Source: Aldersonia kunmingensis (GTDB lineage Bacteria; Actinomycetota; Actinomycetes; Mycobacteriales; Mycobacteriaceae). From it: a stretch of 64,000 nt of DNA. Numbering within the stretch: the first letter of the stretch is position 1; every line of letters starts with the position of its first letter. The translations under genes were made by a program, and so were the position numbers. The notes under the pieces are model-generated. The model searched no databases and was not told the origin of the DNA. It saw only the letters and a program-made list of their open reading frames with translations. This document shows, one piece after another, positions 1 to 64,000 of the stretch. The stretch covers positions 1 to 64,000 of the forward strand of contig NZ_LRRB01000161.1 of the NCBI RefSeq assembly GCF_001646865.1, in the 5' to 3' direction.

Positions 1-75
1 GACGACATCGACCTTCTCGCCGAGGCCATCGAGCCCGCTTTGCGTGAACTCGAGGAAGCGGCCGGCCTGATCTAG
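1..75 (+). CDS. 3' end of an unidentified gene
   Basis: Frame 1 is open from the window edge to a TAG at 73-75 and encodes 24 residues, starting DDIDLLAEAIEPALRELEE. GC-rich third positions and an amphipathic helical pattern support real coding. The tail resembles the C-terminal helix of fold-type I PLP aminotransferases, but 24 residues cannot establish a family. It converges on the TetR gene at 117-689, with about 40 bases between the two stops. Confidence 0.5.
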   Translation, partial: DDIDLLAEAIEPALRELEEAAGLI

Positions 76-116
76 CCCCGGGGGTGATCCTCGTCGGCGC
101 CCGGAAGGGATGCGGC

Positions 117-689
117 TCAGGCAGATTCGGCCACATCCGCCCGGACGCCGGCGAGGATCCACCGAATGGCCATCGGCAGGTTCTGCGCCATCCGCACGCC
201 CTCCGCGATATTCTCGGGAGCCGGTTCGGCGTCACGCAGCGCGCGCACCTCGACGATCGTGTGATTGACGGTGACGTTCACCAGGGTGCGGCAGCATTCG
301 ATGGCGAGCTCGCGCGGGAATCCTTCTCGGATAGCCACTTTCACCAGTTCGTTGACGTAGTCGACGATGACCCGGCGATCGTCGAAGCTCATCAACTCGG
401 TGAGAAACGGGTGCGCGCGCAGCGTGTCCCGCAACGCAAGACACCACTGCAATGCCGTCGACTCCCAGTCCTGGCGCTCCTGAAACTCGAAGCGCAGCTG
501 CGAGAAATGCCGCGCCACGAGCGCGCGGATCAGCGCGTCCCGGTTCCCCACTTGCTGGTAGAGGGTGCGGGTCGAGATCTCCAGATCGCCGGCCAGCCGC
601 CGTGCGCTGAGGCCCTCGAGACCCTCCGCATCAAGGACGGTCAGCGCATGATCGAGGATCCTCTCGACCGGGATCAGCGGCCGTGCCAT
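117..689 (-). CDS. TetR family transcriptional regulator
   Basis: This 190-residue protein has an N-terminal TetR helix-turn-helix at about residues 25-60, with the recognition-helix stretch ISTRTLYQQVGNRDALI near 38-54, followed by a helical ligand-binding domain. The length is normal for the family. The ATG start has a GGAG about six bases upstream. It is divergent from the acyl-CoA carboxyltransferase at 817, and the shared intergenic region holds a repeat-rich dyad at 751-792, so it probably represses that gene and itself. The ligand is unknown; an acyl-CoA or substrate of the carboxyltransferase is an inference. Confidence 0.9.
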   Translation of the reverse strand: MARPLIPVERILDHALTVLDAEGLEGLSARRLAGDLEISTRTLYQQVGNRDALIRALVARHFSQLRFEFQERQDWESTALQWCLALRDTLRAHPFLTELMSFDDRRVIVDYVNELVKVAIREGFPRELAIECCRTLVNVTVNHTIVEVRALRDAEPAPENIAEGVRMAQNLPMAIRWILAGVRADVAESA

Positions 690-750
690 AGTCGCTCCAT
701 TCCTTTCCCCGCCAAGTCGGCGTCAACTCTTGTGACACTCCACCCGGAGT

Positions 751-792
751 GATAGAAAAACACTGTGGTTAGAACAACACTGTAGTTCTATC
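751..792. promoter_or_regulatory. Candidate operator of the local TetR regulator
   Basis: In the divergent gap between the TetR gene and the carboxyltransferase, GATAGAA (751-757) mirrors TTCTATC (786-792). Inside, TAGAAC (770-775) mirrors GTTCTA (785-790). A 12-base direct repeat, AACACTGTRGTT, occurs at 759-770 and 776-787 with one mismatch. Nested dyads between a TetR gene and its divergent neighbour are typical of autoregulated operators. The sequence differs from the 21-bp palindrome found elsewhere in the window. Confidence 0.6.
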
Positions 793-816
793 ATCCGGAG
801 CTTGCGAAGGAAACCG

Positions 817-2313
817 TTGACGAACGCGAAGAGCTGGGACGACGCCCTCACCGACCTCGATCGCCGCCGACAGGCCGCCGCAGCGATGGGCGGACCGGAG
901 CGGGTGGCACGCCATCACGGCAAGGGAAAGCTCGACGCCCGTGCGCGGATCGAGTATCTGCTCGATCCCGGCACGTTCCAGGAGTTCGGCACGCTCGTCG
1001 GCGGTGACATCGCCGCCGATGCGTTGGTTGCCGGGTCGGGCCTGATCCACGGTTCACCGGTGATGGTCGGCGCGGAGGACTTCACCACCGTCGCCGGGAC
1101 GATCGCGCCGGGCAGCAACTCGAAGCGCTATCGGCTCGCAGAGTTGGCTCTGCGGAACAAGATTCCGATGATCATGCTGCTCGAAGGCGCCGGCTTCCGG
1201 CCGACCGGCGCCCATTACGGGCGAACGCCCACCGACCTGATCGCCCAGGCCAGATGTTCGGGCAAGGTACCGACGGTGTCCGCGGTGCTCGGCCCGTCGG
1301 CCGGGCACGGCGCACTCGTCGCACCCGTGTGCGATTTCTCGATCATGAGCCGTCAGGGTGCCATCTTCACCGCCGGTCCCCCGGTGGTGAAAGAGTCCAC
1401 GGGCGAGGAGATTTCGAAGGAAGATCTCGGCGGGCCCGATGTCGCACTGCCGAGCGGTGTCGTGCACAACCTCGCCGAGGACGACGAATCCGCGCTCGAC
1501 GCGATCCGGAAGTACCTGTCGTACTTCCCTCCGAGCGCCTGGTCCTACCCCCGCTCGTTCCTCCCTGACGAGGCGTCCGAGCCGCGCGCCACGCCCGAAC
1601 TGCTCGACATCATCGCCCGCGACAATCGACAGGTCTACGACATGCGAGCGGTGCTCGATGTCGTCTTCGACAGCCCGGATTGGTTCGAGGTCCAGCCGGA
1701 GTTCGGTCCGGCGATCATCTGCGCACTGGCCCATCTCGGCGGACATCCCGTCGCGGTGGTGGCCAACCAGCCGACGGTGCTCGCCGGGTCCATCGATGCC
1801 GACGCCGCCGACAAGGCAGCGCATTTCATCACCGTGGCGGACTCGTTCCACCTTCCCATCGTGTTCCTCGCCGACAACCCGGGCATGCTGCCTGGCAGCG
1901 CGTCGGAGAGCAGTGGGGTGCTGCGCAGCGGTGCACGTATGTTCGCCGCCCAGACGTCCGCGACCACGTTGAAGCTGCACCTCACGCTGCGCAAGGCCTA
2001 CGGGTTCGGGTCCATGGTCATGTCTCTGCTCGGGTTCGACGATCAGGTGATCACCCTCGCCTACCCGGGCGCGACGATGGGCGCGATGAGTGCCGCGGCA
2101 TTATCCCGCGCGTCGAACGCCGAGGACGATCTCGCCGCCCAGCTGCGCCAGATGGAACTGCTTGCCTCCTACAACTCCGCCGAGCACATGGGCTTCGACG
2201 AGATGATCGATCCGCGCGAGACCCGCAACGCGCTGCTCGTCGCTTTGCAGCGCGGCATCTACGCCCGCCAGCAGAACCCGGAACCGGTGTACCGCACGGT
2301 CATCACGCCCTAA
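817..2313 (+). CDS. Acyl-CoA carboxylase carboxyltransferase (beta) subunit
   Basis: This protein of about 498 residues has the crotonase-like carboxyltransferase fold of propionyl/methylmalonyl/geranyl-CoA carboxylase beta subunits. It would move a carboxyl group from carboxybiotin to an acyl-CoA. Family stretches include GSGLIHGSPVMVGAEDFT, an N-half oxyanion loop at LGPSAGHGALVAP, and AGPPVVKESTGEE. The C-half carries ADNPGMLPGS and YGFGSMVMS. TTG at 817 is preferred because AAGGA lies five bases before it; an in-frame TTG at 802 would add five residues. No biotin carboxylase or carrier gene is nearby, so it must use a subunit encoded elsewhere. The acyl substrate cannot be read from sequence. 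Confidence 0.88.
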   Translation: MTNAKSWDDALTDLDRRRQAAAAMGGPERVARHHGKGKLDARARIEYLLDPGTFQEFGTLVGGDIAADALVAGSGLIHGSPVMVGAEDFTTVAGTIAPGSNSKRYRLAELALRNKIPMIMLLEGAGFRPTGAHYGRTPTDLIAQARCSGKVPTVSAVLGPSAGHGALVAPVCDFSIMSRQGAIFTAGPPVVKESTGEEISKEDLGGPDVALPSGVVHNLAEDDESALDAIRKYLSYFPPSAWSYPRSFLPDEASEPRATPELLDIIARDNRQVYDMRAVLDVVFDSPDWFEVQPEFGPAIICALAHLGGHPVAVVANQPTVLAGSIDADAADKAAHFITVADSFHLPIVFLADNPGMLPGSASESSGVLRSGARMFAAQTSATTLKLHLTLRKAYGFGSMVMSLLGFDDQVITLAYPGATMGAMSAAALSRASNAEDDLAAQLRQMELLASYNSAEHMGFDEMIDPRETRNALLVALQRGIYARQQNPEPVYRTVITP

Positions 2314-2314
2314 C

Positions 2315-2390
2315 CGCCGCACACTTCCTGTTGGCTCGCACACGCAGCAGCATGCGGAAGCGTATGCGGCGCAACAGGAAGTGTGCGGCG
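2315..2390. terminator. Long hairpin between convergent genes
   Basis: A perfect 19-bp inverted repeat (CGCCGCACACTTCCTGTTG at 2315-2333, its complement at 2372-2390) encloses a 38-base loop. It begins two bases after the carboxyltransferase stop and ends just before the stop of the convergent LLM gene at 2400. A bidirectional terminator is the likely role. There is no clear T-run, and the long loop is unusual for an intrinsic terminator. Confidence 0.65.
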
Positions 2391-2399
2391 AGCGGGGTG

Positions 2400-3425
2400 C
2401 TAGACGAGGTCGGTAAGGACTCGGGCGACGGTTTCCGCGTCCGCCTTGCCGAACATCGGCATGGCCCGGTCGATGATTCCGCTGCACCGCGCCTTGATCG
2501 CCGCGGCCGCCTCCTCGACGGGTGCGACCACGGCGAACGCGGCGAGGACGTCGTCATCAATGAGCGACGCCATCGTCTCCCACTCCCCCTGCAGCGAGAG
2601 CGCCCGCAATTCGGTCTGCAGATCACCCCAGCCGTGCACATCGAGCACCTTGCGATAGGCCGGCGTGGAGCCGTAGAACGCAATCTGTTGCCGCACAGCA
2701 GCACCCACGGCCGCCATCTCCGCCTCGTCGCGACCGGTGACCACGAACACCGGACTGGTGACCTCCATCTCGGATCGCTTCCGCCCTGCGCGATCGAGGC
2801 CGCGCTGCAAGGTCGGCATCGCAACCTCGTCCAGATATCGCCTCGTGCTGAACGCGTGCACCAGCAGGCCGTCGGCGACCTCGCCGCACATCTCGGTCAT
2901 CGCCTCGCCCACCGCGGCGAGGTAGACCTTGGGCACCGGGTACGGCATCGGCTCGGGGGTGAACATCGGAGTCATCAGCTTGTGCGTGTAGAACTCGCCC
3001 TCGAACGCTAGCTTCTCGCCATCCCGCCACGTCGCCCAAATCGCATGCAGCGCAGCGACGAACTCCCGCATACGCGGAACCGGCCGACTCCACGGCATGG
3101 CGAACCGATTCTCGATATGCGGACGGATCTGTGTGCCGAGGCCGAGCACGAACCGTCCCTGCGAGTAGGTCTGCAGATCCCAGCCGAGCTGCGCGATGCT
3201 CATCGGGTTGCGCGCGAACGCGACCGCGATATCGGTGCCGATCCGGATCCGCGAAGTGTGTTCGGCTGCCAGGACCATCGGCAGGAACACGTCGTGGTTG
3301 GTCTCACCGGTCCAGCAGCCCGCGAAACCCTGTTGCTCCAGCAGGGCAACGGCTTCGGGAACCCGTGCGAGCACATTGGGGATTCCGCCGTCGATCGCGA
3401 GCGCGCTGGTACCGATTGCCGTCAT
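2400..3425 (-). CDS. F420-dependent LLM class oxidoreductase (TIGR03617-like)
   Basis: This 341-residue luciferase-like (TIM-barrel) protein resembles the TIGR03617 subfamily of F420-dependent oxidoreductases. Recognisable stretches are GFAGCWTGETNHDVFLP, the core RNPMSIAQLGWDLQTYSQGR followed by FVLGLGTQ, and YPVPKVYLAAVGEAM. Such enzymes transfer hydride between F420 and a carbonyl, alkene or alcohol. The ATG at 3425 is chosen over an upstream start at 3473 because it matches the family N-terminus and has GGGAG upstream. It sits 35 bases downstream of the SnoaL-like gene, probably in one operon controlled from the operator at 3959. The substrate is unknown. Confidence 0.85.
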   Translation of the reverse strand: MTAIGTSALAIDGGIPNVLARVPEAVALLEQQGFAGCWTGETNHDVFLPMVLAAEHTSRIRIGTDIAVAFARNPMSIAQLGWDLQTYSQGRFVLGLGTQIRPHIENRFAMPWSRPVPRMREFVAALHAIWATWRDGEKLAFEGEFYTHKLMTPMFTPEPMPYPVPKVYLAAVGEAMTEMCGEVADGLLVHAFSTRRYLDEVAMPTLQRGLDRAGRKRSEMEVTSPVFVVTGRDEAEMAAVGAAVRQQIAFYGSTPAYRKVLDVHGWGDLQTELRALSLQGEWETMASLIDDDVLAAFAVVAPVEEAAAAIKARCSGIIDRAMPMFGKADAETVARVLTDLV

Positions 3426-3460
3426 CGTTTCATCACTCCCGTAATCGACTGGCGGGCAAG

Positions 3461-3922
3461 TTATTCGGCCCAAGGACCGAGGAACTCCATCAGCGTTCTA
3501 GTGAGGTGCAGCGTCTTGATCCGCCATGTGCCGTCGACCTTCTCGTAGGTCTCGTGGTAATGGCCCGCACCGTGGAGTTGGCGGTCACCCGGAAAGTAGA
3601 GCCGATCCTCCATCGCCCAGATTCCGGTAGCGGTCGTCTCCGACGTCAGCGCAATCTCGGAAGTGTGACAGTGATGGATTGTTGTCACTTCCGCGAGTGT
3701 GGCCAACACGTCGGGGACCACCGAATTCACCCCGACGTACGGCGGCGACGTCATCGGATCGGCGCCACCCGTGGAGACCGCGAGGTCTACCTCCATCACC
3801 ACGTCCGGGGCGAATACGGTGCGCCACCCGTCGCCGTCCTTGGTGTCGAGGAATCGGCAATAGCGTGCCTTCACCTGCCGGATTGCTTCCAGTTCCGTCG
3901 CCACATCGATCGTCGCCGTCAT
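3461..3922 (-). CDS. SnoaL/NTF2-like protein (polyketide cyclase/dehydratase fold)
   Basis: This 153-residue protein matches the NTF2/SnoaL cone fold. An N-terminal helix (EAIRQVKARYCRFLDTKDG) leads to WRTVFAPDVVMEVD, and the second half carries HHCHTSEIAL, YHETYEKVDGTWRIKTLHLTR and a hydrophobic C-terminus. Members include ketosteroid isomerases, dehydratases and ring-hydroxylating dioxygenase small subunits. It is first in the leftward operon, divergent from the Rieske oxygenase, so an isomerase or dehydratase role on the oxygenated product is plausible but inferred. The ATG has GGAGA five bases upstream. Confidence 0.8.
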   Translation of the reverse strand: MTATIDVATELEAIRQVKARYCRFLDTKDGDGWRTVFAPDVVMEVDLAVSTGGADPMTSPPYVGVNSVVPDVLATLAEVTTIHHCHTSEIALTSETTATGIWAMEDRLYFPGDRQLHGAGHYHETYEKVDGTWRIKTLHLTRTLMEFLGPWAE

Positions 3923-3958
3923 CGCTTCTCCGTATCGCCGGGCCCTTGCAAATACGCG

Positions 3959-3979
3959 TTACTGTAAGCTACACAGTAT
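3959..3979. promoter_or_regulatory. 21-bp palindromic operator, site A
   Basis: Arms TTACTGT and ACAGTAT flank seven bases (AAGCTAC). The site lies between the divergent SnoaL-like gene (start 3922) and the Rieske oxygenase (start 4008), where it could control both. It matches the consensus TTACYGT-N7-ACRGTAA drawn from eleven sites in this window. Confidence 0.75.
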
Positions 3980-4007
3980 ACGTTTCCAGTCCAAGGAGTG
4001 TGCTGGC

Positions 4008-5024
4008 GTGAAAGTTCCGTTCACCTGGAAAGTAACTGGCTGGTTCGTCATCGGCTGGTCTGCCGAGTTCCCCGTCGGCGAATCGCGCGCCCTGCACTAC
4101 TTCGGCGAAGAGCTCGCCGCCTATCGCGACGAATCCGGTGAGCTGCATGTGCTTTCGGCACACTGCCGCCACCTCGGCGCGCATATCGGGCACGGCGGCA
4201 AGGTCGTCGGCGACTGCATCGAGTGCCCGTTCCATGGCTGGCGCTGGGGTCCGGACGGTTCCAACCGCTACATCCCCTACCAGCCCGACCGGCCCAACCG
4301 TGCACTGAAGCTGCGCGTATACCCGGTGCAGGAGCAGCACGGCGTGGTGTTCCTGTGGCACCAGCCCGACGGGAAGCCACCCCAGTGGGAACTGCCGGAC
4401 ATCTTCACCAAGTTCCCGGAGTTCGGCGCCGGCCCGGACGAGTACTACCGGGCGTTTCCCGAATTCTCCCGCAAGGCCGATCGTGAGCCCGTACACCCGC
4501 AGATCGTGGCCGAGAACGGACCCGACAGTTCGCATTTCCGCTACGTGCACGGTGCGTCGGTGACGCCGGTGTGCCTCGACTGGCAGATGGTCGACAACGA
4601 GTGGCGCTTCCTGACCGGATGGCCGGACGCACGCAGCGATGACCCGAGCGAGATGTCGCTGCGGATCCACAGCCACTTCTCCGGGCTCGGGTTCGCGATC
4701 AGCGCCTTCGAGGGCGTCCAGAACCACCGGCTCATCTTCGCGTGCACACCAGTTGATGACGAGACCTCGGATCTCTTCTACTCGATCTGGTGGCCGCGCA
4801 ACCCCGGCGACAGCTCCGATGTCCCGCCCGAGGACGTCCGGGCACAGGTGGAGCGACGCTTCCTGGTCACGGTGTTCGAGGACCTGAACATCTGGCGTTA
4901 CCAGCAATACGTCGAGAAGCCGCCGCTCGCGAAGATCGACGCCGAGCCGTATATGGCGATGCGGCAGTGGGCCAAACAGTTCTACGAGGTGCCGCCCGCC
5001 GATGCGGTCGTGAGCAACGCATGA
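4008..5024 (+). CDS. Rieske non-heme iron oxygenase, KshA-like
   Basis: This 338-residue protein has an N-terminal Rieske domain with C53-x-H55 and C73-x2-H76 as [2Fe-2S] ligands. Mononuclear iron ligands are visible in the N170/D173/H176/H181 motif, with a later aspartate near D292 (FEDLNIW). This layout matches the KshA group (3-ketosteroid 9-alpha-hydroxylase oxygenase), though KshA proteins are usually somewhat longer (about 380 residues). The GTG start has AAGGAG eight bases upstream. Its stop overlaps the next gene as ATGA. No reductase partner lies nearby, so electrons must come from a reductase encoded elsewhere. Steroid or another alicyclic lipid is the probable substrate class. Confidence 0.88.
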   Translation: MKVPFTWKVTGWFVIGWSAEFPVGESRALHYFGEELAAYRDESGELHVLSAHCRHLGAHIGHGGKVVGDCIECPFHGWRWGPDGSNRYIPYQPDRPNRALKLRVYPVQEQHGVVFLWHQPDGKPPQWELPDIFTKFPEFGAGPDEYYRAFPEFSRKADREPVHPQIVAENGPDSSHFRYVHGASVTPVCLDWQMVDNEWRFLTGWPDARSDDPSEMSLRIHSHFSGLGFAISAFEGVQNHRLIFACTPVDDETSDLFYSIWWPRNPGDSSDVPPEDVRAQVERRFLVTVFEDLNIWRYQQYVEKPPLAKIDAEPYMAMRQWAKQFYEVPPADAVVSNA

Positions 5025-5635
5025 GGCTCGCACTCGGCGACCTGGTCGCGCCCGAGCACACTGCGATAGTCACCCAGGAGTGCCAAGGAGCGGTCGTCGG
5101 CCCGAATGCCGGCCTGGCCGCGCTCGCAGACGAGGCGCGCCGGGAGGCGCTGCCGAATATCGGCCGGCTGCTGCCCGCCGCCCGCGACGCCGGTGTTCGG
5201 GTCGTGCATTGCCTCGTGCAGCGCCGCGCCGACGGATTCGGGTCCAACCACAATGCCAAGTTGTTCGCGCTCGGCCGCAGCGACGTTTCGATCGAGCCCG
5301 GTAGCCCGGGTGCCGGCCTGCTGCCCGAGTTCGGACCTGAACCGTCGGACATCCTGCTGACCCGCTTGCACGGACTCGGCCCGATGGGCGGCACCGACCT
5401 CGATGCCGTCCTGCGCAATCTGGGTGTCACGACCATCGTCGCTGTCGGCGTCTCGCTCAACGTCGCGATCCCGAACCTGGTCATGGACGCGGTCAACGCC
5501 GCGTACCGGGTGGTGCTACCCCGCGATGCGGTCGCCGGCATCCCGGCCGAATACGGCTCCGCGATGATCGACAACACGCTGTCGTTGCTGGCCACCGTCA
5601 CCACCACGGACGACCTGCTGCGCGCCTGGAAGTAG
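5021..5635 (+). CDS. Isochorismatase-fold protein with altered catalytic triad
   Basis: This 204-residue protein has the alpha/beta fold of isochorismatase-like cysteine hydrolases. The expected catalytic Cys sits in a GVxxNxCV context; here it reads GVSLNVAIPNLVMDA, with Ala149 in the Cys position. The early DxQ motif is ECQ (Glu20), and the catalytic Lys region reads ILLTRLHG. All three triad residues therefore seem changed, so hydrolase activity by the usual mechanism is doubtful. It overlaps the Rieske oxygenase gene by ATGA, implying coupled translation. A binding, scaffolding or non-hydrolytic role is possible. The fold call is firm; the function is not. Confidence 0.8.
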   Translation: MRLALGDLVAPEHTAIVTQECQGAVVGPNAGLAALADEARREALPNIGRLLPAARDAGVRVVHCLVQRRADGFGSNHNAKLFALGRSDVSIEPGSPGAGLLPEFGPEPSDILLTRLHGLGPMGGTDLDAVLRNLGVTTIVAVGVSLNVAIPNLVMDAVNAAYRVVLPRDAVAGIPAEYGSAMIDNTLSLLATVTTTDDLLRAWK

Positions 5636-5740
5636 CCGCTCACACCCCTGCGGGTGAAGTCGACCCGTGGTTGGTGCGTGCTCTGAACTGCCCATCCGGT
5701 TGACCGGCTCACTTCGCTGTGCTTCCCTATACGACTATGC

Positions 5741-5764
5741 GGATAAACTTGGTCATTCTTACCC
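5741..5764. promoter_or_regulatory. Candidate Rrf2-type operator before cysD
   Basis: An imperfect dyad runs from GGATAA (5741-5746) to TTACCC (5759-5764) around a central TGGTCA, 20 bases before the cysD start. AT-rich half-sites with a central TTGG are a feature of some Rrf2/CymR-family sites, and an Rrf2 gene closes this operon. The assignment is tentative. Confidence 0.35.
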
Positions 5765-5783
5765 ACTTAATGGGAATGAAACG

Positions 5784-6707
5784 ATGACAGCGCCCAGCAA
5801 GCTCGAGCCCGGCCACTTCGAGCTCAGCCATCTGCGATGGCTGGAGGCCGAGGCGATCCACATCATTCGTGAGGTCGCGGCCGAGTTCGAGCGTCCGGTG
5901 CTGCTGTTTTCCGGCGGCAAGGACTCCATCGTCATGCTCCACCTGGCGCTCAAGGCGTTCAGCCCTGCCCGGCTCCCCTTCCCCGTCATGCATGTCGACA
6001 CCGGCCACAACTTCGACGAGGTCCTCTCCACCCGCGATGAACTGGTTGCGAGCAGTGGTGTCCGGCTCGTCGTCGCGTCCGTGCAGGACGACATCGACGC
6101 CGGCCGTGTGGTCGAGAATGGCCCGTCCCGCAACCCGTTGCAGACTGTGACGCTGCTGCGCGGGATCCGGGAGAACAAGTTCGATGCTGCCTTCGGTGGT
6201 GCCCGGCGCGACGAGGAAAAGGCCCGGGCCAAGGAGCGCGTATTCAGCTTCCGGGACGAGTTCGGGCAATGGGACCCGAAGGCCCAGCGCCCCGAGCTGT
6301 GGAACCTGTACAACGGCCGGCACAACAAGGGCCAGCACATCCGCGTCTTCCCGCTGTCGAACTGGACCGAGTTCGACATCTGGTCCTACATCGGCGCTGA
6401 GGACATCAAGCTCCCGTCGATCTACTACGCCCACCGCCGGGAGGTATTCGAGCGCGACGGGATGCTGCTCGCGGTGCACCCCTTGGTGCAGCCTCAGGAG
6501 GGTGAGCAGGTCTTCGAGACCAGCGTGCGATTCCGCACCGTCGGTGACGTCACCTGCACCGGCTGCGTCGAGTCCACGGCCGAGACGGTCGAAGAAATCA
6601 TCAACGAAACCGCGGTGTCGCGACTGACCGAGCGCGGTGCCACCCGTGCGGACGACCGCATCTCCGAGGCCGGTATGGAAGACCGCAAGCGGGAGGGCTA
6701 CTTCTGA
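5784..6707 (+). CDS. cysD: Sulfate adenylyltransferase subunit 2
   Basis: CysD is the catalytic subunit of ATP sulfurylase, forming adenylyl sulfate from ATP and sulfate. The 307-residue length is close to E. coli CysD (302). The PP-loop SGGKDS is at residues 43-48, followed by family stretches [31 protein letters not shown] and [19 protein letters not shown]. The ATG at 5784 gives the normal N-terminus; the open frame extends upstream to 5667 but without similarity. The stop overlaps the cysNC start by one base (TGATG). It heads the sulfate activation operon cysD-cysNC-cysQ-Rrf2. Confidence 0.97.
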
Positions 6708-8566
6708 TGACCACGCTATTGCGCATTGCCACGGCCGGCTCGGTCGACGACGGCAAGTCCACGCTCATCGGGCGGCTGCTGTACGACTCCAAGGCCGTGA
6801 TGGAAGACCAGCTCGCGGCCGTCGAGCGGACCTCTCGCGAACGCGGCAACGACTACACCGACCTCGCGCTCGTGACCGACGGGCTTCGGTCGGAGCGCGA
6901 GCAGGGCATCACGATCGACGTCGCGTACCGCTACTTCACCACGCCCAAGCGCAAATTCATCATCGCCGACACCCCCGGGCATGTGCAGTACACCCGCAAC
7001 ATGGTGACCGGAACCTCCACCGCCCAGCTCGCGATCGTGCTCGTCGATGCCCGGCAGGGTCTCACCGAACAGTCGCGCCGGCACGCCTTCCTCGCCTCGC
7101 TGCTCGGCGTCCAGCACATTGTTCTCGCCGTGAACAAGATGGATCTGATCGGTTGGGACGAGGCCGGTTTCGAGGCGATCCGCGACGAGTTCCACGCCTT
7201 CGCGGCCCGCCTCGACGTGCACGATGTCACGTCGATCCCGTTGTCCGCGCTGCTCGGCGACAACGTCGTGACGAAGTCGGACAACACGCCGTGGTACGAA
7301 GGACCGGCACTGCTGTCGCACCTCGAAGAGGTCTACATCGCCGGCGACCGCAACCTCATCGACGTCCGCTTCCCGGTGCAGTACGTCATTCGTCCGCAGA
7401 CACTCGATCACCACGACCATCGCAGCTACGCGGGCACAGTGGCGAGCGGTGTGATGCGACCCGGTGACGAGATTGTCGTACTCCCGAGCGGCAAGACGAG
7501 CCACATCGCTGCGATCGATGGGCCCGAAGGCCCCGTGGCCGAGGCATTTCCGCCGATGGCCGTCTCGGTGACCCTCGCCGACGATATCGACATCTCGCGT
7601 GGCGATGTCCTCGCGCGGGTGAACAACCAGCCGCGCGTGGTCGACGAATTCGACGCCACTGTCTGTTGGATGGCCGACGGCTCCGTGCTCGAGCCCGGTC
7701 GCGACTACGTCATCAAGCACACCACCCGAACCACACGGGCGCGGGTTTCCGCGCTCGATTACCGTCTCGACGTCAATACGCTTCGTCGTGATCAGCGCGC
7801 AACGGCGTTGCAGCTCAACGAACTCGGCCGCATCACGCTGCGCACCCAGCAGCCGCTCATGCTCGACGAGTACAGCCGCAATGCCGCCACCGGTTCGTTC
7901 ATCCTCATCGATCCCGCGACCAACAACACCGTGGCTGCCGGAATCGTGTTGCGCGACATGTCCGCTCGCGATGCGGCTGCACGCGCGGCGACCCCCAACA
8001 CCGTCAAGCACAAGTCGCTGGTGACGGCAGAGGACCGGCAGAGCCTCGGCACTACGGTGTGGTTCACAGGCCTGTCCGGCTCGGGCAAGTCGTCGGTCGC
8101 CGTGCTGGCCGAACGGCTGCTGCTCGAAACCGGGCGTCCCGCGTATGTGCTCGACGGCGACAACCTCCGGCACGGCCTCAATGCCGACCTTGGGTTCAGC
8201 CTCGCCGACCGAGCGGAGAACCTGCGCCGCCTCGCCCACGTCGCTAAGCTTCTCGCCGATTGCGGTCAGGTGGTGCTCGTGCCCGCGATCAGTCCGCTCG
8301 CCGAGCACCGCGACCTGGCTCGGCAAGTGCACAAGGAGGCCGGCATTCCGTTCTACGAGGTGTACTGCGATACACCGCTGGCGGACTGCGAGCGACGGGA
8401 TCCGAAGGGGCTCTACGCAAAGGCGCGGGCGGGCGAGATCACCGATTTCACCGGGATCGACAGCCCGTACGAGCCGCCGCGGGATCCGGAGTTGCGCCTG
8501 ACACCGGACCGCACCGCCGATGAGCACGCCCAGCAGATCCTCGACCTGATCGGAATTCACCTATGA
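6707..8566 (+). CDS. cysNC: Fused sulfate adenylyltransferase subunit 1 / adenylylsulfate kinase
   Basis: This 619-residue protein joins a CysN GTPase, which drives ATP sulfurylase, to a C-terminal CysC kinase, which phosphorylates APS to PAPS. The GTPase P-loop GSVDDGKS is at 11-18, with [10 protein letters not shown] and [13 protein letters not shown] as switch motifs and NKMD for guanine recognition. The kinase P-loop GLSGSGKS is at about 455-462, followed by [17 protein letters not shown]. The CysN-CysC fusion is usual in mycobacteria and relatives. The start overlaps the cysD stop and the stop overlaps the cysQ start, so translation is probably coupled. Confidence 0.97.
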
Positions 8567-9300
8567 CGGTCATCAGCGACCATGAACTAGCCGCCAAGCT
8601 CGCGACCGACGCGGGCCGGCTGCTGCTCGGCGTGCGCGAGGAGTTCGCCGAAGCGAGCACCGCGGAACGAAAGGACGCCGGAGACAAGCGCTCCCACGAC
8701 TTCCTGATGGCCGAGCTCGCGCGGTACCGGCCCGACGACGCCGTACTGTCCGAGGAAGGCATCGACGATCCGGTTCGGCTCGAATCACGGCGGGTGTGGA
8801 TCGTCGACCCGCTGGACGGCACTCGCGAGTTCTCCGAGCTCGGTCGCGACGACTGGGCCGTCCACGTCGCGTTGTGGGAAAGCGGCGCGCTGATCGCGGG
8901 TGCGGTGGCACTGCCCGCCCAGGACATCACGCTTGCAACGCCGACCGTGGCCGCTCCCCCGGCGATGCCCGCGGCGCCGCGCGTCGTGGTGTCCCGCAGC
9001 CGTCCCCCGGCGGTCGCGCTGGAGGTCCGCAAGCATCTCGACGGCACGCTCGTCGAAATGGGCTCGGCCGGTGCCAAGGTGGCGGCCGTCGTACAGGGCC
9101 TCGCCGATGTCTACGTGCATGCCGGCGGCCAGTACGAATGGGACAACGCGGCCCCCGTAGCGGTAGCTCGCGCCGCCGGTCTGTACACCGCACGTATCGA
9201 TGGCAGCGAACTGGAGTACAACCGCCGCGACCCCCGGCTGCCGGACCTCATCGTCTGCAGGCCTGAACTCGCGGACTCCGTTCTCGCCGTCACGAGGTAG
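8563..9300 (+). CDS. cysQ: 3'(2'),5'-bisphosphate nucleotidase (CysQ)
   Basis: This 245-residue member of the inositol monophosphatase superfamily would recycle 3'-phosphoadenosine 5'-phosphate, the by-product of PAPS use. Metal-binding motifs are SEEG (Glu65 region) and DPLDGT at 82-87, followed by [16 protein letters not shown] and, near the C-terminus, [19 protein letters not shown]. The length suits mycobacterial CysQ. Its ATG overlaps the cysNC stop (ATGA), and the pathway context supports this call over inositol phosphatase. Confidence 0.93.
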
Positions 9301-9340
9301 CTCCCCGGCGTCGGGTTGCGCGCGTGGCACAATCCCGGGT

Positions 9341-9820
9341 ATGCGCATGTCGGCCAAGGCGGAGTACGCGGTCCGCGCGATGGTCGAGATGGCGGCGCGC
9401 GAGGCCGGCACGCTGGTGAAGACCGAGGATCTGGCAAAGGCGCAGGGCATTCCGCCGCAGTTCCTCGTCGATATCCTGTCCGACCTGCGCACCGCCCATC
9501 TCGTCCGGAGTCGACGCGGGCGCGACGGCGGATACGAACTCGCTCGCCCTGCCGCCCAGATCAGCCTCGCCGACGTCCTGCGCTGCATCGACGGACCGCT
9601 GGCAAGCGTGCACGACACCGGCCTGGGCGACCTCCCCTACTCGGGGGCGACCACGCCGCTCACCGACGTCTGGCGTGCGCTGCGCGCCAGCATGCGCGCC
9701 GTGCTCGAAGCGACGAGCCTCGCCGACGTCGCCGGCGGCGAGCTGCCGCCCGAGGTCGCCGCCCTCGCGGACGACTATCTCGGTCAGGAGAGCCAGCGCG
9801 GCCGCCGCCCCGCGGGCTGA
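9341..9820 (+). CDS. Rrf2 family transcriptional regulator
   Basis: This 159-residue protein has the Rrf2 winged helix: [19 protein letters not shown], the recognition helix near [14 protein letters not shown], and a wing at [15 protein letters not shown]. It has one cysteine (VLRCIDG) and so lacks the three-Cys [2Fe-2S] cluster set of IscR or NsrR. The gene follows cysQ by 40 bases. Its position suggests control of the cys operon in response to sulfur or cysteine status, in the manner of CymR; this is inferred from context. ATG codons at 9341 and 9347 are both possible. Confidence 0.9.
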
Positions 9821-9837
9821 GCCGACGCACGAAGCAC

Positions 9838-9910
9838 GCCCAAACGGGTGCAAACCTAGTAATTGGGGCCAAAGCTTCGGCCCCGTTTACACAATATGCA
9901 CCCGTTTGGC
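9838..9910. terminator. Nested hairpin between convergent operons
   Basis: An outer 13-bp inverted repeat (CCAAACGGGTGCA at 9840-9852, complement 9897-9909) encloses an inner near-perfect hairpin built from GGGGCC (9865-9870) and GGCCCC (9879-9884). It lies between the Rrf2 stop (9820) and the aldehyde dehydrogenase stop (9921), as expected for a bidirectional terminator. Confidence 0.7.
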
Positions 9911-9920
9911 GGCGCGCTTT

Positions 9921-11414
9921 CTAACCGCGCCCGAGGCGGCGATTCACCTTCCGCCGGTTCGAGCGGAGCATGAACTCCCCCGTTCTCCGAATCCCCCGGC
10001 CGAACGGCGGCACAGCGACCGAGGTCGTGATCGGGAACGGGAGGTCGGTGCCGACGATCGAGCGCCGGTGGCTGAACGTGTCGAATCCCGCCTTGCCGTG
10101 ATAGGCGCCCATGCCGCTGTTGCCGACCCCGCCGAACGGCGCGTCGGAGGGAAACATGTGGATGCCGAACTCGTTTCGCGCGACGCCACCGCTGCGGGTA
10201 TTCGAGACGAAATGGCGGAAGTCCTTGCCGTCCGGTCCGAACCAGTAGGCGACCAGCGGCGAGGGACGCCGGTTGATGTACCCGATCACCTCGTCGAGAT
10301 CGCGGTAGGTGAGCACGCTCAGCACGGGCCCGAAGGTCTCCTCGCGGGTGATCAGCATGCTGTCATCCACGCCTCGGATGATGGTCGGCGCGATCTTGCG
10401 CGTAGCCGCGTCCGGCAGCGTTTCGCCCTCCGGTGCAATGGCTTCCACTTGTGCGCCACGGTCTCGCGCGTCCTCGATCAGACCCACCACACGTTCGAAG
10501 TTGGCCTGGTTGACGCTGGCCGGGTACTCATCGTTACTCGCGATCGTCGGGAACGCCTCGCTCAGCGCCGTGCGGGCCGCACCGACGAATTGCTCGACCG
10601 TGCTCTCCGGCACCAGTACATAGTCCGGGCAGACACACACCTGTCCACCATTGACCATGCGTCCCAAGGCAATCCGCGTGGCCGCTCGGGTGATATCGGC
10701 ACCGGACGCGACGACAACCGGATTCTTGCCGCCCAGTTCCAGCGTCACCGGAACCAGATTCGCCGCCGCAGCACGCTGCACCAGAGAGCCGACCTGAGGC
10801 GAGCCGGTGAAGAAGAGATGATCGAACGGCAGGCTAGAGAAGTCCGCGGCGACCCGTGCATCACCGGTAACGACTGCAAGCTCATCGCGATCGAAGTACT
10901 TCGGCGCCAAGGATTTCAACAGTTCGGCAGTGTGCGGCGTAACCTCCGACATTTTGATCATCACCCGGTTGCCAGCCGCGAACGCGGCCGCTGCCGGCAG
11001 CACCACCAAGTGCAGCGGGAAGTTCCAGGGCCCAATGATGCCCACAACACCCAAAGGTGACGGGGCCACCTCGGCACGGATTCCGAACAACCGTGCGGCG
11101 CGAGCAGGCTTCGTCGCTCGCATCCATTTCGGGATGTTCGATCTCGTGTGCTCGATCACCGTCATGATGCCGAGGATCTCTGTGAACAAGGTCGCGGTGC
11201 GCGACTTGGAGCCAAAGTCCGCCACGAGCGCGTCCACGAACTCATCGGTGTTGTCGAGCATCAGCGCCACCAACCGATCCATCCGGTTGCGGCGCACTGC
11301 CACACTTGGGCGCTGATCACGCAGAAACGCCTCGCGCTGCACTTCCAGCAAGCGGCGCAACTCGTCGGACGGACCGGTTTCGGTGGCCGCGACATCCGCC
11401 TCGACGGAGCTCAC
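9921..11414 (-). CDS. Aldehyde dehydrogenase (coniferyl-aldehyde type)
   Basis: This NAD(P)-dependent aldehyde dehydrogenase of 497 residues has N131 in GPWNFPLH, the general base E226 in LELGGKNP, and the nucleophile C260 in GGQVCVCPD. The C-terminal FGGVGNSGMGAYHGKAGFDT stretch and low conservation at the N-terminus fit the coniferyl aldehyde/class 3 group. The GTG at 11414 overlaps the upstream gene's stop as GTGA; a longer open frame reaching 11612 lacks family similarity. It is last in the nine-gene leftward operon. It probably oxidises an aldehyde from the pathway alcohol to a carboxylic acid for CoA activation. Confidence 0.92.
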   Translation of the reverse strand: MSSVEADVAATETGPSDELRRLLEVQREAFLRDQRPSVAVRRNRMDRLVALMLDNTDEFVDALVADFGSKSRTATLFTEILGIMTVIEHTRSNIPKWMRATKPARAARLFGIRAEVAPSPLGVVGIIGPWNFPLHLVVLPAAAAFAAGNRVMIKMSEVTPHTAELLKSLAPKYFDRDELAVVTGDARVAADFSSLPFDHLFFTGSPQVGSLVQRAAAANLVPVTLELGGKNPVVVASGADITRAATRIALGRMVNGGQVCVCPDYVLVPESTVEQFVGAARTALSEAFPTIASNDEYPASVNQANFERVVGLIEDARDRGAQVEAIAPEGETLPDAATRKIAPTIIRGVDDSMLITREETFGPVLSVLTYRDLDEVIGYINRRPSPLVAYWFGPDGKDFRHFVSNTRSGGVARNEFGIHMFPSDAPFGGVGNSGMGAYHGKAGFDTFSHRRSIVGTDLPFPITTSVAVPPFGRGIRRTGEFMLRSNRRKVNRRLGRG

Positions 11415-12235
11415 GCCTCTCCCCCGGCCGACAAGCTCAATGGTCCGGAGTCGACGATGGATCGCAGCCAACCCAGGTCGACCCCGGTGTCCTCTGCGGC
11501 CGATACGCAGGCGGCTACGTCCTTGCGCAGGAACGGTCCGGCGATATCGACGAACGGCTTGGTCCCGCCGATAAGCTGCACCGACGACGCCGCGTAGCTG
11601 CGACCGCTGCACATAGAGAGCGCGTCGAGGAATTGTTTGTCGCCGATCCCGAGCCGCTCACCGAGCTCCACGGCTGCGGCAACGAGCTGCGCGTTGGCCG
11701 CGAACAGAATGTTGTTGACCAGCTTGAGGTTCAGCGCCGTTCCGAGCTGACCGGTACGGATGATCGGATTCGCATAGGCGGTCAGTACTGGTTCTACACG
11801 CTCGACGGCCTGCTCCTCGCCGCCGAGGAGCACGGTGAGCCGCCCGGCCTTGATGTCGTCGGCCGAACCGCTCACGGGCGCGTCGATCAGGGCTGGGCCG
11901 TCGGGGTATTCCGCGGCGAGCTTGGCGAGCGTGCTCACGTTTCCGGTGACGTGCGAGACGACGACCGCGTCCGCTCTGGCATGTGCCATGAAACCGTCCG
12001 GTCCGCCGGCGATCTCGACAAGCTGCGCGTCGGAGAACAGGCACAACACGATGATGTCCGCACGTGCGGCGAGGTCTGCGACCGAATCGGCGAGCGTGGC
12101 CCCGGCATTCCGAACTCGCTCCTGCACCTCGGGCCTGCGGGCGAACACGACGACGTCATGCCCGGCCTCGATCAGGCGGTGCACCATCGGTTCACCCATC
12201 CGACCGGCACCGATGAATCCGACCGTTTGCGGCAT
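11411..12235 (-). CDS. NAD(P)-dependent beta-hydroxyacid dehydrogenase family protein
   Basis: This 274-residue protein is of the 3-hydroxyisobutyrate/6-phosphogluconate dehydrogenase superfamily. The Rossmann motif GFIGAGRMG spans 6-14, the substrate motif DAPVSGSADDIKAG spans 118-131, and the catalytic Lys171 lies in NLKLVNN. These enzymes oxidise beta-hydroxyacids or reduce the corresponding semialdehydes. A strong site (GAGGTGAGGAG) precedes the ATG. Lying between two aldehyde dehydrogenases, it may take part in methyl-branched acid metabolism, for example of a 3-hydroxyisobutyrate-like fragment, but the substrate is not determined. Confidence 0.9.
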   Translation of the reverse strand: MPQTVGFIGAGRMGEPMVHRLIEAGHDVVVFARRPEVQERVRNAGATLADSVADLAARADIIVLCLFSDAQLVEIAGGPDGFMAHARADAVVVSHVTGNVSTLAKLAAEYPDGPALIDAPVSGSADDIKAGRLTVLLGGEEQAVERVEPVLTAYANPIIRTGQLGTALNLKLVNNILFAANAQLVAAAVELGERLGIGDKQFLDALSMCSGRSYAASSVQLIGGTKPFVDIAGPFLRKDVAACVSAAEDTGVDLGWLRSIVDSGPLSLSAGGEA

Positions 12236-12276
12236 CGAAACTCCTCACCTCGTGATTGCGTCGAGACTCCGGTCTG

Positions 12277-13815
12277 TCAGTTTCTCGGCAGGCGATAGCC
12301 GATGGTCTTGGTTTCCAGGTACTGCTGGAAACCTTCGATGCCGCACTGTCGGCCGATACCACTGTTTTTATAACCGCCGAACGGCGCGTCGGCGCCGTAG
12401 TACATGCCGCCGTTCACCCCGAACGAGCCGGTCCGCACGCGACGCGCGACACTCATGCCCCGCTCGTGCGAGGACGACATCACCGCCCCGGCCAGTCCGA
12501 AGTCGCTGTCGTTCGCGATCCGGACCGCCTCGTCGTCATCGGCGAACGACTGCAACACCACGACCGGCCCGAAGATCTCCTCGCGGGCGATCGCCATGTC
12601 ACTCCGAACACCGGTGATGACGGTGGGTGCCACGAAGTGCCCGGCCGCGAGGTGCGCGGGGAGGCCTTCGAAAGCGACTCCACCAGTGCGGATTTCCGCA
12701 CCATCGCGCCGCGCCTGCTCACACATCTCGAGTACTCGCTGCTTCTGACGCGCACTGATGAGCGGACCAACGAGGGTTTCCGGAAGCGCGGGGTCGCCAA
12801 CCGGTGCGAGTGCGAATCCGGCGGTCACATTCGCCACCGCCTCCTCGTACAGCGATTCATGAACCAGCACACGGGTATTGATCGCGCAGCCCTGGCCGGC
12901 ATGCACGCATGCACCGATCGCACCCATCACGATCCGGCCGGGATTCGCATCGTCGAGCACGACGAGCGCCGATTTGCCACCGAGTTCCAGAAAGGTTCGT
13001 TTCATGGTGTCGGCCGCCTGGCGCATGAGCGCCCGCCCAACCGCGGTGGAACCGGTGAACGAGATGAGGTCGACGCGCGGGTCACTGGCAAGGAGGCCGG
13101 CGACCGTGTTGTCCGGTGTAGGTACGACATTCACCACGCCAGCCGGAATGTCGGTGCGCTCGGCGATGAGTCGGCCGAGTCGCGTCGCGTTCCACGGAGT
13201 GTTCGGGTCCGGCTTGAGCATCACGGTGTTGCCGGTCGCGAGCGCCGGTCCGAGCTTGTTGAGGATCACTTCGATGGGGAAGTTCGACGGTGTGATCGCC
13301 GCGACCACGCCCGCCGGTTCCTTCACAACCAGTCGCGCATTTCGATCGCCGAACAGGCCACCGCCTTCGAGGTGCCGTTCCCATTCGAAGCTGTCGATCA
13401 ATCCGGTCGGATAGCGCAACGCATCGGCCAGCGGCCATGCCAGCTGTGCGGTGTCGATCGTCATCGCCGGGCACCCGACCTCGGCGATCAACTCCTCTGC
13501 CAGGTCCTCTCGCTCGGCCTCGATCGCCGACTGCAGTTGCCCGAGGCAGCGCTTGCGCAGGGCACGGTTGGTTGACCAGTCGGTCTCATCGAAGGCGCGC
13601 CGGGCCGCCGCGATCGCCCGCGTCATGTCCCGGTCACCGGCGGAAGAAGTGCTGCCGAGCAACAGCCCGGTCGCGGGTGAGACGTTGTCGTATCGGGCTC
13701 CGGATTCGGCCTCGACCAACTCGCCGTCGATCAGCATTCGCGATTCGGCTCGCTTGGCTGCCCGCCGGCCCAGTTCCACACTGGCACCGGCAATATCCAC
13801 AACGACCTCGCTCAC
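12277..13815 (-). CDS. NAD-dependent aldehyde dehydrogenase
   Basis: This 512-residue aldehyde dehydrogenase has N178 in TPSNFP, E277 in LELGGKS and C310 in GQGCAIN, with an NAD-binding FTGSTAVG loop at about 253-260. The C-terminal part carries EEIFGPVV and FGGYKNSGIGRQCG. It belongs to the broad retinal/succinic-semialdehyde class, different from the enzyme at 9921. It is the seventh gene of the leftward operon, 73 bases after the acyl-CoA dehydrogenase. Two dissimilar aldehyde dehydrogenases in one operon suggest two aldehyde steps or two substrate sizes. Confidence 0.93.
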   Translation of the reverse strand: MSEVVVDIAGASVELGRRAAKRAESRMLIDGELVEAESGARYDNVSPATGLLLGSTSSAGDRDMTRAIAAARRAFDETDWSTNRALRKRCLGQLQSAIEAEREDLAEELIAEVGCPAMTIDTAQLAWPLADALRYPTGLIDSFEWERHLEGGGLFGDRNARLVVKEPAGVVAAITPSNFPIEVILNKLGPALATGNTVMLKPDPNTPWNATRLGRLIAERTDIPAGVVNVVPTPDNTVAGLLASDPRVDLISFTGSTAVGRALMRQAADTMKRTFLELGGKSALVVLDDANPGRIVMGAIGACVHAGQGCAINTRVLVHESLYEEAVANVTAGFALAPVGDPALPETLVGPLISARQKQRVLEMCEQARRDGAEIRTGGVAFEGLPAHLAAGHFVAPTVITGVRSDMAIAREEIFGPVVVLQSFADDDEAVRIANDSDFGLAGAVMSSSHERGMSVARRVRTGSFGVNGGMYYGADAPFGGYKNSGIGRQCGIEGFQQYLETKTIGYRLPRN

Positions 13816-13888
13816 ACTTGCCTCCAGATTCGGTGCCGCTCACAGCTATCGCGGCGGCTGTCGAACTGTCGCCGCCACGCGGAGGTAC

Positions 13889-15088
13889 TCAACTGGCCTT
13901 CGACCGAGCCGGCGGCGAGTAATTCGGCCGGCCCAGACCAAGCATGTGCTGCGCGATCATATTGCGGAACACCTCGAGCGTGCCGCCGTAGATTCCGCAC
14001 AGCGGCGCCCAGCGGAACAGGTACTCGCTCGCGCCGTCATCGACCGCGCCCTCGGTGTAGGTGGGCAACACCGAGGCGGAACCAAGCAGGTCCATCAAGT
14101 CCGGCGAAACATCGCGCATCGTCTGGGCGAGCGCAACCCGGCCGAACATATGCGGTGTCGCCAGCGCTGCCTCCACCCGCGCGGTCGCGCGGCCGAGACG
14201 GTAGGCCGTGGAGGCGTCATCGAGGAGCCTGCGCCCGTCCGGGCCGGGCTGACCCGCGAGGACGGAAACGGTATCGATCGTGGTCCCCATGAAGTTGCCC
14301 TGATGCGACATGATCGAGACATCCTGCAGACCATCGGGATTCGCCGAAGTCACACCGTGCTCGACGTCGAGCGGACCACGCAGCACCGTCCAGCCGTCGT
14401 TGACCTCGCCGAGCCGGTACCTGTCGGAGATGCGGACGTCACTGTAGAAGACGATGTTCGTACGATCGCCGTCGACAGTCCGGATCCCCTGAATCTCGAT
14501 GCCCGGAGTGTCCAGCGGCACAAGGAACATGGTGAGGCTCTTGTGCTTGCGCTCGGCATCCGCGTCGGTATTGGTGATGAGGAAGACGTAACGGCAGTTG
14601 TGTGCGCCGGTGGTGAACATCTTGGAGCCGTTGATAACCCAGCCGTCGCCGTCACGCACGGCCCGGGTCTTGCAGGTCGCGATATCGGATCCGCCCTCGG
14701 GTTCGGTGTAGCCGAGGCAGAGCCGAACATGCCCGCTGAACACGCCGGGCATGACCTCCTCACGCAGTTCCGGCGAGCCGTGGCGCTCGACCGACTGCGC
14801 CACGATCGCGGTGGTTCCCCACGTCACCCACGGCACGTGGACACGGCGCTTCTCCAGCGCCCACAGCCTGCGCTGGAGCCGGGTGAAACCACCCTCGGAC
14901 TCCGGCCGGTACTCGCGCTCCAGATAGCCCGCGGCGCCCATCGCCACATGCACGTCGTGGTCGAAATTGTCACCGGTTTCGCGATCACGGCGCCGGACGT
15001 CGTCGGTCACATGGGTCGCGAGGAAAGCTCGGATCTCGTCGAGGAATGCCTGATCATCCGCGGAGAGTTCGACACGTGAAAAGTCCAT
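13889..15088 (-). CDS. Acyl-CoA dehydrogenase, probable partner of the next gene
   Basis: This 399-residue flavoprotein dehydrogenates acyl-CoA esters. FAD/substrate stretches are LCLGYTEPEGGSDIATCKT and WVINGSKMFTTGAHNC; the C-terminal GGTLEVFRNMIAQHMLGLGRP carries the glutamate expected for catalysis. The ATG has AAGGA about six bases upstream. It lies 16 bases after a second, shorter acyl-CoA dehydrogenase. In actinobacterial steroid catabolism such adjacent unlike FadE genes form alpha2beta2 heterotetramers (ChsE family), and this pair has the same arrangement. The acyl chain is unknown. Confidence 0.9.
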   Translation of the reverse strand: MDFSRVELSADDQAFLDEIRAFLATHVTDDVRRRDRETGDNFDHDVHVAMGAAGYLEREYRPESEGGFTRLQRRLWALEKRRVHVPWVTWGTTAIVAQSVERHGSPELREEVMPGVFSGHVRLCLGYTEPEGGSDIATCKTRAVRDGDGWVINGSKMFTTGAHNCRYVFLITNTDADAERKHKSLTMFLVPLDTPGIEIQGIRTVDGDRTNIVFYSDVRISDRYRLGEVNDGWTVLRGPLDVEHGVTSANPDGLQDVSIMSHQGNFMGTTIDTVSVLAGQPGPDGRRLLDDASTAYRLGRATARVEAALATPHMFGRVALAQTMRDVSPDLMDLLGSASVLPTYTEGAVDDGASEYLFRWAPLCGIYGGTLEVFRNMIAQHMLGLGRPNYSPPARSKAS

Positions 15089-15104
15089 GGTCAGTCCTTA
15101 TGCC

Positions 15105-16184
15105 TTAGACCCGCGCCGGGTCGGTTACCGCGTGGTTCACGCCCTCGCGAATGTTGCGTTCGGAGATCAGCTCCGCGATCCGCAGCGCAGCAGCGCCCAC
15201 GTCTCCCCCTGCCATTGGCCAGCCGCGCGCCCGCACGAGGTAGGCCGATGCCGCAGACTCGGACGAGACACCGAGCCCGCCTTGCACCTGGACCGCCATC
15301 GTCGCGGCCTTCGCAGCCTCGTCGGACATGAAAACGAATGCGGCAAGGGCCAATTCACGCCGGGCCTCGGGCTCGTTGTCCAGATACCACGCGGCCTTGC
15401 GACCGAGGCTCCGCCCGCCTTCCACCGCGATCGCGATGTTGGCCAGCGGATGCGAGATCCCCTGCAGCGTAGAGATCGGCACGCCGAGCGTGTACCGCGT
15501 GGTGGCGAACTCGGCGGCGATCCGCATGGTCTGTTCGATCAGGCCGACCAGTGCCGACGCGGTGAGCAGGCGCCATTCGTCGAGCGCCAACTCATAGTGC
15601 GCGAGCGCATCGGCGCCACCCAGTACAGTCCTGCTGTCCGCGGCCGCGGGGTCGACCCATGCCATCGGCAGGCGGCCGAGGTTGTCGACCTTCGCCGGAC
15701 GGGTAGCAAAGCTGAGCCGGACGATCTCGTCACCCTCCCGGACGATGACGTGATCAGCGATCGAGCCCGCTGGAACGAGCCGCCTCCCGGTCGTCACTCC
15801 GAGTTGCGGAGCAAGCGCGGCGATCTGGCGTCCTTCGGCAACCGCGCCCGCGCTCTCGGTGTCGCCGATCCGCGCGAGCAGTCGCGCCGCGACGACATGG
15901 TCGATCCACGGCACGGGAGCGATCGCACGACCGAGCTCCTCGGCCACCAGGGTCAGATCGACAAGCGTCGCCCCGTCACCGCCCACCGACTCGGGAAGTG
16001 CCATCGTCGTAGCGCCGGTGCCACACAGCCGTTCCCACAGACTCTTGTCGAAGCCTGTCGGCTCGGCGGCACGCACGACATCGATCGGGCAGTGCGTCGC
16101 GAAGAACTTCGCGTAGGCGGCCTGAAGGTCGGCTTGATCGGCCGACAGGCTGTAGTCCTCCCTACGCAATTCGTACCGGTCCAT
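15105..16184 (-). CDS. Acyl-CoA dehydrogenase, short partner subunit
   Basis: This protein of about 359 residues has the acyl-CoA dehydrogenase fold, seen in ALPESVGGDGATLVDLTLVAEELGR and the C-terminal helices MAVQVQGGLGVSSESAASAY. It has lost the usual C-terminal Glu-containing motif (GTxE) and much of the middle-domain signature. That pattern is typical of the non-catalytic subunit in heteromeric FadE pairs. ATG at 16184 is chosen because AGGAG is eight bases upstream; a GTG at 16190 would overlap the preceding stop. It probably works with the product of the gene at 13889. Confidence 0.87.
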   Translation of the reverse strand: MDRYELRREDYSLSADQADLQAAYAKFFATHCPIDVVRAAEPTGFDKSLWERLCGTGATTMALPESVGGDGATLVDLTLVAEELGRAIAPVPWIDHVVAARLLARIGDTESAGAVAEGRQIAALAPQLGVTTGRRLVPAGSIADHVIVREGDEIVRLSFATRPAKVDNLGRLPMAWVDPAAADSRTVLGGADALAHYELALDEWRLLTASALVGLIEQTMRIAAEFATTRYTLGVPISTLQGISHPLANIAIAVEGGRSLGRKAAWYLDNEPEARRELALAAFVFMSDEAAKAATMAVQVQGGLGVSSESAASAYLVRARGWPMAGGDVGAAALRIAELISERNIREGVNHAVTDPARV

Positions 16185-16189
16185 CGTCA

Positions 16190-17026
16190 CTACTCCTGTT
16201 CTTGCGGGCCACCGAAGAAGAACTCCTGCGCGTTGTTGTGCAGGTAGTTGTCGAGCACATCCGGCGGAAGATCGAGCGCTTCGGCCTCCGGAATGACGCG
16301 GCGCATCGCGAGCACCGGCCAGTCAGACCCGAAAATCACCTTGTTCTGGCCGCGAGTGCGCATGTAGTGCAGCAGGCTCTCCGGCAACCGCTTTGGCGAC
16401 CACGCCGAGGTCATGATCCGCAGGTTCGAGTATTTGATCAGCAGCCGAATCGCGATGTCCCACCATGGATCTGCGCCATGAATCATGCAGAGCTTCAGCT
16501 CCGGGAAGCGGACGCACACCCGGTCGAGGTGCATCGGATTCTGCGCCTCACCCGGAATCGGCGGACCCGGAATACCCGTGTTCATGCACAGCGGCAGTTC
16601 GAGTTCGGCGCATTTGGCATAGAGGGGGTAGTACACGGCGTCGCTGGGCGGGTACTGCCCGTCGCCCCAAAAACTGGGACCCACTGTGGCATAGACAACC
16701 GGCAGGTCTGCCGCGACGGCGGCGAGTTCACGCATCGACGGAACCGGACGCAGCAGGTTCATCCCGCCCATCGCGAGCGCGAATCGGTCCGGATGCGCCT
16801 CGACGAACTTGCGTGCCGTCACTCGTGGCGTGGCGATCGAATCCATGAGGATCGCCTTACGCACGCCGTGCTCGTCCATCTCGTCGAGCAACTCGGCCAG
16901 GTCGACCTGGCCGAACATCGACTTGGGACCCTTGAAGTAGTCGTCGCGCACCGCGCGCATCCAAGCCGGCTGTTCCGTCTCGCCGAAATGAACGTTGACC
17001 AGACAATCGATCACATCACGTTGCAT
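16190..17026 (-). CDS. Amidohydrolase-2 (ACMSD-like) family protein
   Basis: This 278-residue TIM-barrel metal-dependent hydrolase is of the amidohydrolase-2 group, which includes decarboxylases such as ACMSD. C-terminal landmarks are MIHGADPWWD and VIFGSDWPVLAM, with the barrel-end Asp in GSDWP. The usual N-terminal HxH metal motif reads NVH (Asn11-Val-His13), so one ligand differs. Its ATG directly follows the FadD stop with no gap. A second member lies two genes upstream. A role in ring or lactone hydrolysis or decarboxylation of a CoA-pathway intermediate is inferred from the operon only. Confidence 0.85.
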   Translation of the reverse strand: MQRDVIDCLVNVHFGETEQPAWMRAVRDDYFKGPKSMFGQVDLAELLDEMDEHGVRKAILMDSIATPRVTARKFVEAHPDRFALAMGGMNLLRPVPSMRELAAVAADLPVVYATVGPSFWGDGQYPPSDAVYYPLYAKCAELELPLCMNTGIPGPPIPGEAQNPMHLDRVCVRFPELKLCMIHGADPWWDIAIRLLIKYSNLRIMTSAWSPKRLPESLLHYMRTRGQNKVIFGSDWPVLAMRRVIPEAEALDLPPDVLDNYLHNNAQEFFFGGPQEQE

Positions 17027-18706
17027 TCAGACCCCGACTTCCCGTGAAACTTCTTGCACTGCATCGTCACCCGTCCCCAGATCCGGATCATCACCGTCGA
17101 CCACCACCCGATCGGCGGCCCAGCGATAGTCCGGTTTCCCATTGCCCAATCGCCGGATCTGCGTCACGAACAGCACGGCCTTGGGCACCTTGAACCCGGC
17201 GAGCCGCCCCCTGCACAGCTCGACGAGGCCCGCGCCGTCGACTCCATTTGCCGAACGCCGCTGCACCAGAGCCACGACCTCATTTCCCCACCGCTCGCTC
17301 GGGCGGCCCACAACCAACGCATCGGCGACCAGCGGATGTGATCGCAGAACGTCCTCGACCTCTTCGACGAAGACTTTCTCGCCGCCGGTGTTCACGACGA
17401 GCGAGTCCCGGCCGAGAACCCGAATCGTGCCGTCTTCCTCGACAGTCGCGCGGTCGCCAGGGATGGCGAACCGCTCACCCGCGATCACCGGGAATGTCCG
17501 TCCGGTGGCTTCCGGGTCGTTGAAGTAGCCGAGCGGAATCCGGCTCGACCGAGCCGCCCAGCCGACCTCGGAGTCGCCAGGCTCGAGGATTCGGCTGCGG
17601 TCCGCCGACACGACAGTGCCGCCGGGGCGCGGCAGGAACGTTTCCGCTGCCGAGCCACGCTGGCTGTTGCCGAACCCCATGCCGCCGGTCTCCGACGAGC
17701 CGTACCCGTCGATGATCGTCGCGTGCGGGATCGCGTCGAGCAGCGCCTCCTTGTGTACCGGGTTGGTGGCAGCGCCACCGGTTCCGATGACGAACAGTCC
17801 CGTCAGGTCGTACGAGTTCGATTTCAGTTCGGCGACAAGCGGTCCCGCGAAGGCGTCGCCGACCATCGTCATCAGGAAAACCTTCTCGCGCTCGGCCGTT
17901 TCGAGCACGGTCCGCGCATCGAACTTGTACCTGTCGTCGTAGAGCACCACCGTCTGCCCGGTGAGAACTCCGGCCAGCGCAGTCCACACGCCCGCGGCGT
18001 GCAGCAGTGGCGAAACGGCGAACCACACCTGTCCGCCGCCGCGCGCAATATCGTGCAGCACCTCGGCGGATGCATGATCCGATCCGGCCATGGCGGCGAC
18101 GTACATATCGCTTTGCCGCCACAACACGCCCTTCGGCCGGCCGGTGGTGCCGCCGGTGCACATCATCAACAGGTCGTCCGGGGACGTCGGGATGACCCGG
18201 TCGGGGTCACCGAGCGCGATCGCCTCATCGAGGTTCACGGCGCCGACGACATCCGGTTCCTCGCTACCGTCGTCGACGACCACCAGCAGGTCGAGGTCGA
18301 GGCCGAGGCCGTCGAGCGCCTCGGTCACTGCCGGCCCGAAGGACCGGTGGTAGACCACTCCCCTTGGCCCGACGTAATCGAGCAGATCCCGGATCTCCGC
18401 TGCGGTGTAGTGATGGTTGACGTTGACCGGGATGACCCGCGCCTTCAAGCACCCGAGCAGCACCTCGGGGTAGCGGTCGTTGCGCATGATCAACGCGATC
18501 CGGTCCTGACCACATTCCCAGTTGGCCAGTTCCTCGCGCGGCGTGTGCAACCCGAAGCCACGGTCGGCCAGGAAGTTCGCGAACCTCCTGGTGTCGGAGG
18601 CGGTTTCGGCGAAGGTGCGCTTCCGGTCTCCGCATACCGTCATCGTGCGATCGGGCACCGCGGTGGCGACAGCATCGAGAATGTCGCCGAGCGTCCATTC
18701 CGTCAT
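17027..18706 (-). CDS. Acyl-CoA ligase, FadD19-like
   Basis: This 559-residue adenylate-forming enzyme activates a carboxylic acid as its CoA thioester with ATP. The P-loop is CTGGTTGRPKG, the A5 motif is GYGSSETGG, the hinge region has GRDSLVVNTGGEKVFVEEVE, and the C-terminal catalytic Lys is in NGKPDYRW. The overall pattern resembles mycobacterial FadD19 and FadD17, which act on steroid side-chain acids. Family likeness is judged from remembered sequence. It sits between two amidohydrolase genes in the leftward operon. A near relative lies at 24483. Confidence 0.9.
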   Translation of the reverse strand: MTEWTLGDILDAVATAVPDRTMTVCGDRKRTFAETASDTRRFANFLADRGFGLHTPREELANWECGQDRIALIMRNDRYPEVLLGCLKARVIPVNVNHHYTAAEIRDLLDYVGPRGVVYHRSFGPAVTEALDGLGLDLDLLVVVDDGSEEPDVVGAVNLDEAIALGDPDRVIPTSPDDLLMMCTGGTTGRPKGVLWRQSDMYVAAMAGSDHASAEVLHDIARGGGQVWFAVSPLLHAAGVWTALAGVLTGQTVVLYDDRYKFDARTVLETAEREKVFLMTMVGDAFAGPLVAELKSNSYDLTGLFVIGTGGAATNPVHKEALLDAIPHATIIDGYGSSETGGMGFGNSQRGSAAETFLPRPGGTVVSADRSRILEPGDSEVGWAARSSRIPLGYFNDPEATGRTFPVIAGERFAIPGDRATVEEDGTIRVLGRDSLVVNTGGEKVFVEEVEDVLRSHPLVADALVVGRPSERWGNEVVALVQRRSANGVDGAGLVELCRGRLAGFKVPKAVLFVTQIRRLGNGKPDYRWAADRVVVDGDDPDLGTGDDAVQEVSREVGV

Positions 18707-18720
18707 TCGCGCGTCCCGCC

Positions 18721-19923
18721 TCAGGCGATCGTGGAGGCAGGAGTGCCGAGGAACTCCAACGCGTTGTCTCGCATCACCTTTCGAATATCGCGATCGTCAA
18801 GTCCGGCGAGATCCTTCACGTAGGACGTCGGGTTCTCCAGTCCCTCACCGTGCGGCCAGTCGGAGCCGAAGAGGATGCGCTCGACACCGATCCTCTCCGC
18901 GAGCAGGGTCACGTTCTCCTCGTAGTACGGCGCGACCCAGACGTTGTTGCGCAGCTCGTCGATCGGGTCGTTCGGGAACGACTGGGGAAACTGATTCGCC
19001 AGCTTGTGCAGCCGCTTGGCCAGTCGGTGCACCCATTCCGAGCCGTTCTCGATGCTCGCGACGCGCAGCGTGGGGTGGCGATGGAATACACCGTGGACGA
19101 TGAGCGAGGCAATGGAGTCGTGAATCGCCCGGTCGTCCGTCACGATCTTGTCGAAGGGGTCGGTCGTGCCGAACCCCTCCAAGTTGTCCTTGCCGCCCCA
19201 CATCGACGCGAGCGCTTGGTAACCGCTGTCACCGAGGTGGAAGGCCACGGGCACGTTCGCTTCGGCCAGGCGCGCCCAGACCGGATCGTGCAGCCGGTCA
19301 CCGAGCGAACGCGGCCGCGGGAAGCCCGGAACCGGAGCGGGCCGCACATGCACGAGGCGCGCACCGCGCGCGATCACCGCGTCGACCTCTGCCACCGCAG
19401 CTTCCGGATCGGCGAGCGAGATCATCGGCGCGGTCAGGATGCGTCCGTCCGGACGATCGAAACCCCAGTCCTCGTCGAGCCACAGATTGAAAGCGCTCAA
19501 CGACGCCATCGTTGCGGGGATGTCGTTCTTCAGAGCTTCCTCGACGCCGCAGCCGAAGGTGGGGAACATGACGACGGTTTCGAGATCCTGCGTATCGACG
19601 ATGGCCGCACGCGCCTCACGATTGTGATATTCGGGACGCAGCTCGAGCTCCTCGACTTGCATCATGGTCGAGCGGTCGAAGCCCTCGGGTATCTCGCCAC
19701 GGAAGAACGGGTCCAGACAGCCCGGGACGATGATCGGATCGAACGTCGGATTCGGGATGAATCGACTCACCCGGTCACCGATGAGCGCCAGGGTGTGCTT
19801 GCCGTCCTGGACCATTTGCACGCCGCGCTTGCGGAACCTCTTGTCCAGGTGCCGCGTGAACGCATCCAGCGGTTCGTAGTAGTGGTTGTCGACATCGATT
19901 GCTTTGTAATCGAGTTCGGTCAT
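18721..19923 (-). CDS. Amidohydrolase-2 family protein
   Basis: This 400-residue TIM-barrel hydrolase starts MTELDYKAIDVDNHYYEP; the DVDNHYYE motif is characteristic of a large actinobacterial amidohydrolase group. Further putative metal ligands are in FHLGDSGYQ, HGVFHRHP and FGSDWPHGEG. The ATG at 19923 has GGAGGA about six bases upstream; the frame is open much further upstream, but only as antisense to the crotonase gene. It is second in the operon, 50 bases after that gene. The substrate is unknown, and proteins of this kind are frequent beside lipid-degradation genes. Confidence 0.87.
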   Translation of the reverse strand: MTELDYKAIDVDNHYYEPLDAFTRHLDKRFRKRGVQMVQDGKHTLALIGDRVSRFIPNPTFDPIIVPGCLDPFFRGEIPEGFDRSTMMQVEELELRPEYHNREARAAIVDTQDLETVVMFPTFGCGVEEALKNDIPATMASLSAFNLWLDEDWGFDRPDGRILTAPMISLADPEAAVAEVDAVIARGARLVHVRPAPVPGFPRPRSLGDRLHDPVWARLAEANVPVAFHLGDSGYQALASMWGGKDNLEGFGTTDPFDKIVTDDRAIHDSIASLIVHGVFHRHPTLRVASIENGSEWVHRLAKRLHKLANQFPQSFPNDPIDELRNNVWVAPYYEENVTLLAERIGVERILFGSDWPHGEGLENPTSYVKDLAGLDDRDIRKVMRDNALEFLGTPASTIA

Positions 19924-19973
19924 CTTGATCCTCCGGTTGGCACGTTGTCGGTTTGACGGCGCGGGCGGGCGCG

Positions 19974-20819
19974 TCATTCCAGCGGCGGAAAGTTCGGTGG
20001 TCGCTTTTCGAAGAAGGCGGTGATGCCCTCGATGACGTCCGGCTTGGTGAGCGATTCGTTCATGAGCGTCTCGGCACGCGCCGTTGCCGCGACGACGTCG
20101 CCCTCGACATCGGTGTACGCCTGCCGCTTGATGACGGCGACGGAGGCCGGGGAACATTGCAGCGCAATGTCTTCCGCATAGGAGAGCGCCTCGGCGAGCA
20201 ACTGTTCGGCCGGCACCACCCGATTCACGAACCCGAGCTCGGCGGCCTCCTCGGCACGGAACGTCCGCCCGCTGAGCAACAGGTCCATCGCCGCGGTCCA
20301 GCCGACGAGTCGCGGCAGGATCCACGAAATCCCGTGCTCGGCAATGAGTCCGCGCCGCGGGAACGCGGTGGCGAACTTCGCACCTGCGGCGGCGAACCGC
20401 ACATCGCACATCGCGGCCAACGTGAGCCCGAAACCTGCGCACGCGCCATTGATCGCGGCGATAACCGGTTTGCGGAGAGTGGTCAATGAATGCGGATTGC
20501 GACCCCCCACGATGTCGGCGACATCCACTCCGTCGCTTTGATCGAGCGAGCCCACCGATGCCGCCGAGCCCATGTCCGCGCCGGCACAGAAGCCCTGGCC
20601 GGCGCCCGTCACCAACAGCACCCGCACTCCGGGATCCGCATCCGCGCTGTCGACCGCCGCATAGAACGGACGGGCGATATCGGGGCCCCAGGCGTTACGC
20701 CGCTCCGGTCGGTTCAGCGTGAGCACGGCAACGCCGGCGGGCGTCACCTCGTACCGAACCGCTGGTTCGACACTCGTCGCGTTTCCCCCGCCAGCCTTGT
20801 CGCCGGCAGCGATACTCAT
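19974..20819 (-). CDS. Enoyl-CoA hydratase/isomerase (crotonase) family protein
   Basis: This 281-residue crotonase-fold protein leads the nine-gene operon. The oxyanion-hole loops are GFCAGADMG and GACAGFGLTLA. Where classical hydratase has its two catalytic glutamates, this protein has Thr (GLTLA) and Phe (TAFPRRG); a carboxylate is present one turn later in LIAEHG, where PaaG-type isomerases have theirs. It may be an isomerase or act on an unusual acyl-CoA. The ATG at 20819 follows AGGGTG; the open frame continues upstream to 20936, but across the operator at 20904, so the shorter start is preferred. Confidence 0.87.
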   Translation of the reverse strand: MSIAAGDKAGGGNATSVEPAVRYEVTPAGVAVLTLNRPERRNAWGPDIARPFYAAVDSADADPGVRVLLVTGAGQGFCAGADMGSAASVGSLDQSDGVDVADIVGGRNPHSLTTLRKPVIAAINGACAGFGLTLAAMCDVRFAAAGAKFATAFPRRGLIAEHGISWILPRLVGWTAAMDLLLSGRTFRAEEAAELGFVNRVVPAEQLLAEALSYAEDIALQCSPASVAVIKRQAYTDVEGDVVAATARAETLMNESLTKPDVIEGITAFFEKRPPNFPPLE

Positions 20820-20903
20820 CGCTGCATCACCCTGTGGTGACCAACGCAACAACCCAACATTCCGGCGGGTCCTCCCGGTCCTCGGCGAGCACTCTTTCAA
20901 TAC

Positions 20904-20924
20904 ATACTGTATAGCTTTCGGTAG
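20904..20924. promoter_or_regulatory. 21-bp palindromic operator, site B
   Basis: Arms ATACTGT and TCGGTAG flank ATAGCTT. The site lies 85 bases before the crotonase start at 20819 and is positioned to control the nine-gene leftward operon. Confidence 0.65.
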
Positions 20925-21206
20925 TACCTTCCGCAAGCATTACGGCCACCTTCGAGAACCAGCTGGGGAGGGGTCGGACAACCCGTCACGGGCCGCGATG
21001 GCTACGACGCCGGAAACTCCTACTCCGACCTGCGCAACGAGCAGCAACCGGACCTGCCGACATGGGCCGCGTACGGCCTCGGACGCCGTATGACCAGAGC
21101 CGAAATTTTGCCCCGAGGAACACATTTCACACCCGGGAATCGGGACGAAATCGCGGGTGAGCGGAATACCCCTGAGAAGAGGCGTTTACTGTATCGTTTA
21201 CTGTAG
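20925..21206 (+). other. Coding-like fragment without a start (possible gene remnant)
   Basis: The plus frame from 20925 to TAG at 21204-21206 is open for 93 codons. In its middle (about 20994-21095) third positions are mostly G or C, and the peptide includes DAGNSYSDLRNEQQPDLPTW followed by AAYGLGRRM. There is no upstream start with a ribosome site, only an internal ATG at 21090. It may be a decayed gene end or chance. No family was recognised. Confidence 0.25.
21186..21206. promoter_or_regulatory. 21-bp operator, site C (tandem half-sites before the TetR gene)
   Basis: Arms TTACTGT and ACTGTAG flank ATCGTTT. The sequence can also be read as two direct copies of GTTTACTGTA, 12 bases apart. 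It lies about 195 bases before the TetR start at 21399, consistent with autoregulation. Confidence 0.65.
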
Positions 21207-21398
21207 ATGGGCAAACGTCCGTCTGGGCCCCTCGATCCAGGACAACTGCATCGCGCCGCCCGCAGGAACACGCCACGCTGGCAAGCCGGCAGTAAAGTCT
21301 GCCAGGACAAAATCCGCCGCCGGCCTCTCAGTTCCGGCGTGGGCGCACGCAGGTGTCGACGGATCTTGGGAATGTAGTAATCACGGAGGTGGCGTGGA

Positions 21399-22148
21399 AT
21401 GGTGAAGCAGGCGACGGCGGCAAAGCGTCCGCGTCGGGAACGCGGCTCGATCGATCCCGAAGACATCATCGCCGGCGCCTTCGAACTCGCCGAGCAGGTC
21501 TCGATCGACAATCTCTCCATGCCGATGCTCGGCAAGCACCTCGGTGTCGGCGTGACGAGCATCTACTGGTACTTCCGCAAGAAGGACGATCTGCTCAACG
21601 CGATGACCGATCGCGCGTTGCGCCAGTACGCCTTCGAGACACCCTTTCCCGAGGCCGAGGACTGGCGCGAAACGCTGCGTAAGCACGCGACCCTGATGCG
21701 GGAGACGTTCCTGGCCAATCCGATCCTCGCCGATCTGATCCTCATCCGTTCCACACTGAGCCCCAAACACGCCGCCATGGGTGCCCAGCAGATCGAGCTG
21801 GCCGTGTCGAACCTCGTAGACGCCGGTCTTTCCCTCGACGATGCGTTCGATACGTATTCGGCTGTCCAACTGCATGTTCGAGGTTCCGTCGTGTTGACGC
21901 GCCTGCACGACAAGAACAAGGCGGCAGACCCGGAATCGCGCGCGTACTACGAGAACCTGATCATCACGCCGGAAGCCACGCCACTGCTGGCGGAGGGCAC
22001 GTCGCGCGGGCACAGCATCGGCGCTCCGGACGACAAGAACTTCGAGTACGGCCTCGAATGCATCCTCGACCACGCGAGCCGGCTGATCGATGCTGGTGCG
22101 GGCAAGGCATCGCCCGCCCGGCGCAAGACGAAGGCCGCCGCACGCTGA
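21399..22148 (+). CDS. TetR family regulator, probable master regulator of the cluster
   Basis: This 249-residue protein has a TetR DNA-binding domain at about residues 20-65, with the recognition-helix stretch LGVGVTSIYWYFRKKDDLLN, followed by a large ligand-binding domain that is longer than in the regulator at 117. The C-terminus is basic (SPARRKTKAAAR). GGAGG lies upstream of the ATG. It stands alone, in the centre of the operator distribution, and its own promoter region has an operator (21186). It is therefore the best candidate to bind the 21-bp palindrome; this is inferred, not shown. The inducer may be a CoA thioester or the pathway substrate. Confidence 0.9.
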   Translation: MVKQATAAKRPRRERGSIDPEDIIAGAFELAEQVSIDNLSMPMLGKHLGVGVTSIYWYFRKKDDLLNAMTDRALRQYAFETPFPEAEDWRETLRKHATLMRETFLANPILADLILIRSTLSPKHAAMGAQQIELAVSNLVDAGLSLDDAFDTYSAVQLHVRGSVVLTRLHDKNKAADPESRAYYENLIITPEATPLLAEGTSRGHSIGAPDDKNFEYGLECILDHASRLIDAGAGKASPARRKTKAAAR

Positions 22149-22164
22149 CATCCGCCGTACAAAT

Positions 22165-22203
22165 CGAGAAAGGCCGGAGCGGTTGCCGCTCCGACCTTTC
22201 TCG
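22165..22203. terminator. Strong hairpin between TetR and P450 genes
   Basis: A stem of 17 pairs with a single mismatch (arms CGAGAAAGG-C-CGGAGCGG and CCGCTCCG-A-CCTTTCTCG) closes on a three-base loop. It lies 17 bases after the TetR stop and ends nine bases before the stop of the convergent P450 gene. This is a convincing bidirectional intrinsic-type terminator. Confidence 0.85.
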
Positions 22204-22212
22204 TTGTATCGC

Positions 22213-23448
22213 CTACTTCATCGAGTAGCGAATCGGCAGGTGCTTGAGCCCGCCGACGAAGATCGTGGCCATATGCTCGGGCGGTCCGGCCAGCTCAATG
22301 GATTCCAGCCGTGGCAGCAAGGCACCGAAAAAGCTCTTGACCTCCATCCGCGCCAAGGCGGCGCCGAGACAGAAGTGCACGCCGTGCCCGAACGCGACGT
22401 GCCGATTCGGATCGCGGCCGACATCGAATCGGGCCGGGTCGTCGAAGACCTCTTCGTCACGATTGCCCGAAACATAGGACAGCAGAAGCGATTCGCCTTC
22501 CGCGATCGGGACGCCGCGGATCTCGGTGGCGCGCGTCGCCGTGCGCATGAACTCCTTGACCGGCGTGACCCAGCGGATCATTTCCTCGACGGCCAGCGGC
22601 ATCAACGTCGGGTCCGCCTGCAATCGTCTTAGCTCGTCCGGGTTTTCGATCAACGCGTGCAGCCCGCCGGAGATCGTCGCGCTGGTCGTGTCATGCCCGG
22701 CGGTCGCGATGATGAGGTAGTACGAGACGGTGTCGATGTCGGACAGCGGTTCGCCGTCGACCTGTGCGTTCGCGATCGCCGATGCCAGATCCTCGGTGGG
22801 GTTCTCCCGGCGAGATGCCGTCAGTGCGTTGAAGTACTCGAACATATCGAGCAGTGCGGCGAGATTGTCGTCATTCGAGGGCCCGCGCTGGAACTCCGAG
22901 TCGTCGCTGCCGAATAGTTCCTGGGTGAGGTCAAGCATCCGGGGGAAATCCGACTCGGGCAGACCGAGCAGCGACAGAATCACATACAACGGGAAGTTGA
23001 CGGCGACCTCCTGCACGAAATCGCATTGCGGTCCGGCAGCCAGCATCTTTTCGACGTAGCGATTGGCAAGTTCGTCGATGCGCAATTGCATCGCTCGCAT
23101 CGCCTTGGGCCGGAACCAGTCCGCGGCGATGGCGCGCACCACGCGGTGCTGCGGATCATCCATGTGGATGAGGGTGCGCACCCCGAGGTTCGCCTGGGCC
23201 TCGTCGGATTCCGCGGTCATCAGCACCGGGCGCGGGTAGTTCGTGAACAGGGCGGGGTCCCGCTCGATCGCGAGGATGTCCGCATGCTTGGTAACCGCCC
23301 AGAACGGCTGGTAGCCCGGCACGTCCACCCATGATATTGGCGCCTCGGAGCGCAAATGGGTAAGTGCCGCATGCAGTTTCGGCTCGTCGGCATATGCGCT
23401 GGGGTCCGCGAAAACCCGCGCCGCCTCATCCATCACCCGTGTATCCAT
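22213..23448 (-). CDS. Cytochrome P450, CYP108 (P450terp)-like
   Basis: This 411-residue soluble bacterial P450 has the I-helix oxygen-activation motif AGHDTTS, ExxR in EEMIRW, and the heme-Cys loop HVAFGHGVHFCLGAALARME. Its N-terminal and C-terminal stretches (VPGYQPFWAVTKHADIL; AGPPEHMATIFVGGLKHLPI) resemble P450terp of Pseudomonas (CYP108A1), an alpha-terpineol hydroxylase, more than CYP125 or CYP142. ATG at 23448 gives the normal length; a far longer open frame to 24090 is antisense to the crotonase. It is divergent from the crotonase at 23591 across operator site D. No ferredoxin gene is adjacent. Confidence 0.88.
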   Translation of the reverse strand: MDTRVMDEAARVFADPSAYADEPKLHAALTHLRSEAPISWVDVPGYQPFWAVTKHADILAIERDPALFTNYPRPVLMTAESDEAQANLGVRTLIHMDDPQHRVVRAIAADWFRPKAMRAMQLRIDELANRYVEKMLAAGPQCDFVQEVAVNFPLYVILSLLGLPESDFPRMLDLTQELFGSDDSEFQRGPSNDDNLAALLDMFEYFNALTASRRENPTEDLASAIANAQVDGEPLSDIDTVSYYLIIATAGHDTTSATISGGLHALIENPDELRRLQADPTLMPLAVEEMIRWVTPVKEFMRTATRATEIRGVPIAEGESLLLSYVSGNRDEEVFDDPARFDVGRDPNRHVAFGHGVHFCLGAALARMEVKSFFGALLPRLESIELAGPPEHMATIFVGGLKHLPIRYSMK

Positions 23449-23508
23449 CGACGCCCCTTGCCTTCGACGTCCGCCATTTCCACGCGAACGACCACCCGAC
23501 CGTGATTG

Positions 23509-23529
23509 ATACCGAACACCGTACCGTAT
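23509..23529. promoter_or_regulatory. 21-bp palindromic operator, site D
   Basis: Arms ATACCGA and ACCGTAT flank ACACCGT, between the divergent P450 (start 23448) and crotonase (start 23591) genes. It is a weaker match than most sites but has the conserved spacing. Confidence 0.55.
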
Positions 23530-23590
23530 AGATTTCCGGACGTCGGGCCCGAAAGTGTCCAGGCCCGCCGTCGACCCTTCGCAATGGAGC

Positions 23591-24376
23591 ATGCCGTTGT
23601 CATCTCCGGTGGAAAATGCCGTCCTCGTCGAGCAGCAGGGCCCGGTTCTGGTCATCACGCTCAACCGTCCGGACCAGCGCAACGCGCTCGATGCCGCCAC
23701 CATGTCCGGCATCGGGTGCGCGCTCACGGATGCGGAGCACGACGACGCCGTGGCGGTGGTTGTGCTGACGGGCGCTGGTGACCGCTCGTTCTGTGCCGGT
23801 CTCGACCTGAAGGCCTTCGCCGCGGGCGGTCGGCCGCCGCTGCCCGTCGAGGGCCCCGGTCTGGATGTGCTGCTGACCCGGACGTACCCCAAGCCTGTGG
23901 TCGCGGCAGCCAATGGGAGCGCGTTCGCGGCCGGATTCGAACTACTGCTCGCCTGCGACATCATCGTCGCCGCCGACCACGCCAAGTTCGGCATTCCGGA
24001 GGTCAAGCGCGGACTCGTCGCCGCCGGCGGCGGCATCACCCAACTCCCCCGCCGCATTCCGCTGGCGATCGCCCTCGAACTCGGACTCACCGGGGATTCG
24101 ATCGACGCCGACCGTGCCTACTCGCTGGGTCTGGTGAATCGCGTGGTGCCCGGCGCCGAGGTCGCAGCGACTGCACTGGCCATTGCGCAGACCATCGCCG
24201 CGAATGCGCCGCTCGCCGTTCGGTTCACCAAGGAACACATGCACGCCGCGACAGCCGCCGACACCGCCCGGCAGACCGTCCACGCACGCCTGCCGGAGAT
24301 CCTCACCAGCGCGGATGCCGCCGAGGGTGCCCGCGCATTCGCCGAGCGTCGGCCGCCCGCCTGGGCGGGGCGCTGA
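23591..24376 (+). CDS. Enoyl-CoA hydratase (crotonase family) with both catalytic glutamates
   Basis: This 261-residue crotonase has the oxyanion loops RSFCAGLDLKAF and GSAFAAGFELLLACD. The two glutamates needed for hydration are in AGFELLL and GIPEVKRGL. It is the only one of the seven crotonase-family proteins in the window that keeps both, so it is the best candidate for a true 2-enoyl-CoA hydratase. ATG at 23591 has GGAG unusually close (one base); a GTG at 23555 is an alternative. It heads the plus-strand operon leading to FadD, DUF35 and thiolase genes, but FadD has its own operator at 24414. Confidence 0.9.
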   Translation: MPLSSPVENAVLVEQQGPVLVITLNRPDQRNALDAATMSGIGCALTDAEHDDAVAVVVLTGAGDRSFCAGLDLKAFAAGGRPPLPVEGPGLDVLLTRTYPKPVVAAANGSAFAAGFELLLACDIIVAADHAKFGIPEVKRGLVAAGGGITQLPRRIPLAIALELGLTGDSIDADRAYSLGLVNRVVPGAEVAATALAIAQTIAANAPLAVRFTKEHMHAATAADTARQTVHARLPEILTSADAAEGARAFAERRPPAWAGR

Positions 24377-24413
24377 TCGACGGCGAATCCGCCTCCACGC
24401 ACTATCGCAAGCC

Positions 24414-24434
24414 TTTCCGTATGGCTTACAGTGG
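24414..24434. promoter_or_regulatory. 21-bp palindromic operator, site E
   Basis: Arms TTTCCGT and ACAGTGG flank ATGGCTT in the 106-base gap between the crotonase stop (24376) and the FadD start. It implies a separate promoter for the FadD-DUF35-thiolase genes. Confidence 0.6.
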
Positions 24435-24482
24435 CCGGAGAACAGACGCGTGTCCAACGATCCCGCCACACGAGGAGCAGCG

Positions 24483-26147
24483 TTGCCCGACACCAGCCCC
24501 GAGCAGGCCGAGTTCAATATCGCGGCCATCGCCGACCACGTCGCCGCGGCCATCCCCGATCGTGACCTCATCGTTTTCCGCGGCCGGCACCACAGCTATG
24601 CGCAGGTCACCGAGCGGGCCCGACGCCTGGCGTCGTACCTGCACTCGCGCGGACTGGGTTGCCACACCGAGCGGTCGGCGTTGCCCGGACACGAGACCGG
24701 CCAGGATCTGCTCGGCATCTACGCCCACAACGGCAACGAGTACGTCGAGTCGATGCTCGGAGCATTCGGCGCACGGGTGGCACCGTTCAACGTCAACTAC
24801 CGCTACGTGAAGAGCGAACTTCAATACCTGCTCGCCGATTCCGGTGCCACCGCGCTGGTCTATCACGCGGCCTTCGCTCCACGTCTTGCCGAGGTTCTCC
24901 CAAACCTCCCGTCGCTGCGTGTGCTCATCCAGATCGCCGACGATTCGGGAAACGCACTGCTCGACGGTGCGGTTGACTACGAAACGGTCATCGGCGAAAA
25001 CGCACCCGCCGCGCCGGTCATCCCGTCAGCGGACGATCTCTACGTCCTGTACACGGGCGGCACAACGGGAATGCCGAAGGGCGTGCTGTGGCGCCAGCAC
25101 GACATCTACATGGGCGCGTGCGGAGGCAAGGCGCTCGACTCCGGCAATGCGGTCACGTCCTACGACGAGATCGTGAACAAGGCCGCCGCGAATCCCGGAA
25201 TGCGAATCATGGTGCTGCCGCCGCTGATGCACGGCGCGGCGCAGTGGGCCGCAATGACCGCGCTATCGTCCGGGCAGACACTGGTGTTTCCCGATGTTGT
25301 CGACCGACTCGACACCGAATCGATACTCCGGACCATCGATCAGGAAAAGCCGGCGGTGATTCAGGTGGTTGGCGATGCCGTCGCACGACCGCTCATCGCC
25401 GCCTTCACCGCTGGGGCGGTGGACCTTTCGTCGGTCTTCGCGATCGCCAATGGCGGGGCAATCCTCTCCCCCACTGTCAAGCAGCAACTGATCGAGGCGC
25501 TTCCGAACGCGATCGTGCTCGACGGTGTCGGATCGTCGGAGACGGGCTACCAGATGATCCACACGTCGATGAACGGCGCGGTTTCCACCGGAAAGTTCAC
25601 CGGCAGCACCGACACTCGCGTCGTGTCGGAGGATCGTGACGCCCTCCTCGAGCCCGGCCACGAGGGCATCGGCTGGCTTGCCCAGCGCGGATCCGTTCCG
25701 CTCGGCTACAAGGGCGACGAAACCAAAACGGCTGCAACGTTTCCCGTGATCGATGGCGTGCGGTACTCGCTACCCGGCGACCGCGCGACATTGCTGGCCG
25801 ACGGCTCGGTCCAATTGCTGGGCCGCGATTCGGTGACGATCAACTCCGGTGGCGAGAAGATCTTCGTCGAGGAAGTCGAGATCGCCCTGGCATCCCATCC
25901 CGCTGTCATGGATGTGGTTGTGGCCGGCCGGCCGAGCGAACGGTGGGGCGAGGAGGTCGTCGCCATCGTGGTGCTAGTCGACGACGCGAGCGCCGACGCC
26001 AACGAACTCATCGAGCATTCCGCGCAGTCCCTGGCCCGCTACAAGCTCCCCAAGGAAGTGCTGTTCCGCCCCACGATCGAGCGCAGCCCGGTCGGTAAGG
26101 CCGACTACCGATGGGCGCGCGAACAGGCCGCGGCCACCGCTTCCTAG
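24483..26147 (+). CDS. Acyl-CoA ligase, FadD19-like
   Basis: This adenylate-forming CoA ligase of about 554 residues has the P-loop YTGGTTGMPKG, A5 motif GVGSSETGYQM, hinge-region GRDSVTINSGGEKIFVEEVE and the C-terminal catalytic Lys in PVGKADYRW. It is a close relative of the ligase at 17027 and resembles mycobacterial FadD19, which activates C24-branched steroid acids. TTG at 24483 is chosen because GAGGAG lies five bases upstream and the N-terminus then matches the family; GTG at 24450 is possible. It is followed by the DUF35/thiolase pair, which fits activation of a branched acid before C-C cleavage. Confidence 0.9.
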   Translation: MPDTSPEQAEFNIAAIADHVAAAIPDRDLIVFRGRHHSYAQVTERARRLASYLHSRGLGCHTERSALPGHETGQDLLGIYAHNGNEYVESMLGAFGARVAPFNVNYRYVKSELQYLLADSGATALVYHAAFAPRLAEVLPNLPSLRVLIQIADDSGNALLDGAVDYETVIGENAPAAPVIPSADDLYVLYTGGTTGMPKGVLWRQHDIYMGACGGKALDSGNAVTSYDEIVNKAAANPGMRIMVLPPLMHGAAQWAAMTALSSGQTLVFPDVVDRLDTESILRTIDQEKPAVIQVVGDAVARPLIAAFTAGAVDLSSVFAIANGGAILSPTVKQQLIEALPNAIVLDGVGSSETGYQMIHTSMNGAVSTGKFTGSTDTRVVSEDRDALLEPGHEGIGWLAQRGSVPLGYKGDETKTAATFPVIDGVRYSLPGDRATLLADGSVQLLGRDSVTINSGGEKIFVEEVEIALASHPAVMDVVVAGRPSERWGEEVVAIVVLVDDASADANELIEHSAQSLARYKLPKEVLFRPTIERSPVGKADYRWAREQAAATAS

Positions 26148-26197
26148 TCCCACGCAGATTGCCCGGGCGCTGCCCGTTGATCACGGAGGTTTACTCG

Positions 26198-26614
26198 ATG
26201 CAAAAGGCACTGGCGCCGGAGATTTCAACCTGGCCGGACGTCGAACCACAGCTCATTGGCAGCAATTGCGGCCAGTGCGCCGCAACCGTTTTCCCGGCGC
26301 AGCCACGGTGTCCGCGATGCAGCGGGACCGACATGTCCGACCTGCCGTTGCCGCGGCGGGGAACGCTCATCGCATGGACCACGCAGGGCTTTCTGCCCGG
26401 ACAGCCCTATCGCGGGCGGGAGACACCGAAGACGTTCATCCCGTTCGGCGTCGGGCTCGTTCAACTCGGCGATGTGATCCGGGTCGAGGGCCGGCTCACC
26501 GAGAGCGATCCCGACAAGCTCACCTTCGGCATGGACATGGAACTCACCATGGTGCCGTTCACCACCGATGACGACGGCACCGAAGTCATCACTTTCGCCT
26601 TTCAACCGGTCTGA
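26198..26614 (+). CDS. DUF35 Zn-ribbon/OB-fold protein
   Basis: This 138-residue protein has an N-terminal rubredoxin-like zinc ribbon (C-x2-C in NCGQCAATVF and C-x2-C in PRCPRC), then an OB-fold (GVGLVQLGDVIRVEGRL). DUF35 proteins pair with thiolase-fold enzymes and in steroid catabolism form the ChsH2-Ltp2 retro-aldolase. The ATG has CGGAGGT eight bases upstream. It is followed by a thiolase-fold gene 18 bases on, the expected partner. Its likely role is to complete or support an acyl-CoA retro-aldol lyase; without a MaoC domain it is shorter than ChsH2. Confidence 0.87.
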   Translation: MQKALAPEISTWPDVEPQLIGSNCGQCAATVFPAQPRCPRCSGTDMSDLPLPRRGTLIAWTTQGFLPGQPYRGRETPKTFIPFGVGLVQLGDVIRVEGRLTESDPDKLTFGMDMELTMVPFTTDDDGTEVITFAFQPV

Positions 26615-26632
26615 CCGAGAGGACATTTCGCC

Positions 26633-27778
26633 ATGCACGATGTCGCGATCATCGGGGTGGGCATGCACCCGTTCGGCCGGTTCGACGGCAAGTCGGCCAT
26701 GGAGATCGGCGCGGACGCGATCTTCGACGCGCTCGCCGATGCCGGCCTCGAGTGGCGGGATATGCAATTCGCCATCGGCGGTAGTTGGGAGATTGCCAAC
26801 CCGGACGCGATCGTCAGTCTGGTTGGCCTGACTGGGATTCCGTTCACGAATGTGTTCAACGCGTGTGCAACGTCGGCGAGCGCCATCGGCGCGTGCGCGG
26901 ACAACATTCGACAGGGCAAATTCGACATAGGGATTGCGATCGGCCTGGACAAGCACCCACGCGGTGCGTTCACCGCCGATCCCACGCTGGTGGGTATGCC
27001 GACGTGGTACGCCGAAAATGGCCAGTACCTGACCACGAAGTTCTTCGGCATGAAGGCCAACCGCTATATGCACGACCACGACATCTCCCACGCGACCTTG
27101 GCCAAGGTTGTCACGAAGAATCTGCGCAACGGTGCGCTCAATCCGAATGCATTCCGGCGCAAGCCGATTCCGGAGGAAGACATCCTCGCTGCTCCGATGC
27201 TGAACTACCCGCTCACGCAGTACATGTTTTGCGCGCCCGACGAGGGCGCTGCGGCGGCGATCATGTGCCGCGCCGATATCGCGCACCGGTACACCAGTAA
27301 GCCGGTCTACCTGCGCGCGGCCGAGATCAGAACGCGCACTTACGGTGCGTACGAGGTGAATACGACGTTCGCACCGGTCGAGGAGGTCGCCTCTCCCAGC
27401 GTGTTCGCCTCACAGGCCGCCTTCGAGAAGGCCGGGATCGCACCGGCCGATATCGACGTGATCCAACTCCAGGACACAGACGCGGGCGCGGAGGTCATTC
27501 ATATGGCCGAGGCGGGATTCTGCGCCGACGGCGAGCAGGAGAAGCTCATCGCCGATGGGGCAACCGAGATCGGCGGGTCGATGCCGGTCAACACGGACGG
27601 CGGCCTGATCGCCAACGGTGAGCCAATCGGTGCCTCGGGCCTGCGGCAGGTGTATGAGCTGACGAAGCAACTACGCGGTGAAGCCGGCGAACGCCAGGTC
27701 GGCGGGACACCGCGCGCGGGATTTGCCTTGCTGTACGGCGCCCCCGGAACCGCGGGCGCAACGATCATCACGACCTGA
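26633..27778 (+). CDS. Thiolase-fold lipid-transfer protein (Ltp/SCP-x type), probable retro-aldolase
   Basis: This 381-residue protein has the thiolase fold with the SCP-x type N-terminus VAIIGVGMHPFGRFDGKS and an active-site region NACATSASAIGACAD containing Cys. The C-terminal NTDGGLIANGEPIGASGLRQ replaces the canonical thiolase GHPxGxSG loop, as in Ltp2, Ltp3 and Ltp4. Those proteins, with a DUF35 partner, cleave beta-hydroxyacyl-CoAs by retro-aldol reaction in sterol side-chain degradation. The DUF35 gene immediately upstream supports this. Direct thiolysis is the alternative. Confidence 0.87.
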   Translation: MHDVAIIGVGMHPFGRFDGKSAMEIGADAIFDALADAGLEWRDMQFAIGGSWEIANPDAIVSLVGLTGIPFTNVFNACATSASAIGACADNIRQGKFDIGIAIGLDKHPRGAFTADPTLVGMPTWYAENGQYLTTKFFGMKANRYMHDHDISHATLAKVVTKNLRNGALNPNAFRRKPIPEEDILAAPMLNYPLTQYMFCAPDEGAAAAIMCRADIAHRYTSKPVYLRAAEIRTRTYGAYEVNTTFAPVEEVASPSVFASQAAFEKAGIAPADIDVIQLQDTDAGAEVIHMAEAGFCADGEQEKLIADGATEIGGSMPVNTDGGLIANGEPIGASGLRQVYELTKQLRGEAGERQVGGTPRAGFALLYGAPGTAGATIITT

Positions 27779-27785
27779 ATCCGTT

Positions 27786-27813
27786 GGCGCCCCTCGCAAT
27801 TGCGAGGGGCGCC
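27786..27813. terminator. Perfect 28-bp palindrome between convergent genes
   Basis: A fully self-complementary 28-base sequence, each arm GGCGCCCCTCGCAA, lies eight bases after the thiolase-fold gene stop and eight bases before the stop of the convergent P450 gene. It is a bidirectional terminator by position. There is no spare loop, so the RNA hairpin would open a few central AATT pairs. Confidence 0.8.
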
Positions 27814-27821
27814 ACCCGGGC

Positions 27822-29027
27822 CTATCGGCGGATACGCACTGGCACGCTGCCCCATCCGGCAACGTTCGCCATGGTGACGCGCCGGCACCGGTCCCAGGTC
27901 ACCTCGTAGTCGGGCATGAAATCGAGCATCCGCTCGAGCGCAATGGCGCTTTCCATTCGCGCGAGCGCCGCCCCAAGGCAGCTGTGCACGCCATACCCGA
28001 AGGCGAGATTCTGTGCCTCGGTCCGGTCCCGGTCGATATCGAAGACGTCGGCATCCGTGAACGCCTCGGGATCACGGTTGGCCGAGCCGCTCACAAGGAA
28101 CACCGGCTTGCCCGCGGGGATCGTCACGCCGTGGAACGTGGTCTCCTGCATCGAATAACGCACGTTGTACTGATTCGGCGACTCGAAGCGGAGCAGTTCT
28201 TCTACTGCCGCCGGGATCTTGGTGCGATCTTCGCGCAGCTTCTGCCATTCGCCGGGGAAGCGGGCGAAGGTCACCGCGGCACTGCCGACGAGTTTGGCCA
28301 CGGTCTCCGCGCCGGCGCCGCCGAGCAGCGACGCGAACATGGCGATCTCCATGGTGCTGAGCCTGGTCGCCTCGTCACCGTCGCCGGCAACGTTCGCCTG
28401 TACCAGGCGCGAGATCATGTCGTCCTGTGGTTCCGCGCGACGCTGCTTGACCAGTCCGTAGTAGAACCTGGATATCTCGACGACCGCATTGAACCCCTTC
28501 TCGGACATCTCGAGTTGGCCGATCTCGCGGTGCAGAAGCTCGTCGTTCCACAGTCGCACCTGCTCGCGCGCCTCTTCGGGTACACCCAGCATCCGCGAGA
28601 TCACCTCCATCGGGAACAGCGCCGAGAAGTCCTGCACCACATCGAATTCGGCGGGGTCCGCCGCAGCGAGGAACCGGTCGATCTGCTCGGCGATCATCGG
28701 GCGCAGCTCCGCGATCGCGCGGGGGGTGAAGACCTTGTTGACCAGGCTGCGCATCTCGCGATGGTCCGGTGGGTCGAGCACGATGATCGACTTGTGTGGC
28801 GGGATCTCACCGCGCCGCACGGTGGCGAGATCGATTCCGCGCGCGGACGAGAAGGTCTCGAAATCCTTGTAGCAGGCGGCGACGTCCTCGTGGCGGGACA
28901 GCGCGTAGAAGTCGTATTGCTCGCTGTAATAGACCGGAGCCTCGTCACGCATCCGGCCGTAGAGCTCGTACGCGCCGTTGAAGAACTCTGCGGAGAACGG
29001 GTCGAACACGAGCTTGGTTTTCGTCAC
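27822..29027 (-). CDS. Cytochrome P450
   Basis: This 401-residue P450 has the heme-Cys loop LAFGYGVHSCLGAALARME, ExxR in EELLRF, and an I-helix reading GGAGAETV, with Ala-Glu-Thr where AGxDT is usual. The N-terminus (VFDPFSAEFFNGAYELYGRM) and the C-terminal VAGWGSVPVRIRR do not match CYP125, CYP142 or CYP108 closely, so no family is assigned. GTG at 29027 has GGGAGAG upstream and is preferred over ATG at 29045. It is transcribed leftward from the two-operator region at 29074-29186. It presumably hydroxylates a pathway lipid and needs an external ferredoxin. Confidence 0.9.
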   Translation of the reverse strand: MTKTKLVFDPFSAEFFNGAYELYGRMRDEAPVYYSEQYDFYALSRHEDVAACYKDFETFSSARGIDLATVRRGEIPPHKSIIVLDPPDHREMRSLVNKVFTPRAIAELRPMIAEQIDRFLAAADPAEFDVVQDFSALFPMEVISRMLGVPEEAREQVRLWNDELLHREIGQLEMSEKGFNAVVEISRFYYGLVKQRRAEPQDDMISRLVQANVAGDGDEATRLSTMEIAMFASLLGGAGAETVAKLVGSAAVTFARFPGEWQKLREDRTKIPAAVEELLRFESPNQYNVRYSMQETTFHGVTIPAGKPVFLVSGSANRDPEAFTDADVFDIDRDRTEAQNLAFGYGVHSCLGAALARMESAIALERMLDFMPDYEVTWDRCRRVTMANVAGWGSVPVRIRR

Positions 29028-29073
29028 TGATCTCTCCCGGATCACAGCATCGGAACAACACCACTTGGCTTAC

Positions 29074-29094
29074 TTACCGTAAGCCATACTATAT
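29074..29094. promoter_or_regulatory. 21-bp palindromic operator, site F
   Basis: Arms TTACCGT and ACTATAT flank AAGCCAT, 47 bases before the P450 start at 29027. A second, perfect dyad overlaps it: GGCTTAC (29067-29073) and GTAAGCC (29079-29085). Confidence 0.65.
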
Positions 29095-29165
29095 GTTTTT
29101 CAACCCCGCTGGACCCCCTCTTTGCCGGGAGCGAAGAGAATGTTTGTCCACGCCACCCGAAGGTA

Positions 29166-29186
29166 TTACTGTCCTCCTTACAGTAA
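29166..29186. promoter_or_regulatory. 21-bp palindromic operator, site G
   Basis: Perfect seven-base arms TTACTGT and ACAGTAA flank CCTCCTT, 53 bases before the SDR start at 29239. This is the best match to the consensus and forms a pair with site F in the same divergent promoter region. Confidence 0.75.
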
Positions 29187-29238
29187 ATCCGGCCGCGTGG
29201 ATCACCAGCGGTACGAGAACGCTTGGGAGGTCACACGG

Positions 29239-30024
29239 ATGGGTGCGGCACAACGCAAGGTCATCGTGGTCGGCGCGGGTTCGGGAATCGGTGCCGCCAC
29301 CGCAGCCCATTTCCACGAACGCGGGGACCACGTACTCGCTGTCGATGTCCGGGAATCCGACACCCCGGCCACCGAATTTCGACGCTGCGACCTGCGAAAC
29401 CCGTCCGACGTCGAGGACCTGCTGCGTGACGTCGGCTCAGGCTGGGACCTGCTCGCACATGTGGCGGGCGTGCCGGGTACCGCCCCGGCCGCGGAGGTAA
29501 TGAAGATCAATTACTTCGGCATGCGGCTCATGGCCCTGGGCATGCTGCCGCTGCTGCAGCCCGGTGGCTCGATCGTGGCGGTGGCCTCCACCGCTGGCGT
29601 CGGCTGGGAAATGCGCGCGGCACAGCTCGAAGACCTCCTCTCCGCAACCGATCCAGCGGCCGTCGAATCGTGGCTCGCCGGACAAGATCCGTCGTACCCG
29701 GTCTACAACACCTCGAAAGAGGCAGTGATTCTCTTCGCCAAGCGCCTCTCAGGGCCGGCGTGGGCGAAGTACGGCGTGCGGATCAATACCGTCAGCCCCG
29801 GCCCGACCGAGACGCCGATTCTCACCGACTTCGAGGAGTCGATGGGGCGAGACCTGCTCGACACCGTGCGGACCACGGTGGGACGGCATGCCACCGTCGA
29901 CGACATCGTGCCGATCATCGCCTTCCTTGGATCCCCCGAGGCGCGCTGGATCACCGGGCAAGATATTCGCGCCGATGGCGGATTCGTGAATTCGCTACTC
30001 GCCGGTCCGCCGATCGCCCTCTAA
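29239..30024 (+). CDS. Short-chain dehydrogenase/reductase (3-alpha-HSD-like)
   Basis: This 261-residue SDR has the nucleotide-binding motif GAGSGIG at about 12-18 and the catalytic YNTSK. An insertion of about 30 residues between the active-site Ser segment (AVASTAG) and Tyr (LEDLLSATDPAAVESWLAGQ) is typical of the 3-alpha-hydroxysteroid dehydrogenase/carbonyl reductase subgroup. The ATG has GGGAGG upstream. It is followed 50 bases later by a CYP124-like P450, so it may oxidise the alcohol made by a P450. A ring hydroxyl as substrate would also fit; neither is shown. Confidence 0.88.
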   Translation: MGAAQRKVIVVGAGSGIGAATAAHFHERGDHVLAVDVRESDTPATEFRRCDLRNPSDVEDLLRDVGSGWDLLAHVAGVPGTAPAAEVMKINYFGMRLMALGMLPLLQPGGSIVAVASTAGVGWEMRAAQLEDLLSATDPAAVESWLAGQDPSYPVYNTSKEAVILFAKRLSGPAWAKYGVRINTVSPGPTETPILTDFEESMGRDLLDTVRTTVGRHATVDDIVPIIAFLGSPEARWITGQDIRADGGFVNSLLAGPPIAL

Positions 30025-30074
30025 CGTCTAGCCAACGCACCGATGTGCCCAACCGTCAGCCCCCGGAGGACCGA

Positions 30075-31346
30075 TTGACTGCCACCGACGCGCCGCCCTC
30101 GCCGCATCCGTACCACCGCCTCGACATCTCGGCGCAGGACTTCTGGGACCGCGATTTCCGCTCCCGCGATGACGCGTTCGCAGAACTCCGCGCGGAAGAG
30201 GGGCTGAGCTGGCACCGGCCCGTCGATGCGATCTTCCCGCACGAGGAAACTGGCTACTGGGCGCTGACCAGGCACGCGGATATCAAATTCGCCAGCCAGC
30301 GCAACGATCTTTTCGGCTCGAGCTTCGGGATCAGCGTCGACCCGATGCCCGCCGAGATCCAGCGCGGCATCTCGTTCTTCCTCTCCATGGATCCGCCGGA
30401 CCACACCCGCTACCGCCGGTTGATCAGCATGTCGTTCACGCCGCGCCAGGTCCGCCGCATCGAGGATCAGATCAAGAACAATTCGCGCGAGATTGTCGAC
30501 CAGTTGATCGAGGACCTTCGCGCCGGCAAGCAGGTCGACTTCGCCGCCGACGTCTCCACCAAGCTGCCGATGCGGACGATCTCGGACATGATCGGCATCG
30601 AGCCGGAGGACCGGGAAAAGGTCGCTTACGCTGCGGAGTGCCTGTTCAGCACCACCGATGCGGACTATGCCTCGCTCGAGGAGCGGGCGATCCACACCAT
30701 GACACAGCTGGGCATCCTGACCCAGGCCGGTAAGGATCTCGCAGTATTGCGGCGCGCCGAGAAGCGCGAAGATCTCATGAGCAACATCGTCGAGGCGGAG
30801 GTGGACGGCCACCGCCTTACCGACGACGAGATCGGCGCGTTCATGGTGCTGCTCGGTTCGGCCGGCAACGACACCACCAAGCAGACCACCTCGCACGCCT
30901 TCCGCGCACTCTTGGATAGCCCCGAGCAGATCGCTTGGCTGCTGGACGATTTCGACAACCGGATCGATGGCGCGGTGGACGAGTTCGTGCGCTGGGCGAC
31001 GCCGGTGCTGAGCTTCGCCCGCCATGCACTCGTCGACACCGAACTAAGCGGGACATCAATCGCCGCCGGAGAGAAGGTCGGGCTGTTCTATTGCTCGGCG
31101 AACCGCGACCAAACGGTCTTCGACCGGCCGTACGAGTTCGACATCACCCGCTCCCCGAATCCGCACCTCGGCTTCGGCGGCGGTGGCGCGCACTTCTGCC
31201 TCGGCAGCCAGCTCGCGAAGATGCAGCTGCGCCATCTGTTTTACGAGCTGTTGACCCGCGTCCCCGCGGTCGAGCTCGGTGAGCCGGAATACCTGCACAG
31301 CAATTTCGTGCACGGCATCAAGCGGATGCCGATCACCCTGGCCTGA
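30075..31346 (+). CDS. Cytochrome P450, CYP124/CYP125-like
   Basis: This 423-residue P450 has the I-helix motif SAGNDTTKQ, ExxR in DEFVRW, and the heme-Cys loop GFGGGGAHFCLGSQLAKMQ. The GGGGAHFCLG loop and the C-terminal LHSNFVHGIKRMPITLA match the CYP124/CYP125 group, which hydroxylates terminal methyls of branched lipids and sterol side chains. The TTG start has GGAGGA four bases upstream. It is the second gene of the SDR-P450 unit behind operator G. Terminal oxidation of an isoprenoid-like chain is the most likely activity. Confidence 0.9.
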   Translation: MTATDAPPSPHPYHRLDISAQDFWDRDFRSRDDAFAELRAEEGLSWHRPVDAIFPHEETGYWALTRHADIKFASQRNDLFGSSFGISVDPMPAEIQRGISFFLSMDPPDHTRYRRLISMSFTPRQVRRIEDQIKNNSREIVDQLIEDLRAGKQVDFAADVSTKLPMRTISDMIGIEPEDREKVAYAAECLFSTTDADYASLEERAIHTMTQLGILTQAGKDLAVLRRAEKREDLMSNIVEAEVDGHRLTDDEIGAFMVLLGSAGNDTTKQTTSHAFRALLDSPEQIAWLLDDFDNRIDGAVDEFVRWATPVLSFARHALVDTELSGTSIAAGEKVGLFYCSANRDQTVFDRPYEFDITRSPNPHLGFGGGGAHFCLGSQLAKMQLRHLFYELLTRVPAVELGEPEYLHSNFVHGIKRMPITLA

Positions 31347-31373
31347 TCACGGGAATCTTGGTAGAGCTGTGAC

Positions 31374-31826
31374 GTGCGTGAATTTGATGACCTTGCCTTT
31401 GCCACTCGTCTGCGGCCGCTCGACGGCTTGATCGAGTGTGGTGGCGACTACGACTGTGTCGTCATCGACGGTGTCGAACCATCGCGAGTGGTTGCGCGTG
31501 ACGCGACGTTCGAGGAGTGCGCATTCCGGGCCACGAGCCTGACGTCGGCCGACCTCACGGGGTCCCGGTGCGCAGACTCATGGTTCCGCAACGTCGACCT
31601 CACGGGGGTCACTCTCAACGAGGCCTATTGGCAGGACAGCGAACTGATCGAATGCGGCCTGTCCGGCATGGAAGCAACCGGCGCGGAGCTGCGGCGAGTC
31701 ACATTCGACGGCTGCAAGCTGGACGGAGCCAACTTCCGTGGCGCCCGGCTCACCGACGTCACCTTCCCAGACTGCGTGCTGCGCGGACGACTGCCGTGCG
31801 GAAAGGATCTCAACGCGAGCTGTGGG
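31374..31826 (+). pseudogene. Pentapeptide-repeat protein, 3'-truncated
   Basis: From GTG at 31374 the frame encodes a right-handed pentapeptide-repeat protein (FEECAFRATSLTSADLTGSR, FRNVDLTGVTLNEAYW, GCKLDGANFRGARLTDVTF) recognisable for about 138 residues, to 31787. The repeat pattern then stops, and the frame runs on without a stop through the antisense of the SDR gene to 32666. Relatives usually carry further repeats and total about 200 residues. The gene therefore appears to have lost its 3' end where the SDR-thiolase operon begins, marking a recombination junction. The original function of such proteins is unclear. Confidence 0.7.
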
Positions 31827-32624
31827 TCAGGTGAAATCGGTTCCACCGTCGACATTCACGTTGGCCCCCGTCATATAGGAATTCCGCCGCGACGCCAAGA
31901 AAGCGACGACCGGACCGATCTCCTCGGGCAGCCCCACACGGGGCAGATGCGCCGGGTGGCCAAAATGCTCGGTGATGGCGTCCATCAGGAGGTACGGGTC
32001 ATCGGTATCGACGCCAACCGACTTCGCCCAGCCCACAAGCGAATCGGACGCCACGCTGCCGGGCGAGATGACGTTCACCATGATCTCGTCCGTGGCAAGC
32101 AGCAGGGCAAGATTCTTCGAGATGCTGGCCACCATCGCCTTCGCGGCGGTGTAAGCGGCCAGCGAAACAGTCTGCCGCTGTGTGGAACTCGCCGAGAAGT
32201 TGACGATGCGCGCCCACTCGGCGTTTCGCAGCAACGGCAGCGCCGACTTGACGCAGTTCACCATCGCGAGCGCCCCGATATCGACAGCAGCGTGCCACTG
32301 CTCGCTGGTCAGGTCCTCAACCGTGCCACGCACATCCGGTCCGACAGCGTTGACGAGAACGTTGATCGAACCACCCCATCGCTCGTCCAGATCGGCGAAC
32401 ACTTCTGCGACCCGGTTCTCGTCGCGAAGGTCGGCGATGAGCCCGACCGCATCCGGGCTGCCGAGCCGGGTCAGTTCTTCGATGGCGCGGTCGAGATCGG
32501 CATCGGTACGGCCGATCACCGCAACCCGTGCGCCGTCTTCGGCGAAGCAACGGGCGGCGGCCAGGCCCATACCCCGGCTGCCGCCCGCTACTACGACACG
32601 CGCATCCGCGAATCCCAGATCCAC
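31827..32624 (-). CDS. Short-chain dehydrogenase/reductase
   Basis: This 265-residue SDR has the cofactor motif GGSRGMG at about 15-21, NAVGP in place of NNAG, Ser in SASSTQRQ and catalytic YTAAK. The C-terminus ends in VNVDGGTDFT, as usual for the classical family. The start is GTG at 32624. It lies 28 bases downstream of the thiolase, in a two-gene leftward operon under operator H. It probably oxidises a 3-hydroxyacyl-CoA or pathway alcohol. Its 3' end abuts the truncated pentapeptide gene. Confidence 0.88.
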   Translation of the reverse strand: MDLGFADARVVVAGGSRGMGLAAARCFAEDGARVAVIGRTDADLDRAIEELTRLGSPDAVGLIADLRDENRVAEVFADLDERWGGSINVLVNAVGPDVRGTVEDLTSEQWHAAVDIGALAMVNCVKSALPLLRNAEWARIVNFSASSTQRQTVSLAAYTAAKAMVASISKNLALLLATDEIMVNVISPGSVASDSLVGWAKSVGVDTDDPYLLMDAITEHFGHPAHLPRVGLPEEIGPVVAFLASRRNSYMTGANVNVDGGTDFT

Positions 32625-32652
32625 AGTGCTTCAGTACTTTCCGGTGATCTTG

Positions 32653-33828
32653 TCAGACCTCGATGATGACGGCGCCACCCTGGCCGCCGCCGGCGCACAT
32701 CGCCGCGACACCGATACCGCCACCTCGGCGCTGCAGCTCGTAGACGAGCGTGGTCACCATGCGCGCGCCCGAGGCCGCGATCGGGTGGCCCAGGCTGCAC
32801 CCGCTGCCGGAGAAGTTCACCAACTCCTCGTCGATCCCCCACTTGCGGCACGCAGCGATCGGCACGGACGCGAACGCCTCGTTGATCTCCCACAGCGCAA
32901 TGTCGGACGGCTTCAGCCCGGCCCGGTCGAGCACCTTGCCAATCACCTCGACGGCGCCCAAGCCGGTGTCGCGCGGCGCCACACCGGCGGAACCCCACGC
33001 GCGCACCGTACCGAGAACCGTCAAACCCTCAGCGGCGGCGAGACTTTCGTCGGCCAGCGTCACGGCCGCGGCGGCATCGTTGATGCCGCTGCTGTTGCCG
33101 GCGGTGATCGAGAAGCCCTCGATCTCCGGGTGTAGCACCTTCAGTCCGGCGAGACGCTCCATCGTGGTGTCGCGGCGCGGGTGCTCATCGACCGTGAACT
33201 CGAAGACGCTTCCGTCGGGACCCTGAACCTTGAGGGGGACGATCTCGTCGAGGAACTTTCCGGCGTCCTGCGCGGCAACCGCGCGCGCATGTGAGCGGCA
33301 CGCCCACTCGTCCATTTCCTCACGGCTGATGCCCGCCGCCTTCGCCGTGTTCCAACCCACCGTGATCGACATGTCGCGAGTCGGGGCATCGGGCGTTTCC
33401 GGGTGGGTCGGCGGCATCCAGGGCTCCTGGAACTGCAAGTCCGGACCCGGTATCCGCCATTTCATGATCGGACTGGTGGACAGGGACTGCACACCACCGG
33501 CAACCAGCACGCGCTCCATACCGGAGCCGATCTGGGCCGCGGCATTTCCAATCGCCGTCAGGCTGCCCGCGCAGTGCCGGTTGACGGCCTGGGCGGGCAC
33601 GCTCTCCATACCCGTCGCCGCAGCCGCGTAGCGGGCAAGATCGCCTCCGCCGTATCCCGATTCGGCGAGAATGATGTCGTCGACGAGCGCGGGATCGATA
33701 CCGGCTCGACGGACGACCTCGGGAAGGATGGTCGTCGCCAACGTCTCCGAGGTGGTGTTGGCGAGCGTTCCCTTGAACGACCGACCGATGGCGGTCCTGG
33801 CGGCACTGACGATCACGGGTTTCGACAT
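32653..33828 (-). CDS. Acetyl-CoA acyltransferase (thiolase)
   Basis: This 391-residue thiolase has all three catalytic elements: the nucleophilic Cys in NRHCAGSLTAIG, His in LGHPIAASGARM and the second Cys in MCAGGGQGGA. It would cleave a 3-ketoacyl-CoA with CoA in beta-oxidation. The region around GGVQSLSTSPIMKWR differs from short-chain acetoacetyl-CoA thiolases, suggesting a larger acyl group. It starts with ATG behind GAGGTCGAG and is first in the operon controlled by operator H. Confidence 0.93.
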   Translation of the reverse strand: MSKPVIVSAARTAIGRSFKGTLANTTSETLATTILPEVVRRAGIDPALVDDIILAESGYGGGDLARYAAAATGMESVPAQAVNRHCAGSLTAIGNAAAQIGSGMERVLVAGGVQSLSTSPIMKWRIPGPDLQFQEPWMPPTHPETPDAPTRDMSITVGWNTAKAAGISREEMDEWACRSHARAVAAQDAGKFLDEIVPLKVQGPDGSVFEFTVDEHPRRDTTMERLAGLKVLHPEIEGFSITAGNSSGINDAAAAVTLADESLAAAEGLTVLGTVRAWGSAGVAPRDTGLGAVEVIGKVLDRAGLKPSDIALWEINEAFASVPIAACRKWGIDEELVNFSGSGCSLGHPIAASGARMVTTLVYELQRRGGGIGVAAMCAGGGQGGAVIIEV

Positions 33829-33902
33829 ATTTTCTCGACCTCGTTATGGCTGGCTGCAGAAGGCAGCGTGGGCATGTTCAGTTACTTAGAAATTCGTACG
33901 AA

Positions 33903-33923
33903 CTACCGTAGGGCTAACGGTAT
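33903..33923. promoter_or_regulatory. 21-bp palindromic operator, site H
   Basis: Arms CTACCGT and ACGGTAT flank AGGGCTA; six of seven arm positions are self-complementary. It lies 75 bases before the thiolase start at 33828 and just after the crotonase stop at 33949, giving the thiolase-SDR pair its own promoter. Confidence 0.75.
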
Positions 33924-33948
33924 CGGGTGATCGGCACGCTGTCAGCCC

Positions 33949-34860
33949 CTAGGTCTCCTCTGGTTCCGGCACGTAGAAATGCTCGTCACGCAGCCGGAAT
34001 GCCTCCTTCGTACCGTGCTGAGCACGGGTCTTCACGAAGTTGAACTCGCCCGGCGCGAACTGCAGATTCGTGCCGTACGCGTGGAAGATGTAGCTCGCTA
34101 CTTCCTCCCCCTGATAGGCCTGGCTCTGCTCGACGAGGCGGAACGCCTCCTTGGCCATGACCACGCCATCCGCCGGCATCCGCGCCGCCTTCTCGGCCCA
34201 ATACCGGGCCCGGGCGGTCACCGCGGTGGGCGAGCACGTCTCGGTGAAGACACCGAGGTGTTCGACCGAGGCTGCCTCGATGATGTCGCCGGTCAGCAGC
34301 ATCCGCCGCGCCAGGACGGGGCCGAGTCGATGGAAGAACATATGCAGGCTGCCGAGTGCAGGACCGAGGAAACGCGTGGCCGGCATGCCGATCTTGGTGT
34401 CGCGTGCGATCACCGAAATATCGGTCATCAACGCCATTTCGAACCCGCCGCCGAGCGCGTATCCGCCGATCTCCCCCACAGTGACCTTCGGGAAGCCCAT
34501 GAAGTTGTGGTAGAAGCCGAACGACTTGCGGTCGACGGTCAGCCTGCGGCGCTGGCTTGGCCGGCTCTTCGCGGGCTTGTCTCCGGAACCCGGACCGCCC
34601 GAACCATTCTCGTTGCCGTACCAGCCATACGCGTTGTTCATATCCGCGCCGGTACTGAAGACTCCTTCGGCACCACGCAGCAGGACGACGGTCACGTCGT
34701 CATCCTCGGCAACGGTGTCGAGGTGGCGCGCCAGCGCGTCACGCATAGCCGCGTCGTACGAATTGCGCTGCTTCGGATTGTTCAGGGTGATCGTGGCAAT
34801 CCGGTTGTCGCGGTCCACCTCGAACAGCACCCGAGAATCGTGAGTTTCGACATCTGTCAT
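33949..34860 (-). CDS. Enoyl-CoA hydratase/isomerase family protein
   Basis: This 303-residue crotonase has an insertion of about 25 residues after the first oxyanion loop (NAYGWYGNENGSGGPGSGDK), making it longer than usual. The first catalytic Glu is kept (GGGFEMALMTD) but the second site reads GMPATRFLG, with Ala. It may catalyse isomerisation, dehydration or C-C cleavage instead of simple hydration. The ATG at 34860 overlaps the hotdog gene stop (ATGA), so the two are translationally coupled. Confidence 0.87.
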   Translation of the reverse strand: MTDVETHDSRVLFEVDRDNRIATITLNNPKQRNSYDAAMRDALARHLDTVAEDDDVTVVLLRGAEGVFSTGADMNNAYGWYGNENGSGGPGSGDKPAKSRPSQRRRLTVDRKSFGFYHNFMGFPKVTVGEIGGYALGGGFEMALMTDISVIARDTKIGMPATRFLGPALGSLHMFFHRLGPVLARRMLLTGDIIEAASVEHLGVFTETCSPTAVTARARYWAEKAARMPADGVVMAKEAFRLVEQSQAYQGEEVASYIFHAYGTNLQFAPGEFNFVKTRAQHGTKEAFRLRDEHFYVPEPEET

Positions 34861-35567
34861 TGCTGGTGAATCCCTCCTTGCGCACGGCGCTTGCCGTACC
34901 GGTGGCCGACGAGTTTGTCCGGCGGCAGTGCGACCGCATCGACTTCCCCGGTGCACAACACCTCGTCGCCGAACAGAAGGCGTGCGATTGACGTGATGGC
35001 GCGGTCCGTCTGCTGCCGAGTGATATCGAACCGCAGTTCGGTGGCCAGCGGAGTCGGACGCCGGTAGCTGACGTTGAGCGACCTGGTCTTGCCGGACCTT
35101 CCGGTCGCACAGTTGTGCTGCTGAACTATGCAGTCGAAGAAAACACCGAGGAAACCGCCGTGGACCAGGCCGGGAGGGCCCTCGAAGACGATCGGAAAGG
35201 TCACCGTTCCACCGGCCGAGTCGGCATCGATGCGCTCGAACCGGTATTCGGGGAAGCTCGGGTTGTACGAGCCGATATCGAAGGCATGGTCGAGGTAGAT
35301 CCGCCGGGATTCCGCCAGGTCGTCACCCACCCGCGGTAAAACGTCCGGCGGGGCAGCGGCGGAGAGGTCGCGCTCCCATTCTGCGAATTGCGCGAGCATG
35401 CCGTCCACGACCGAGTGCTCGTGTTCGAGCGATAACAGCAGAACGCTCAGTCGGCGCATGGCGGCGGCCGCGGCGCGGGTTTGCTCGAGCGGCTGTTCGC
35501 CGAACCGCACAGCGGAATCATCGGCAGCGATCCCACCGATTTCGGACACGTCGCCGTGCTGCGCCAT
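34857..35567 (-). CDS. Hotdog-fold acyl-CoA thioesterase (PaaI-like)
   Basis: This 236-residue protein carries a C-terminal hotdog domain with the PaaI-type segment GPPGLVHGGFLGVFFDCIVQ, followed by TRSLNVSYRRPTPL. The N-terminal 100 residues are helical and not recognised. Thioesterases of this type release free acids from CoA esters and may rescue CoA from dead-end intermediates. It is the first gene of a leftward pair with the crotonase at 33949, divergent from the five-gene rightward operon across operator I. Confidence 0.8.
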   Translation of the reverse strand: MAQHGDVSEIGGIAADDSAVRFGEQPLEQTRAAAAAMRRLSVLLLSLEHEHSVVDGMLAQFAEWERDLSAAAPPDVLPRVGDDLAESRRIYLDHAFDIGSYNPSFPEYRFERIDADSAGGTVTFPIVFEGPPGLVHGGFLGVFFDCIVQQHNCATGRSGKTRSLNVSYRRPTPLATELRFDITRQQTDRAITSIARLLFGDEVLCTGEVDAVALPPDKLVGHRYGKRRAQGGIHQQ

Positions 35568-35640
35568 AGGCCCTCTTTCCGCGGGTTGTTCCGTCCGCTG
35601 TCTTTCCTTGCTACCTTGTGCGAGACAGTAACGGTATCGC

Positions 35641-35661
35641 CTACCGTAGTGTTAACAGTAT
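35641..35661. promoter_or_regulatory. 21-bp palindromic operator, site I
   Basis: Arms CTACCGT and ACAGTAT flank AGTGTTA in the 118-base divergent gap between the hotdog (start 35567) and crotonase (start 35686) genes. An overlapping dyad, CGGTA (35632-35636) and TACCG (35642-35646), adds further half-sites. Confidence 0.75.
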
Positions 35662-35685
35662 CGCCCGGAAGGTGCGTACACAACG

Positions 35686-36522
35686 GTGACCAGAGACGCT
35701 GTAACAGCGGCAAGCACGAGCAGCGTGCGGGTGGATCGCGATGGTGCGGTGCTGCACCTCACGCTGGATCGCCCCTCCGCACGTAACTCGCTGAGCCCCA
35801 GCATGATCGAGACGCTGATCCGCACACTTACCGATGCTGCGACCGACGATTCGCTGCGCGCGATTCACATCACGGGGGCGGGCGACAACTTCTGCTCGGG
35901 CGCGGACTGGCTCGCGACCAACGACAAGCCCGCCGACGGCTCGCGTCCGGCGCGTCCACGAACCGGCGACCTCGTCCGCCGCATACCGCACGCGGCGAAT
36001 CGGGTCGTCGAACTAGTGCACACCATTCAGCTACCTGTGGTGTGCAGCGTCCGCGGCTGGGCGGTCGGCCTCGGCTGCAATCTGGCCATCGCCGCGGATT
36101 TCACGATTGCCGCCGACGACGCGGTGTTCTGGGAGCCGTTCCTCGCGCGAGGTTTCAGCCCCGACTCCGGCGCCACGTGGCTACTCCCCCGCCTGGTCGG
36201 AATCGCCCGCGCCAAGCGAATGCTGCTACTGGGCGAGAAGGTGAGCGGCGCCCATGCCGAGGATTGGGGACTGGTGCACCAGAGCGTCGAAACGGCCGAA
36301 CTCGACACGGCAACAGCGCAATTGCTCGACCAGCTCGCCTCCGGCCCGACGGTGGCAATCGGCCTCGCCAAGCAAGCCATCCACAACGGCGCGAACGCGA
36401 GCCTCGGACAGGCAATGACCCAGGAGCTGTACAACTTGGAATTGTCCTGCCGAACAACAGATTTCAAGGAGGGGCTGGCTGCCTTCCGCGAGCGCCGACC
36501 GCCGGACTTCGATGGCCGCTGA
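35686..36522 (+). CDS. Enoyl-CoA hydratase/isomerase family protein
   Basis: This 278-residue crotonase is first in a tandem of three. Oxyanion loops are NFCSGADWL and GWAVGLGCNLAIAAD. The first catalytic glutamate position is Asn (GCNLA), and the second region reads WEPFLARGFSPDSG, where the Asp matches the carboxylate of PaaG-type isomerases. A double-bond isomerase role is therefore more likely than hydration. The start is GTG. It heads a five-gene operon with two more crotonases and two adenylate-forming enzymes. Confidence 0.87.
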   Translation: MTRDAVTAASTSSVRVDRDGAVLHLTLDRPSARNSLSPSMIETLIRTLTDAATDDSLRAIHITGAGDNFCSGADWLATNDKPADGSRPARPRTGDLVRRIPHAANRVVELVHTIQLPVVCSVRGWAVGLGCNLAIAADFTIAADDAVFWEPFLARGFSPDSGATWLLPRLVGIARAKRMLLLGEKVSGAHAEDWGLVHQSVETAELDTATAQLLDQLASGPTVAIGLAKQAIHNGANASLGQAMTQELYNLELSCRTTDFKEGLAAFRERRPPDFDGR

Positions 36523-36571
36523 TATTCCAGCCGGAGGCGCGTCCGCAGCGCGTCTCGATGAAGGGAACACG

Positions 36572-37375
36572 ATGTCGTTCGACACGATCAAATACGAGGT
36601 CGAAGGCCACACGGCCACCATTACGCTCAACCGTCCGGACGCACTCAATGCGCTCAGTCCGCACATGATCAGCGAGCTGCGCGCCGCCTACGCCGAGGCG
36701 GAGCACGACGACCAGGTGTGGCTGCTGATCGTCACCGGTAGTGGGCGGGCGTTCTGCACCGGAGCGGACGTCAAGGAGATCCCCGGCGACGGGAAGGTCA
36801 TCAACGAACGGCCTTACCTGTCCACCTACGAACAGTGGGAAGCGCCGCAGGAGGGCACGCCGCCGTACCGCAGCATGGCCAAGCCGGTACTCGCCGCGAT
36901 CAATGGCCTGTGCTGCGGCGCAGGCCTCGACTGGGTCACCACCGGGGATATCGTCATCGCGTCGGATAAGGCCACATTCTTCGACCCACACGTCAGCATC
37001 GGCCTCGTCGCCGGGCGCGAGGTCGTTCGGCTCGCGCGCGTTCTCCCGCGCAACGTCGCACTGCGCATGGCGCTGGTCGGCAAACACGAGCGGATGAGCG
37101 CTCAGCGCGCGTACGAGTTGGGCATGATCACCGAAGTGGTCGAGCACGACCGCCTGCTCGAACGCGCGCATGAGATCGCCGCGATCGTGAACTCCAATGC
37201 GCCGCTTGCGGTTCGAGGCTCCCGGCTCGCGATTCTGAAGGGCCTCGACCTCCCCGTGCACGAGGCCGAGATGCTCGCCGAATCGTTCCGCGAGCGCGTC
37301 ACCCGCACAGAGGATGCCCTGGAGGGGCCGCGCGCGTTTGTCGAGAAGCGCCCGCCGAACTGGCAGTGCCGATGA
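36572..37375 (+). CDS. Crotonase family protein with Asp/His active-site variant
   Basis: This 267-residue crotonase-fold protein has loops AFCTGADVKE and GLCCGAGLDWVTTGD. The two glutamate positions are Asp (AGLDW) and His (FFDPHVSIGLV). The next gene has a similar FFDSHVSAGLV segment, so the two are probable paralogues with a chemistry other than standard hydration. ATG at 36572 with AAGGGAA upstream is preferred; an in-frame ATG at 36512 would overlap the previous gene. The stop overlaps the next start (ATGA). Confidence 0.85.
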   Translation: MSFDTIKYEVEGHTATITLNRPDALNALSPHMISELRAAYAEAEHDDQVWLLIVTGSGRAFCTGADVKEIPGDGKVINERPYLSTYEQWEAPQEGTPPYRSMAKPVLAAINGLCCGAGLDWVTTGDIVIASDKATFFDPHVSIGLVAGREVVRLARVLPRNVALRMALVGKHERMSAQRAYELGMITEVVEHDRLLERAHEIAAIVNSNAPLAVRGSRLAILKGLDLPVHEAEMLAESFRERVTRTEDALEGPRAFVEKRPPNWQCR

Positions 37376-38166
37376 GCACCTACGAGACGATTCTGCTCGA
37401 GGTCAACGCGGAGGCTCACGTTGCCACCATCACCCTGAACCGGCCCGACAGGCTCAACTCGTTCAATCGCACGATGTGCGAGGAGATGGAACGGGCCTGG
37501 CGGGCGATCAAATCCGACGACTCGGTCCACGCCGTTGTATTGCGCGCGGCCGGGGACCGGGCATTCAGCGCCGGCCTGGACATCAAGTCCAGCTACGGGC
37601 AACCGGACAACATCTGGAACCACGAGGATCCGGGAGAGCTGCTGAGCCCGAAGTGGCAGAAGATGTGGAAGCCAGTCGTATGCGCCGTACAGGGCATGTG
37701 CACCGCCGGTGCGTTCTATTTCATTAACGAAGCCGATGTCGTGATCTGCTCGGAGGACGCCACGTTCTTCGATTCGCATGTCTCCGCCGGCCTGGTGTCG
37801 GCACTGGAACCGGTCGGCCTGATGCGCCGCGTCGGGCTCGGCGAAACGCTGCGCATGGCGCTGCTCGGCAACGACGAACGGGTCGGCGCCGACACCGCAC
37901 TGCGCATCGGCCTCGTCACCGAAGTCGTAGCGGGAGATGCTCTCTGGGCACGAGCACACGAGATTGCCGCAACCATTGCCGCCAAGCCGCCGACCGCCAC
38001 TCAAGGCACAGTCCGTGCAATCTGGGAATCGCTGGACAAGCCGTACCGGGTGGCCATGGAGCAGGGGCTCATCTACACACGCCTCGGCAATCCGATCGGG
38101 ACCGCCGAACTGGCGGCCGGGCCGAATGGTTCGGCTCCGAACCAAGCCAAGCCGAGGATCCGGTGA
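37372..38166 (+). CDS. Crotonase family protein with Tyr/His active-site variant
   Basis: This 264-residue crotonase-fold protein has AFSAGLDIKS and GMCTAGAFYFINEAD as oxyanion loops. The glutamate positions are Tyr (AGAFYF) and His (FFDSHVSAGLV). With the preceding gene it forms a paralogous pair sharing the FFDxHVSxGLV signature. Two variant subunits encoded back to back could form a mixed trimer or act in sequence. The ATG overlaps the upstream stop, and the stop overlaps the next gene's start. Confidence 0.85.
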   Translation: MSTYETILLEVNAEAHVATITLNRPDRLNSFNRTMCEEMERAWRAIKSDDSVHAVVLRAAGDRAFSAGLDIKSSYGQPDNIWNHEDPGELLSPKWQKMWKPVVCAVQGMCTAGAFYFINEADVVICSEDATFFDSHVSAGLVSALEPVGLMRRVGLGETLRMALLGNDERVGADTALRIGLVTEVVAGDALWARAHEIAATIAAKPPTATQGTVRAIWESLDKPYRVAMEQGLIYTRLGNPIGTAELAAGPNGSAPNQAKPRIR

Positions 38167-39662
38167 TGTCAGAACCAGCATCAGACATGCTGGACCACCG
38201 GCTCGTTCGGCGGATCGACGCAGTGCTCGACCTCGATCCCGGAACGCCCGCAATCGAATACGACGGGAACTGGTACAGCCTCGGCGACATCGGGACGCTC
38301 GCGCGGGCGATATCGGCACTCGTCGGCCCAGAGCCGCGGGTCGGGGTCCTGCTGCGCAATCGACCCGCACACATCGCCGCATTTCTGGGTGTACTGCTCA
38401 CAGGTGGTTGTGTCGTCGTCATCAACCCGGCGCGCGGTGACGACCGGACGCGCTCCGATATCGCGGCCCTCGAACTGCCCGTGATCATCGGTGAGCTGGA
38501 CGACCTGAGCACCCTCGTTGCCCCGTCCGCGGAGACCACCCAGATCTCGATCGCCGACGCGACCGACGAGCCACACATCGTCGCCGCCGGCCGGCCGGCG
38601 GGCGATGCGGGTCGCCCCGGCGTGGCTGTGCACATGCTGACGAGCGGAACCACCGGTCCACCGAAGCGGGTCGACCTGACATACGACATGCTCGCGCACA
38701 GCGTTCTCGGCCCCGCACGCGACGACGAAACCGCACCCACCGCCCCTCCGCGCGGGGTTGCCATTGTGAACGCGCCGCTCGTCCATATCGGCGGCGTCTT
38801 CCGGGTGCTGCAATGCGTCACCGCCGCACGCTCGTTCGTGCTGCTCCCGCGATTCGAGCTCGAACCGTGGGCGCGTGCGGTGCGCGAATATCGCCCGCGC
38901 ACGGTCTCGCTTGTCCCCGCCGCCCTGCGTATGGTGCTGCATTCGGACCTCACCCGCGACGACCTGTCGAGCATCCGGGCGGTTACTTCCGGCACGGCAC
39001 CGCTGTCGGCCGACGACGCGGACGCGTTCACCACGAAGTTCGGGATCCCCGTGCTGACCTCTTATGCTGCAACCGAATTCGGCGGCGGCGTCGCCGGGTG
39101 GAACATCGCTGATCACGAGAAGTTCTGGTCCACCAAACGAGGCAGTGTGGGCCGCGCCGACCCCACCGCCCAGCTTCGTGTTGTCGATGAGGACGGCCGC
39201 ACGCTGCCCGCGGATACCGCAGGGCTGCTCGAGGTCAGACCCGGACAACTCGGCCCGGCAACGGACTGGATCCGTACGACGGACATCGCACGCATCGACA
39301 CCGACGGATTCCTCTGGATCCTCGGGCGCGCCGATCAGGCGATCATCCGTGGGGGGTTCAAGATCATGCCGGACGATGTACGAACCGCCTTGGAAGGCCA
39401 CCCCGCAGTGCAGGGGGCGGCGGTAGTCGGCCACCCGGATGATCGCCTCGGCGAGACGCCCGTCGCGATGGTCGAATTGCGCGATTCGAGCAGCACCACT
39501 CCGGACGAGTTGGTGCAGTATCTCGAAACCAGGTTGGCCCGCTACGAGATTCCCACTCGGATCGCTGTCGTCGACGCAATCCCGCGGACCCCCTCGGGGA
39601 AGGCCGATCTGACCGCGATCCGTGACCACTTCCGTTCAGCGCGGGGCGAATATGCCCACTAG
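38166..39662 (+). CDS. Adenylate-forming acid-CoA ligase, divergent P-loop
   Basis: This 498-residue class I adenylate-forming enzyme has the P-loop TSGTTGPPKRV (Arg instead of the usual Gly after Lys), A5 region SYAATEFGGG, hinge GRADQAIIRGGFKI and C-terminal Lys in TPSGKADL. It shares subfamily features with the enzyme at 45464 (HxLTSGTTGPPxRV, the N-terminal ANL domain shortened). ATG at 38166 has GAGGA seven bases upstream; GTG at 38163 is possible. It lies in the crotonase operon, so activation of a pathway intermediate or substrate acid is likely. The substrate is unknown. Confidence 0.85.
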   Translation: MSEPASDMLDHRLVRRIDAVLDLDPGTPAIEYDGNWYSLGDIGTLARAISALVGPEPRVGVLLRNRPAHIAAFLGVLLTGGCVVVINPARGDDRTRSDIAALELPVIIGELDDLSTLVAPSAETTQISIADATDEPHIVAAGRPAGDAGRPGVAVHMLTSGTTGPPKRVDLTYDMLAHSVLGPARDDETAPTAPPRGVAIVNAPLVHIGGVFRVLQCVTAARSFVLLPRFELEPWARAVREYRPRTVSLVPAALRMVLHSDLTRDDLSSIRAVTSGTAPLSADDADAFTTKFGIPVLTSYAATEFGGGVAGWNIADHEKFWSTKRGSVGRADPTAQLRVVDEDGRTLPADTAGLLEVRPGQLGPATDWIRTTDIARIDTDGFLWILGRADQAIIRGGFKIMPDDVRTALEGHPAVQGAAVVGHPDDRLGETPVAMVELRDSSSTTPDELVQYLETRLARYEIPTRIAVVDAIPRTPSGKADLTAIRDHFRSARGEYAH

Positions 39663-41211
39663 TCCTGCGACGACACTCGGCGACCTGGTGCGATTGCGCG
39701 CGGAGACCGCTCCGGCCAAGTCGATGGTGATAGACCCAGATCACCGGCTCAGCTACCGCGAGCTCGACGACTCCACCCGCACGCTCGCGGCGGCCCTCGT
39801 GGAAGCGGGTGTCGGCAAGGGTTCACGGGTCGGGTTGATCATGCCCAACGCTGTGCGCTGGGTGCAGATCGCCGTGGCTGTCACCCGGATCGGCGCGGTC
39901 CTCGTGCCGCTGAGCACATTGTTGAGTCCGCGCGAACTGATCGCCCAGTTGGACACCGCTTCGGTCGAGTACCTGGTGTCGGTCGAGGAATTTCGCGGTC
40001 ACCGGTATATCGACGATCTCGGGGAGTTCACCTCCACCGCGTTACCAGCGCTCCAGCAGGTCTGGACACCCGAGCAGCTCGGTGCCTTTCCCGCCCCCGA
40101 TAACGCGCGCCACGCCGCAGATACGCTCTCCGACTCGGTCACGGCGAGCGACCCAATGGCCATCATGTTCACCTCGGGCAGCAGCGGGATACCGAAGGGC
40201 GTCGTACATTCGCACGGAAATGCGCTCGCCGCCGTGCATTCCGGGCTCGCGGCGCGCTGTATCGACGCCGACACGCGGCTCTATCTACCGATGCCGTTCT
40301 TCTGGGTGGGTGGTTTCGGGAGCGGAATCCTATCCGCGTTGGTGGCCGGTGCCACCCTGGTGACCGAGGAGATCCCCCGGCCGGAAACCACGCTGCGTCT
40401 GCTCGAACGTGAACGGGTGACCCTGTTCCGTGGCTGGCCGGACCAGGCCGAGGCGCTCGCGAAACAGGCCGGTGGAATCGGCGCGGATCTCTCGGCGCTG
40501 CGCCCGGGCAGCCTCGAGGCATTGCTACCTCTCGAGCTGCGATCCCAGCCAGGCGCACGCGCCAAGCTCTTCGGTATGACGGAATCGTTCGGTCCGTACT
40601 GCGGTTACCCCGCCGACACGGACATGCCCAAATCTGCCTGGGGCAGTTGTGGAAAGCCGTTCGAGGGCATGGAACTGCGAATCGTCGGCGAGGATGGACT
40701 CCTGGTGCCCACGGACACCATCGGGGAGATTCAACTAGGCGGGCCGCATATGTTCCGCGAAATCTGCGGACGTAGTCGCGATGACCTGTTCACCGCCGAT
40801 GGCTTCTATCCGACGGGCGACCTCGGTCGACTCGATGCCGACGGCTTTCTTTTCTACCACGGCCGATCCGATGACATGTTCAAAGTCAGCGGCGCCACCG
40901 TGTACCCCAGCGAAGTGGAATCCGCGCTGCGGGCGATCGATTCCATCGAAAATGCTTTCGTGACAAACCTTCCCGGGCCCACAGGAAACCGTGTCGCCGC
41001 GGCGGTGGTGTGCGGGGACCCGGCGACCACGACCGAAGTACTCCGGGCCGCCGCGCGCGGACTGCTCAGTTCCTTCAAGGTGCCGTCGGTGTGGTTGCTC
41101 CTCGATACCGACGACACAATCCCGCGCGGGACGACTGGGAAGGTCGATGTGCGGCGGCTGCGCGAACTCCTGGCGACCGCGGACCGGCCGGCCGAGCCCG
41201 CGAGGAAGTGA
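39652..41211 (+). CDS. Acyl-CoA ligase (class I adenylate-forming)
   Basis: This protein of about 519 residues has the P-loop TSGSSGIPKGVVHSHG, A5 motif FGMTESFGPYCG, hinge GRSDDMFKVSGATVYPSEVE and C-terminal Lys in PRGTTGKVDVRRL, all canonical. The GSCGKPFEGMELRI segment is typical of fatty-acid and aromatic-acid CoA ligases of the FadD group. ATG at 39652 overlaps the end of the previous gene by 11 bases; an earlier GTG at 39622 is possible. It ends nine bases before the stop of the convergent acyl-CoA dehydrogenase, with no room for a terminator. Confidence 0.88.
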   Translation: MPTSPATTLGDLVRLRAETAPAKSMVIDPDHRLSYRELDDSTRTLAAALVEAGVGKGSRVGLIMPNAVRWVQIAVAVTRIGAVLVPLSTLLSPRELIAQLDTASVEYLVSVEEFRGHRYIDDLGEFTSTALPALQQVWTPEQLGAFPAPDNARHAADTLSDSVTASDPMAIMFTSGSSGIPKGVVHSHGNALAAVHSGLAARCIDADTRLYLPMPFFWVGGFGSGILSALVAGATLVTEEIPRPETTLRLLERERVTLFRGWPDQAEALAKQAGGIGADLSALRPGSLEALLPLELRSQPGARAKLFGMTESFGPYCGYPADTDMPKSAWGSCGKPFEGMELRIVGEDGLLVPTDTIGEIQLGGPHMFREICGRSRDDLFTADGFYPTGDLGRLDADGFLFYHGRSDDMFKVSGATVYPSEVESALRAIDSIENAFVTNLPGPTGNRVAAAVVCGDPATTTEVLRAAARGLLSSFKVPSVWLLLDTDDTIPRGTTGKVDVRRLRELLATADRPAEPARK

Positions 41212-41220
41212 GCGCGTAAG

Positions 41221-42414
41221 TCAGATCCGGTACTCTTCGAGCAGTCGCTTGCTAATGATCTGTTTCTGAATCTCGCTGGTGCCCTCGCCGATCAGCAGGA
41301 ACGGAGCATCGCGCATAAGCCGCTCGATCTCGTATTCCTTCGAATAGCCGTAGCCGCCGTGGATCCGGAAACTCTGCTGCGTGACCTCGGCACACAACTC
41401 GCTGGCGAGATACTTCGCCATACCCGCGGCCACGTCGTTGCGCTCGCCCGAGTCCTTGAGCCGCGCAGCGTTGACCATCATCAGGTGGGCCGATTCGACC
41501 TTGGTCGCCATCTCGGCCAGTTGGAAAGCGATCGCCTGATGCTCGGCGATCGGCTTACCGAATGTCTTGCGTTGCTGCGCATATCGCACCGCAAGCTCGA
41601 ACGCCCGCTGGCCGACACCGCACGCCCGCGCGGACACGTTCACGCGACCCACCTCGACGCCGTCCATCATCTGGAAGAACCCGCGGCCAGGGGTGCCGCC
41701 GAGGATGTCGTCGGCGCTCGCCACATACCCGTCGAAGATCAGCTCAGTGGTGTCGATGCCCTTGTAGCCGAGCTTGTCGATCTTGCCCGGAATCACCAAA
41801 CCCGGTGCCACTTCACCGAATCCGGCCGGCTTCTCGATGAGGAACGTGGTGAGGTTGCGGTGTGGCTTCTCGGCACCCTCGTCGGTGCGCACCAGGACCG
41901 CGACGAGTGTGGAGCTCCCGCCGTTGGTGAGCCACATCTTCTGGCCGTCGATGGTGTACGTGTCATCGTCATTCTTCTTCGCCCGCGTGCGAATTGCCGC
42001 GACATCGGAACCGAGCTCGGGCTCCGACATCGAGAACGCGCCGCGCACCTCACCGATCGCCATGCGCGGCAGCAGGCGTTCCTTCTGCTCCGGTGTGCCG
42101 TGCTGGCGCAGCATGTAGGCGACGATGAAATGCGTGTTGATGACACCGGAGATGCTCATCCAGCCGCGCGCGAGTTCCTCGACGCACAGCGCGTAGGTGA
42201 GCAGCGACTCCCCCAGTCCGCCGTACTCCTCCGGAATCATCAGCCCGAACAGGCCCATGTCCCGCATCCGGTCCACGATTTCCTGCGGATACGTGTCGGT
42301 GCGCTCGAGTTCCTGCGCCGCCGGGATGATCTCCTTGTTAACGAACTCTCGCACGTTCGCGACGATGTCGGTCTGAAACTCGGTGAGGCCGAGAGTGTGA
42401 GCGAGGCGGGTCAT
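41221..42414 (-). CDS. Acyl-CoA dehydrogenase (canonical)
   Basis: This 397-residue acyl-CoA dehydrogenase is of the standard homotetrameric type. Signatures are GAFSMSEPELGSDVAAIRTR, MWLTNGGSS, FGKPIAEHQAIAFQLAEMA and the C-terminal GEGTSEIQKQIISK with the catalytic Glu. It lowers 2,3-bonds of saturated acyl-CoAs to enoyl-CoAs, passing electrons to ETF. ATG at 42414 has GGAAGGGA upstream; the open frame reaches 42513 without similarity. It is third in the SDR-thiolase-dehydrogenase operon, which with a hydratase gives a full beta-oxidation turn. Confidence 0.94.
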   Translation of the reverse strand: MTRLAHTLGLTEFQTDIVANVREFVNKEIIPAAQELERTDTYPQEIVDRMRDMGLFGLMIPEEYGGLGESLLTYALCVEELARGWMSISGVINTHFIVAYMLRQHGTPEQKERLLPRMAIGEVRGAFSMSEPELGSDVAAIRTRAKKNDDDTYTIDGQKMWLTNGGSSTLVAVLVRTDEGAEKPHRNLTTFLIEKPAGFGEVAPGLVIPGKIDKLGYKGIDTTELIFDGYVASADDILGGTPGRGFFQMMDGVEVGRVNVSARACGVGQRAFELAVRYAQQRKTFGKPIAEHQAIAFQLAEMATKVESAHLMMVNAARLKDSGERNDVAAGMAKYLASELCAEVTQQSFRIHGGYGYSKEYEIERLMRDAPFLLIGEGTSEIQKQIISKRLLEEYRI

Positions 42415-42433
42415 GCCGGGCGTCCCTTCCGTG

Positions 42434-43645
42434 TCAGCCGACGCGTTCGAAAACCGCGGCCAGGCCCTGGCCGCCGCCAATGCACATCGTTTCCAGACCA
42501 TATCGCACGTCACGGCGGTGCAGTTCGCGGGCCAGGGTGGCCAGCATGCGACCGCCGGTCGCGCCGACCGGGTGACCTAGCGAGATACCCGAGCCGTTCA
42601 CATTGGTGCGCTCACGGTCCTCTTTGGTGAACTTCCATTCACTGAAGACCGACAGCGCCTGCGCGGCAAATGCCTCATTCATCTCGATGAGGTCGATCTC
42701 TGCGAGCCGCAGACCCGCCTTCCCGAGCGCGGCCTCGGTGGCCGGCACCGGCCCAATGCCCATCACGTTGGGCGGCACTCCGGCGACCGCCCACGACACC
42801 ATCCGGACGAGCGGGGCCAGACCGAGTTCGGCGGCCTTCTCGGGAGTGGTCACGATGCACATCGACGCGGCGTCGTTCTGCCCGCTCGCGTTTCCTGCGG
42901 TGACTGTCGCGTCCGGGTCGTCGGCGAGCATCATCGGCTTCAACCGGCTCAGCGATTCGACCGAGGTGTCCGCGCGCGGATGCTCGTCGGTGTCGATTGT
43001 CTCTTCGCCCTGCTTCGTCCGGACGGTAACCGGAACGATCTCCTCGGCGAACACACCGTTCTTCTGCGCCGCGACCGCGCGCTGGTGCGAGGCCACGGCG
43101 AGTTCGTCCTGTTCGGCGCGCGTGATGCCGTACTGGCGGCGCAGGTTCTCCGCGGTCTCGAGCATGCCGCCCGGCACCGGATGGTTACGTCCACCCGCCG
43201 TGGTGCGACCGCGGGCAAGCCCGTCGTGCACCCGCACGCCGCCTCGCGAACCGCCCCAACGCATATCGGTCGAGTAGAAGACCACGTTGCTCATGCTTTC
43301 GGCGCCGCCCGCGACGACGAGGTCGTTGTTGCCGCTACCCACCTGCAGGCAAGCCTGAATCACGGCCTGCAGGCCGGATCCGCAGCGGCGGTCGATCTGC
43401 ATGCCTGGCACGGTGACGGGGAGTCCGGCATCGAGGGCGACGACCCGGCCGATAGCCGGCGCCTCGCTGCTCGGATAGCAATGCCCGAGGATGACGTCCT
43501 CGACCGCGCCCGGAGCGATACCGGTCCGGTTCAGGAGTCCGGTCAGCGCGGCGACACCGAGGTCGACCGCGGTCTGTGCGGCGAACATGCCGCCGTACCG
43601 CCCGATCGGGGTGCGGACCGGTTCACAGATCACTGCCTCACGCAT
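42434..43645 (-). CDS. Acetyl-CoA acetyltransferase (thiolase)
   Basis: This 403-residue thiolase has the nucleophilic Cys in DRRCGSGLQAV, His in SLGHPVGATGGRM and the second Cys in MCIGGGQGLA. It is closer to canonical FadA enzymes than the thiolase at 32653. It would release acetyl-CoA or propionyl-CoA from 3-ketoacyl-CoA. The ATG is preceded by GAGGGAG. It lies 33 bases after the SDR and 19 bases before the acyl-CoA dehydrogenase in one leftward operon. Confidence 0.94.
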   Translation of the reverse strand: MREAVICEPVRTPIGRYGGMFAAQTAVDLGVAALTGLLNRTGIAPGAVEDVILGHCYPSSEAPAIGRVVALDAGLPVTVPGMQIDRRCGSGLQAVIQACLQVGSGNNDLVVAGGAESMSNVVFYSTDMRWGGSRGGVRVHDGLARGRTTAGGRNHPVPGGMLETAENLRRQYGITRAEQDELAVASHQRAVAAQKNGVFAEEIVPVTVRTKQGEETIDTDEHPRADTSVESLSRLKPMMLADDPDATVTAGNASGQNDAASMCIVTTPEKAAELGLAPLVRMVSWAVAGVPPNVMGIGPVPATEAALGKAGLRLAEIDLIEMNEAFAAQALSVFSEWKFTKEDRERTNVNGSGISLGHPVGATGGRMLATLARELHRRDVRYGLETMCIGGGQGLAAVFERVG

Positions 43646-43678
43646 GTCGTCTCCCTCGCTCGTGTCCGCCGCGCTCGC

Positions 43679-44419
43679 TCACATGAACCGTCCGCCGGTG
43701 ACTTCGAGGACCGTCCCGGTGAGGTAGGACGAGTCATCGGAGGCCAGGAAGAAGGCGACACCCGCGACCTCGTGCGGTTCGCCGGCGCGGCCCATCGGGA
43801 CGGCCGCGAGCTTCTCGTCCCAGGCCTTCTGTGGCATGGCCTCGGTCATCGCCGAGCGGATCAGGCCGGGCTGAATGGCGTTGATCCGCACACCATGGTG
43901 CGCCATCTCCTTCGCTGCGGCCTTCGTCATGCCGACGATCCCGGCCTTCGCGGCGGAGTAGTTCGTCTGGCCGACCATGCCGACCTTTCCCGAGATCGAG
44001 GACAGGTTGATGATCGCGCCGCGCTTCTGCTCGCGCATGATGGCCGCGGCCTTGCGCAGGCCGTTCCACGTGCCCTTGAGATGCACATTGATCACCTGGT
44101 CGAACTGGTCCTCGGTCATTGTCCGCATCGTGGCGTCGCGGGTGATGCCAGCGTTGTTCACCATGATGTCCAGCGCGCCGAATGTGGTTACGGCGGCGGC
44201 GAGCATCGCATCGACCTGTTCACCATCGGTGACATCGCACTGCACGCCAATCGCTACATCGGCGCCACCGAGTTGCTTGGCGGCCGCCTCCGTCGCTGCC
44301 AGATCGAGATCTCCCAGCACGACGCGCGCACCCTCGGCCACGAATCGTTCCGCAATCGCGTAGCCAAGCCCCTGCGCACCTCCGGTGATTACCGCGGTCC
44401 GTCCACTGAGAGCGGGCAT
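43679..44419 (-). CDS. SDR, FabG-like 3-hydroxyacyl-CoA dehydrogenase
   Basis: This 246-residue SDR has GGAQGLG as cofactor motif, NNAG, the active-site Ser in LSSISGKVG and YSAAK, and ends EVTGGRFM. Its [16 protein letters not shown] region is characteristic of FabG. With a thiolase and an acyl-CoA dehydrogenase downstream, oxidation of a 3-hydroxyacyl-CoA is the natural role, rather than fatty-acid synthesis. ATG at 44419 is behind an AGGTGG; a longer frame to 44587 would run through operator J. Confidence 0.9.
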
Positions 44420-44541
44420 CGTCGCCACCTGCCTTTCACCTCGCGGCCTCTCGACCGGATCGTCTCTACCGTGCATGCTCACTGTGCACCCCCGGGCGGG
44501 TCGTGCGAACGACAGGTTGCGCGGCGGGGTGCTTTCACACC

Positions 44542-44562
44542 ATATGGTAAGTATTACAGTGA
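44542..44562. promoter_or_regulatory. 21-bp palindromic operator, site J
   Basis: Arms ATATGGT and ACAGTGA flank AAGTATT, between the divergent SDR genes at 44419 and 44629. A second partial copy, TTACAGT (44554-44560) with ACGACAG (44568-44574), overlaps it. It is a weaker match with conserved spacing. Confidence 0.55.
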
Positions 44563-44628
44563 CCCTTACGACAGTGGCTTGTGCCATGCGGGCCCGAGGC
44601 TCGGGCCAGGGGGATTCGAGGAGGCAGC

Positions 44629-45450
44629 ATGGGTGACAGGCTCACGGGACAGGTCGCGTTTATCACGGGCGCGGCGCGCGGCCAGGGCCGGGCCCACGCG
44701 GTCAAGATGGCAGGTGAAGGCGCGGACATCATCGCCATCGACGTCTGCGGCAAGCTCCCGGATTGTGTCCCCTACGACTCGGCCACGCCCGAGGACCTCG
44801 ACGAGACGGTTCGCCTGGTGGAGGAAACCGGCCGTCGCATCGTCACCTCAATCGTCGACACCCGCGACTACGAGGGCATGCGCGACGCGGTCGATCGTGG
44901 CGTCGCGGAGCTGGGTCGCCTCGACATCATCGTGGCGAATGCCGGGATCGCGTCACCGCAGGTGTGGGACCAGATCACCCCCGAGTCGTTCCGCGACGTT
45001 ATGGACGTCAATGTCACCGGCACCTGGAACGCCGTCATGGCCGGTGCCCAGAAGATTATCGACGGCGGTCGTGGCGGGTCGATCATCCTGATCAGCTCAG
45101 CCGCCGGAATCAAGATGCAGCCCTTTATGATTCACTACACCGCCAGCAAGCATGCGATCACCGGAATGGCCAAGGCGTTCGCCGCGGAACTGGGCAAGCA
45201 TTCGATTCGAGTCAACAGCGTGCACCCCGGCCCTGTCCTGACCCCGATGGGAACCGGCGAGATGCCCGCGCAGATCTCCGCAGCGGGCGAGTCCAATCCC
45301 CAACTGGCCCACATGCTTACGCCGTTCCTTCCGTCGTGGGTCGCCATGCCCGAGGACATCGCCGACACCGTGTGCTGGCTGGCATCTAACGAGTCGAAGA
45401 TGATCACCGCCCAGGCAATCGCGGTTGACCAGGGCTCAACCTCGTACTGA
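44629..45450 (+). CDS. SDR of the carveol dehydrogenase / mycofactocin-coupled type
   Basis: This 273-residue SDR begins [20 protein letters not shown], the signature of the mycofactocin-associated SDR family that includes Rhodococcus carveol dehydrogenase. These nicotinoproteins hold NAD(H) tightly and pass electrons to mycofactocin. NAGIA, SSAAG and YTASK complete the catalytic set. GAGGAGG precedes the ATG. It is divergent from the FabG-like SDR across operator J and is followed by an adenylate-forming enzyme. It probably oxidises a secondary alcohol on a cyclic or branched substrate. The mycofactocin genes themselves are not in the window. Confidence 0.88.
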
Positions 45451-45463
45451 TCCGGGGCGGCAA

Positions 45464-46963
45464 ATGTCCGAGGACGCTGGATCCGAGTTCGCTACCGAGT
45501 TGACCGCGCATCTGGCGGCATACGGTGGTCGAGACTTCATCGAGTTCGAACGGAAGTGGTACTCCGGCAGCGATATCCGGCGGTACATCGACGCGATCGA
45601 TGATGCGCTCGATTGCGCGGGGGTCTCTCGCTCGGCTCCGCTCGCCATTGTCGTCCGCAATCGCATCCCGCACGCCGCCGCGATCCTCGGATTCATCGCC
45701 GCGCGTAGACCGGTGGCAATGGTGTACTCGTATCAATCCTCGGGTGCCATCGCCCGCGATATCGAGAACTTGCGGCCCGCGGCCGTCGTCGCTGACCGAC
45801 AGGACTGGACCGAAACACTGACCGCGGCGTGTGAACGCATCGGCAGTGCGGGAATCGCACTGTCACTGGATAATCCCTGCGCTGAGGTCGCGTCGGAACG
45901 ACGCGACAACGGGGGCGGTGGCGCTCCAGCGCTCGATATTGCGGGACTGCATATCCTCACCAGTGGCACCACCGGGCCACCACGTCGAGTGCCGCTACCC
46001 ACCGCCGTGTTGCGGCACACCGTGCTCAGCATGACGGGCGGCCTGACCGCTTCTCCGGATGATCCGCCCGAGCTGGTGTTCTGGCCCTTCGGCAGCATCG
46101 GGATCTGTCAGCTACTCGCGGCACCATTTCTCGGCAAGCGGATGGTGCTGCTCGAGAAGTTCACGGTCGAGGACTGGGTTCGCGCGGTCAAGACGTACCA
46201 AATCCGGCGAACCGGCGTGCAGCCCGCCATCCTGCGAATGATTCTGGACGCGGACGTGCCGCCCGAGGATCTGGCTTCGCTGCAGTCCCTGCCGGGCGGC
46301 TCCGGACCACTCGACCCGCAGCTGCGCGAGGAGTTCGAAAGGCGCTACGGCATTCCGCTGCTGTGGGGTTATGGCGCAACGGAATTCGCCGGCTCGGTCT
46401 GCGCGTGGACTCCTGATCTACACGAGAAGTACGCCAGCGAGAAGCGCAACAGTGTGGGCAGGCCGCTACCGGGAGTGGAGGTCCGAATTGTGGACCCCGA
46501 CACCGCCCGCGAAGTTGCTTCTGGCGAACAGGGTTTCCTCGAGGCTCGGGTTGCTGTGATCGGACCAGATTGGGTCCGCACGACAGACGTGGCTTCGGTG
46601 GATGCCGACGGCTTCGTGACCCTGCACGGTCGTGGCGACGGAGCCATCATTCGCGGCGGTTTCAAGGTCCTCCCGGAGACCGTGCGGAAGGTGCTGCTCG
46701 ATCACCCCGCGGTGCTCGACGCGACCGTTGTCGGTGTGCCGGATCGTCGACTTGGCGCAGTGCCGTTCGCGGCCGTGGAACTGCGCCACAGCGCGACGCC
46801 GCCGAGCGAAGCAGAGTTGCAGGACCTTGTGCGCGCCGAGTTGCCGAGCCACCACGTGCCGGTCGCGATAGTCACCGTCAACGAGTTGCCGCGCAACGCG
46901 GCGATGAAGGTGCTCGTGCGTGACGTGGCGGCCCTGTACGACAAGCGAGAGATCGGCCCCTAA
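45464..46963 (+). CDS. Adenylate-forming enzyme with Arg in the P-loop Lys position
   Basis: This 499-residue protein is of the ANL superfamily. Its P-loop reads TSGTTGPPRRV, with Arg replacing the conserved Lys; the A5 region is GYGATEFAGS and the hinge is GRGDGAIIRGGFKV. The C-terminal segment LPRNAAMKVLVRD places a Lys one position off the usual GK. It is related to the enzyme at 38166. ATG at 45464 follows GGGGCGG. Activity as a CoA ligase is likely but the changed P-loop makes it uncertain. It ends in a 4-base overlap with the convergent M23 gene. Confidence 0.82.
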   Translation: MSEDAGSEFATELTAHLAAYGGRDFIEFERKWYSGSDIRRYIDAIDDALDCAGVSRSAPLAIVVRNRIPHAAAILGFIAARRPVAMVYSYQSSGAIARDIENLRPAAVVADRQDWTETLTAACERIGSAGIALSLDNPCAEVASERRDNGGGGAPALDIAGLHILTSGTTGPPRRVPLPTAVLRHTVLSMTGGLTASPDDPPELVFWPFGSIGICQLLAAPFLGKRMVLLEKFTVEDWVRAVKTYQIRRTGVQPAILRMILDADVPPEDLASLQSLPGGSGPLDPQLREEFERRYGIPLLWGYGATEFAGSVCAWTPDLHEKYASEKRNSVGRPLPGVEVRIVDPDTAREVASGEQGFLEARVAVIGPDWVRTTDVASVDADGFVTLHGRGDGAIIRGGFKVLPETVRKVLLDHPAVLDATVVGVPDRRLGAVPFAAVELRHSATPPSEAELQDLVRAELPSHHVPVAIVTVNELPRNAAMKVLVRDVAALYDKREIGP

Positions 46964-48195
46964 CTGGGGAACGTGACCACATCGAGGAACATCGGCAACT
47001 CGTCCGTCTTCGTGCCAGTCGAAACGGCCGACTGCATCGGCGCAGGTCCACCGGTAGTCGCGAGTTCGTCGACCGCACCGAGTGAAGCCAACCGCCCGGT
47101 GAGCTCGAACGAATCGAACTCATACGGCAAACCGTTCGCTCGCAATGGATCCGGGCCGGCCATCACGTGAAAATGCAGATGGGGTGCATCGGTGTTCCCG
47201 GAATTGCCGAGATTGCCCAGAACTTGGCCTGCACTGAGTTCATCACCCGCCTCGACCTTGACACTTCCCGTCTTCAAATGTGCATACAACGCGTAGTGGC
47301 CGTTGCCGAGGTCCTGCACGACGTGATTTCCGGCGTATTCGTCGAGCGGGAGTCCCGTCGGTGAGGCTCCGGGTACTTGCTCAGGTAGGCCGTCGAGTAC
47401 AGCGACGACCTTGCCATTCGCGACAGCCTGGATATCAGTACCGAAGTACGGATACGACTCGAGTTTGGCCCGATCACCGTTGAACAGCTTGCCTTGCGCG
47501 TCGACTTGAACCCAGTCGATGGCAAAGCGTTCCGCGACCCAGAACGAACCGTCGATTGGGTTCACCGCATGGCGATGTGGTGTGACCGTGCAGCACCCGT
47601 TGGCGTCGACCCAGCCCGCACCCTGCATCGGCGGAGCGATTTTGATCGCGGAACCGGAGACGGTCATCGGCGGCAGCGGCGTGACAACAGTGGCGGGCAA
47701 CAACGGCAGCATGGGCGTAGACAGGGTCACCGTGAGCGAGTTCTGGACCTGTGTGGGCACCGACTCGCCCTTCGCGATCGACACATCCATCCACACGCGG
47801 CCAGATTCGCCGGGACCCATTGTCGTGCCAGGCTTGGCGGTGCCGAACATCGATGTCCAATTGATCAGGTCTGCTGCAGACAGCGTCAGCAACGACTTGC
47901 CGTCCGCCTCGGCTTTCACCGAATCGATTGTGACGTCTTGGGGCAGCACGTTGGTCACCTCGAGCTCGTAGACCAGGTGCGTGGTGCCGTCGGTGGTGGC
48001 CACCGGCACAGGGTCGTCAAGGACATGCCCGACGACGGGAGTGACGGCGTCCGCGACATCGGCGCTCGGACTTTCGGTCGAGGCTGACGTTGACTCAGCC
48101 GACGATTCGGCACCGCTGTCTTCGGAGGACGAACATGCCGCCAGAGCTAGTGCTACAGCCAATCCGGCCACGACACCAAAGCGTCCAGACTTCAT
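46960..48195 (-). CDS. M23 family metallopeptidase lipoprotein
   Basis: This 411-residue precursor has a lipoprotein signal: MKSGRFGVVAGLAVALALAA then Cys21 (lipobox LAAC), followed by a Ser-rich, low-complexity linker to about residue 50. A middle domain of about 130 residues precedes a C-terminal LytM/M23 domain with HRHAVNP, RFAIDW, ALYAHLKTG and the HxH pair in PHLHFHV. It should sit on the outer face of the membrane and cleave or bind peptidoglycan. Its stop overlaps that of the convergent ANL gene. Nothing links it to the catabolic cluster, and no operator precedes it. Confidence 0.9.
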   Translation of the reverse strand: MKSGRFGVVAGLAVALALAACSSSEDSGAESSAESTSASTESPSADVADAVTPVVGHVLDDPVPVATTDGTTHLVYELEVTNVLPQDVTIDSVKAEADGKSLLTLSAADLINWTSMFGTAKPGTTMGPGESGRVWMDVSIAKGESVPTQVQNSLTVTLSTPMLPLLPATVVTPLPPMTVSGSAIKIAPPMQGAGWVDANGCCTVTPHRHAVNPIDGSFWVAERFAIDWVQVDAQGKLFNGDRAKLESYPYFGTDIQAVANGKVVAVLDGLPEQVPGASPTGLPLDEYAGNHVVQDLGNGHYALYAHLKTGSVKVEAGDELSAGQVLGNLGNSGNTDAPHLHFHVMAGPDPLRANGLPYEFDSFELTGRLASLGAVDELATTGGPAPMQSAVSTGTKTDELPMFLDVVTFPS

Positions 48196-48323
48196 TGTTC
48201 TGTCCCTTCGCTTGCACGGCTCTGTCCGCGGCCGGCGACACACCGGATCAATAGCATCATGAACGCGGGTCGCTCATCGCGTGCAGCAAGAATCAGAATT
48301 GACCCATTTGCCGCCATGCGGGG

Positions 48324-49700
48324 TCAGGCGGTTTCGCGTACCGGTGGCCGCTGCATCGAGGGATTCACGTGGGGGCTGCGCAGCCGCGCGCGTTCCACCC
48401 CCGCAGGAATTTCGCGAGTGCGCAGATCGTGCTCGTACACGAAATAATCGACCTGCTGGGTATGCCGCGGCCGGTCGGTGCAATGCCCCGAATGCAGTTC
48501 CTGATCCGCGACGATGACGCGTTCCATCTCGGCGATCGGCGGAAGCGCATATCGGCCGACCGCGTAGGCGCCGAGTAGTCGGGACTGACATTCCACGAAC
48601 GGGAACAGCGTCGGCACCGACTGTGCGAAGCCCATGAAGACCAGATTGTCGATGCCCGGCTTGAACATCCGCTTGTAGAGACCGATCTGGTTGCCCGGCG
48701 CGCTGATGAACTCGGAGTCGAAGAACGGGAACGTGATGTTGTAGCCGGTCGCGTAGATGATGACGTCGAAGTCGTCGCTGGTGCCGTCCTCGAAATGCAC
48801 TGTCGCGCCGTCGAATCGGGAGACGTTCGGCTTCGGCGCAACGTCGCCGGAGCCGAGCCGCAGCGGCAATTCGACCGACTGGGTGGGATGCGCTTCGAAG
48901 AGCTTGTGGTTCGCCGGAGGCAGCCCGTAGAGAGTTGGGTCGGTACCCATCATCGGCATCATCATTTGCAGCGCCTTGCGCTGCCACGACAGCGGGAGGT
49001 GCGGCGTCGTGCGCCAGAACTTGTCGCCGGGTCGGCCGGCGATGTACTTGGGCACGATCCACGCACTCGATCTCGTCGACAGCGTGACGTTGTTGCCCAA
49101 CGCCTTTGAGGACAGTTCGACGGTGATGTCGGCCGCGCTGTTGCCAATCCCGACCACGAGGATTCGCTTGCCATACAGATCCAGTGGTGTCCGCGGGTCG
49201 ATATAGCTGTGCGAGTGGATCGTCTCGCCGGTGAATGTGCCGGGAAAGTCGGCGAACCGCGGATCCCAATGATGCCCGTTGGCCACGACCAGTAGGTCGA
49301 ATTCGCGGCACTTCCCGGCCTGGTCCTCGATCTCCCATATGCCGTCCGGATTGCGCCGGGCGTGCGCGACACCATTCTCGAACTCGATGTTGTCGAGCAG
49401 GCCGAAAGCGTCGGCGTAGGCGTCGAGGTATGCCTTGATATCGGAGTGATGCGGGAAGTCCGGGTACTCCTCCGGCATCGGAAAGTCCTTGAAAGACAAG
49501 CGATGTTTGGAGGTGTCGATGTGCAATGAGCGGTAGGCGCTGCTGTGCCCGTTCGGATTTCCGAAGGCCCAGTTTCCACCGATCCGGTCGGACGACTCGA
49601 AGGTCGTGTACGGCACTCCGTAATCGGAGAGCATCTTTCCGGCCGTCAGTCCGCTGATGCCCGCGCCGATGATCGCGGTCCGTGGCAGTGCCTCGGCCAT
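48324..49700 (-). CDS. Class B flavin monooxygenase (FMO-like)
   Basis: This 458-residue flavoprotein has the FAD motif GAGISG at 12-17, the FMO fingerprint in FTGETIHSHSY (FxGxxxHxxxY), the NADP motif VGIGNSAADI, and the second-half ATGYNITFPFF segment. FMOs and related Baeyer-Villiger enzymes oxygenate ketones or heteroatoms. The length suits FMOs better than type I BVMOs (over 500). GAGGAG precedes the ATG. It is last in the SDR-kinase-FMO operon under operator K. Oxidation of a ketone made by the SDR is a reasonable idea, unproven. Confidence 0.9.
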   Translation of the reverse strand: MAEALPRTAIIGAGISGLTAGKMLSDYGVPYTTFESSDRIGGNWAFGNPNGHSSAYRSLHIDTSKHRLSFKDFPMPEEYPDFPHHSDIKAYLDAYADAFGLLDNIEFENGVAHARRNPDGIWEIEDQAGKCREFDLLVVANGHHWDPRFADFPGTFTGETIHSHSYIDPRTPLDLYGKRILVVGIGNSAADITVELSSKALGNNVTLSTRSSAWIVPKYIAGRPGDKFWRTTPHLPLSWQRKALQMMMPMMGTDPTLYGLPPANHKLFEAHPTQSVELPLRLGSGDVAPKPNVSRFDGATVHFEDGTSDDFDVIIYATGYNITFPFFDSEFISAPGNQIGLYKRMFKPGIDNLVFMGFAQSVPTLFPFVECQSRLLGAYAVGRYALPPIAEMERVIVADQELHSGHCTDRPRHTQQVDYFVYEHDLRTREIPAGVERARLRSPHVNPSMQRPPVRETA

Positions 49701-49708
49701 ATCGCTCC

Positions 49709-50794
49709 TCAGTTCGTCCGTGGGATCAGATCCAGGGTCCCCAGTTCACGCATCGCTCGGCAGGCTCGGCGCAGCATTGCGACGAACATGTCGTCGCCAC
49801 GCTCGGTGTTCACCGCGAAGGCACACCCGATCGCAGGGATCAGCAGCGCCTGAATCATGCCGTAACGGTAATCCTGCCAACATGTTTCGCGGTCGTAACC
49901 GCTCACTCCGTGCGCAGCGAGCGCGGCGTGGTACTCGTCGACGAGCTGCCCCTCGACGTTCGCACGTAGCTCCGGATCGAGGCCGGTTCCGACGAAGTAG
50001 GCGAGGTCGCGCGTCGGCAGACCGACACCGAGGGTCTGCCAATCCACGACCGATACCGCACTGCGGTCCGGGGCGAAGAGCAGGTTGTCGAGTCGATAGT
50101 CTCCGTGCAGCAGCGCGAATCGGTCCGGCTCGCCCATCAGCCAGTCACCGACGGAACCCAATCCGGCGAGCAAGGTTTCACGATCGGCGGCATCGAGCTT
50201 GTCACCGAGCCGGTCCAGCGTCAGGTCCGCGCTCATCTTGGCGACCTCGCCGAGGCCGCGTTTCGCTGCCTCATCCGTGAGCGCGAAGGCGAGCCCATCG
50301 AAACCAAGCCAGGACTCGTCGCACCAGGTCGGACCGTGCAGGCCCGCGAGCGCGCGGACCGCCAGTACCGACTCCGCTATACCGCAGCCCGCGATCTGAT
50401 CTCCCTGGACCGCCGGCGACTGATCGGCAAGCAGCAGTGCGTAATTGAAGGCATCGTCGCTGATCTCGCAGTGGAAGCACTCCGGCGCGGGCACCGCGAC
50501 GCGGTCGGCAACGGAAGCGTAGAACGCGCATTCGCTGCGATAGCCGATGGCCACCCGGTCCCGCACCGTGTCATCCCCCGACGGGAGCTTGATGACGAAT
50601 CGATCGGGCAGGTTTGCCGGATTGTGGGCGTAGGTGACCGAGATCCGGTACGTCGCGCCGGTCTGCCCGGTGCCGACCGGAACAACATCGACACCCAGGA
50701 CGTCGACGGGTTCGCCCGCGCGACTGAGCACCCCGGCCAGCCAGGCACTCGTGACATCCGAGGGAAATCGAGGTATCTCGGCCACCGCACTCAC
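49709..50794 (-). CDS. Phosphotransferase (APH/EcKinase-like) family protein
   Basis: This 361-residue protein has the small-molecule kinase fold: the N-lobe Lys is in RFVIKLPSG, the catalytic loop is LLHGDYRLDNLLF and the metal-binding Asp is in VVDWQTLG. It fits the APH/ecdysteroid-kinase-like group, which phosphorylates alcohols and, in insects, steroids. The GTG start overlaps the SDR stop (GTGA). Similar genes are often seen beside SDR and FMO genes in lipid-degrading actinomycetes. Antibiotic resistance is unlikely from the context. The substrate is unknown. Confidence 0.87.
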   Translation of the reverse strand: MSAVAEIPRFPSDVTSAWLAGVLSRAGEPVDVLGVDVVPVGTGQTGATYRISVTYAHNPANLPDRFVIKLPSGDDTVRDRVAIGYRSECAFYASVADRVAVPAPECFHCEISDDAFNYALLLADQSPAVQGDQIAGCGIAESVLAVRALAGLHGPTWCDESWLGFDGLAFALTDEAAKRGLGEVAKMSADLTLDRLGDKLDAADRETLLAGLGSVGDWLMGEPDRFALLHGDYRLDNLLFAPDRSAVSVVDWQTLGVGLPTRDLAYFVGTGLDPELRANVEGQLVDEYHAALAAHGVSGYDRETCWQDYRYGMIQALLIPAIGCAFAVNTERGDDMFVAMLRRACRAMRELGTLDLIPRTN

Positions 50795-51627
50795 CGCCCC
50801 ACCACCGTTTCGCTCCCCGCCGCGCGCTGACGCGCGACGAACTTGATCGACATGCGCTGCAACACACCGGGAAAGAGTCGGGCGAACAACGCGGTCGCAC
50901 GCGCGCTGCGAGGCGCAACCAGCAGCGCCTTGTTGCGCTCGATCGCACGCAAGGTGTCCGACGCGAGCCGGTCCGGGGAGTAGAAGGACTTGCTCGCCTG
51001 GCCCGCGCGGTAGAACTCGCGGCCGTTGAAATTACCCATCCAGCCCTTGTCAAGGATCGGCGTCTCGACTGCGGCCGGGCAGACAGCAAGCACTCCGATG
51101 CCTTGTCCCACTGCCTCGGTGCGAAGTGCCAGCGACAGTCCCACGACTGCGTGCTTGGTCATCACGTAGCTGGTGATCCGCCCGGCGGCCGCGAGCCCCG
51201 CCATCGATGCAGTGTTGATGATGTGGCCGCTGCCCTGGCGCACCATCTGCGGATAGGCGGCGGCGACGCCGTGCACAACGCCCCGAATGTTGATGTCGAT
51301 AATGGCGTTCCACTGATCGAGCGTGAGTGTCTCGGTATCGCCGCCCCACGTGATGCCGGCGTTGTTGAACATCAGGTCGAGCCGGCCGGCCCGGGCGACC
51401 ACCTCGTCCACCGCCGCTTGGACGGCCGCCGCGTCGGTGACGTCGAGCCGGGCCGCCCGCGCGACACCTGGGCCGGTCGCCTCAGCGACCGTGCGCCCGG
51501 CGGCGTCGGCATCGATATCGGTACACACGACGTCCGCACCAGCGGCGACAAGTGCCCGTACCAATGCCGCGCCGATCCCGGAACCGCCGCCGGTCACGAT
51601 GGCCTGCTTGCCGGCGAACCCGCTCAT
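50791..51627 (-). CDS. Short-chain dehydrogenase/reductase
   Basis: This 278-residue SDR has GGGSGIG, NNAGITW, Ser in NTASMAGL and YVMTK as the catalytic Tyr/Lys, plus a C-terminal extension (RNKALLVAPRSARATALFARL) typical of membrane-associated SDRs acting on lipids. ATG at 51627 is chosen for its match to the family start; the frame opens at 51681. It is first in the SDR-kinase-FMO operon behind operator K. Its role may be interconversion of a hydroxyl and keto group on the pathway substrate. Confidence 0.88.
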   Translation of the reverse strand: MSGFAGKQAIVTGGGSGIGAALVRALVAAGADVVCTDIDADAAGRTVAEATGPGVARAARLDVTDAAAVQAAVDEVVARAGRLDLMFNNAGITWGGDTETLTLDQWNAIIDINIRGVVHGVAAAYPQMVRQGSGHIINTASMAGLAAAGRITSYVMTKHAVVGLSLALRTEAVGQGIGVLAVCPAAVETPILDKGWMGNFNGREFYRAGQASKSFYSPDRLASDTLRAIERNKALLVAPRSARATALFARLFPGVLQRMSIKFVARQRAAGSETVVGR

Positions 51628-51689
51628 ATAGCGGCCCCAGGGATATCTGGCACGCTCAAACCTGCCTCTCGGACTCGCCACGCGTTGGG

Positions 51690-51710
51690 CAACTGTAATA
51701 CATACGGCAA
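51690..51710. promoter_or_regulatory. 21-bp palindromic operator, site K
   Basis: Arms CAACTGT and ACGGCAA flank AATACAT, 63 bases before the SDR start at 51627. This is the rightmost copy found and a moderate match to the consensus. Confidence 0.55.
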
Positions 51711-51744
51711 GTGCTTCGGTAGCTCCTCCGCGCCGCGAGAAGCG

Positions 51745-52634
51745 TCAGCTTGCGACCTTCAGCGCGGTGCGCAGGCTCTCGCACTGCCGATCGAAGAACT
51801 CGCGGGAAATCGGCGCCTTCGGTGCGACGAGATCGAACCCGTGGAACGCGCCGGGGATGACTTCGACGGAGCAGGGAACCCCGGCGTCCTCGAGGCGAGA
51901 CGCGTACTCGACGTCCTCGTCGAGGAACAAGTCTTTGTCACCAACCCCGATCCAGGCGGGTGGCAGCCGGAGAGATCCGAGCGACGGGCCGGCACGGCGA
52001 GGTTGGGATCCGCCTTGCCGCGGTAGGCCTCCCAGCCGAACCGGTTGCTGTCCCGATTCCAGAGGCGGTAGTTGTCCTGACTTCCGGTGTGCGGCCGATC
52101 GTCGAGCATCGGATAGACGAGCAGTTGAAATGCGACATCGATATCGCCGAGGTCGTGTGCGCGCTGCGCCAGTGCAGCGGCAAGTCCTCCACCCGCGCTC
52201 GCGCCGCCTACGGCGAGGCGAGACGGTTCCACGCCGGGGAGGTCCGCGAGCACTTCGAGCGCGGCGTAGCAATCGTCCAATGCGGCTGGGTAGGGGTGCT
52301 CGGGTGCGAGACGGTAGTCGACCGAGGCCACGGTTGCGCCGAGTTCACGGCTGAATCGGCGGCACAGCCTGTCGTCGAACTGGGCGCGGCCGATGACGTA
52401 CCCACCGCCGTGGATCCAGAGCAGACCGGCGCCGGTCGCACTGTCCTCATCGGGATGGAACAGGCGCACCGATGCGCCGTTCGGAAGCTCTCGTACATCG
52501 ACACCGGAGTCGCGTTTGGGTAGCACCTTGGTCAGAGCCCGGACGATTCCCAGGCTGTGCGGCCCCACGGCAGCGTGGGGAAGGAATCGCGCTGCCCGGC
52601 GAAGGTCGGGATGGAAAACATCGTTGGTCACCAT
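51745..52634 (-). pseudogene. HSL-family alpha/beta hydrolase with a -1 frameshift
   Basis: The first frame, from 52634, encodes a hormone-sensitive-lipase-type hydrolase: the oxyanion motif WIHGGGYVIG, VDYRLAPEHPYPAALDD and the nucleophile in GGASAGGG. At about 51966 homology jumps to another frame, which continues PPAWIGVGDKDLFLDEDVEY with the acid and PGAFHGFD with the catalytic His, ending at 51745. One missing C in GGC-CTG (SDLSG|LPPAW) explains the shift. All catalytic residues survive across the two frames, so this is either a recent inactivation or a sequencing error. The intact product would be about 296 residues, an esterase. Confidence 0.85.
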
Positions 52635-52698
52635 AGAACGCAGTATGCACGCGAACCCCAGAAGTGAAAACAGTCTTGTTCAAAGCAATTACGGTTGC

Positions 52699-53466
52699 TT
52701 ACAATCCCTTCCACTGCGGGGTTCGCTTTTCGGCAAAGGCACGCGGCCCTTCCTGCGCGTCTTCACTGTTGTAGCAGTACTCCGAGGCATGCCGGGCGGC
52801 CTGCAGCGCGGCGGATCGACCCATCTCGGTCGCCAGCATCACCGTCTCACGTGCAGCGCGCACCGACAGCGGCGCTCCGACAAGAATCTCGCCCGCCAGG
52901 TCGAGGGCCGCGTCGAGCAATTGACCCGGCTCCGCGATGCGATTGACGAGCCCGATCTCATAGGCGCGCTGCGCAGTGATCGGCTTCCCCGTCAGCAGGA
53001 TCTCCATCATGATCCGCTGCGGAATCATGTGGATGAGGGGCGACGCCCATGGCGAACTGCGGCCGACCTTGACCTCGGTGATCGCGAAGGTCGCGGTGCT
53101 GCTCGCCACGCATAGGTCGCAGGACTGCGCGAGCATCCATCCGCCGGCGAACGCGGCACCGTTGACCGCAGCGATTGTCGGCTTGGACAGTTCGATCGTG
53201 TCGTAGGGCAGCGCGAACATATCGCGCGGCGGCACCTTCATACCGGTGTCGACCATTTCCTTGAGGTCGCCACCGGCGCAGAACGCCTTCTCCCCCGCAC
53301 CGGTGAGGATCGCGACGCGCAACGCCGAATCGCGCTCGAAGCGGTCCCACGCGTCGGCCAATCCGGCCCGAACATCCTTGGCCAGAGCATTTCTTGTCTC
53401 GGGGCGGTTGAGGGTGATGACCGCGATGCCATCTGCACGCGCCTCGAACAAGACCGCGTCACTCAT
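52699..53466 (-). CDS. Enoyl-CoA hydratase/isomerase family protein
   Basis: This 255-residue crotonase has AFCAGGDLKEM and GAAFAGGWMLAQSCD oxyanion loops. The first glutamate site is Met (GGWMLA), while the second is kept (AITEVKVG). A single carboxylate is the pattern of isomerases or hydrolases in this family. Its ATG overlaps the CoA-transferase stop by one base (TGATG). It is the third gene of a leftward operon after CaiB and the CoA-transferase. Confidence 0.88.
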   Translation of the reverse strand: MSDAVLFEARADGIAVITLNRPETRNALAKDVRAGLADAWDRFERDSALRVAILTGAGEKAFCAGGDLKEMVDTGMKVPPRDMFALPYDTIELSKPTIAAVNGAAFAGGWMLAQSCDLCVASSTATFAITEVKVGRSSPWASPLIHMIPQRIMMEILLTGKPITAQRAYEIGLVNRIAEPGQLLDAALDLAGEILVGAPLSVRAARETVMLATEMGRSAALQAARHASEYCYNSEDAQEGPRAFAEKRTPQWKGL

Positions 53467-54737
53467 CAGAAACCCCTTCGCGCAATCTCATTCGCTTCCC
53501 GCTCCAGCTCCTCGCGGAAATCGGGGTGAGCTATGTCGATCAGCCGCCGGGCTCGCTCGGCCAGCGTTCGGCCTTTCAGTTCGGCGGCTCCGAACTCGGT
53601 GACGATCACATCCACATCGGATCGTGCGGTGGTGACAGGGCCCGACAGACGAGTCGTAATTCGGCTCACCGCACCATTTTTCGCGGTCGCGGGGAGAGCG
53701 ATGATGGCGTGCCCGCCGCGTGACCGTGCACCGCCGCGAACGAAATCCACCTGCCCGCCGGTACCGCCCAGATAGGCCGAACCGGTCTGCTCGGCGTTCA
53801 CCTGCCCGCCGAGGTCCACCTCGATCGCCGAGTTGACAGTGACGAGTCGGTCCAACTGGGCGAGCACACCGGCGTCGTGAGTGTAGGCGGTCGTGCACAT
53901 CTTCAAGGCAGGGTTGCGGTCGACGAACTCGTACAGCCGCTTGGTGCCGATCAGAGCACCCGTGATGGATACCCCGGTGTCGATCGGCTTGCGGGCGTTG
54001 GTGACAACACCCGCTTCGACCAGTTCGACCAGGGTGTCGCCCACCATTCCCGAGTGCACGCCGAGATCGCGACGGTCGTACAGGCGACGCAGCAGCGCAT
54101 CGGGCACCGCGCCCACCCCGACCTGGAGCACCGAGCCGTCCTCCACGAATTGCGCGGCGTGGGTGGCAATGGCCTCGTCGGTTTCGCTCATCCGCGCCGG
54201 CGCGACCTCCACCGGTGCGCGCGAAACCTTTACCGCACAATCGATCCGATCTGCAGGAAGCAATTCGCCATGCGTGTACGGCACCTGCTCGTTGACCTCG
54301 GCGATCACAACACGGGCCTTGGCGATGGCCGCCTGCATGTAGTCGCTGACCAGACCGAGGCTGTGATTGCCGTCGGCGTCGGCGGGGCTCACGGACACGA
54401 ATGCGATATCGCAGCCGAGAATCCCGTCGGTGATCATCGGACCGACCTGGCTCACATGGATCGGGATCACGTCGAGCTTGTGCTCCTTCGTGAGCGCGCG
54501 CAGTGTGCCGATCGCGCCCATGCTCGACACCCTGAAGCCTCGTACCGCTTCAGGAGTAAGAACGCCGGAGAAGCTGGTCGCGGTGAAAAGCGACAGGCCA
54601 CCGATCCGCTCTCCTTGTTCGATCAGTGCCTCGACCAAAGTCGTTGTCTCACCACATGCTTGGCCCATGACGATCCGGTCGCCGGGCCTGACGAACTCGG
54701 CCAGATCGAACTCGCCGAGGCCGTTCACAATCCTCAT
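53466..54737 (-). CDS. Acetyl-CoA hydrolase/4-hydroxybutyrate CoA-transferase family protein
   Basis: This 423-residue family I-type CoA-transferase has VGVGAVPDALL, LGVHSGMVGDTLVEL and NSAIEVDLGGQVNAEQ, the last carrying the catalytic Glu. It transfers CoA between acids, commonly from acetyl-CoA, or hydrolyses acyl-CoA. The ATG at 54737 overlaps the CaiB stop (ATGA); the long open frame upstream is antisense noise. Encoded beside a class III CoA-transferase, it points to acid activation or CoA recycling without ATP. Confidence 0.9.
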   Translation of the reverse strand: MRIVNGLGEFDLAEFVRPGDRIVMGQACGETTTLVEALIEQGERIGGLSLFTATSFSGVLTPEAVRGFRVSSMGAIGTLRALTKEHKLDVIPIHVSQVGPMITDGILGCDIAFVSVSPADADGNHSLGLVSDYMQAAIAKARVVIAEVNEQVPYTHGELLPADRIDCAVKVSRAPVEVAPARMSETDEAIATHAAQFVEDGSVLQVGVGAVPDALLRRLYDRRDLGVHSGMVGDTLVELVEAGVVTNARKPIDTGVSITGALIGTKRLYEFVDRNPALKMCTTAYTHDAGVLAQLDRLVTVNSAIEVDLGGQVNAEQTGSAYLGGTGGQVDFVRGGARSRGGHAIIALPATAKNGAVSRITTRLSGPVTTARSDVDVIVTEFGAAELKGRTLAERARRLIDIAHPDFREELEREANEIARRGF

Positions 54738-55909
54738 GCGTGGGTCGCCGAGTCGGACCAGGCGGACTGCGTTGCCCGGAGCTGTGCGGTGACATCCGCT
54801 GTGTTCTCGCCCAGGCGCGGGGCCGCCCCGTCGATTCGGCCGGGTGTCCGCGAAAACCATGTCGGCGGTCCGGGGAAGCGCACCGGGCCGTAGTCGGAAT
54901 CCACTGTCTCGAAAAGACCGACGTCGTTGAGGTGCGGATTGTCGAAGAGTTCGTCGAGGGTCCGCACGGGCGCGGCGGGAACGTGCAGGGATCCGAGCAA
55001 TTCGAGCCATTCTTTCGTAGTCCGCTGAAGGAAAGTCTCGCCGAGATGTGCGTACACGGTGTCGATCTGGCGCGCGCGTTGCTCGAGCGTGGCGAAATGG
55101 TCTCCGGCCCAGGGTGGTTTCACAGCGCCGATGAACGCGGCCCACTGCTTGTCGTTGTAGATCAGCGCGGAAACGTAGCCGTCCTTGGTGCGGTACGGCT
55201 TTCGGGCCGGAGTGAGTGCGCGCGGATAGGCGGCGGCGCCGAGCGGCGGCGTGAACATCGCGCCGTTGGCGTGCTCCACAAGCATGAACGCGGCCATCGT
55301 CTCGAACATGGACACCTCGACCTCTTGGCCCTCACCCGTGCGCTCGCGATGGAACAGCGCCATCGTGGTGGCGTAGAGCGCGGTGATGCCGGCGACCTTA
55401 TCGGCGATGATCGTCCCGACATACGAGGGCTCTCCGGTCAACTGCTCCTGCGCATACGGAATGCCGCACTCGGCCTGAATCGTGTCGTCGTAGGCGGGCT
55501 TATCCGCATCGCGCCCACGACGGCCGTACCCATAGCAGTTGGTGTAGACGATCGACGGGTTGATCGTGGCGACGTCGTCGTACCCGAAACCGAGCTTTGT
55601 GATCGCCTTGCCCCGCATCGAATGGATGAACACATCGGCACCATCGATAAGGGTTCGCAGTGTCGCCTTGCCCTCCTCGGTCTGCAGGTCGAGGACGACG
55701 CTGCGCTTGCCTCGGTTGACGTTGACGAAAACGCCGGCCATCCCGGGTTCCGGTCCGACGGAGATATAGCGGGTGTTGTCCCCGGCCGGGGGCTCGATCT
55801 TGATGACGTCGGCGCCCATGTCGGCCATGACCTGGGTGCAGTACGGCCCAAACACCATCGTCGTCAGATCGACGACCCGCACGCCGGCCAGCGGCCCGGT
55901 GTGTTCCAT
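54734..55909 (-). CDS. Class III (CaiB/BaiF) CoA-transferase
   Basis: This 391-residue protein has the CaiB/BaiF fold: GVRVVDLTTMVFGPYCTQ, MGADVIKIEPPAGD, LDLQTEEGK and YDDTIQAECG, where an Asp forms the aspartyl-CoA anhydride intermediate. Relatives move CoA to carnitine, bile acids, formate or methyl-branched acids (racemase MCR is also in this family). It leads the CaiB-CoA-transferase-crotonase operon, divergent from the ANL gene at 55988. A branched-acid CoA-transferase or alpha-methylacyl-CoA racemase-like role would suit the cluster. Confidence 0.92.
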   Translation of the reverse strand: MEHTGPLAGVRVVDLTTMVFGPYCTQVMADMGADVIKIEPPAGDNTRYISVGPEPGMAGVFVNVNRGKRSVVLDLQTEEGKATLRTLIDGADVFIHSMRGKAITKLGFGYDDVATINPSIVYTNCYGYGRRGRDADKPAYDDTIQAECGIPYAQEQLTGEPSYVGTIIADKVAGITALYATTMALFHRERTGEGQEVEVSMFETMAAFMLVEHANGAMFTPPLGAAAYPRALTPARKPYRTKDGYVSALIYNDKQWAAFIGAVKPPWAGDHFATLEQRARQIDTVYAHLGETFLQRTTKEWLELLGSLHVPAAPVRTLDELFDNPHLNDVGLFETVDSDYGPVRFPGPPTWFSRTPGRIDGAAPRLGENTADVTAQLRATQSAWSDSATHA

Positions 55910-55959
55910 TACGAGCGCCTACTTTCCTGGGAGACAGTCTTTCCGAGGCTATAGGATGA

Positions 55960-55973
55960 ATCCTTGCAAGGAT
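55960..55973. promoter_or_regulatory. Perfect 14-bp palindrome in a divergent promoter
   Basis: ATCCTTGCAAGGAT at 55960-55973 is fully self-complementary and lies between the divergent CaiB (start 55909) and ANL (start 55988) genes. It differs from the 21-bp operator and may serve another regulator. It is close to the ANL start, where it could block transcription or translation. Confidence 0.45.
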
Positions 55974-55987
55974 AGCGAGAATAGGGT

Positions 55988-57505
55988 TTGGTAGACCGCG
56001 TGAACGCTCCCGCGCCGATCGAATCGATCGCCCGTGTACTCGATGCTGCTCTCGCGGAACGCCCCGAGGCAACAGCGATCGTGGCGGCCTCCGGGTCCTG
56101 GACCTATACCGAACTCAATGCGGAGGCCGAGCGCGCTGCGGCGGCGCTGTGGTCGCTCGGCGTGCGCCCCGGCGACCGGGTCGCAGCCTGCCTGCCCAAT
56201 GATCTCGACATCGTCGCGGCATTCCACGGCGCCGCGCGCATCGGTGCGATCTGGGCCGGCATCGGCGAGGCGCTCAGCGTTTCCGAGCAACAGCACCTGC
56301 GCGAACTGGTCGACCCGAAGGTCGTGCTGGCCGGCCCGCGCTGCTTGCTGGACGGGCCGACCTGCGTCGACCTCGACCGGTGGGCCGCGCTGCGCACGAA
56401 CGCGGATTCCGCGCCGCATGTCGACGTTGATCTCGACGCACCCGCCGGTATTGCCTTCACCAGCGGCACCTCGGGCACACCCAAGGCCGTCGTACACAGC
56501 CAGCGCAATCTCCTGCTGCCCGGTGCCGCCTTGGTCGCGACACGTGGTTGGGGTCCCGACCTTCGCAAGGGCGACAGCTTCCCGCTGACGATTCTGAATC
56601 TGATGGTGCTGTCCACGCTGCTCACCGCCCAGGCCGGCGGATGCGCGGTGATCATGGACCGCCGCGACGTCGATGGGGTCGCCGAGTGGATCGCCGAGCA
56701 TCGCGTGACCGTGTGGAACGGCGCGCCGGCGCAGCTGTTCGATATGGCGAAGCGCCCGCACCTCGACCTCAGCTCGCTCCGCGAGGTCTGGAGCGGCGGT
56801 AGCGACACCCCGGATGCACTGCGCCGCGCTTTCGCCGCCACACATGGAATCATTCCGCGCGCGACGTATGGGCTCACCGAGGCGCCGACCGTGGTCGCTA
56901 TCGATCCGGCAGGCGAGGACTGGCGTCCCGGCGCGAGCGGATGTGCACTCCCCCACTTCGATGTTGCCGCCTACGACGATGATGGCAACCGCCTGCCGGC
57001 CGGCGAACTCGGTGAGCTGCGAATCGCAGGCAGCACCGAAGGCCCGTGGGCCGGGCGCTGGACACCCCTGCTCGGCTACTGGGCCGATGGCGGCGTGCAC
57101 CCGGCGGAGTCCGGACCGTTTCCTACCGGCGACGTTGGCACCGTCACCGAGGACGGCTGGCTGAGCGTGCTGGACCGCAAGAAGCTCGTCATCATCCGCG
57201 GCGGGGCCAATGTGTACCCGCTCGAGGTCGAGCGCGTCCTCGCCACCCATCCCGAGGTGGCGAAGGTCGCGGTATGCCCTGTGCCGGACGAGCGGCTGGG
57301 ACAACGGGTTGCTGCGGTCGTCGAATCCGCCTCTCCGGGAATCGACTTCGACGCGCTCGCCGACCTATGTCGACGCGAGCTGGCGGCGTACAAGGTGCCC
57401 GAGGTGTGGGCCCAAGTCGACGCGTTGCCGCTCAACGCAATGGGCAAGATCCAGCGCACGGAGTTGCCTGCGCTGCTCGACAGCGTCGGAGGGCGGTCCG
57501 AGTGA
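55988..57505 (+). CDS. Acyl-CoA ligase (class I adenylate-forming)
   Basis: This 505-residue ligase has the P-loop TSGTSGTPKAVVHSQ (Ala in place of the final Gly), A5 motif TYGLTEAPTVV, hinge DRKKLVIIRGGANVYPLEVE and C-terminal Lys in NAMGKIQRTEL. These are canonical features of medium-chain and cyclic acid CoA ligases. TTG at 55988 is given; GTG at 56000 is possible and neither has a strong ribosome site. The stop overlaps the SDR start (GTGA). It is divergent from CaiB across the 14-bp palindrome. Confidence 0.88.
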   Translation: MVDRVNAPAPIESIARVLDAALAERPEATAIVAASGSWTYTELNAEAERAAAALWSLGVRPGDRVAACLPNDLDIVAAFHGAARIGAIWAGIGEALSVSEQQHLRELVDPKVVLAGPRCLLDGPTCVDLDRWAALRTNADSAPHVDVDLDAPAGIAFTSGTSGTPKAVVHSQRNLLLPGAALVATRGWGPDLRKGDSFPLTILNLMVLSTLLTAQAGGCAVIMDRRDVDGVAEWIAEHRVTVWNGAPAQLFDMAKRPHLDLSSLREVWSGGSDTPDALRRAFAATHGIIPRATYGLTEAPTVVAIDPAGEDWRPGASGCALPHFDVAAYDDDGNRLPAGELGELRIAGSTEGPWAGRWTPLLGYWADGGVHPAESGPFPTGDVGTVTEDGWLSVLDRKKLVIIRGGANVYPLEVERVLATHPEVAKVAVCPVPDERLGQRVAAVVESASPGIDFDALADLCRRELAAYKVPEVWAQVDALPLNAMGKIQRTELPALLDSVGGRSE

Positions 57506-58278
57506 CCACGAATTCGCCAATCACACCACCGTCTTTTGGGCTCGATGGCCGGGTCGCGATCGTCACCGGAGCATCATCCGGACTCGGAGCGGCGGTGGCG
57601 CGCTCGCTCGCCTCGCTCGGGGCTCGGGTCGCTGTTGTGGCGCGGCGCTACGACAAGCTCGCCGAACTCGCCACGCAGATCGACGGACTCGCGGTCGCCT
57701 GCGACTTGTCCGATCTCGACGCGGTCGGCACGGTCGTGCCTGAAGTGGTGGCGGGCCTCGGTCCACCAGCGATCCTCGTCAACGCCGCCGGGACCATGTT
57801 CAGCTACGAACCCGCCGAGTCCGAACCGGTGGACGCACTGCGCAAGACCATGGACCTCAATCTGCTCGCGCCGTTCCTGCTCGCGCAGGGCGTGTTTCCG
57901 CATATGTGTGCCGGGGGCGGCGGGTCGATCGTCAATATCTCCTCGATCAGCGGCCGCGTCGGCATTCCCGGTATCCCGCAGGCGTCGTACGCAGCGAGCA
58001 AGGCAGGCCTGTCCGGTCTGACATCGGAGCTTGCCATCCAGTGGGCCCGGCATTCGATCCGCGTGAACACCGTCGCGCCCGGCTTCTTCCGCAGTGAGAT
58101 CACTGGTCCGCTCTATGACGCGGAGCGGTCCCTCGAGTACTTGCGGCGCAATACTCCGCTGCCCAAGGAGGGCACGGCTAACGACATCGTGGGCGCGGTC
58201 ATGTGGCTCGCCGGCGACGCGGGAAGTTACGTCACAGGCCAGACGATCGTGGTCGACGGCGGCTGGACAGCGCGCTGA
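57502..58278 (+). CDS. Short-chain dehydrogenase/reductase
   Basis: This 258-residue SDR has GASSGLG, NAAGT, Ser in NISSISGRVG and YAASK, with VDGGWTAR at the C-terminus. The pattern is of the gluconate 5-dehydrogenase/FabG-like group. Its GTG overlaps the ligase stop (GTGA), so both are coupled. It probably oxidises a 3-hydroxyacyl-CoA or reduces a ketone. A gap of 122 bases separates it from the AcuI-like reductase. Confidence 0.9.
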   Translation: MTTNSPITPPSFGLDGRVAIVTGASSGLGAAVARSLASLGARVAVVARRYDKLAELATQIDGLAVACDLSDLDAVGTVVPEVVAGLGPPAILVNAAGTMFSYEPAESEPVDALRKTMDLNLLAPFLLAQGVFPHMCAGGGGSIVNISSISGRVGIPGIPQASYAASKAGLSGLTSELAIQWARHSIRVNTVAPGFFRSEITGPLYDAERSLEYLRRNTPLPKEGTANDIVGAVMWLAGDAGSYVTGQTIVVDGGWTAR

Positions 58279-58400
58279 CCACGATGTTGACACCATTCTC
58301 CATCCATGCAAACCTTATAAGTAATGAACGGAAACGGGATTCTCGTTTCCGCCTCCCGTCCCGGCGTCCGTGAGACGGTTCGAGAAAGGAACTCCCCCAA

Positions 58401-59384
58401 GTGTTTTCGGCGATTCTGATCGACAAGGACGAGTCCGGGCAGCGGGTCTCGCAGACCAGCATCGACGATGCGAGCCTTCCCGAGGGTGACGTCACCATCG
58501 ACGTCGAGTACTCGACGCTGAACTACAAGGACGCCCTGGCGATCACCGGCAAGTCGCCAATTGTGCGGAAGTTCCCGCTGGTGCCCGGCATCGACGTTGC
58601 CGGCGTCGTCACCGAGAGCAGCCACGCGGACTGGTCGGCCGGTGACCGCGTCGTCTTGAACGGCTGGGGTGTCGGGGAGTCCCACTCGGGCGGGTTCGCG
58701 CAGCGTGCGCGCGTCAACGGCGACTGGCTCGTCCCACTCCCCTCCGCTTTCACATCGCGCCAGGCGATGGCGATCGGCACCGCCGGCTACACCGCGAGCC
58801 TCTGCGTCGACGCGCTGCTGAAGTTCGGTGTGACGCCCGACCAGGGCGAGGTGCTCGTCACCGGCGCCACCGGCGGCGTGGGCAGTGTCGCGATCGCGTT
58901 GCTGACCAAGGCCGGTTTCACCGTGGCCGCGTCCACCGGCAAGACCAGTGAGGTCGAGTACCTGCAGAAACTCGGCGCAACGACCGTGGTCGATCGCGCC
59001 GAGCTCGCCGAGAAGGGCAAGCCGCTGCAGAAGGAGCGTTGGGCGGCCGTCGTCGACTCGGTCGGCAGCCACACCCTCGCCAACGCCGCAGCCCAAACCC
59101 GTTACGGCGGAGCCGTTGCCGCGTGCGGTCTCGCGCAGGGCATGGACTTCCCTGCCACTGTTGCGCCGCTCATCCTTCGTGGTGTCTCACTGCTCGGCGT
59201 CGACAGCGTCATGGCGCCCAAGCCGCGCCGTCTCGCCGCATGGGATCGGCTGGCGCGTGATCTGGACCCCGCCGTGCTCGACGACATCGCCAGCGAGGTC
59301 GCACTCGACGGTGTCATCGCTGCCGCGAGCGACCTGATGGACGGCAAGGTCCGCGGCCGCATCGTCATCGACGTGAATCGCTGA
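58401..59384 (+). CDS. MDR family oxidoreductase, AcuI/YhdH-like (acryloyl-CoA reductase)
   Basis: This 327-residue zinc-free medium-chain reductase has [20 protein letters not shown] and [13 protein letters not shown], the NADPH-binding [14 protein letters not shown], and a C-terminal ending typical of YhdH/AcuI. Members reduce acryloyl-CoA to propionyl-CoA or quinones with NADPH. In this context it may reduce a short or conjugated enoyl-CoA. GTG start with AAGGA upstream. It is followed after nine bases by the MaoC-like hydratase. Confidence 0.9.
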
Positions 59385-59393
59385 GGAGCACAC

Positions 59394-60596
59394 ATGGCAA
59401 CGAGGAAATCCGCCGCGACCCCCAAGAAGGTCGAGCTCGACCTCTCGGATGTCGACCACCGCGTCGGTCAGCCCATCGGCGGCGGCCAGCAGTGGGAGCC
59501 GTGCAGCCCCTCCGATATCCGTCGCTGGGTGATGGCGCTCGACTACCCGAACCCGCTGCACTGGGACACGGAGTTCGCCCGCAACTCCAAGTTCGGTGGC
59601 CTCATTGCGCCGCAGTCGATCTGCGTGGCACTGGACTACGGACACGGAGCGGCACCCGCCTGCGTGGGGCGGATCGAGGGTAGCCACCTGATCTTCGGTG
59701 GCGAGGAGTGGTGGTTCTATGGCGTACCGGTTCGCCCGGGCGACAAGCTGTTTCAAGACCGGCGCTTCCTGGACTACAAGGTGGCCGACACGAAGTTTGC
59801 CGGGCCGACCCTGTTCCAGCGTGGCGAGACCATTCACAAGAACCAGCACGGTGCGCTGGTGGCCCGCGAACACGCCACGTCCATCCGCTACATCGCCGAA
59901 GAGGCGAACAAGCGCGGCATGTACGACAACGCGCTCGGTGAGATCAAGCGGTGGACCCAGGAAGAGCTCATCGCGATCGAAAAGCTGCGCTACGACTGGC
60001 TGATGTCGAACCGGCTGGGTATCTCGCCGCATTTCGATGAAGTCAAGGTCGGTGACACGTTGCCGCGTCGCGTCGTCGGCCCGCACAGCGTCGCCACTTT
60101 CACCACCGAGTACCGCGCCTTCCTGTTCAACATCTGGGGAACCTTCCACTGGACCGCACCCGAGGGCATCGAGGATCCGTGGGTGTACCAGGATCCGGGC
60201 TGGACCGAGGGATTCGCCTTCGACGAAGAGGGCGCCAAGATTGATCCGCGGCTGCGCGACGGCCTCTATGTCGGCCCGTCCCGTGGTCACATCGACGGTG
60301 ACAAAGCCGGCGAGGTGGGCATGTCGCGCGCCTACGGCTACGGCGCCACGATGGGCGGTTGGTGCACCGATTACCTGGCGTACTGGGCCGGTCACGATGG
60401 CATGGTGCGTCATAGCAAGGCCGACTTCCGCCTGCCCGCGTTCGAGGGCGACGTGACGTACTTCGACGCCGAAATCATCGGCAAGCAGGAGCAGTCGGAG
60501 TGGGGCGTGCCGCTGGTGCAGATCGAACTGCGCCTCACCAATCAGGACGGCGGCACACTCGTGAAGTGCACCGCCGAGGTCGAACTTCCGCGATAA
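59394..60596 (+). CDS. MaoC-like (hydratase 2) double-hotdog protein
   Basis: This 400-residue protein contains the hydratase-2 motif at D50-x2-N53-P54-x-H56 followed by FARNSKFGGLIAPQ, giving a (R)-specific 2-enoyl-CoA hydratase active site in the N-terminal hotdog. A second hotdog likely spans about 210-400 (VVGPHSVATFTTEYRAF; EGDVTYFDAEIIGKQ). Length and layout suggest the two-domain FAS1-like/MaoC arrangement of ChsH1/ChsH2-type hydratases, in a single chain. It lies 23 bases before a FadD gene. It probably hydrates a bulky enoyl-CoA. Confidence 0.87.
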   Translation: MATRKSAATPKKVELDLSDVDHRVGQPIGGGQQWEPCSPSDIRRWVMALDYPNPLHWDTEFARNSKFGGLIAPQSICVALDYGHGAAPACVGRIEGSHLIFGGEEWWFYGVPVRPGDKLFQDRRFLDYKVADTKFAGPTLFQRGETIHKNQHGALVAREHATSIRYIAEEANKRGMYDNALGEIKRWTQEELIAIEKLRYDWLMSNRLGISPHFDEVKVGDTLPRRVVGPHSVATFTTEYRAFLFNIWGTFHWTAPEGIEDPWVYQDPGWTEGFAFDEEGAKIDPRLRDGLYVGPSRGHIDGDKAGEVGMSRAYGYGATMGGWCTDYLAYWAGHDGMVRHSKADFRLPAFEGDVTYFDAEIIGKQEQSEWGVPLVQIELRLTNQDGGTLVKCTAEVELPR

Positions 60597-60619
60597 GCAC
60601 GTCGACAAGGGCGGGTGCA

Positions 60620-62335
60620 ATGACGGCGACGGGTACCGAGACAGTGAATTCTGCGTCGAATCTCGTTCAGCAGCAGCATTTTTCGATCGCCAGCGGTCCG
60701 CCGCTGGCGGACGAGCCGGGCCTGGGCACGCTCACGCTGCCCGGGTTGTTGCGCGAGGTCACCACGCAGTTCGGTGATCGCGAGGCGCTCGTCGCCGGAG
60801 ATGTTCGGTGGACCTACAACGACTTGTGGGAACGTTCCATCGAGGTGGCGCGCGCGCTGCGCGCCGCGGGCATCGGCAAGGACGGCCGCGTCGGCATCCT
60901 GATGACCAACCGTCCGGAGTGGCTGACCGGGCTGTTCGGCACCGCGCTTGCCGGCGGCGTGGCCGTCACGCTCAGCACCTTCTCCACGCCTGACGAGCTC
61001 GAATACCTGCTCGACGTGTCCGCCATCTCGGTGCTGCTTTTCGAACGCCGGATCCTCAAGCGCGACTTCGCCGACGTCCTGACCGGCCTCGAACCGCAGC
61101 TCGAGGTGGCGGCACCCGGCGAAATCGCCTCGGCGAAATACCCGTTCCTGCGCCACGTCGTCGCGGTCGACGACACCCCCGGCGGTGCAATCGAAGGCTG
61201 GGACAGCTTCCTCGCACGGGGCGACAGCGAGTCCCGTGACCTGGTTGAGGAAACCGCTGCGCGTACCCGGCCGAGCGATGCCGCCGTGCTGTTCTTCTCC
61301 TCGGGTTCGACGAGCAAACCGAAGGGAATTCTCAGCGCGCACCGGGGTGTGTCCATCCAAATGTGGCGCTTCGCACGGATATTCGACCTCAGCCCCAAGG
61401 ACGACGTGCGCTGCTGGACGGCGAATGGGTTCTTCTGGTCGGGCAACTTCGGCATGGCTGTGGGCACCACGCTCTCCGCCGGCGGGTCCCTCGTGCTGCA
61501 GTCCGGTTTCGAGGCCACCGCAGCACTCGAACTCATGCAGGCGGAGCGGGTCAATTTCCTCGTCGCCTGGCCGCACCAGTGGGCTCAGCTGCAGACCGCA
61601 CCGAACTGGCCAGATGTCGATCTGAGCGCGATGAAGTACGTGGATACCAACTCGCCGGTCGCACAGCACCCCACGGTGTCCACCACCTACACCGAGCCGC
61701 TGCAGGCATACGGCAACACCGAAACCTTCACGATCACTTCGTGCTACCCGGCCAACACACCGGTTGATGTCCACGGCAACAGCAGCGGCAAACCGTTGCC
61801 CGGCAATACGATCCGAGTGGTCGATCCGTTGAGCGGTGAGGTCGTCCCGATCGGCGAACGTGGCGAGATCTGCGTCAAAGGCCCGACCCTCATGCTCGGC
61901 TACCTGGGCACCCCACTCGACGAGACGCTCGACGGCGAGGGCTTCCTGCACACCGGAGACGGCGGGTACCTCGACGACACCGGACGGCTGTTCTGGGAAG
62001 GCCGGCTGACCGACATCATCAAGACCGGCGGGGCGAACGTCTCCCCGGTCGAGGTCGACGATGCACTCGAAACGCATCCGGCCGTGAAATTGGGCCGTAC
62101 CGTCGGCATTCCGCACGAGACCCTCGGTGAGCTGGTCGTGGCGTGCGTCGTGCCGCTGGACGGAATCGTGGTTGACGCGGACGACATTCGCGCGTTCCTC
62201 AAGGAGCGCCTGGCCAGCTACAAGGTCCCGCGCGAGGTGCTGTTCTTCGACTCCTCGGAAATGGCCCAGACCGGCAGCGCGAAGATCAAGTCGAGTGAGC
62301 TGCGGGAGTTGGCGGCCAAGCGCTTGTCGGAGTAG
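60620..62335 (+). CDS. Acyl-CoA ligase (class I adenylate-forming)
   Basis: This 571-residue ligase has the P-loop FSSGSTSKPKGILSAHRG, the A5 region AYGNTETFTITS, hinge GRLTDIIKTGGANVSPVEVD and C-terminal Lys in QTGSAKIKSSEL. It is longer at the N-terminus than its neighbours. ATG at 60620 follows AAGGGCGGG. It ends the MDR-MaoC-FadD unit and is followed by a hairpin. It may activate a shorter acid produced later in the pathway, but its substrate cannot be read from sequence. Confidence 0.9.
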   Translation: MTATGTETVNSASNLVQQQHFSIASGPPLADEPGLGTLTLPGLLREVTTQFGDREALVAGDVRWTYNDLWERSIEVARALRAAGIGKDGRVGILMTNRPEWLTGLFGTALAGGVAVTLSTFSTPDELEYLLDVSAISVLLFERRILKRDFADVLTGLEPQLEVAAPGEIASAKYPFLRHVVAVDDTPGGAIEGWDSFLARGDSESRDLVEETAARTRPSDAAVLFFSSGSTSKPKGILSAHRGVSIQMWRFARIFDLSPKDDVRCWTANGFFWSGNFGMAVGTTLSAGGSLVLQSGFEATAALELMQAERVNFLVAWPHQWAQLQTAPNWPDVDLSAMKYVDTNSPVAQHPTVSTTYTEPLQAYGNTETFTITSCYPANTPVDVHGNSSGKPLPGNTIRVVDPLSGEVVPIGERGEICVKGPTLMLGYLGTPLDETLDGEGFLHTGDGGYLDDTGRLFWEGRLTDIIKTGGANVSPVEVDDALETHPAVKLGRTVGIPHETLGELVVACVVPLDGIVVDADDIRAFLKERLASYKVPREVLFFDSSEMAQTGSAKIKSSELRELAAKRLSE

Positions 62336-62357
62336 GCGGTGCAACGCTGAACGCCAT

Positions 62358-62413
62358 CGCCCACTTTTCGCTCTGGTGCGCGGGAACCCACGTGATCGTG
62401 AGAAAAGTGGGCG
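62358..62413. terminator. Hairpin between convergent genes
   Basis: A 12-bp inverted repeat (CGCCCACTTTTC at 62358-62369, complement at 62402-62413) encloses a 32-base loop, 22 bases after the FadD stop. A second hairpin, CGCGCATG (62467-62474) with CATGCGCG (62481-62488), lies nearer the convergent acyl-CoA dehydrogenase stop at 62569. Between 62414 and 62568 no gene is supported. Confidence 0.6.
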
Positions 62414-62568
62414 GTGAGGTTCACGTCATCCGCAACAGGCCGTTGGCGCGCACCTCTTCAAGCCAGCGCGCATGCCCAGACATGCGCGAGCACACGAAAA
62501 GTGCGCGATCACAAGAAAACTCAACGAAGTAGCGTGCAGTCGGCGCCCCCTGGTCGCCGCCCGCACAG

Positions 62569-63654
62569 CTACGTCTGTGCCGAATACCGCTCCGCGATCC
62601 GGCGGCGATGGGCACCCGGCGAACCGTACAGGGAACGATTCAGGGTCGCGCGCTTGAGGTAGACGTGGATGCCGCTTTCCCAGGTGTATCCCATCCCTCC
62701 GTGCAGTTGCATCGCCTTGCCGGCGATATCCACTGCGGCCGCACACGTATACGACTTCGCCATATGCGCGGCGAGTGCGGCATCGGGATCTGCCTCGACT
62801 TGGGCACGGACCGCGCCCGCTATCAGTCGACGCGCCACCGATGTCCGTACAAGCATGTCCGCGCACGCGTGTTTTACCGCCTGGAACGAACCGATCTTGC
62901 GACCGAACTGCTCGCGGACACCTGCATACGCGACGGTGGCGTCTACCATGGCCTCCGCAATGCCGAGGCTGTCACAGGCGACCGCCACCGAGGCGCGATG
63001 CCGCAACCGCTGCACGGCACCGGGTGCGTCGTTCTCGAACTGCCACAAGGCCTCTGGTTCGACCACGGCGCCCGCTGCCTCGACACTCGCAAGGCTTCGG
63101 GTCTCGTCGACGACCGGCTGGGGAGTCACGGCAACGCCAGGTGTAGTCGGTTCGATCGCGACCAGCACCGCGGAACCGTCCGATTGCACCGCGGGCACGA
63201 GCAGCCGATCCGCGGCGGTCGCGTCGAGTACGAAGTCCGCGTGACCGGTGAGGACGGCGCCATCGGCGGTGTCCTCAACCCGAAACATGCCCGGCTCCAA
63301 TCCCTCTCCCGCGATAACGACGGCGGGGACGGTGGTGCCCGCGACCGTGGCGTGCAAGAGTTCGTCGCGATAGGCACCGGGTGTCACCATGTCGAGCGCA
63401 TGGACAGCGAGCGCCACCGACGGGTACGGACCGCGAGCCGCGGCCCTGCCCAACTCGCCAAGGATGACGGCAGTCTCCGCGAAAGTCGCTTCGGCCCCGT
63501 CGAACTCGGCCGGTACCTCCAGCCCGAGCCAGCCCGATCGCGCGATGAGCTGCCAGTCCACGGCGGATTCCTCACCGGCCTTGGCAAGCAGTTCCCTTGC
63601 AACCGAGCGCAACTCGTCGTGTAGCGCCGCCAACTCTGCGGCGTCCTCGCTCAT
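62569..63654 (-). CDS. Acyl-CoA dehydrogenase, partner of the upstream gene
   Basis: This 361-residue acyl-CoA dehydrogenase has GLEVPAEFDGAEATFAETAVI, a C-terminal FGRKIGSFQAVKHACADM, and LHGGMGYTWESGIHVYLKRA, where the Glu of YTWE is the likely catalytic base in this subgroup. It overlaps the upstream dehydrogenase gene by ATGA (63651-63654). Such tightly linked pairs in actinomycetes form alpha2beta2 complexes. It is a second probable heteromeric pair, different in sequence from that at 13889-16184. Confidence 0.9.
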   Translation of the reverse strand: MSEDAAELAALHDELRSVARELLAKAGEESAVDWQLIARSGWLGLEVPAEFDGAEATFAETAVILGELGRAAARGPYPSVALAVHALDMVTPGAYRDELLHATVAGTTVPAVVIAGEGLEPGMFRVEDTADGAVLTGHADFVLDATAADRLLVPAVQSDGSAVLVAIEPTTPGVAVTPQPVVDETRSLASVEAAGAVVEPEALWQFENDAPGAVQRLRHRASVAVACDSLGIAEAMVDATVAYAGVREQFGRKIGSFQAVKHACADMLVRTSVARRLIAGAVRAQVEADPDAALAAHMAKSYTCAAAVDIAGKAMQLHGGMGYTWESGIHVYLKRATLNRSLYGSPGAHRRRIAERYSAQT

Positions 63655-64000
63655 CGACTCCCCTCCGGTTCCCGCGGCAGGCCGAGGCCACGCTCGCCGA
63701 TGATGGTGCGTTGGATCTCGCTCGTCCCGCCCGGAATGGTCCATTCCCACGAGCCCACGAAGTCCAGCACCCAGGCCCCCGATTCCCATCCGCTCGACAA
63801 GGGCTTCCGCACCAGGGTCTGCGCGGTGAGCCCGGCGACTTCGGCGGCGAAATCGGTCATTCGTTGCAGTAGTTCGCTGTAGAAGAGCTTCACGATCGAC
63901 GCGTCAGCGGGACCCGGCAGCTTGGCCGAAACTAGGTCCGAGCACAATGCACGCAGGCCGATCAGCTCTGTTTCCAGGCCGGCAAGCCGATCGGACACCA
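63651..64000 (-). CDS. Acyl-CoA dehydrogenase, C-terminal part (runs off the window)
   Basis: The 116 visible residues are the C-terminal helical domain of an acyl-CoA dehydrogenase, ending WTIPGGTSEIQRTIIGERGLGLP, a common motif for this family. The frame continues past position 64000, so the start lies outside. The stop overlaps the start of the next dehydrogenase gene (ATGA), indicating a co-translated pair. The extent and function of the N-terminal part cannot be seen. Confidence 0.88.
   Translation of the reverse strand, partial: VSDRLAGLETELIGLRALCSDLVSAKLPGPADASIVKLFYSELLQRMTDFAAEVAGLTAQTLVRKPLSSGWESGAWVLDFVGSWEWTIPGGTSEIQRTIIGERGLGLPREPEGSR

Follow-up and report, generated by a model that had tools for sequence, protein, structure and literature searches.

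A truncated pentapeptide-repeat gene, probably inserted between a cytochrome P450 gene and an SDR-thiolase operon in Aldersonia kunmingensis

Introduction

A pentapeptide-repeat gene of Aldersonia kunmingensis (NCBI RefSeq assembly GCF_001646865.1, contig NZ_LRRB01000161.1) raises two questions: whether it has lost its 3' part, and which of the genes at this place is the newcomer. It lies between a cytochrome P450 gene and the convergent SDR-thiolase operon (Table 1), in a window of 64,000 nucleotides (positions 1 to 64,000 of the contig, forward strand), which is the whole stretch of DNA analysed here. An interpretation made from this DNA alone (hereafter, the sequence-only reading) had taken the gene to be truncated at a junction with the operon, and had proposed that either the catabolic operon was inserted or a segment between them was deleted. 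One genome does not reveal which gene at a junction came in later, and the relatives compared in our study reverse that first reading. According to our results, about 450 bp with the truncated pentapeptide gene were very probably inserted between a P450 gene and an SDR-thiolase operon that were already neighbours, and the piece is now likely a remnant there.

Table 1. Coordinates of the features at the locus, given as positions in the window.
Feature	Coordinates	Strand	Evidence
Cytochrome P450, upstream neighbour	30045..31346	+	Pfam p450 E 3.7e-21; identity 85% in G001, 67-69% in G043/G191
8-bp direct repeat GAGCTGTG, left copy (tentative scar)	31364..31371	+	Longest word common to both flanks
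Pentapeptide-repeat gene, 5' two-thirds	31374..31787	+	Codons 1-138 of about 211; Pfam and orthologue alignment
Stretch of no recognised origin, 39 bp	31788..31826	+	Separates the break from the SDR stop codon; not significantly similar, in DNA or any frame, to the 3' part of the orthologues
8-bp direct repeat GAGCTGTG, right copy	31817..31824	+	Longest word common to both flanks
SDR-family oxidoreductase, intact, 265 aa	31827..32624	-	adh_short_C2 E 8.4e-46; identity 80% in G001 along all 265 aa
Open frame, judged not coding	31830..32666	+	Antisense to the SDR and the thiolase 3' end; SDR without TTA/CTA/TCA; Pfam best stretches end by residue 138
Thiolase, 391 aa, same convergent operon as the SDR	32653..33828	-	Thiolase_N E 8.4e-55; 85% identical and collinear in G001

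Results and discussion

Loss of the C-terminal third

The frame is open from 31374 to 32666 on the forward strand (430 aa, with no stop throughout in the list of open reading frames). It had been described as a clear pentapeptide frame to 31787, followed by a stop-free run antisense to the SDR gene, and our searches agree with that description. The best Pfam stretches are residues 68-137 for PF13599 (E 1.6e-18) and residues 104-138 for PF00805 (E 1.8e-17), with scores of 67 bits (cut-off 38) and 63 bits (cut-off 20.2) that place the gene in the superfamily; beyond residue 138, the search of the entire frame returned no best stretch.

The family-level search covered 401 genomes, 44 of which had a match at E<=1e-12 (own genome counted in), and the order-level search covered 397 genomes in a sample that overlaps the former, with a match in 15. 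Lengths were counted at 39 loci (L002, L003 and L033-L069), while L104 and the family-search rows without a locus, two of which were later given loci, stand outside this count. Measured from the homologous start, the orthologues are 211-215 aa long at 38 of the 39 loci; the sole short one (L069, 122 aa) comes from a 74%-complete genome and ends at another point than the window gene. The window frame aligns to the orthologues up to residue 137/138 and no further, the nearest being those of G304 (61% identity over residues 1-137) and G189 (55%). We placed the end of the homology at about 31787 because, in a gap-free alignment with the G304 orthologue counted by eye, 18 of 22 residues agree just 5' of the break and 2 of 14 beyond it. 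The break at about residue 138 is close to the 3' end of the SDR gene, as had been claimed, though not exactly there: it lies about 40 bp ahead of the SDR stop codon.

In relation to the actinobacterial group of about 211-215 aa (PF00805/PF13599), the window gene shares the homology over residues 1-137, the repeat pattern and the conserved columns, but stops ~73 residues short of the end that 38 of the 39 relatives reach; it has neither the C-terminal repeats nor the C-terminal region of a full-length member. These comparisons indicate that the truncation is real against the orthologues. The earlier statement that C-terminal repeats are missing is thus borne out, and orthologues of equal short length, which that reading had named as evidence to look for against a truncation, are not what the 39 loci contain.

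The missing part was also searched for elsewhere. The C-terminal 75 residues of the G304 orthologue gave no match at E<=10 in the own genome (a 330-contig draft), while the same query, as a control, recovered four of four orthologue-bearing genomes (E 8.9e-42 to 2.5e-15); in the congener G001 it returned noise only (best E 0.14). Since the own-genome search was null and the controls were strong, the C-terminal third has been lost, not displaced, as judged from the 330-contig draft. A frameshift in place of a truncation was considered and rejected: neither the DNA nor any of the three frames after 31785 is significantly similar to the 3' part of the orthologues (p of 0.71 and 0.18 for DNA and 0.24-0.49 for the peptide frames, against shuffled sequence). 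An internal repeat of 19 nt (74%; 31613-31631 and 31808-31826) hints that the tail beyond the break could be repeat-like, but the drop in agreement with the G304 orthologue puts the end of the homology at about 31787.

The open frame antisense to the SDR gene

From the coordinates, the pentapeptide frame and the SDR gene share one codon register, since 31830 and 31374 differ by a multiple of three. Because the registers coincide, antisense stops come solely from the SDR codons TTA, CTA and TCA, which are rare: the window SDR has none and 19 orthologues have 0-3; five of the 20 SDR genes, the window's included, are free of them, as is one of eight other window genes. The long open continuation requires no coding function because SDR codon usage explains the absence of stops, and no Pfam match supports a longer read-through protein, which the sequence-only reading had suggested looking for. 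An automatic caller may annotate a 430-aa 'pentapeptide protein' here; such a product probably does not exist.

Present state of the gene

Among the remaining codons, 24 of the 26 strongly conserved columns are retained, and the dN/dS of the window gene against its two nearest orthologues is 0.26 and 0.34, compared with 0.25 between those two. These ratios indicate that the gene was under selection during most of its history, and they tell little about the time after the truncation. No decay is visible in the remaining codons, which would suit either a recent truncation or a short form that is still used. A functional short form, a truncated helix of about 138-150 aa produced by itself or joined to an SDR-antisense tail, would fit the open frame, the retained columns and the dN/dS values. 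We nevertheless consider it unlikely: a short orthologue occurs at one of the 39 loci and ends elsewhere, the C-terminal region is missing, and the open antisense frame is accounted for by codon usage. The AlphaFold2 model from the single sequence (mean pLDDT 51.5) is too poor to use and is uninformative in this respect.

The gyrase-protecting MfpA and Qnr proteins belong to the same repeat class. The window gene has weak NCBIfam matches to both (Qnr 42.5 bits, MfpA 33.2 bits), far under the cut-offs of 240 bits for Qnr and 360 bits for MfpA, and is a member of neither family. In MfpA, EfsQnr, QnrB1 and AlbG, a C-terminal helix builds the head-to-head dimer (PMC8145042); the window gene lacks the C-terminal segment in which the dimer helices of MfpA lie according to that account. 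By analogy, the loss of the C-terminus should lower stability and dimerisation. In the solved relatives this region caps the helix and forms the dimer, and with it and the last repeats gone, function would probably be lost; the pentapeptide piece is most likely a remnant, either non-functional or decaying.

Gene order in relatives

The flanking genes are intact, and adh_short_C2 spans almost the entire SDR, a gene of full length. The congener G001 has the window's gene order for the P450, SDR, thiolase and hydratases as well as for the two AMP-binding ligases, along a collinear span that extends from the ligase at 24183 through the ligase at 38163. The stop codons of the P450 and SDR genes are 26 bp apart in G001 (counted in the sequence) and 480 bp apart in the window. 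Two genomes of another genus (G191 and G043, genus g43) have the P450 and SDR genes as an adjacent convergent pair, with under 90 bp between the two. A pentapeptide match is absent from the P450-SDR loci of all three relatives, and the whole G001 genome has none at E<=1e-12. The gap comparison covers these three genomes from two genera, with G001 as the sole congener compared; in most other genomes that have both genes, the two are not adjacent.

Because the P450 and SDR genes adjoin without it in G001, G191 and G043, we infer that the pentapeptide piece is the newcomer and the catabolic genes are its old neighbours. The comparison with related genomes that the sequence-only reading had proposed does find intact orthologues beside other neighbours, as it envisaged, and the truncated gene does mark a junction, but the role of newcomer cannot be kept for the operon. 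In the insertion that we favour, about 450 bp with codons 1-138 of an actinobacterial pentapeptide gene for a protein of ~211 aa would have entered the convergent gap between P450 and SDR, a short target (26 bp in the congener), probably in a single event in this genome's own lineage. The last ~73 codons would have been dropped on or after arrival, with the breakpoint falling 40 bp ahead of the SDR stop codon. The earlier proposal of a deleted segment could hold to this extent, for the gene's own 3' third, and not otherwise. Such an insertion would be an ordinary event, of little importance beyond annotation.

The formal alternative is that the pentapeptide gene was ancestral between P450 and SDR, was cleanly lost in G001 and genus g43, and is decaying here after a deletion at its 3' end. 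Genes are often lost, the insertion is itself a reconstruction and one congener was compared; still, at least two independent clean losses would be required, the nearest relatives of the gene are in other contexts and the congener has no orthologue, which makes this history quite improbable. An insertion of the SDR-thiolase operon into a resident pentapeptide gene, severing its 3' end, would account for a break so close to the SDR 3' end. It is contradicted by the operon and P450 being collinear in the congener, by the adjacent P450 and SDR in the two g43 genomes, all without the pentapeptide gene, and by the severed C-terminus not being found in the own genome, and we regard it as very improbable. 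A new overprinted gene created by the insertion, with a single protein made from the truncated pentapeptide helix and a tail of ~290 residues off the antisense strand of the conserved SDR, is scarcely credible.

Origin of the inserted piece

A tree built from the window gene and 38 orthologues (39 sequences, with L069 excluded) joins the window gene to G304 and G189 with support of 100/99, on a long terminal branch (0.59), which places it in the ~211-aa actinobacterial group. G304 and G189 belong to a large genus (g22) of the same family as the window genome; nothing nearer than 61% identity was found among the 150 genomes of this genus that were searched. Within about 9 kb of the G304 and G189 orthologues there is no strong match to the tested window genes, which lie between 20 and 45 kb of the window. 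The source of the inserted piece would be an unsampled relative of the pentapeptide gene in this genus. A scan of the genome_contigs set gave one distant locus. A phage or plasmid donor looks unlikely from the best identities: 43% among the plasmid matches (42 records, half of them Streptomyces) and at most 36% among the 10 of 28 phage records listed.

With regard to the insertion points, the word GAGCTGTG is repeated on both sides of the piece, and the chance of such an 8-bp word is 0.011 by shuffling and 0.025 by positions of the same geometry in the window. Without one copy and everything between the two, 27 bp are left between the stop codons, against 26 in the congener. The repeat, spotted post hoc, is a weak hint of a target duplication or a microhomology scar. 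Inspection by eye showed neither a transposase nor a terminal inverted repeat at the inserted piece; the window has no tRNA, and the 27 bp ahead of the start codon do not significantly resemble the DNA upstream of the orthologues (p 0.91 and 0.43).

Other observations on the locus

The region 24183-39659 of the window contains two P450s, SDRs, two thiolases, several enoyl-CoA hydratase-like genes and two AMP-binding ligases. This cluster is collinear with that of the congener and looks like one for acyl-CoA side-chain catabolism. In the congener, the gap (L095, about 8795-8825) contains a near-perfect inverted repeat, GACTTCACC...GGTGAAGTC, across the SDR stop codon, which resembles a shared bidirectional terminator; its left arm is absent from window positions 31787-31830 (both by eye). 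One SDR orthologue (L078, G202:C97:27233-28024, 72% identity) has a single in-frame TGA. Likewise, the frames of the pentapeptide homologues in three genomes of genus g10 (G055, G157 and G010) read through one internal TGA, and these genes may be decaying too or represent a mis-joined frame.
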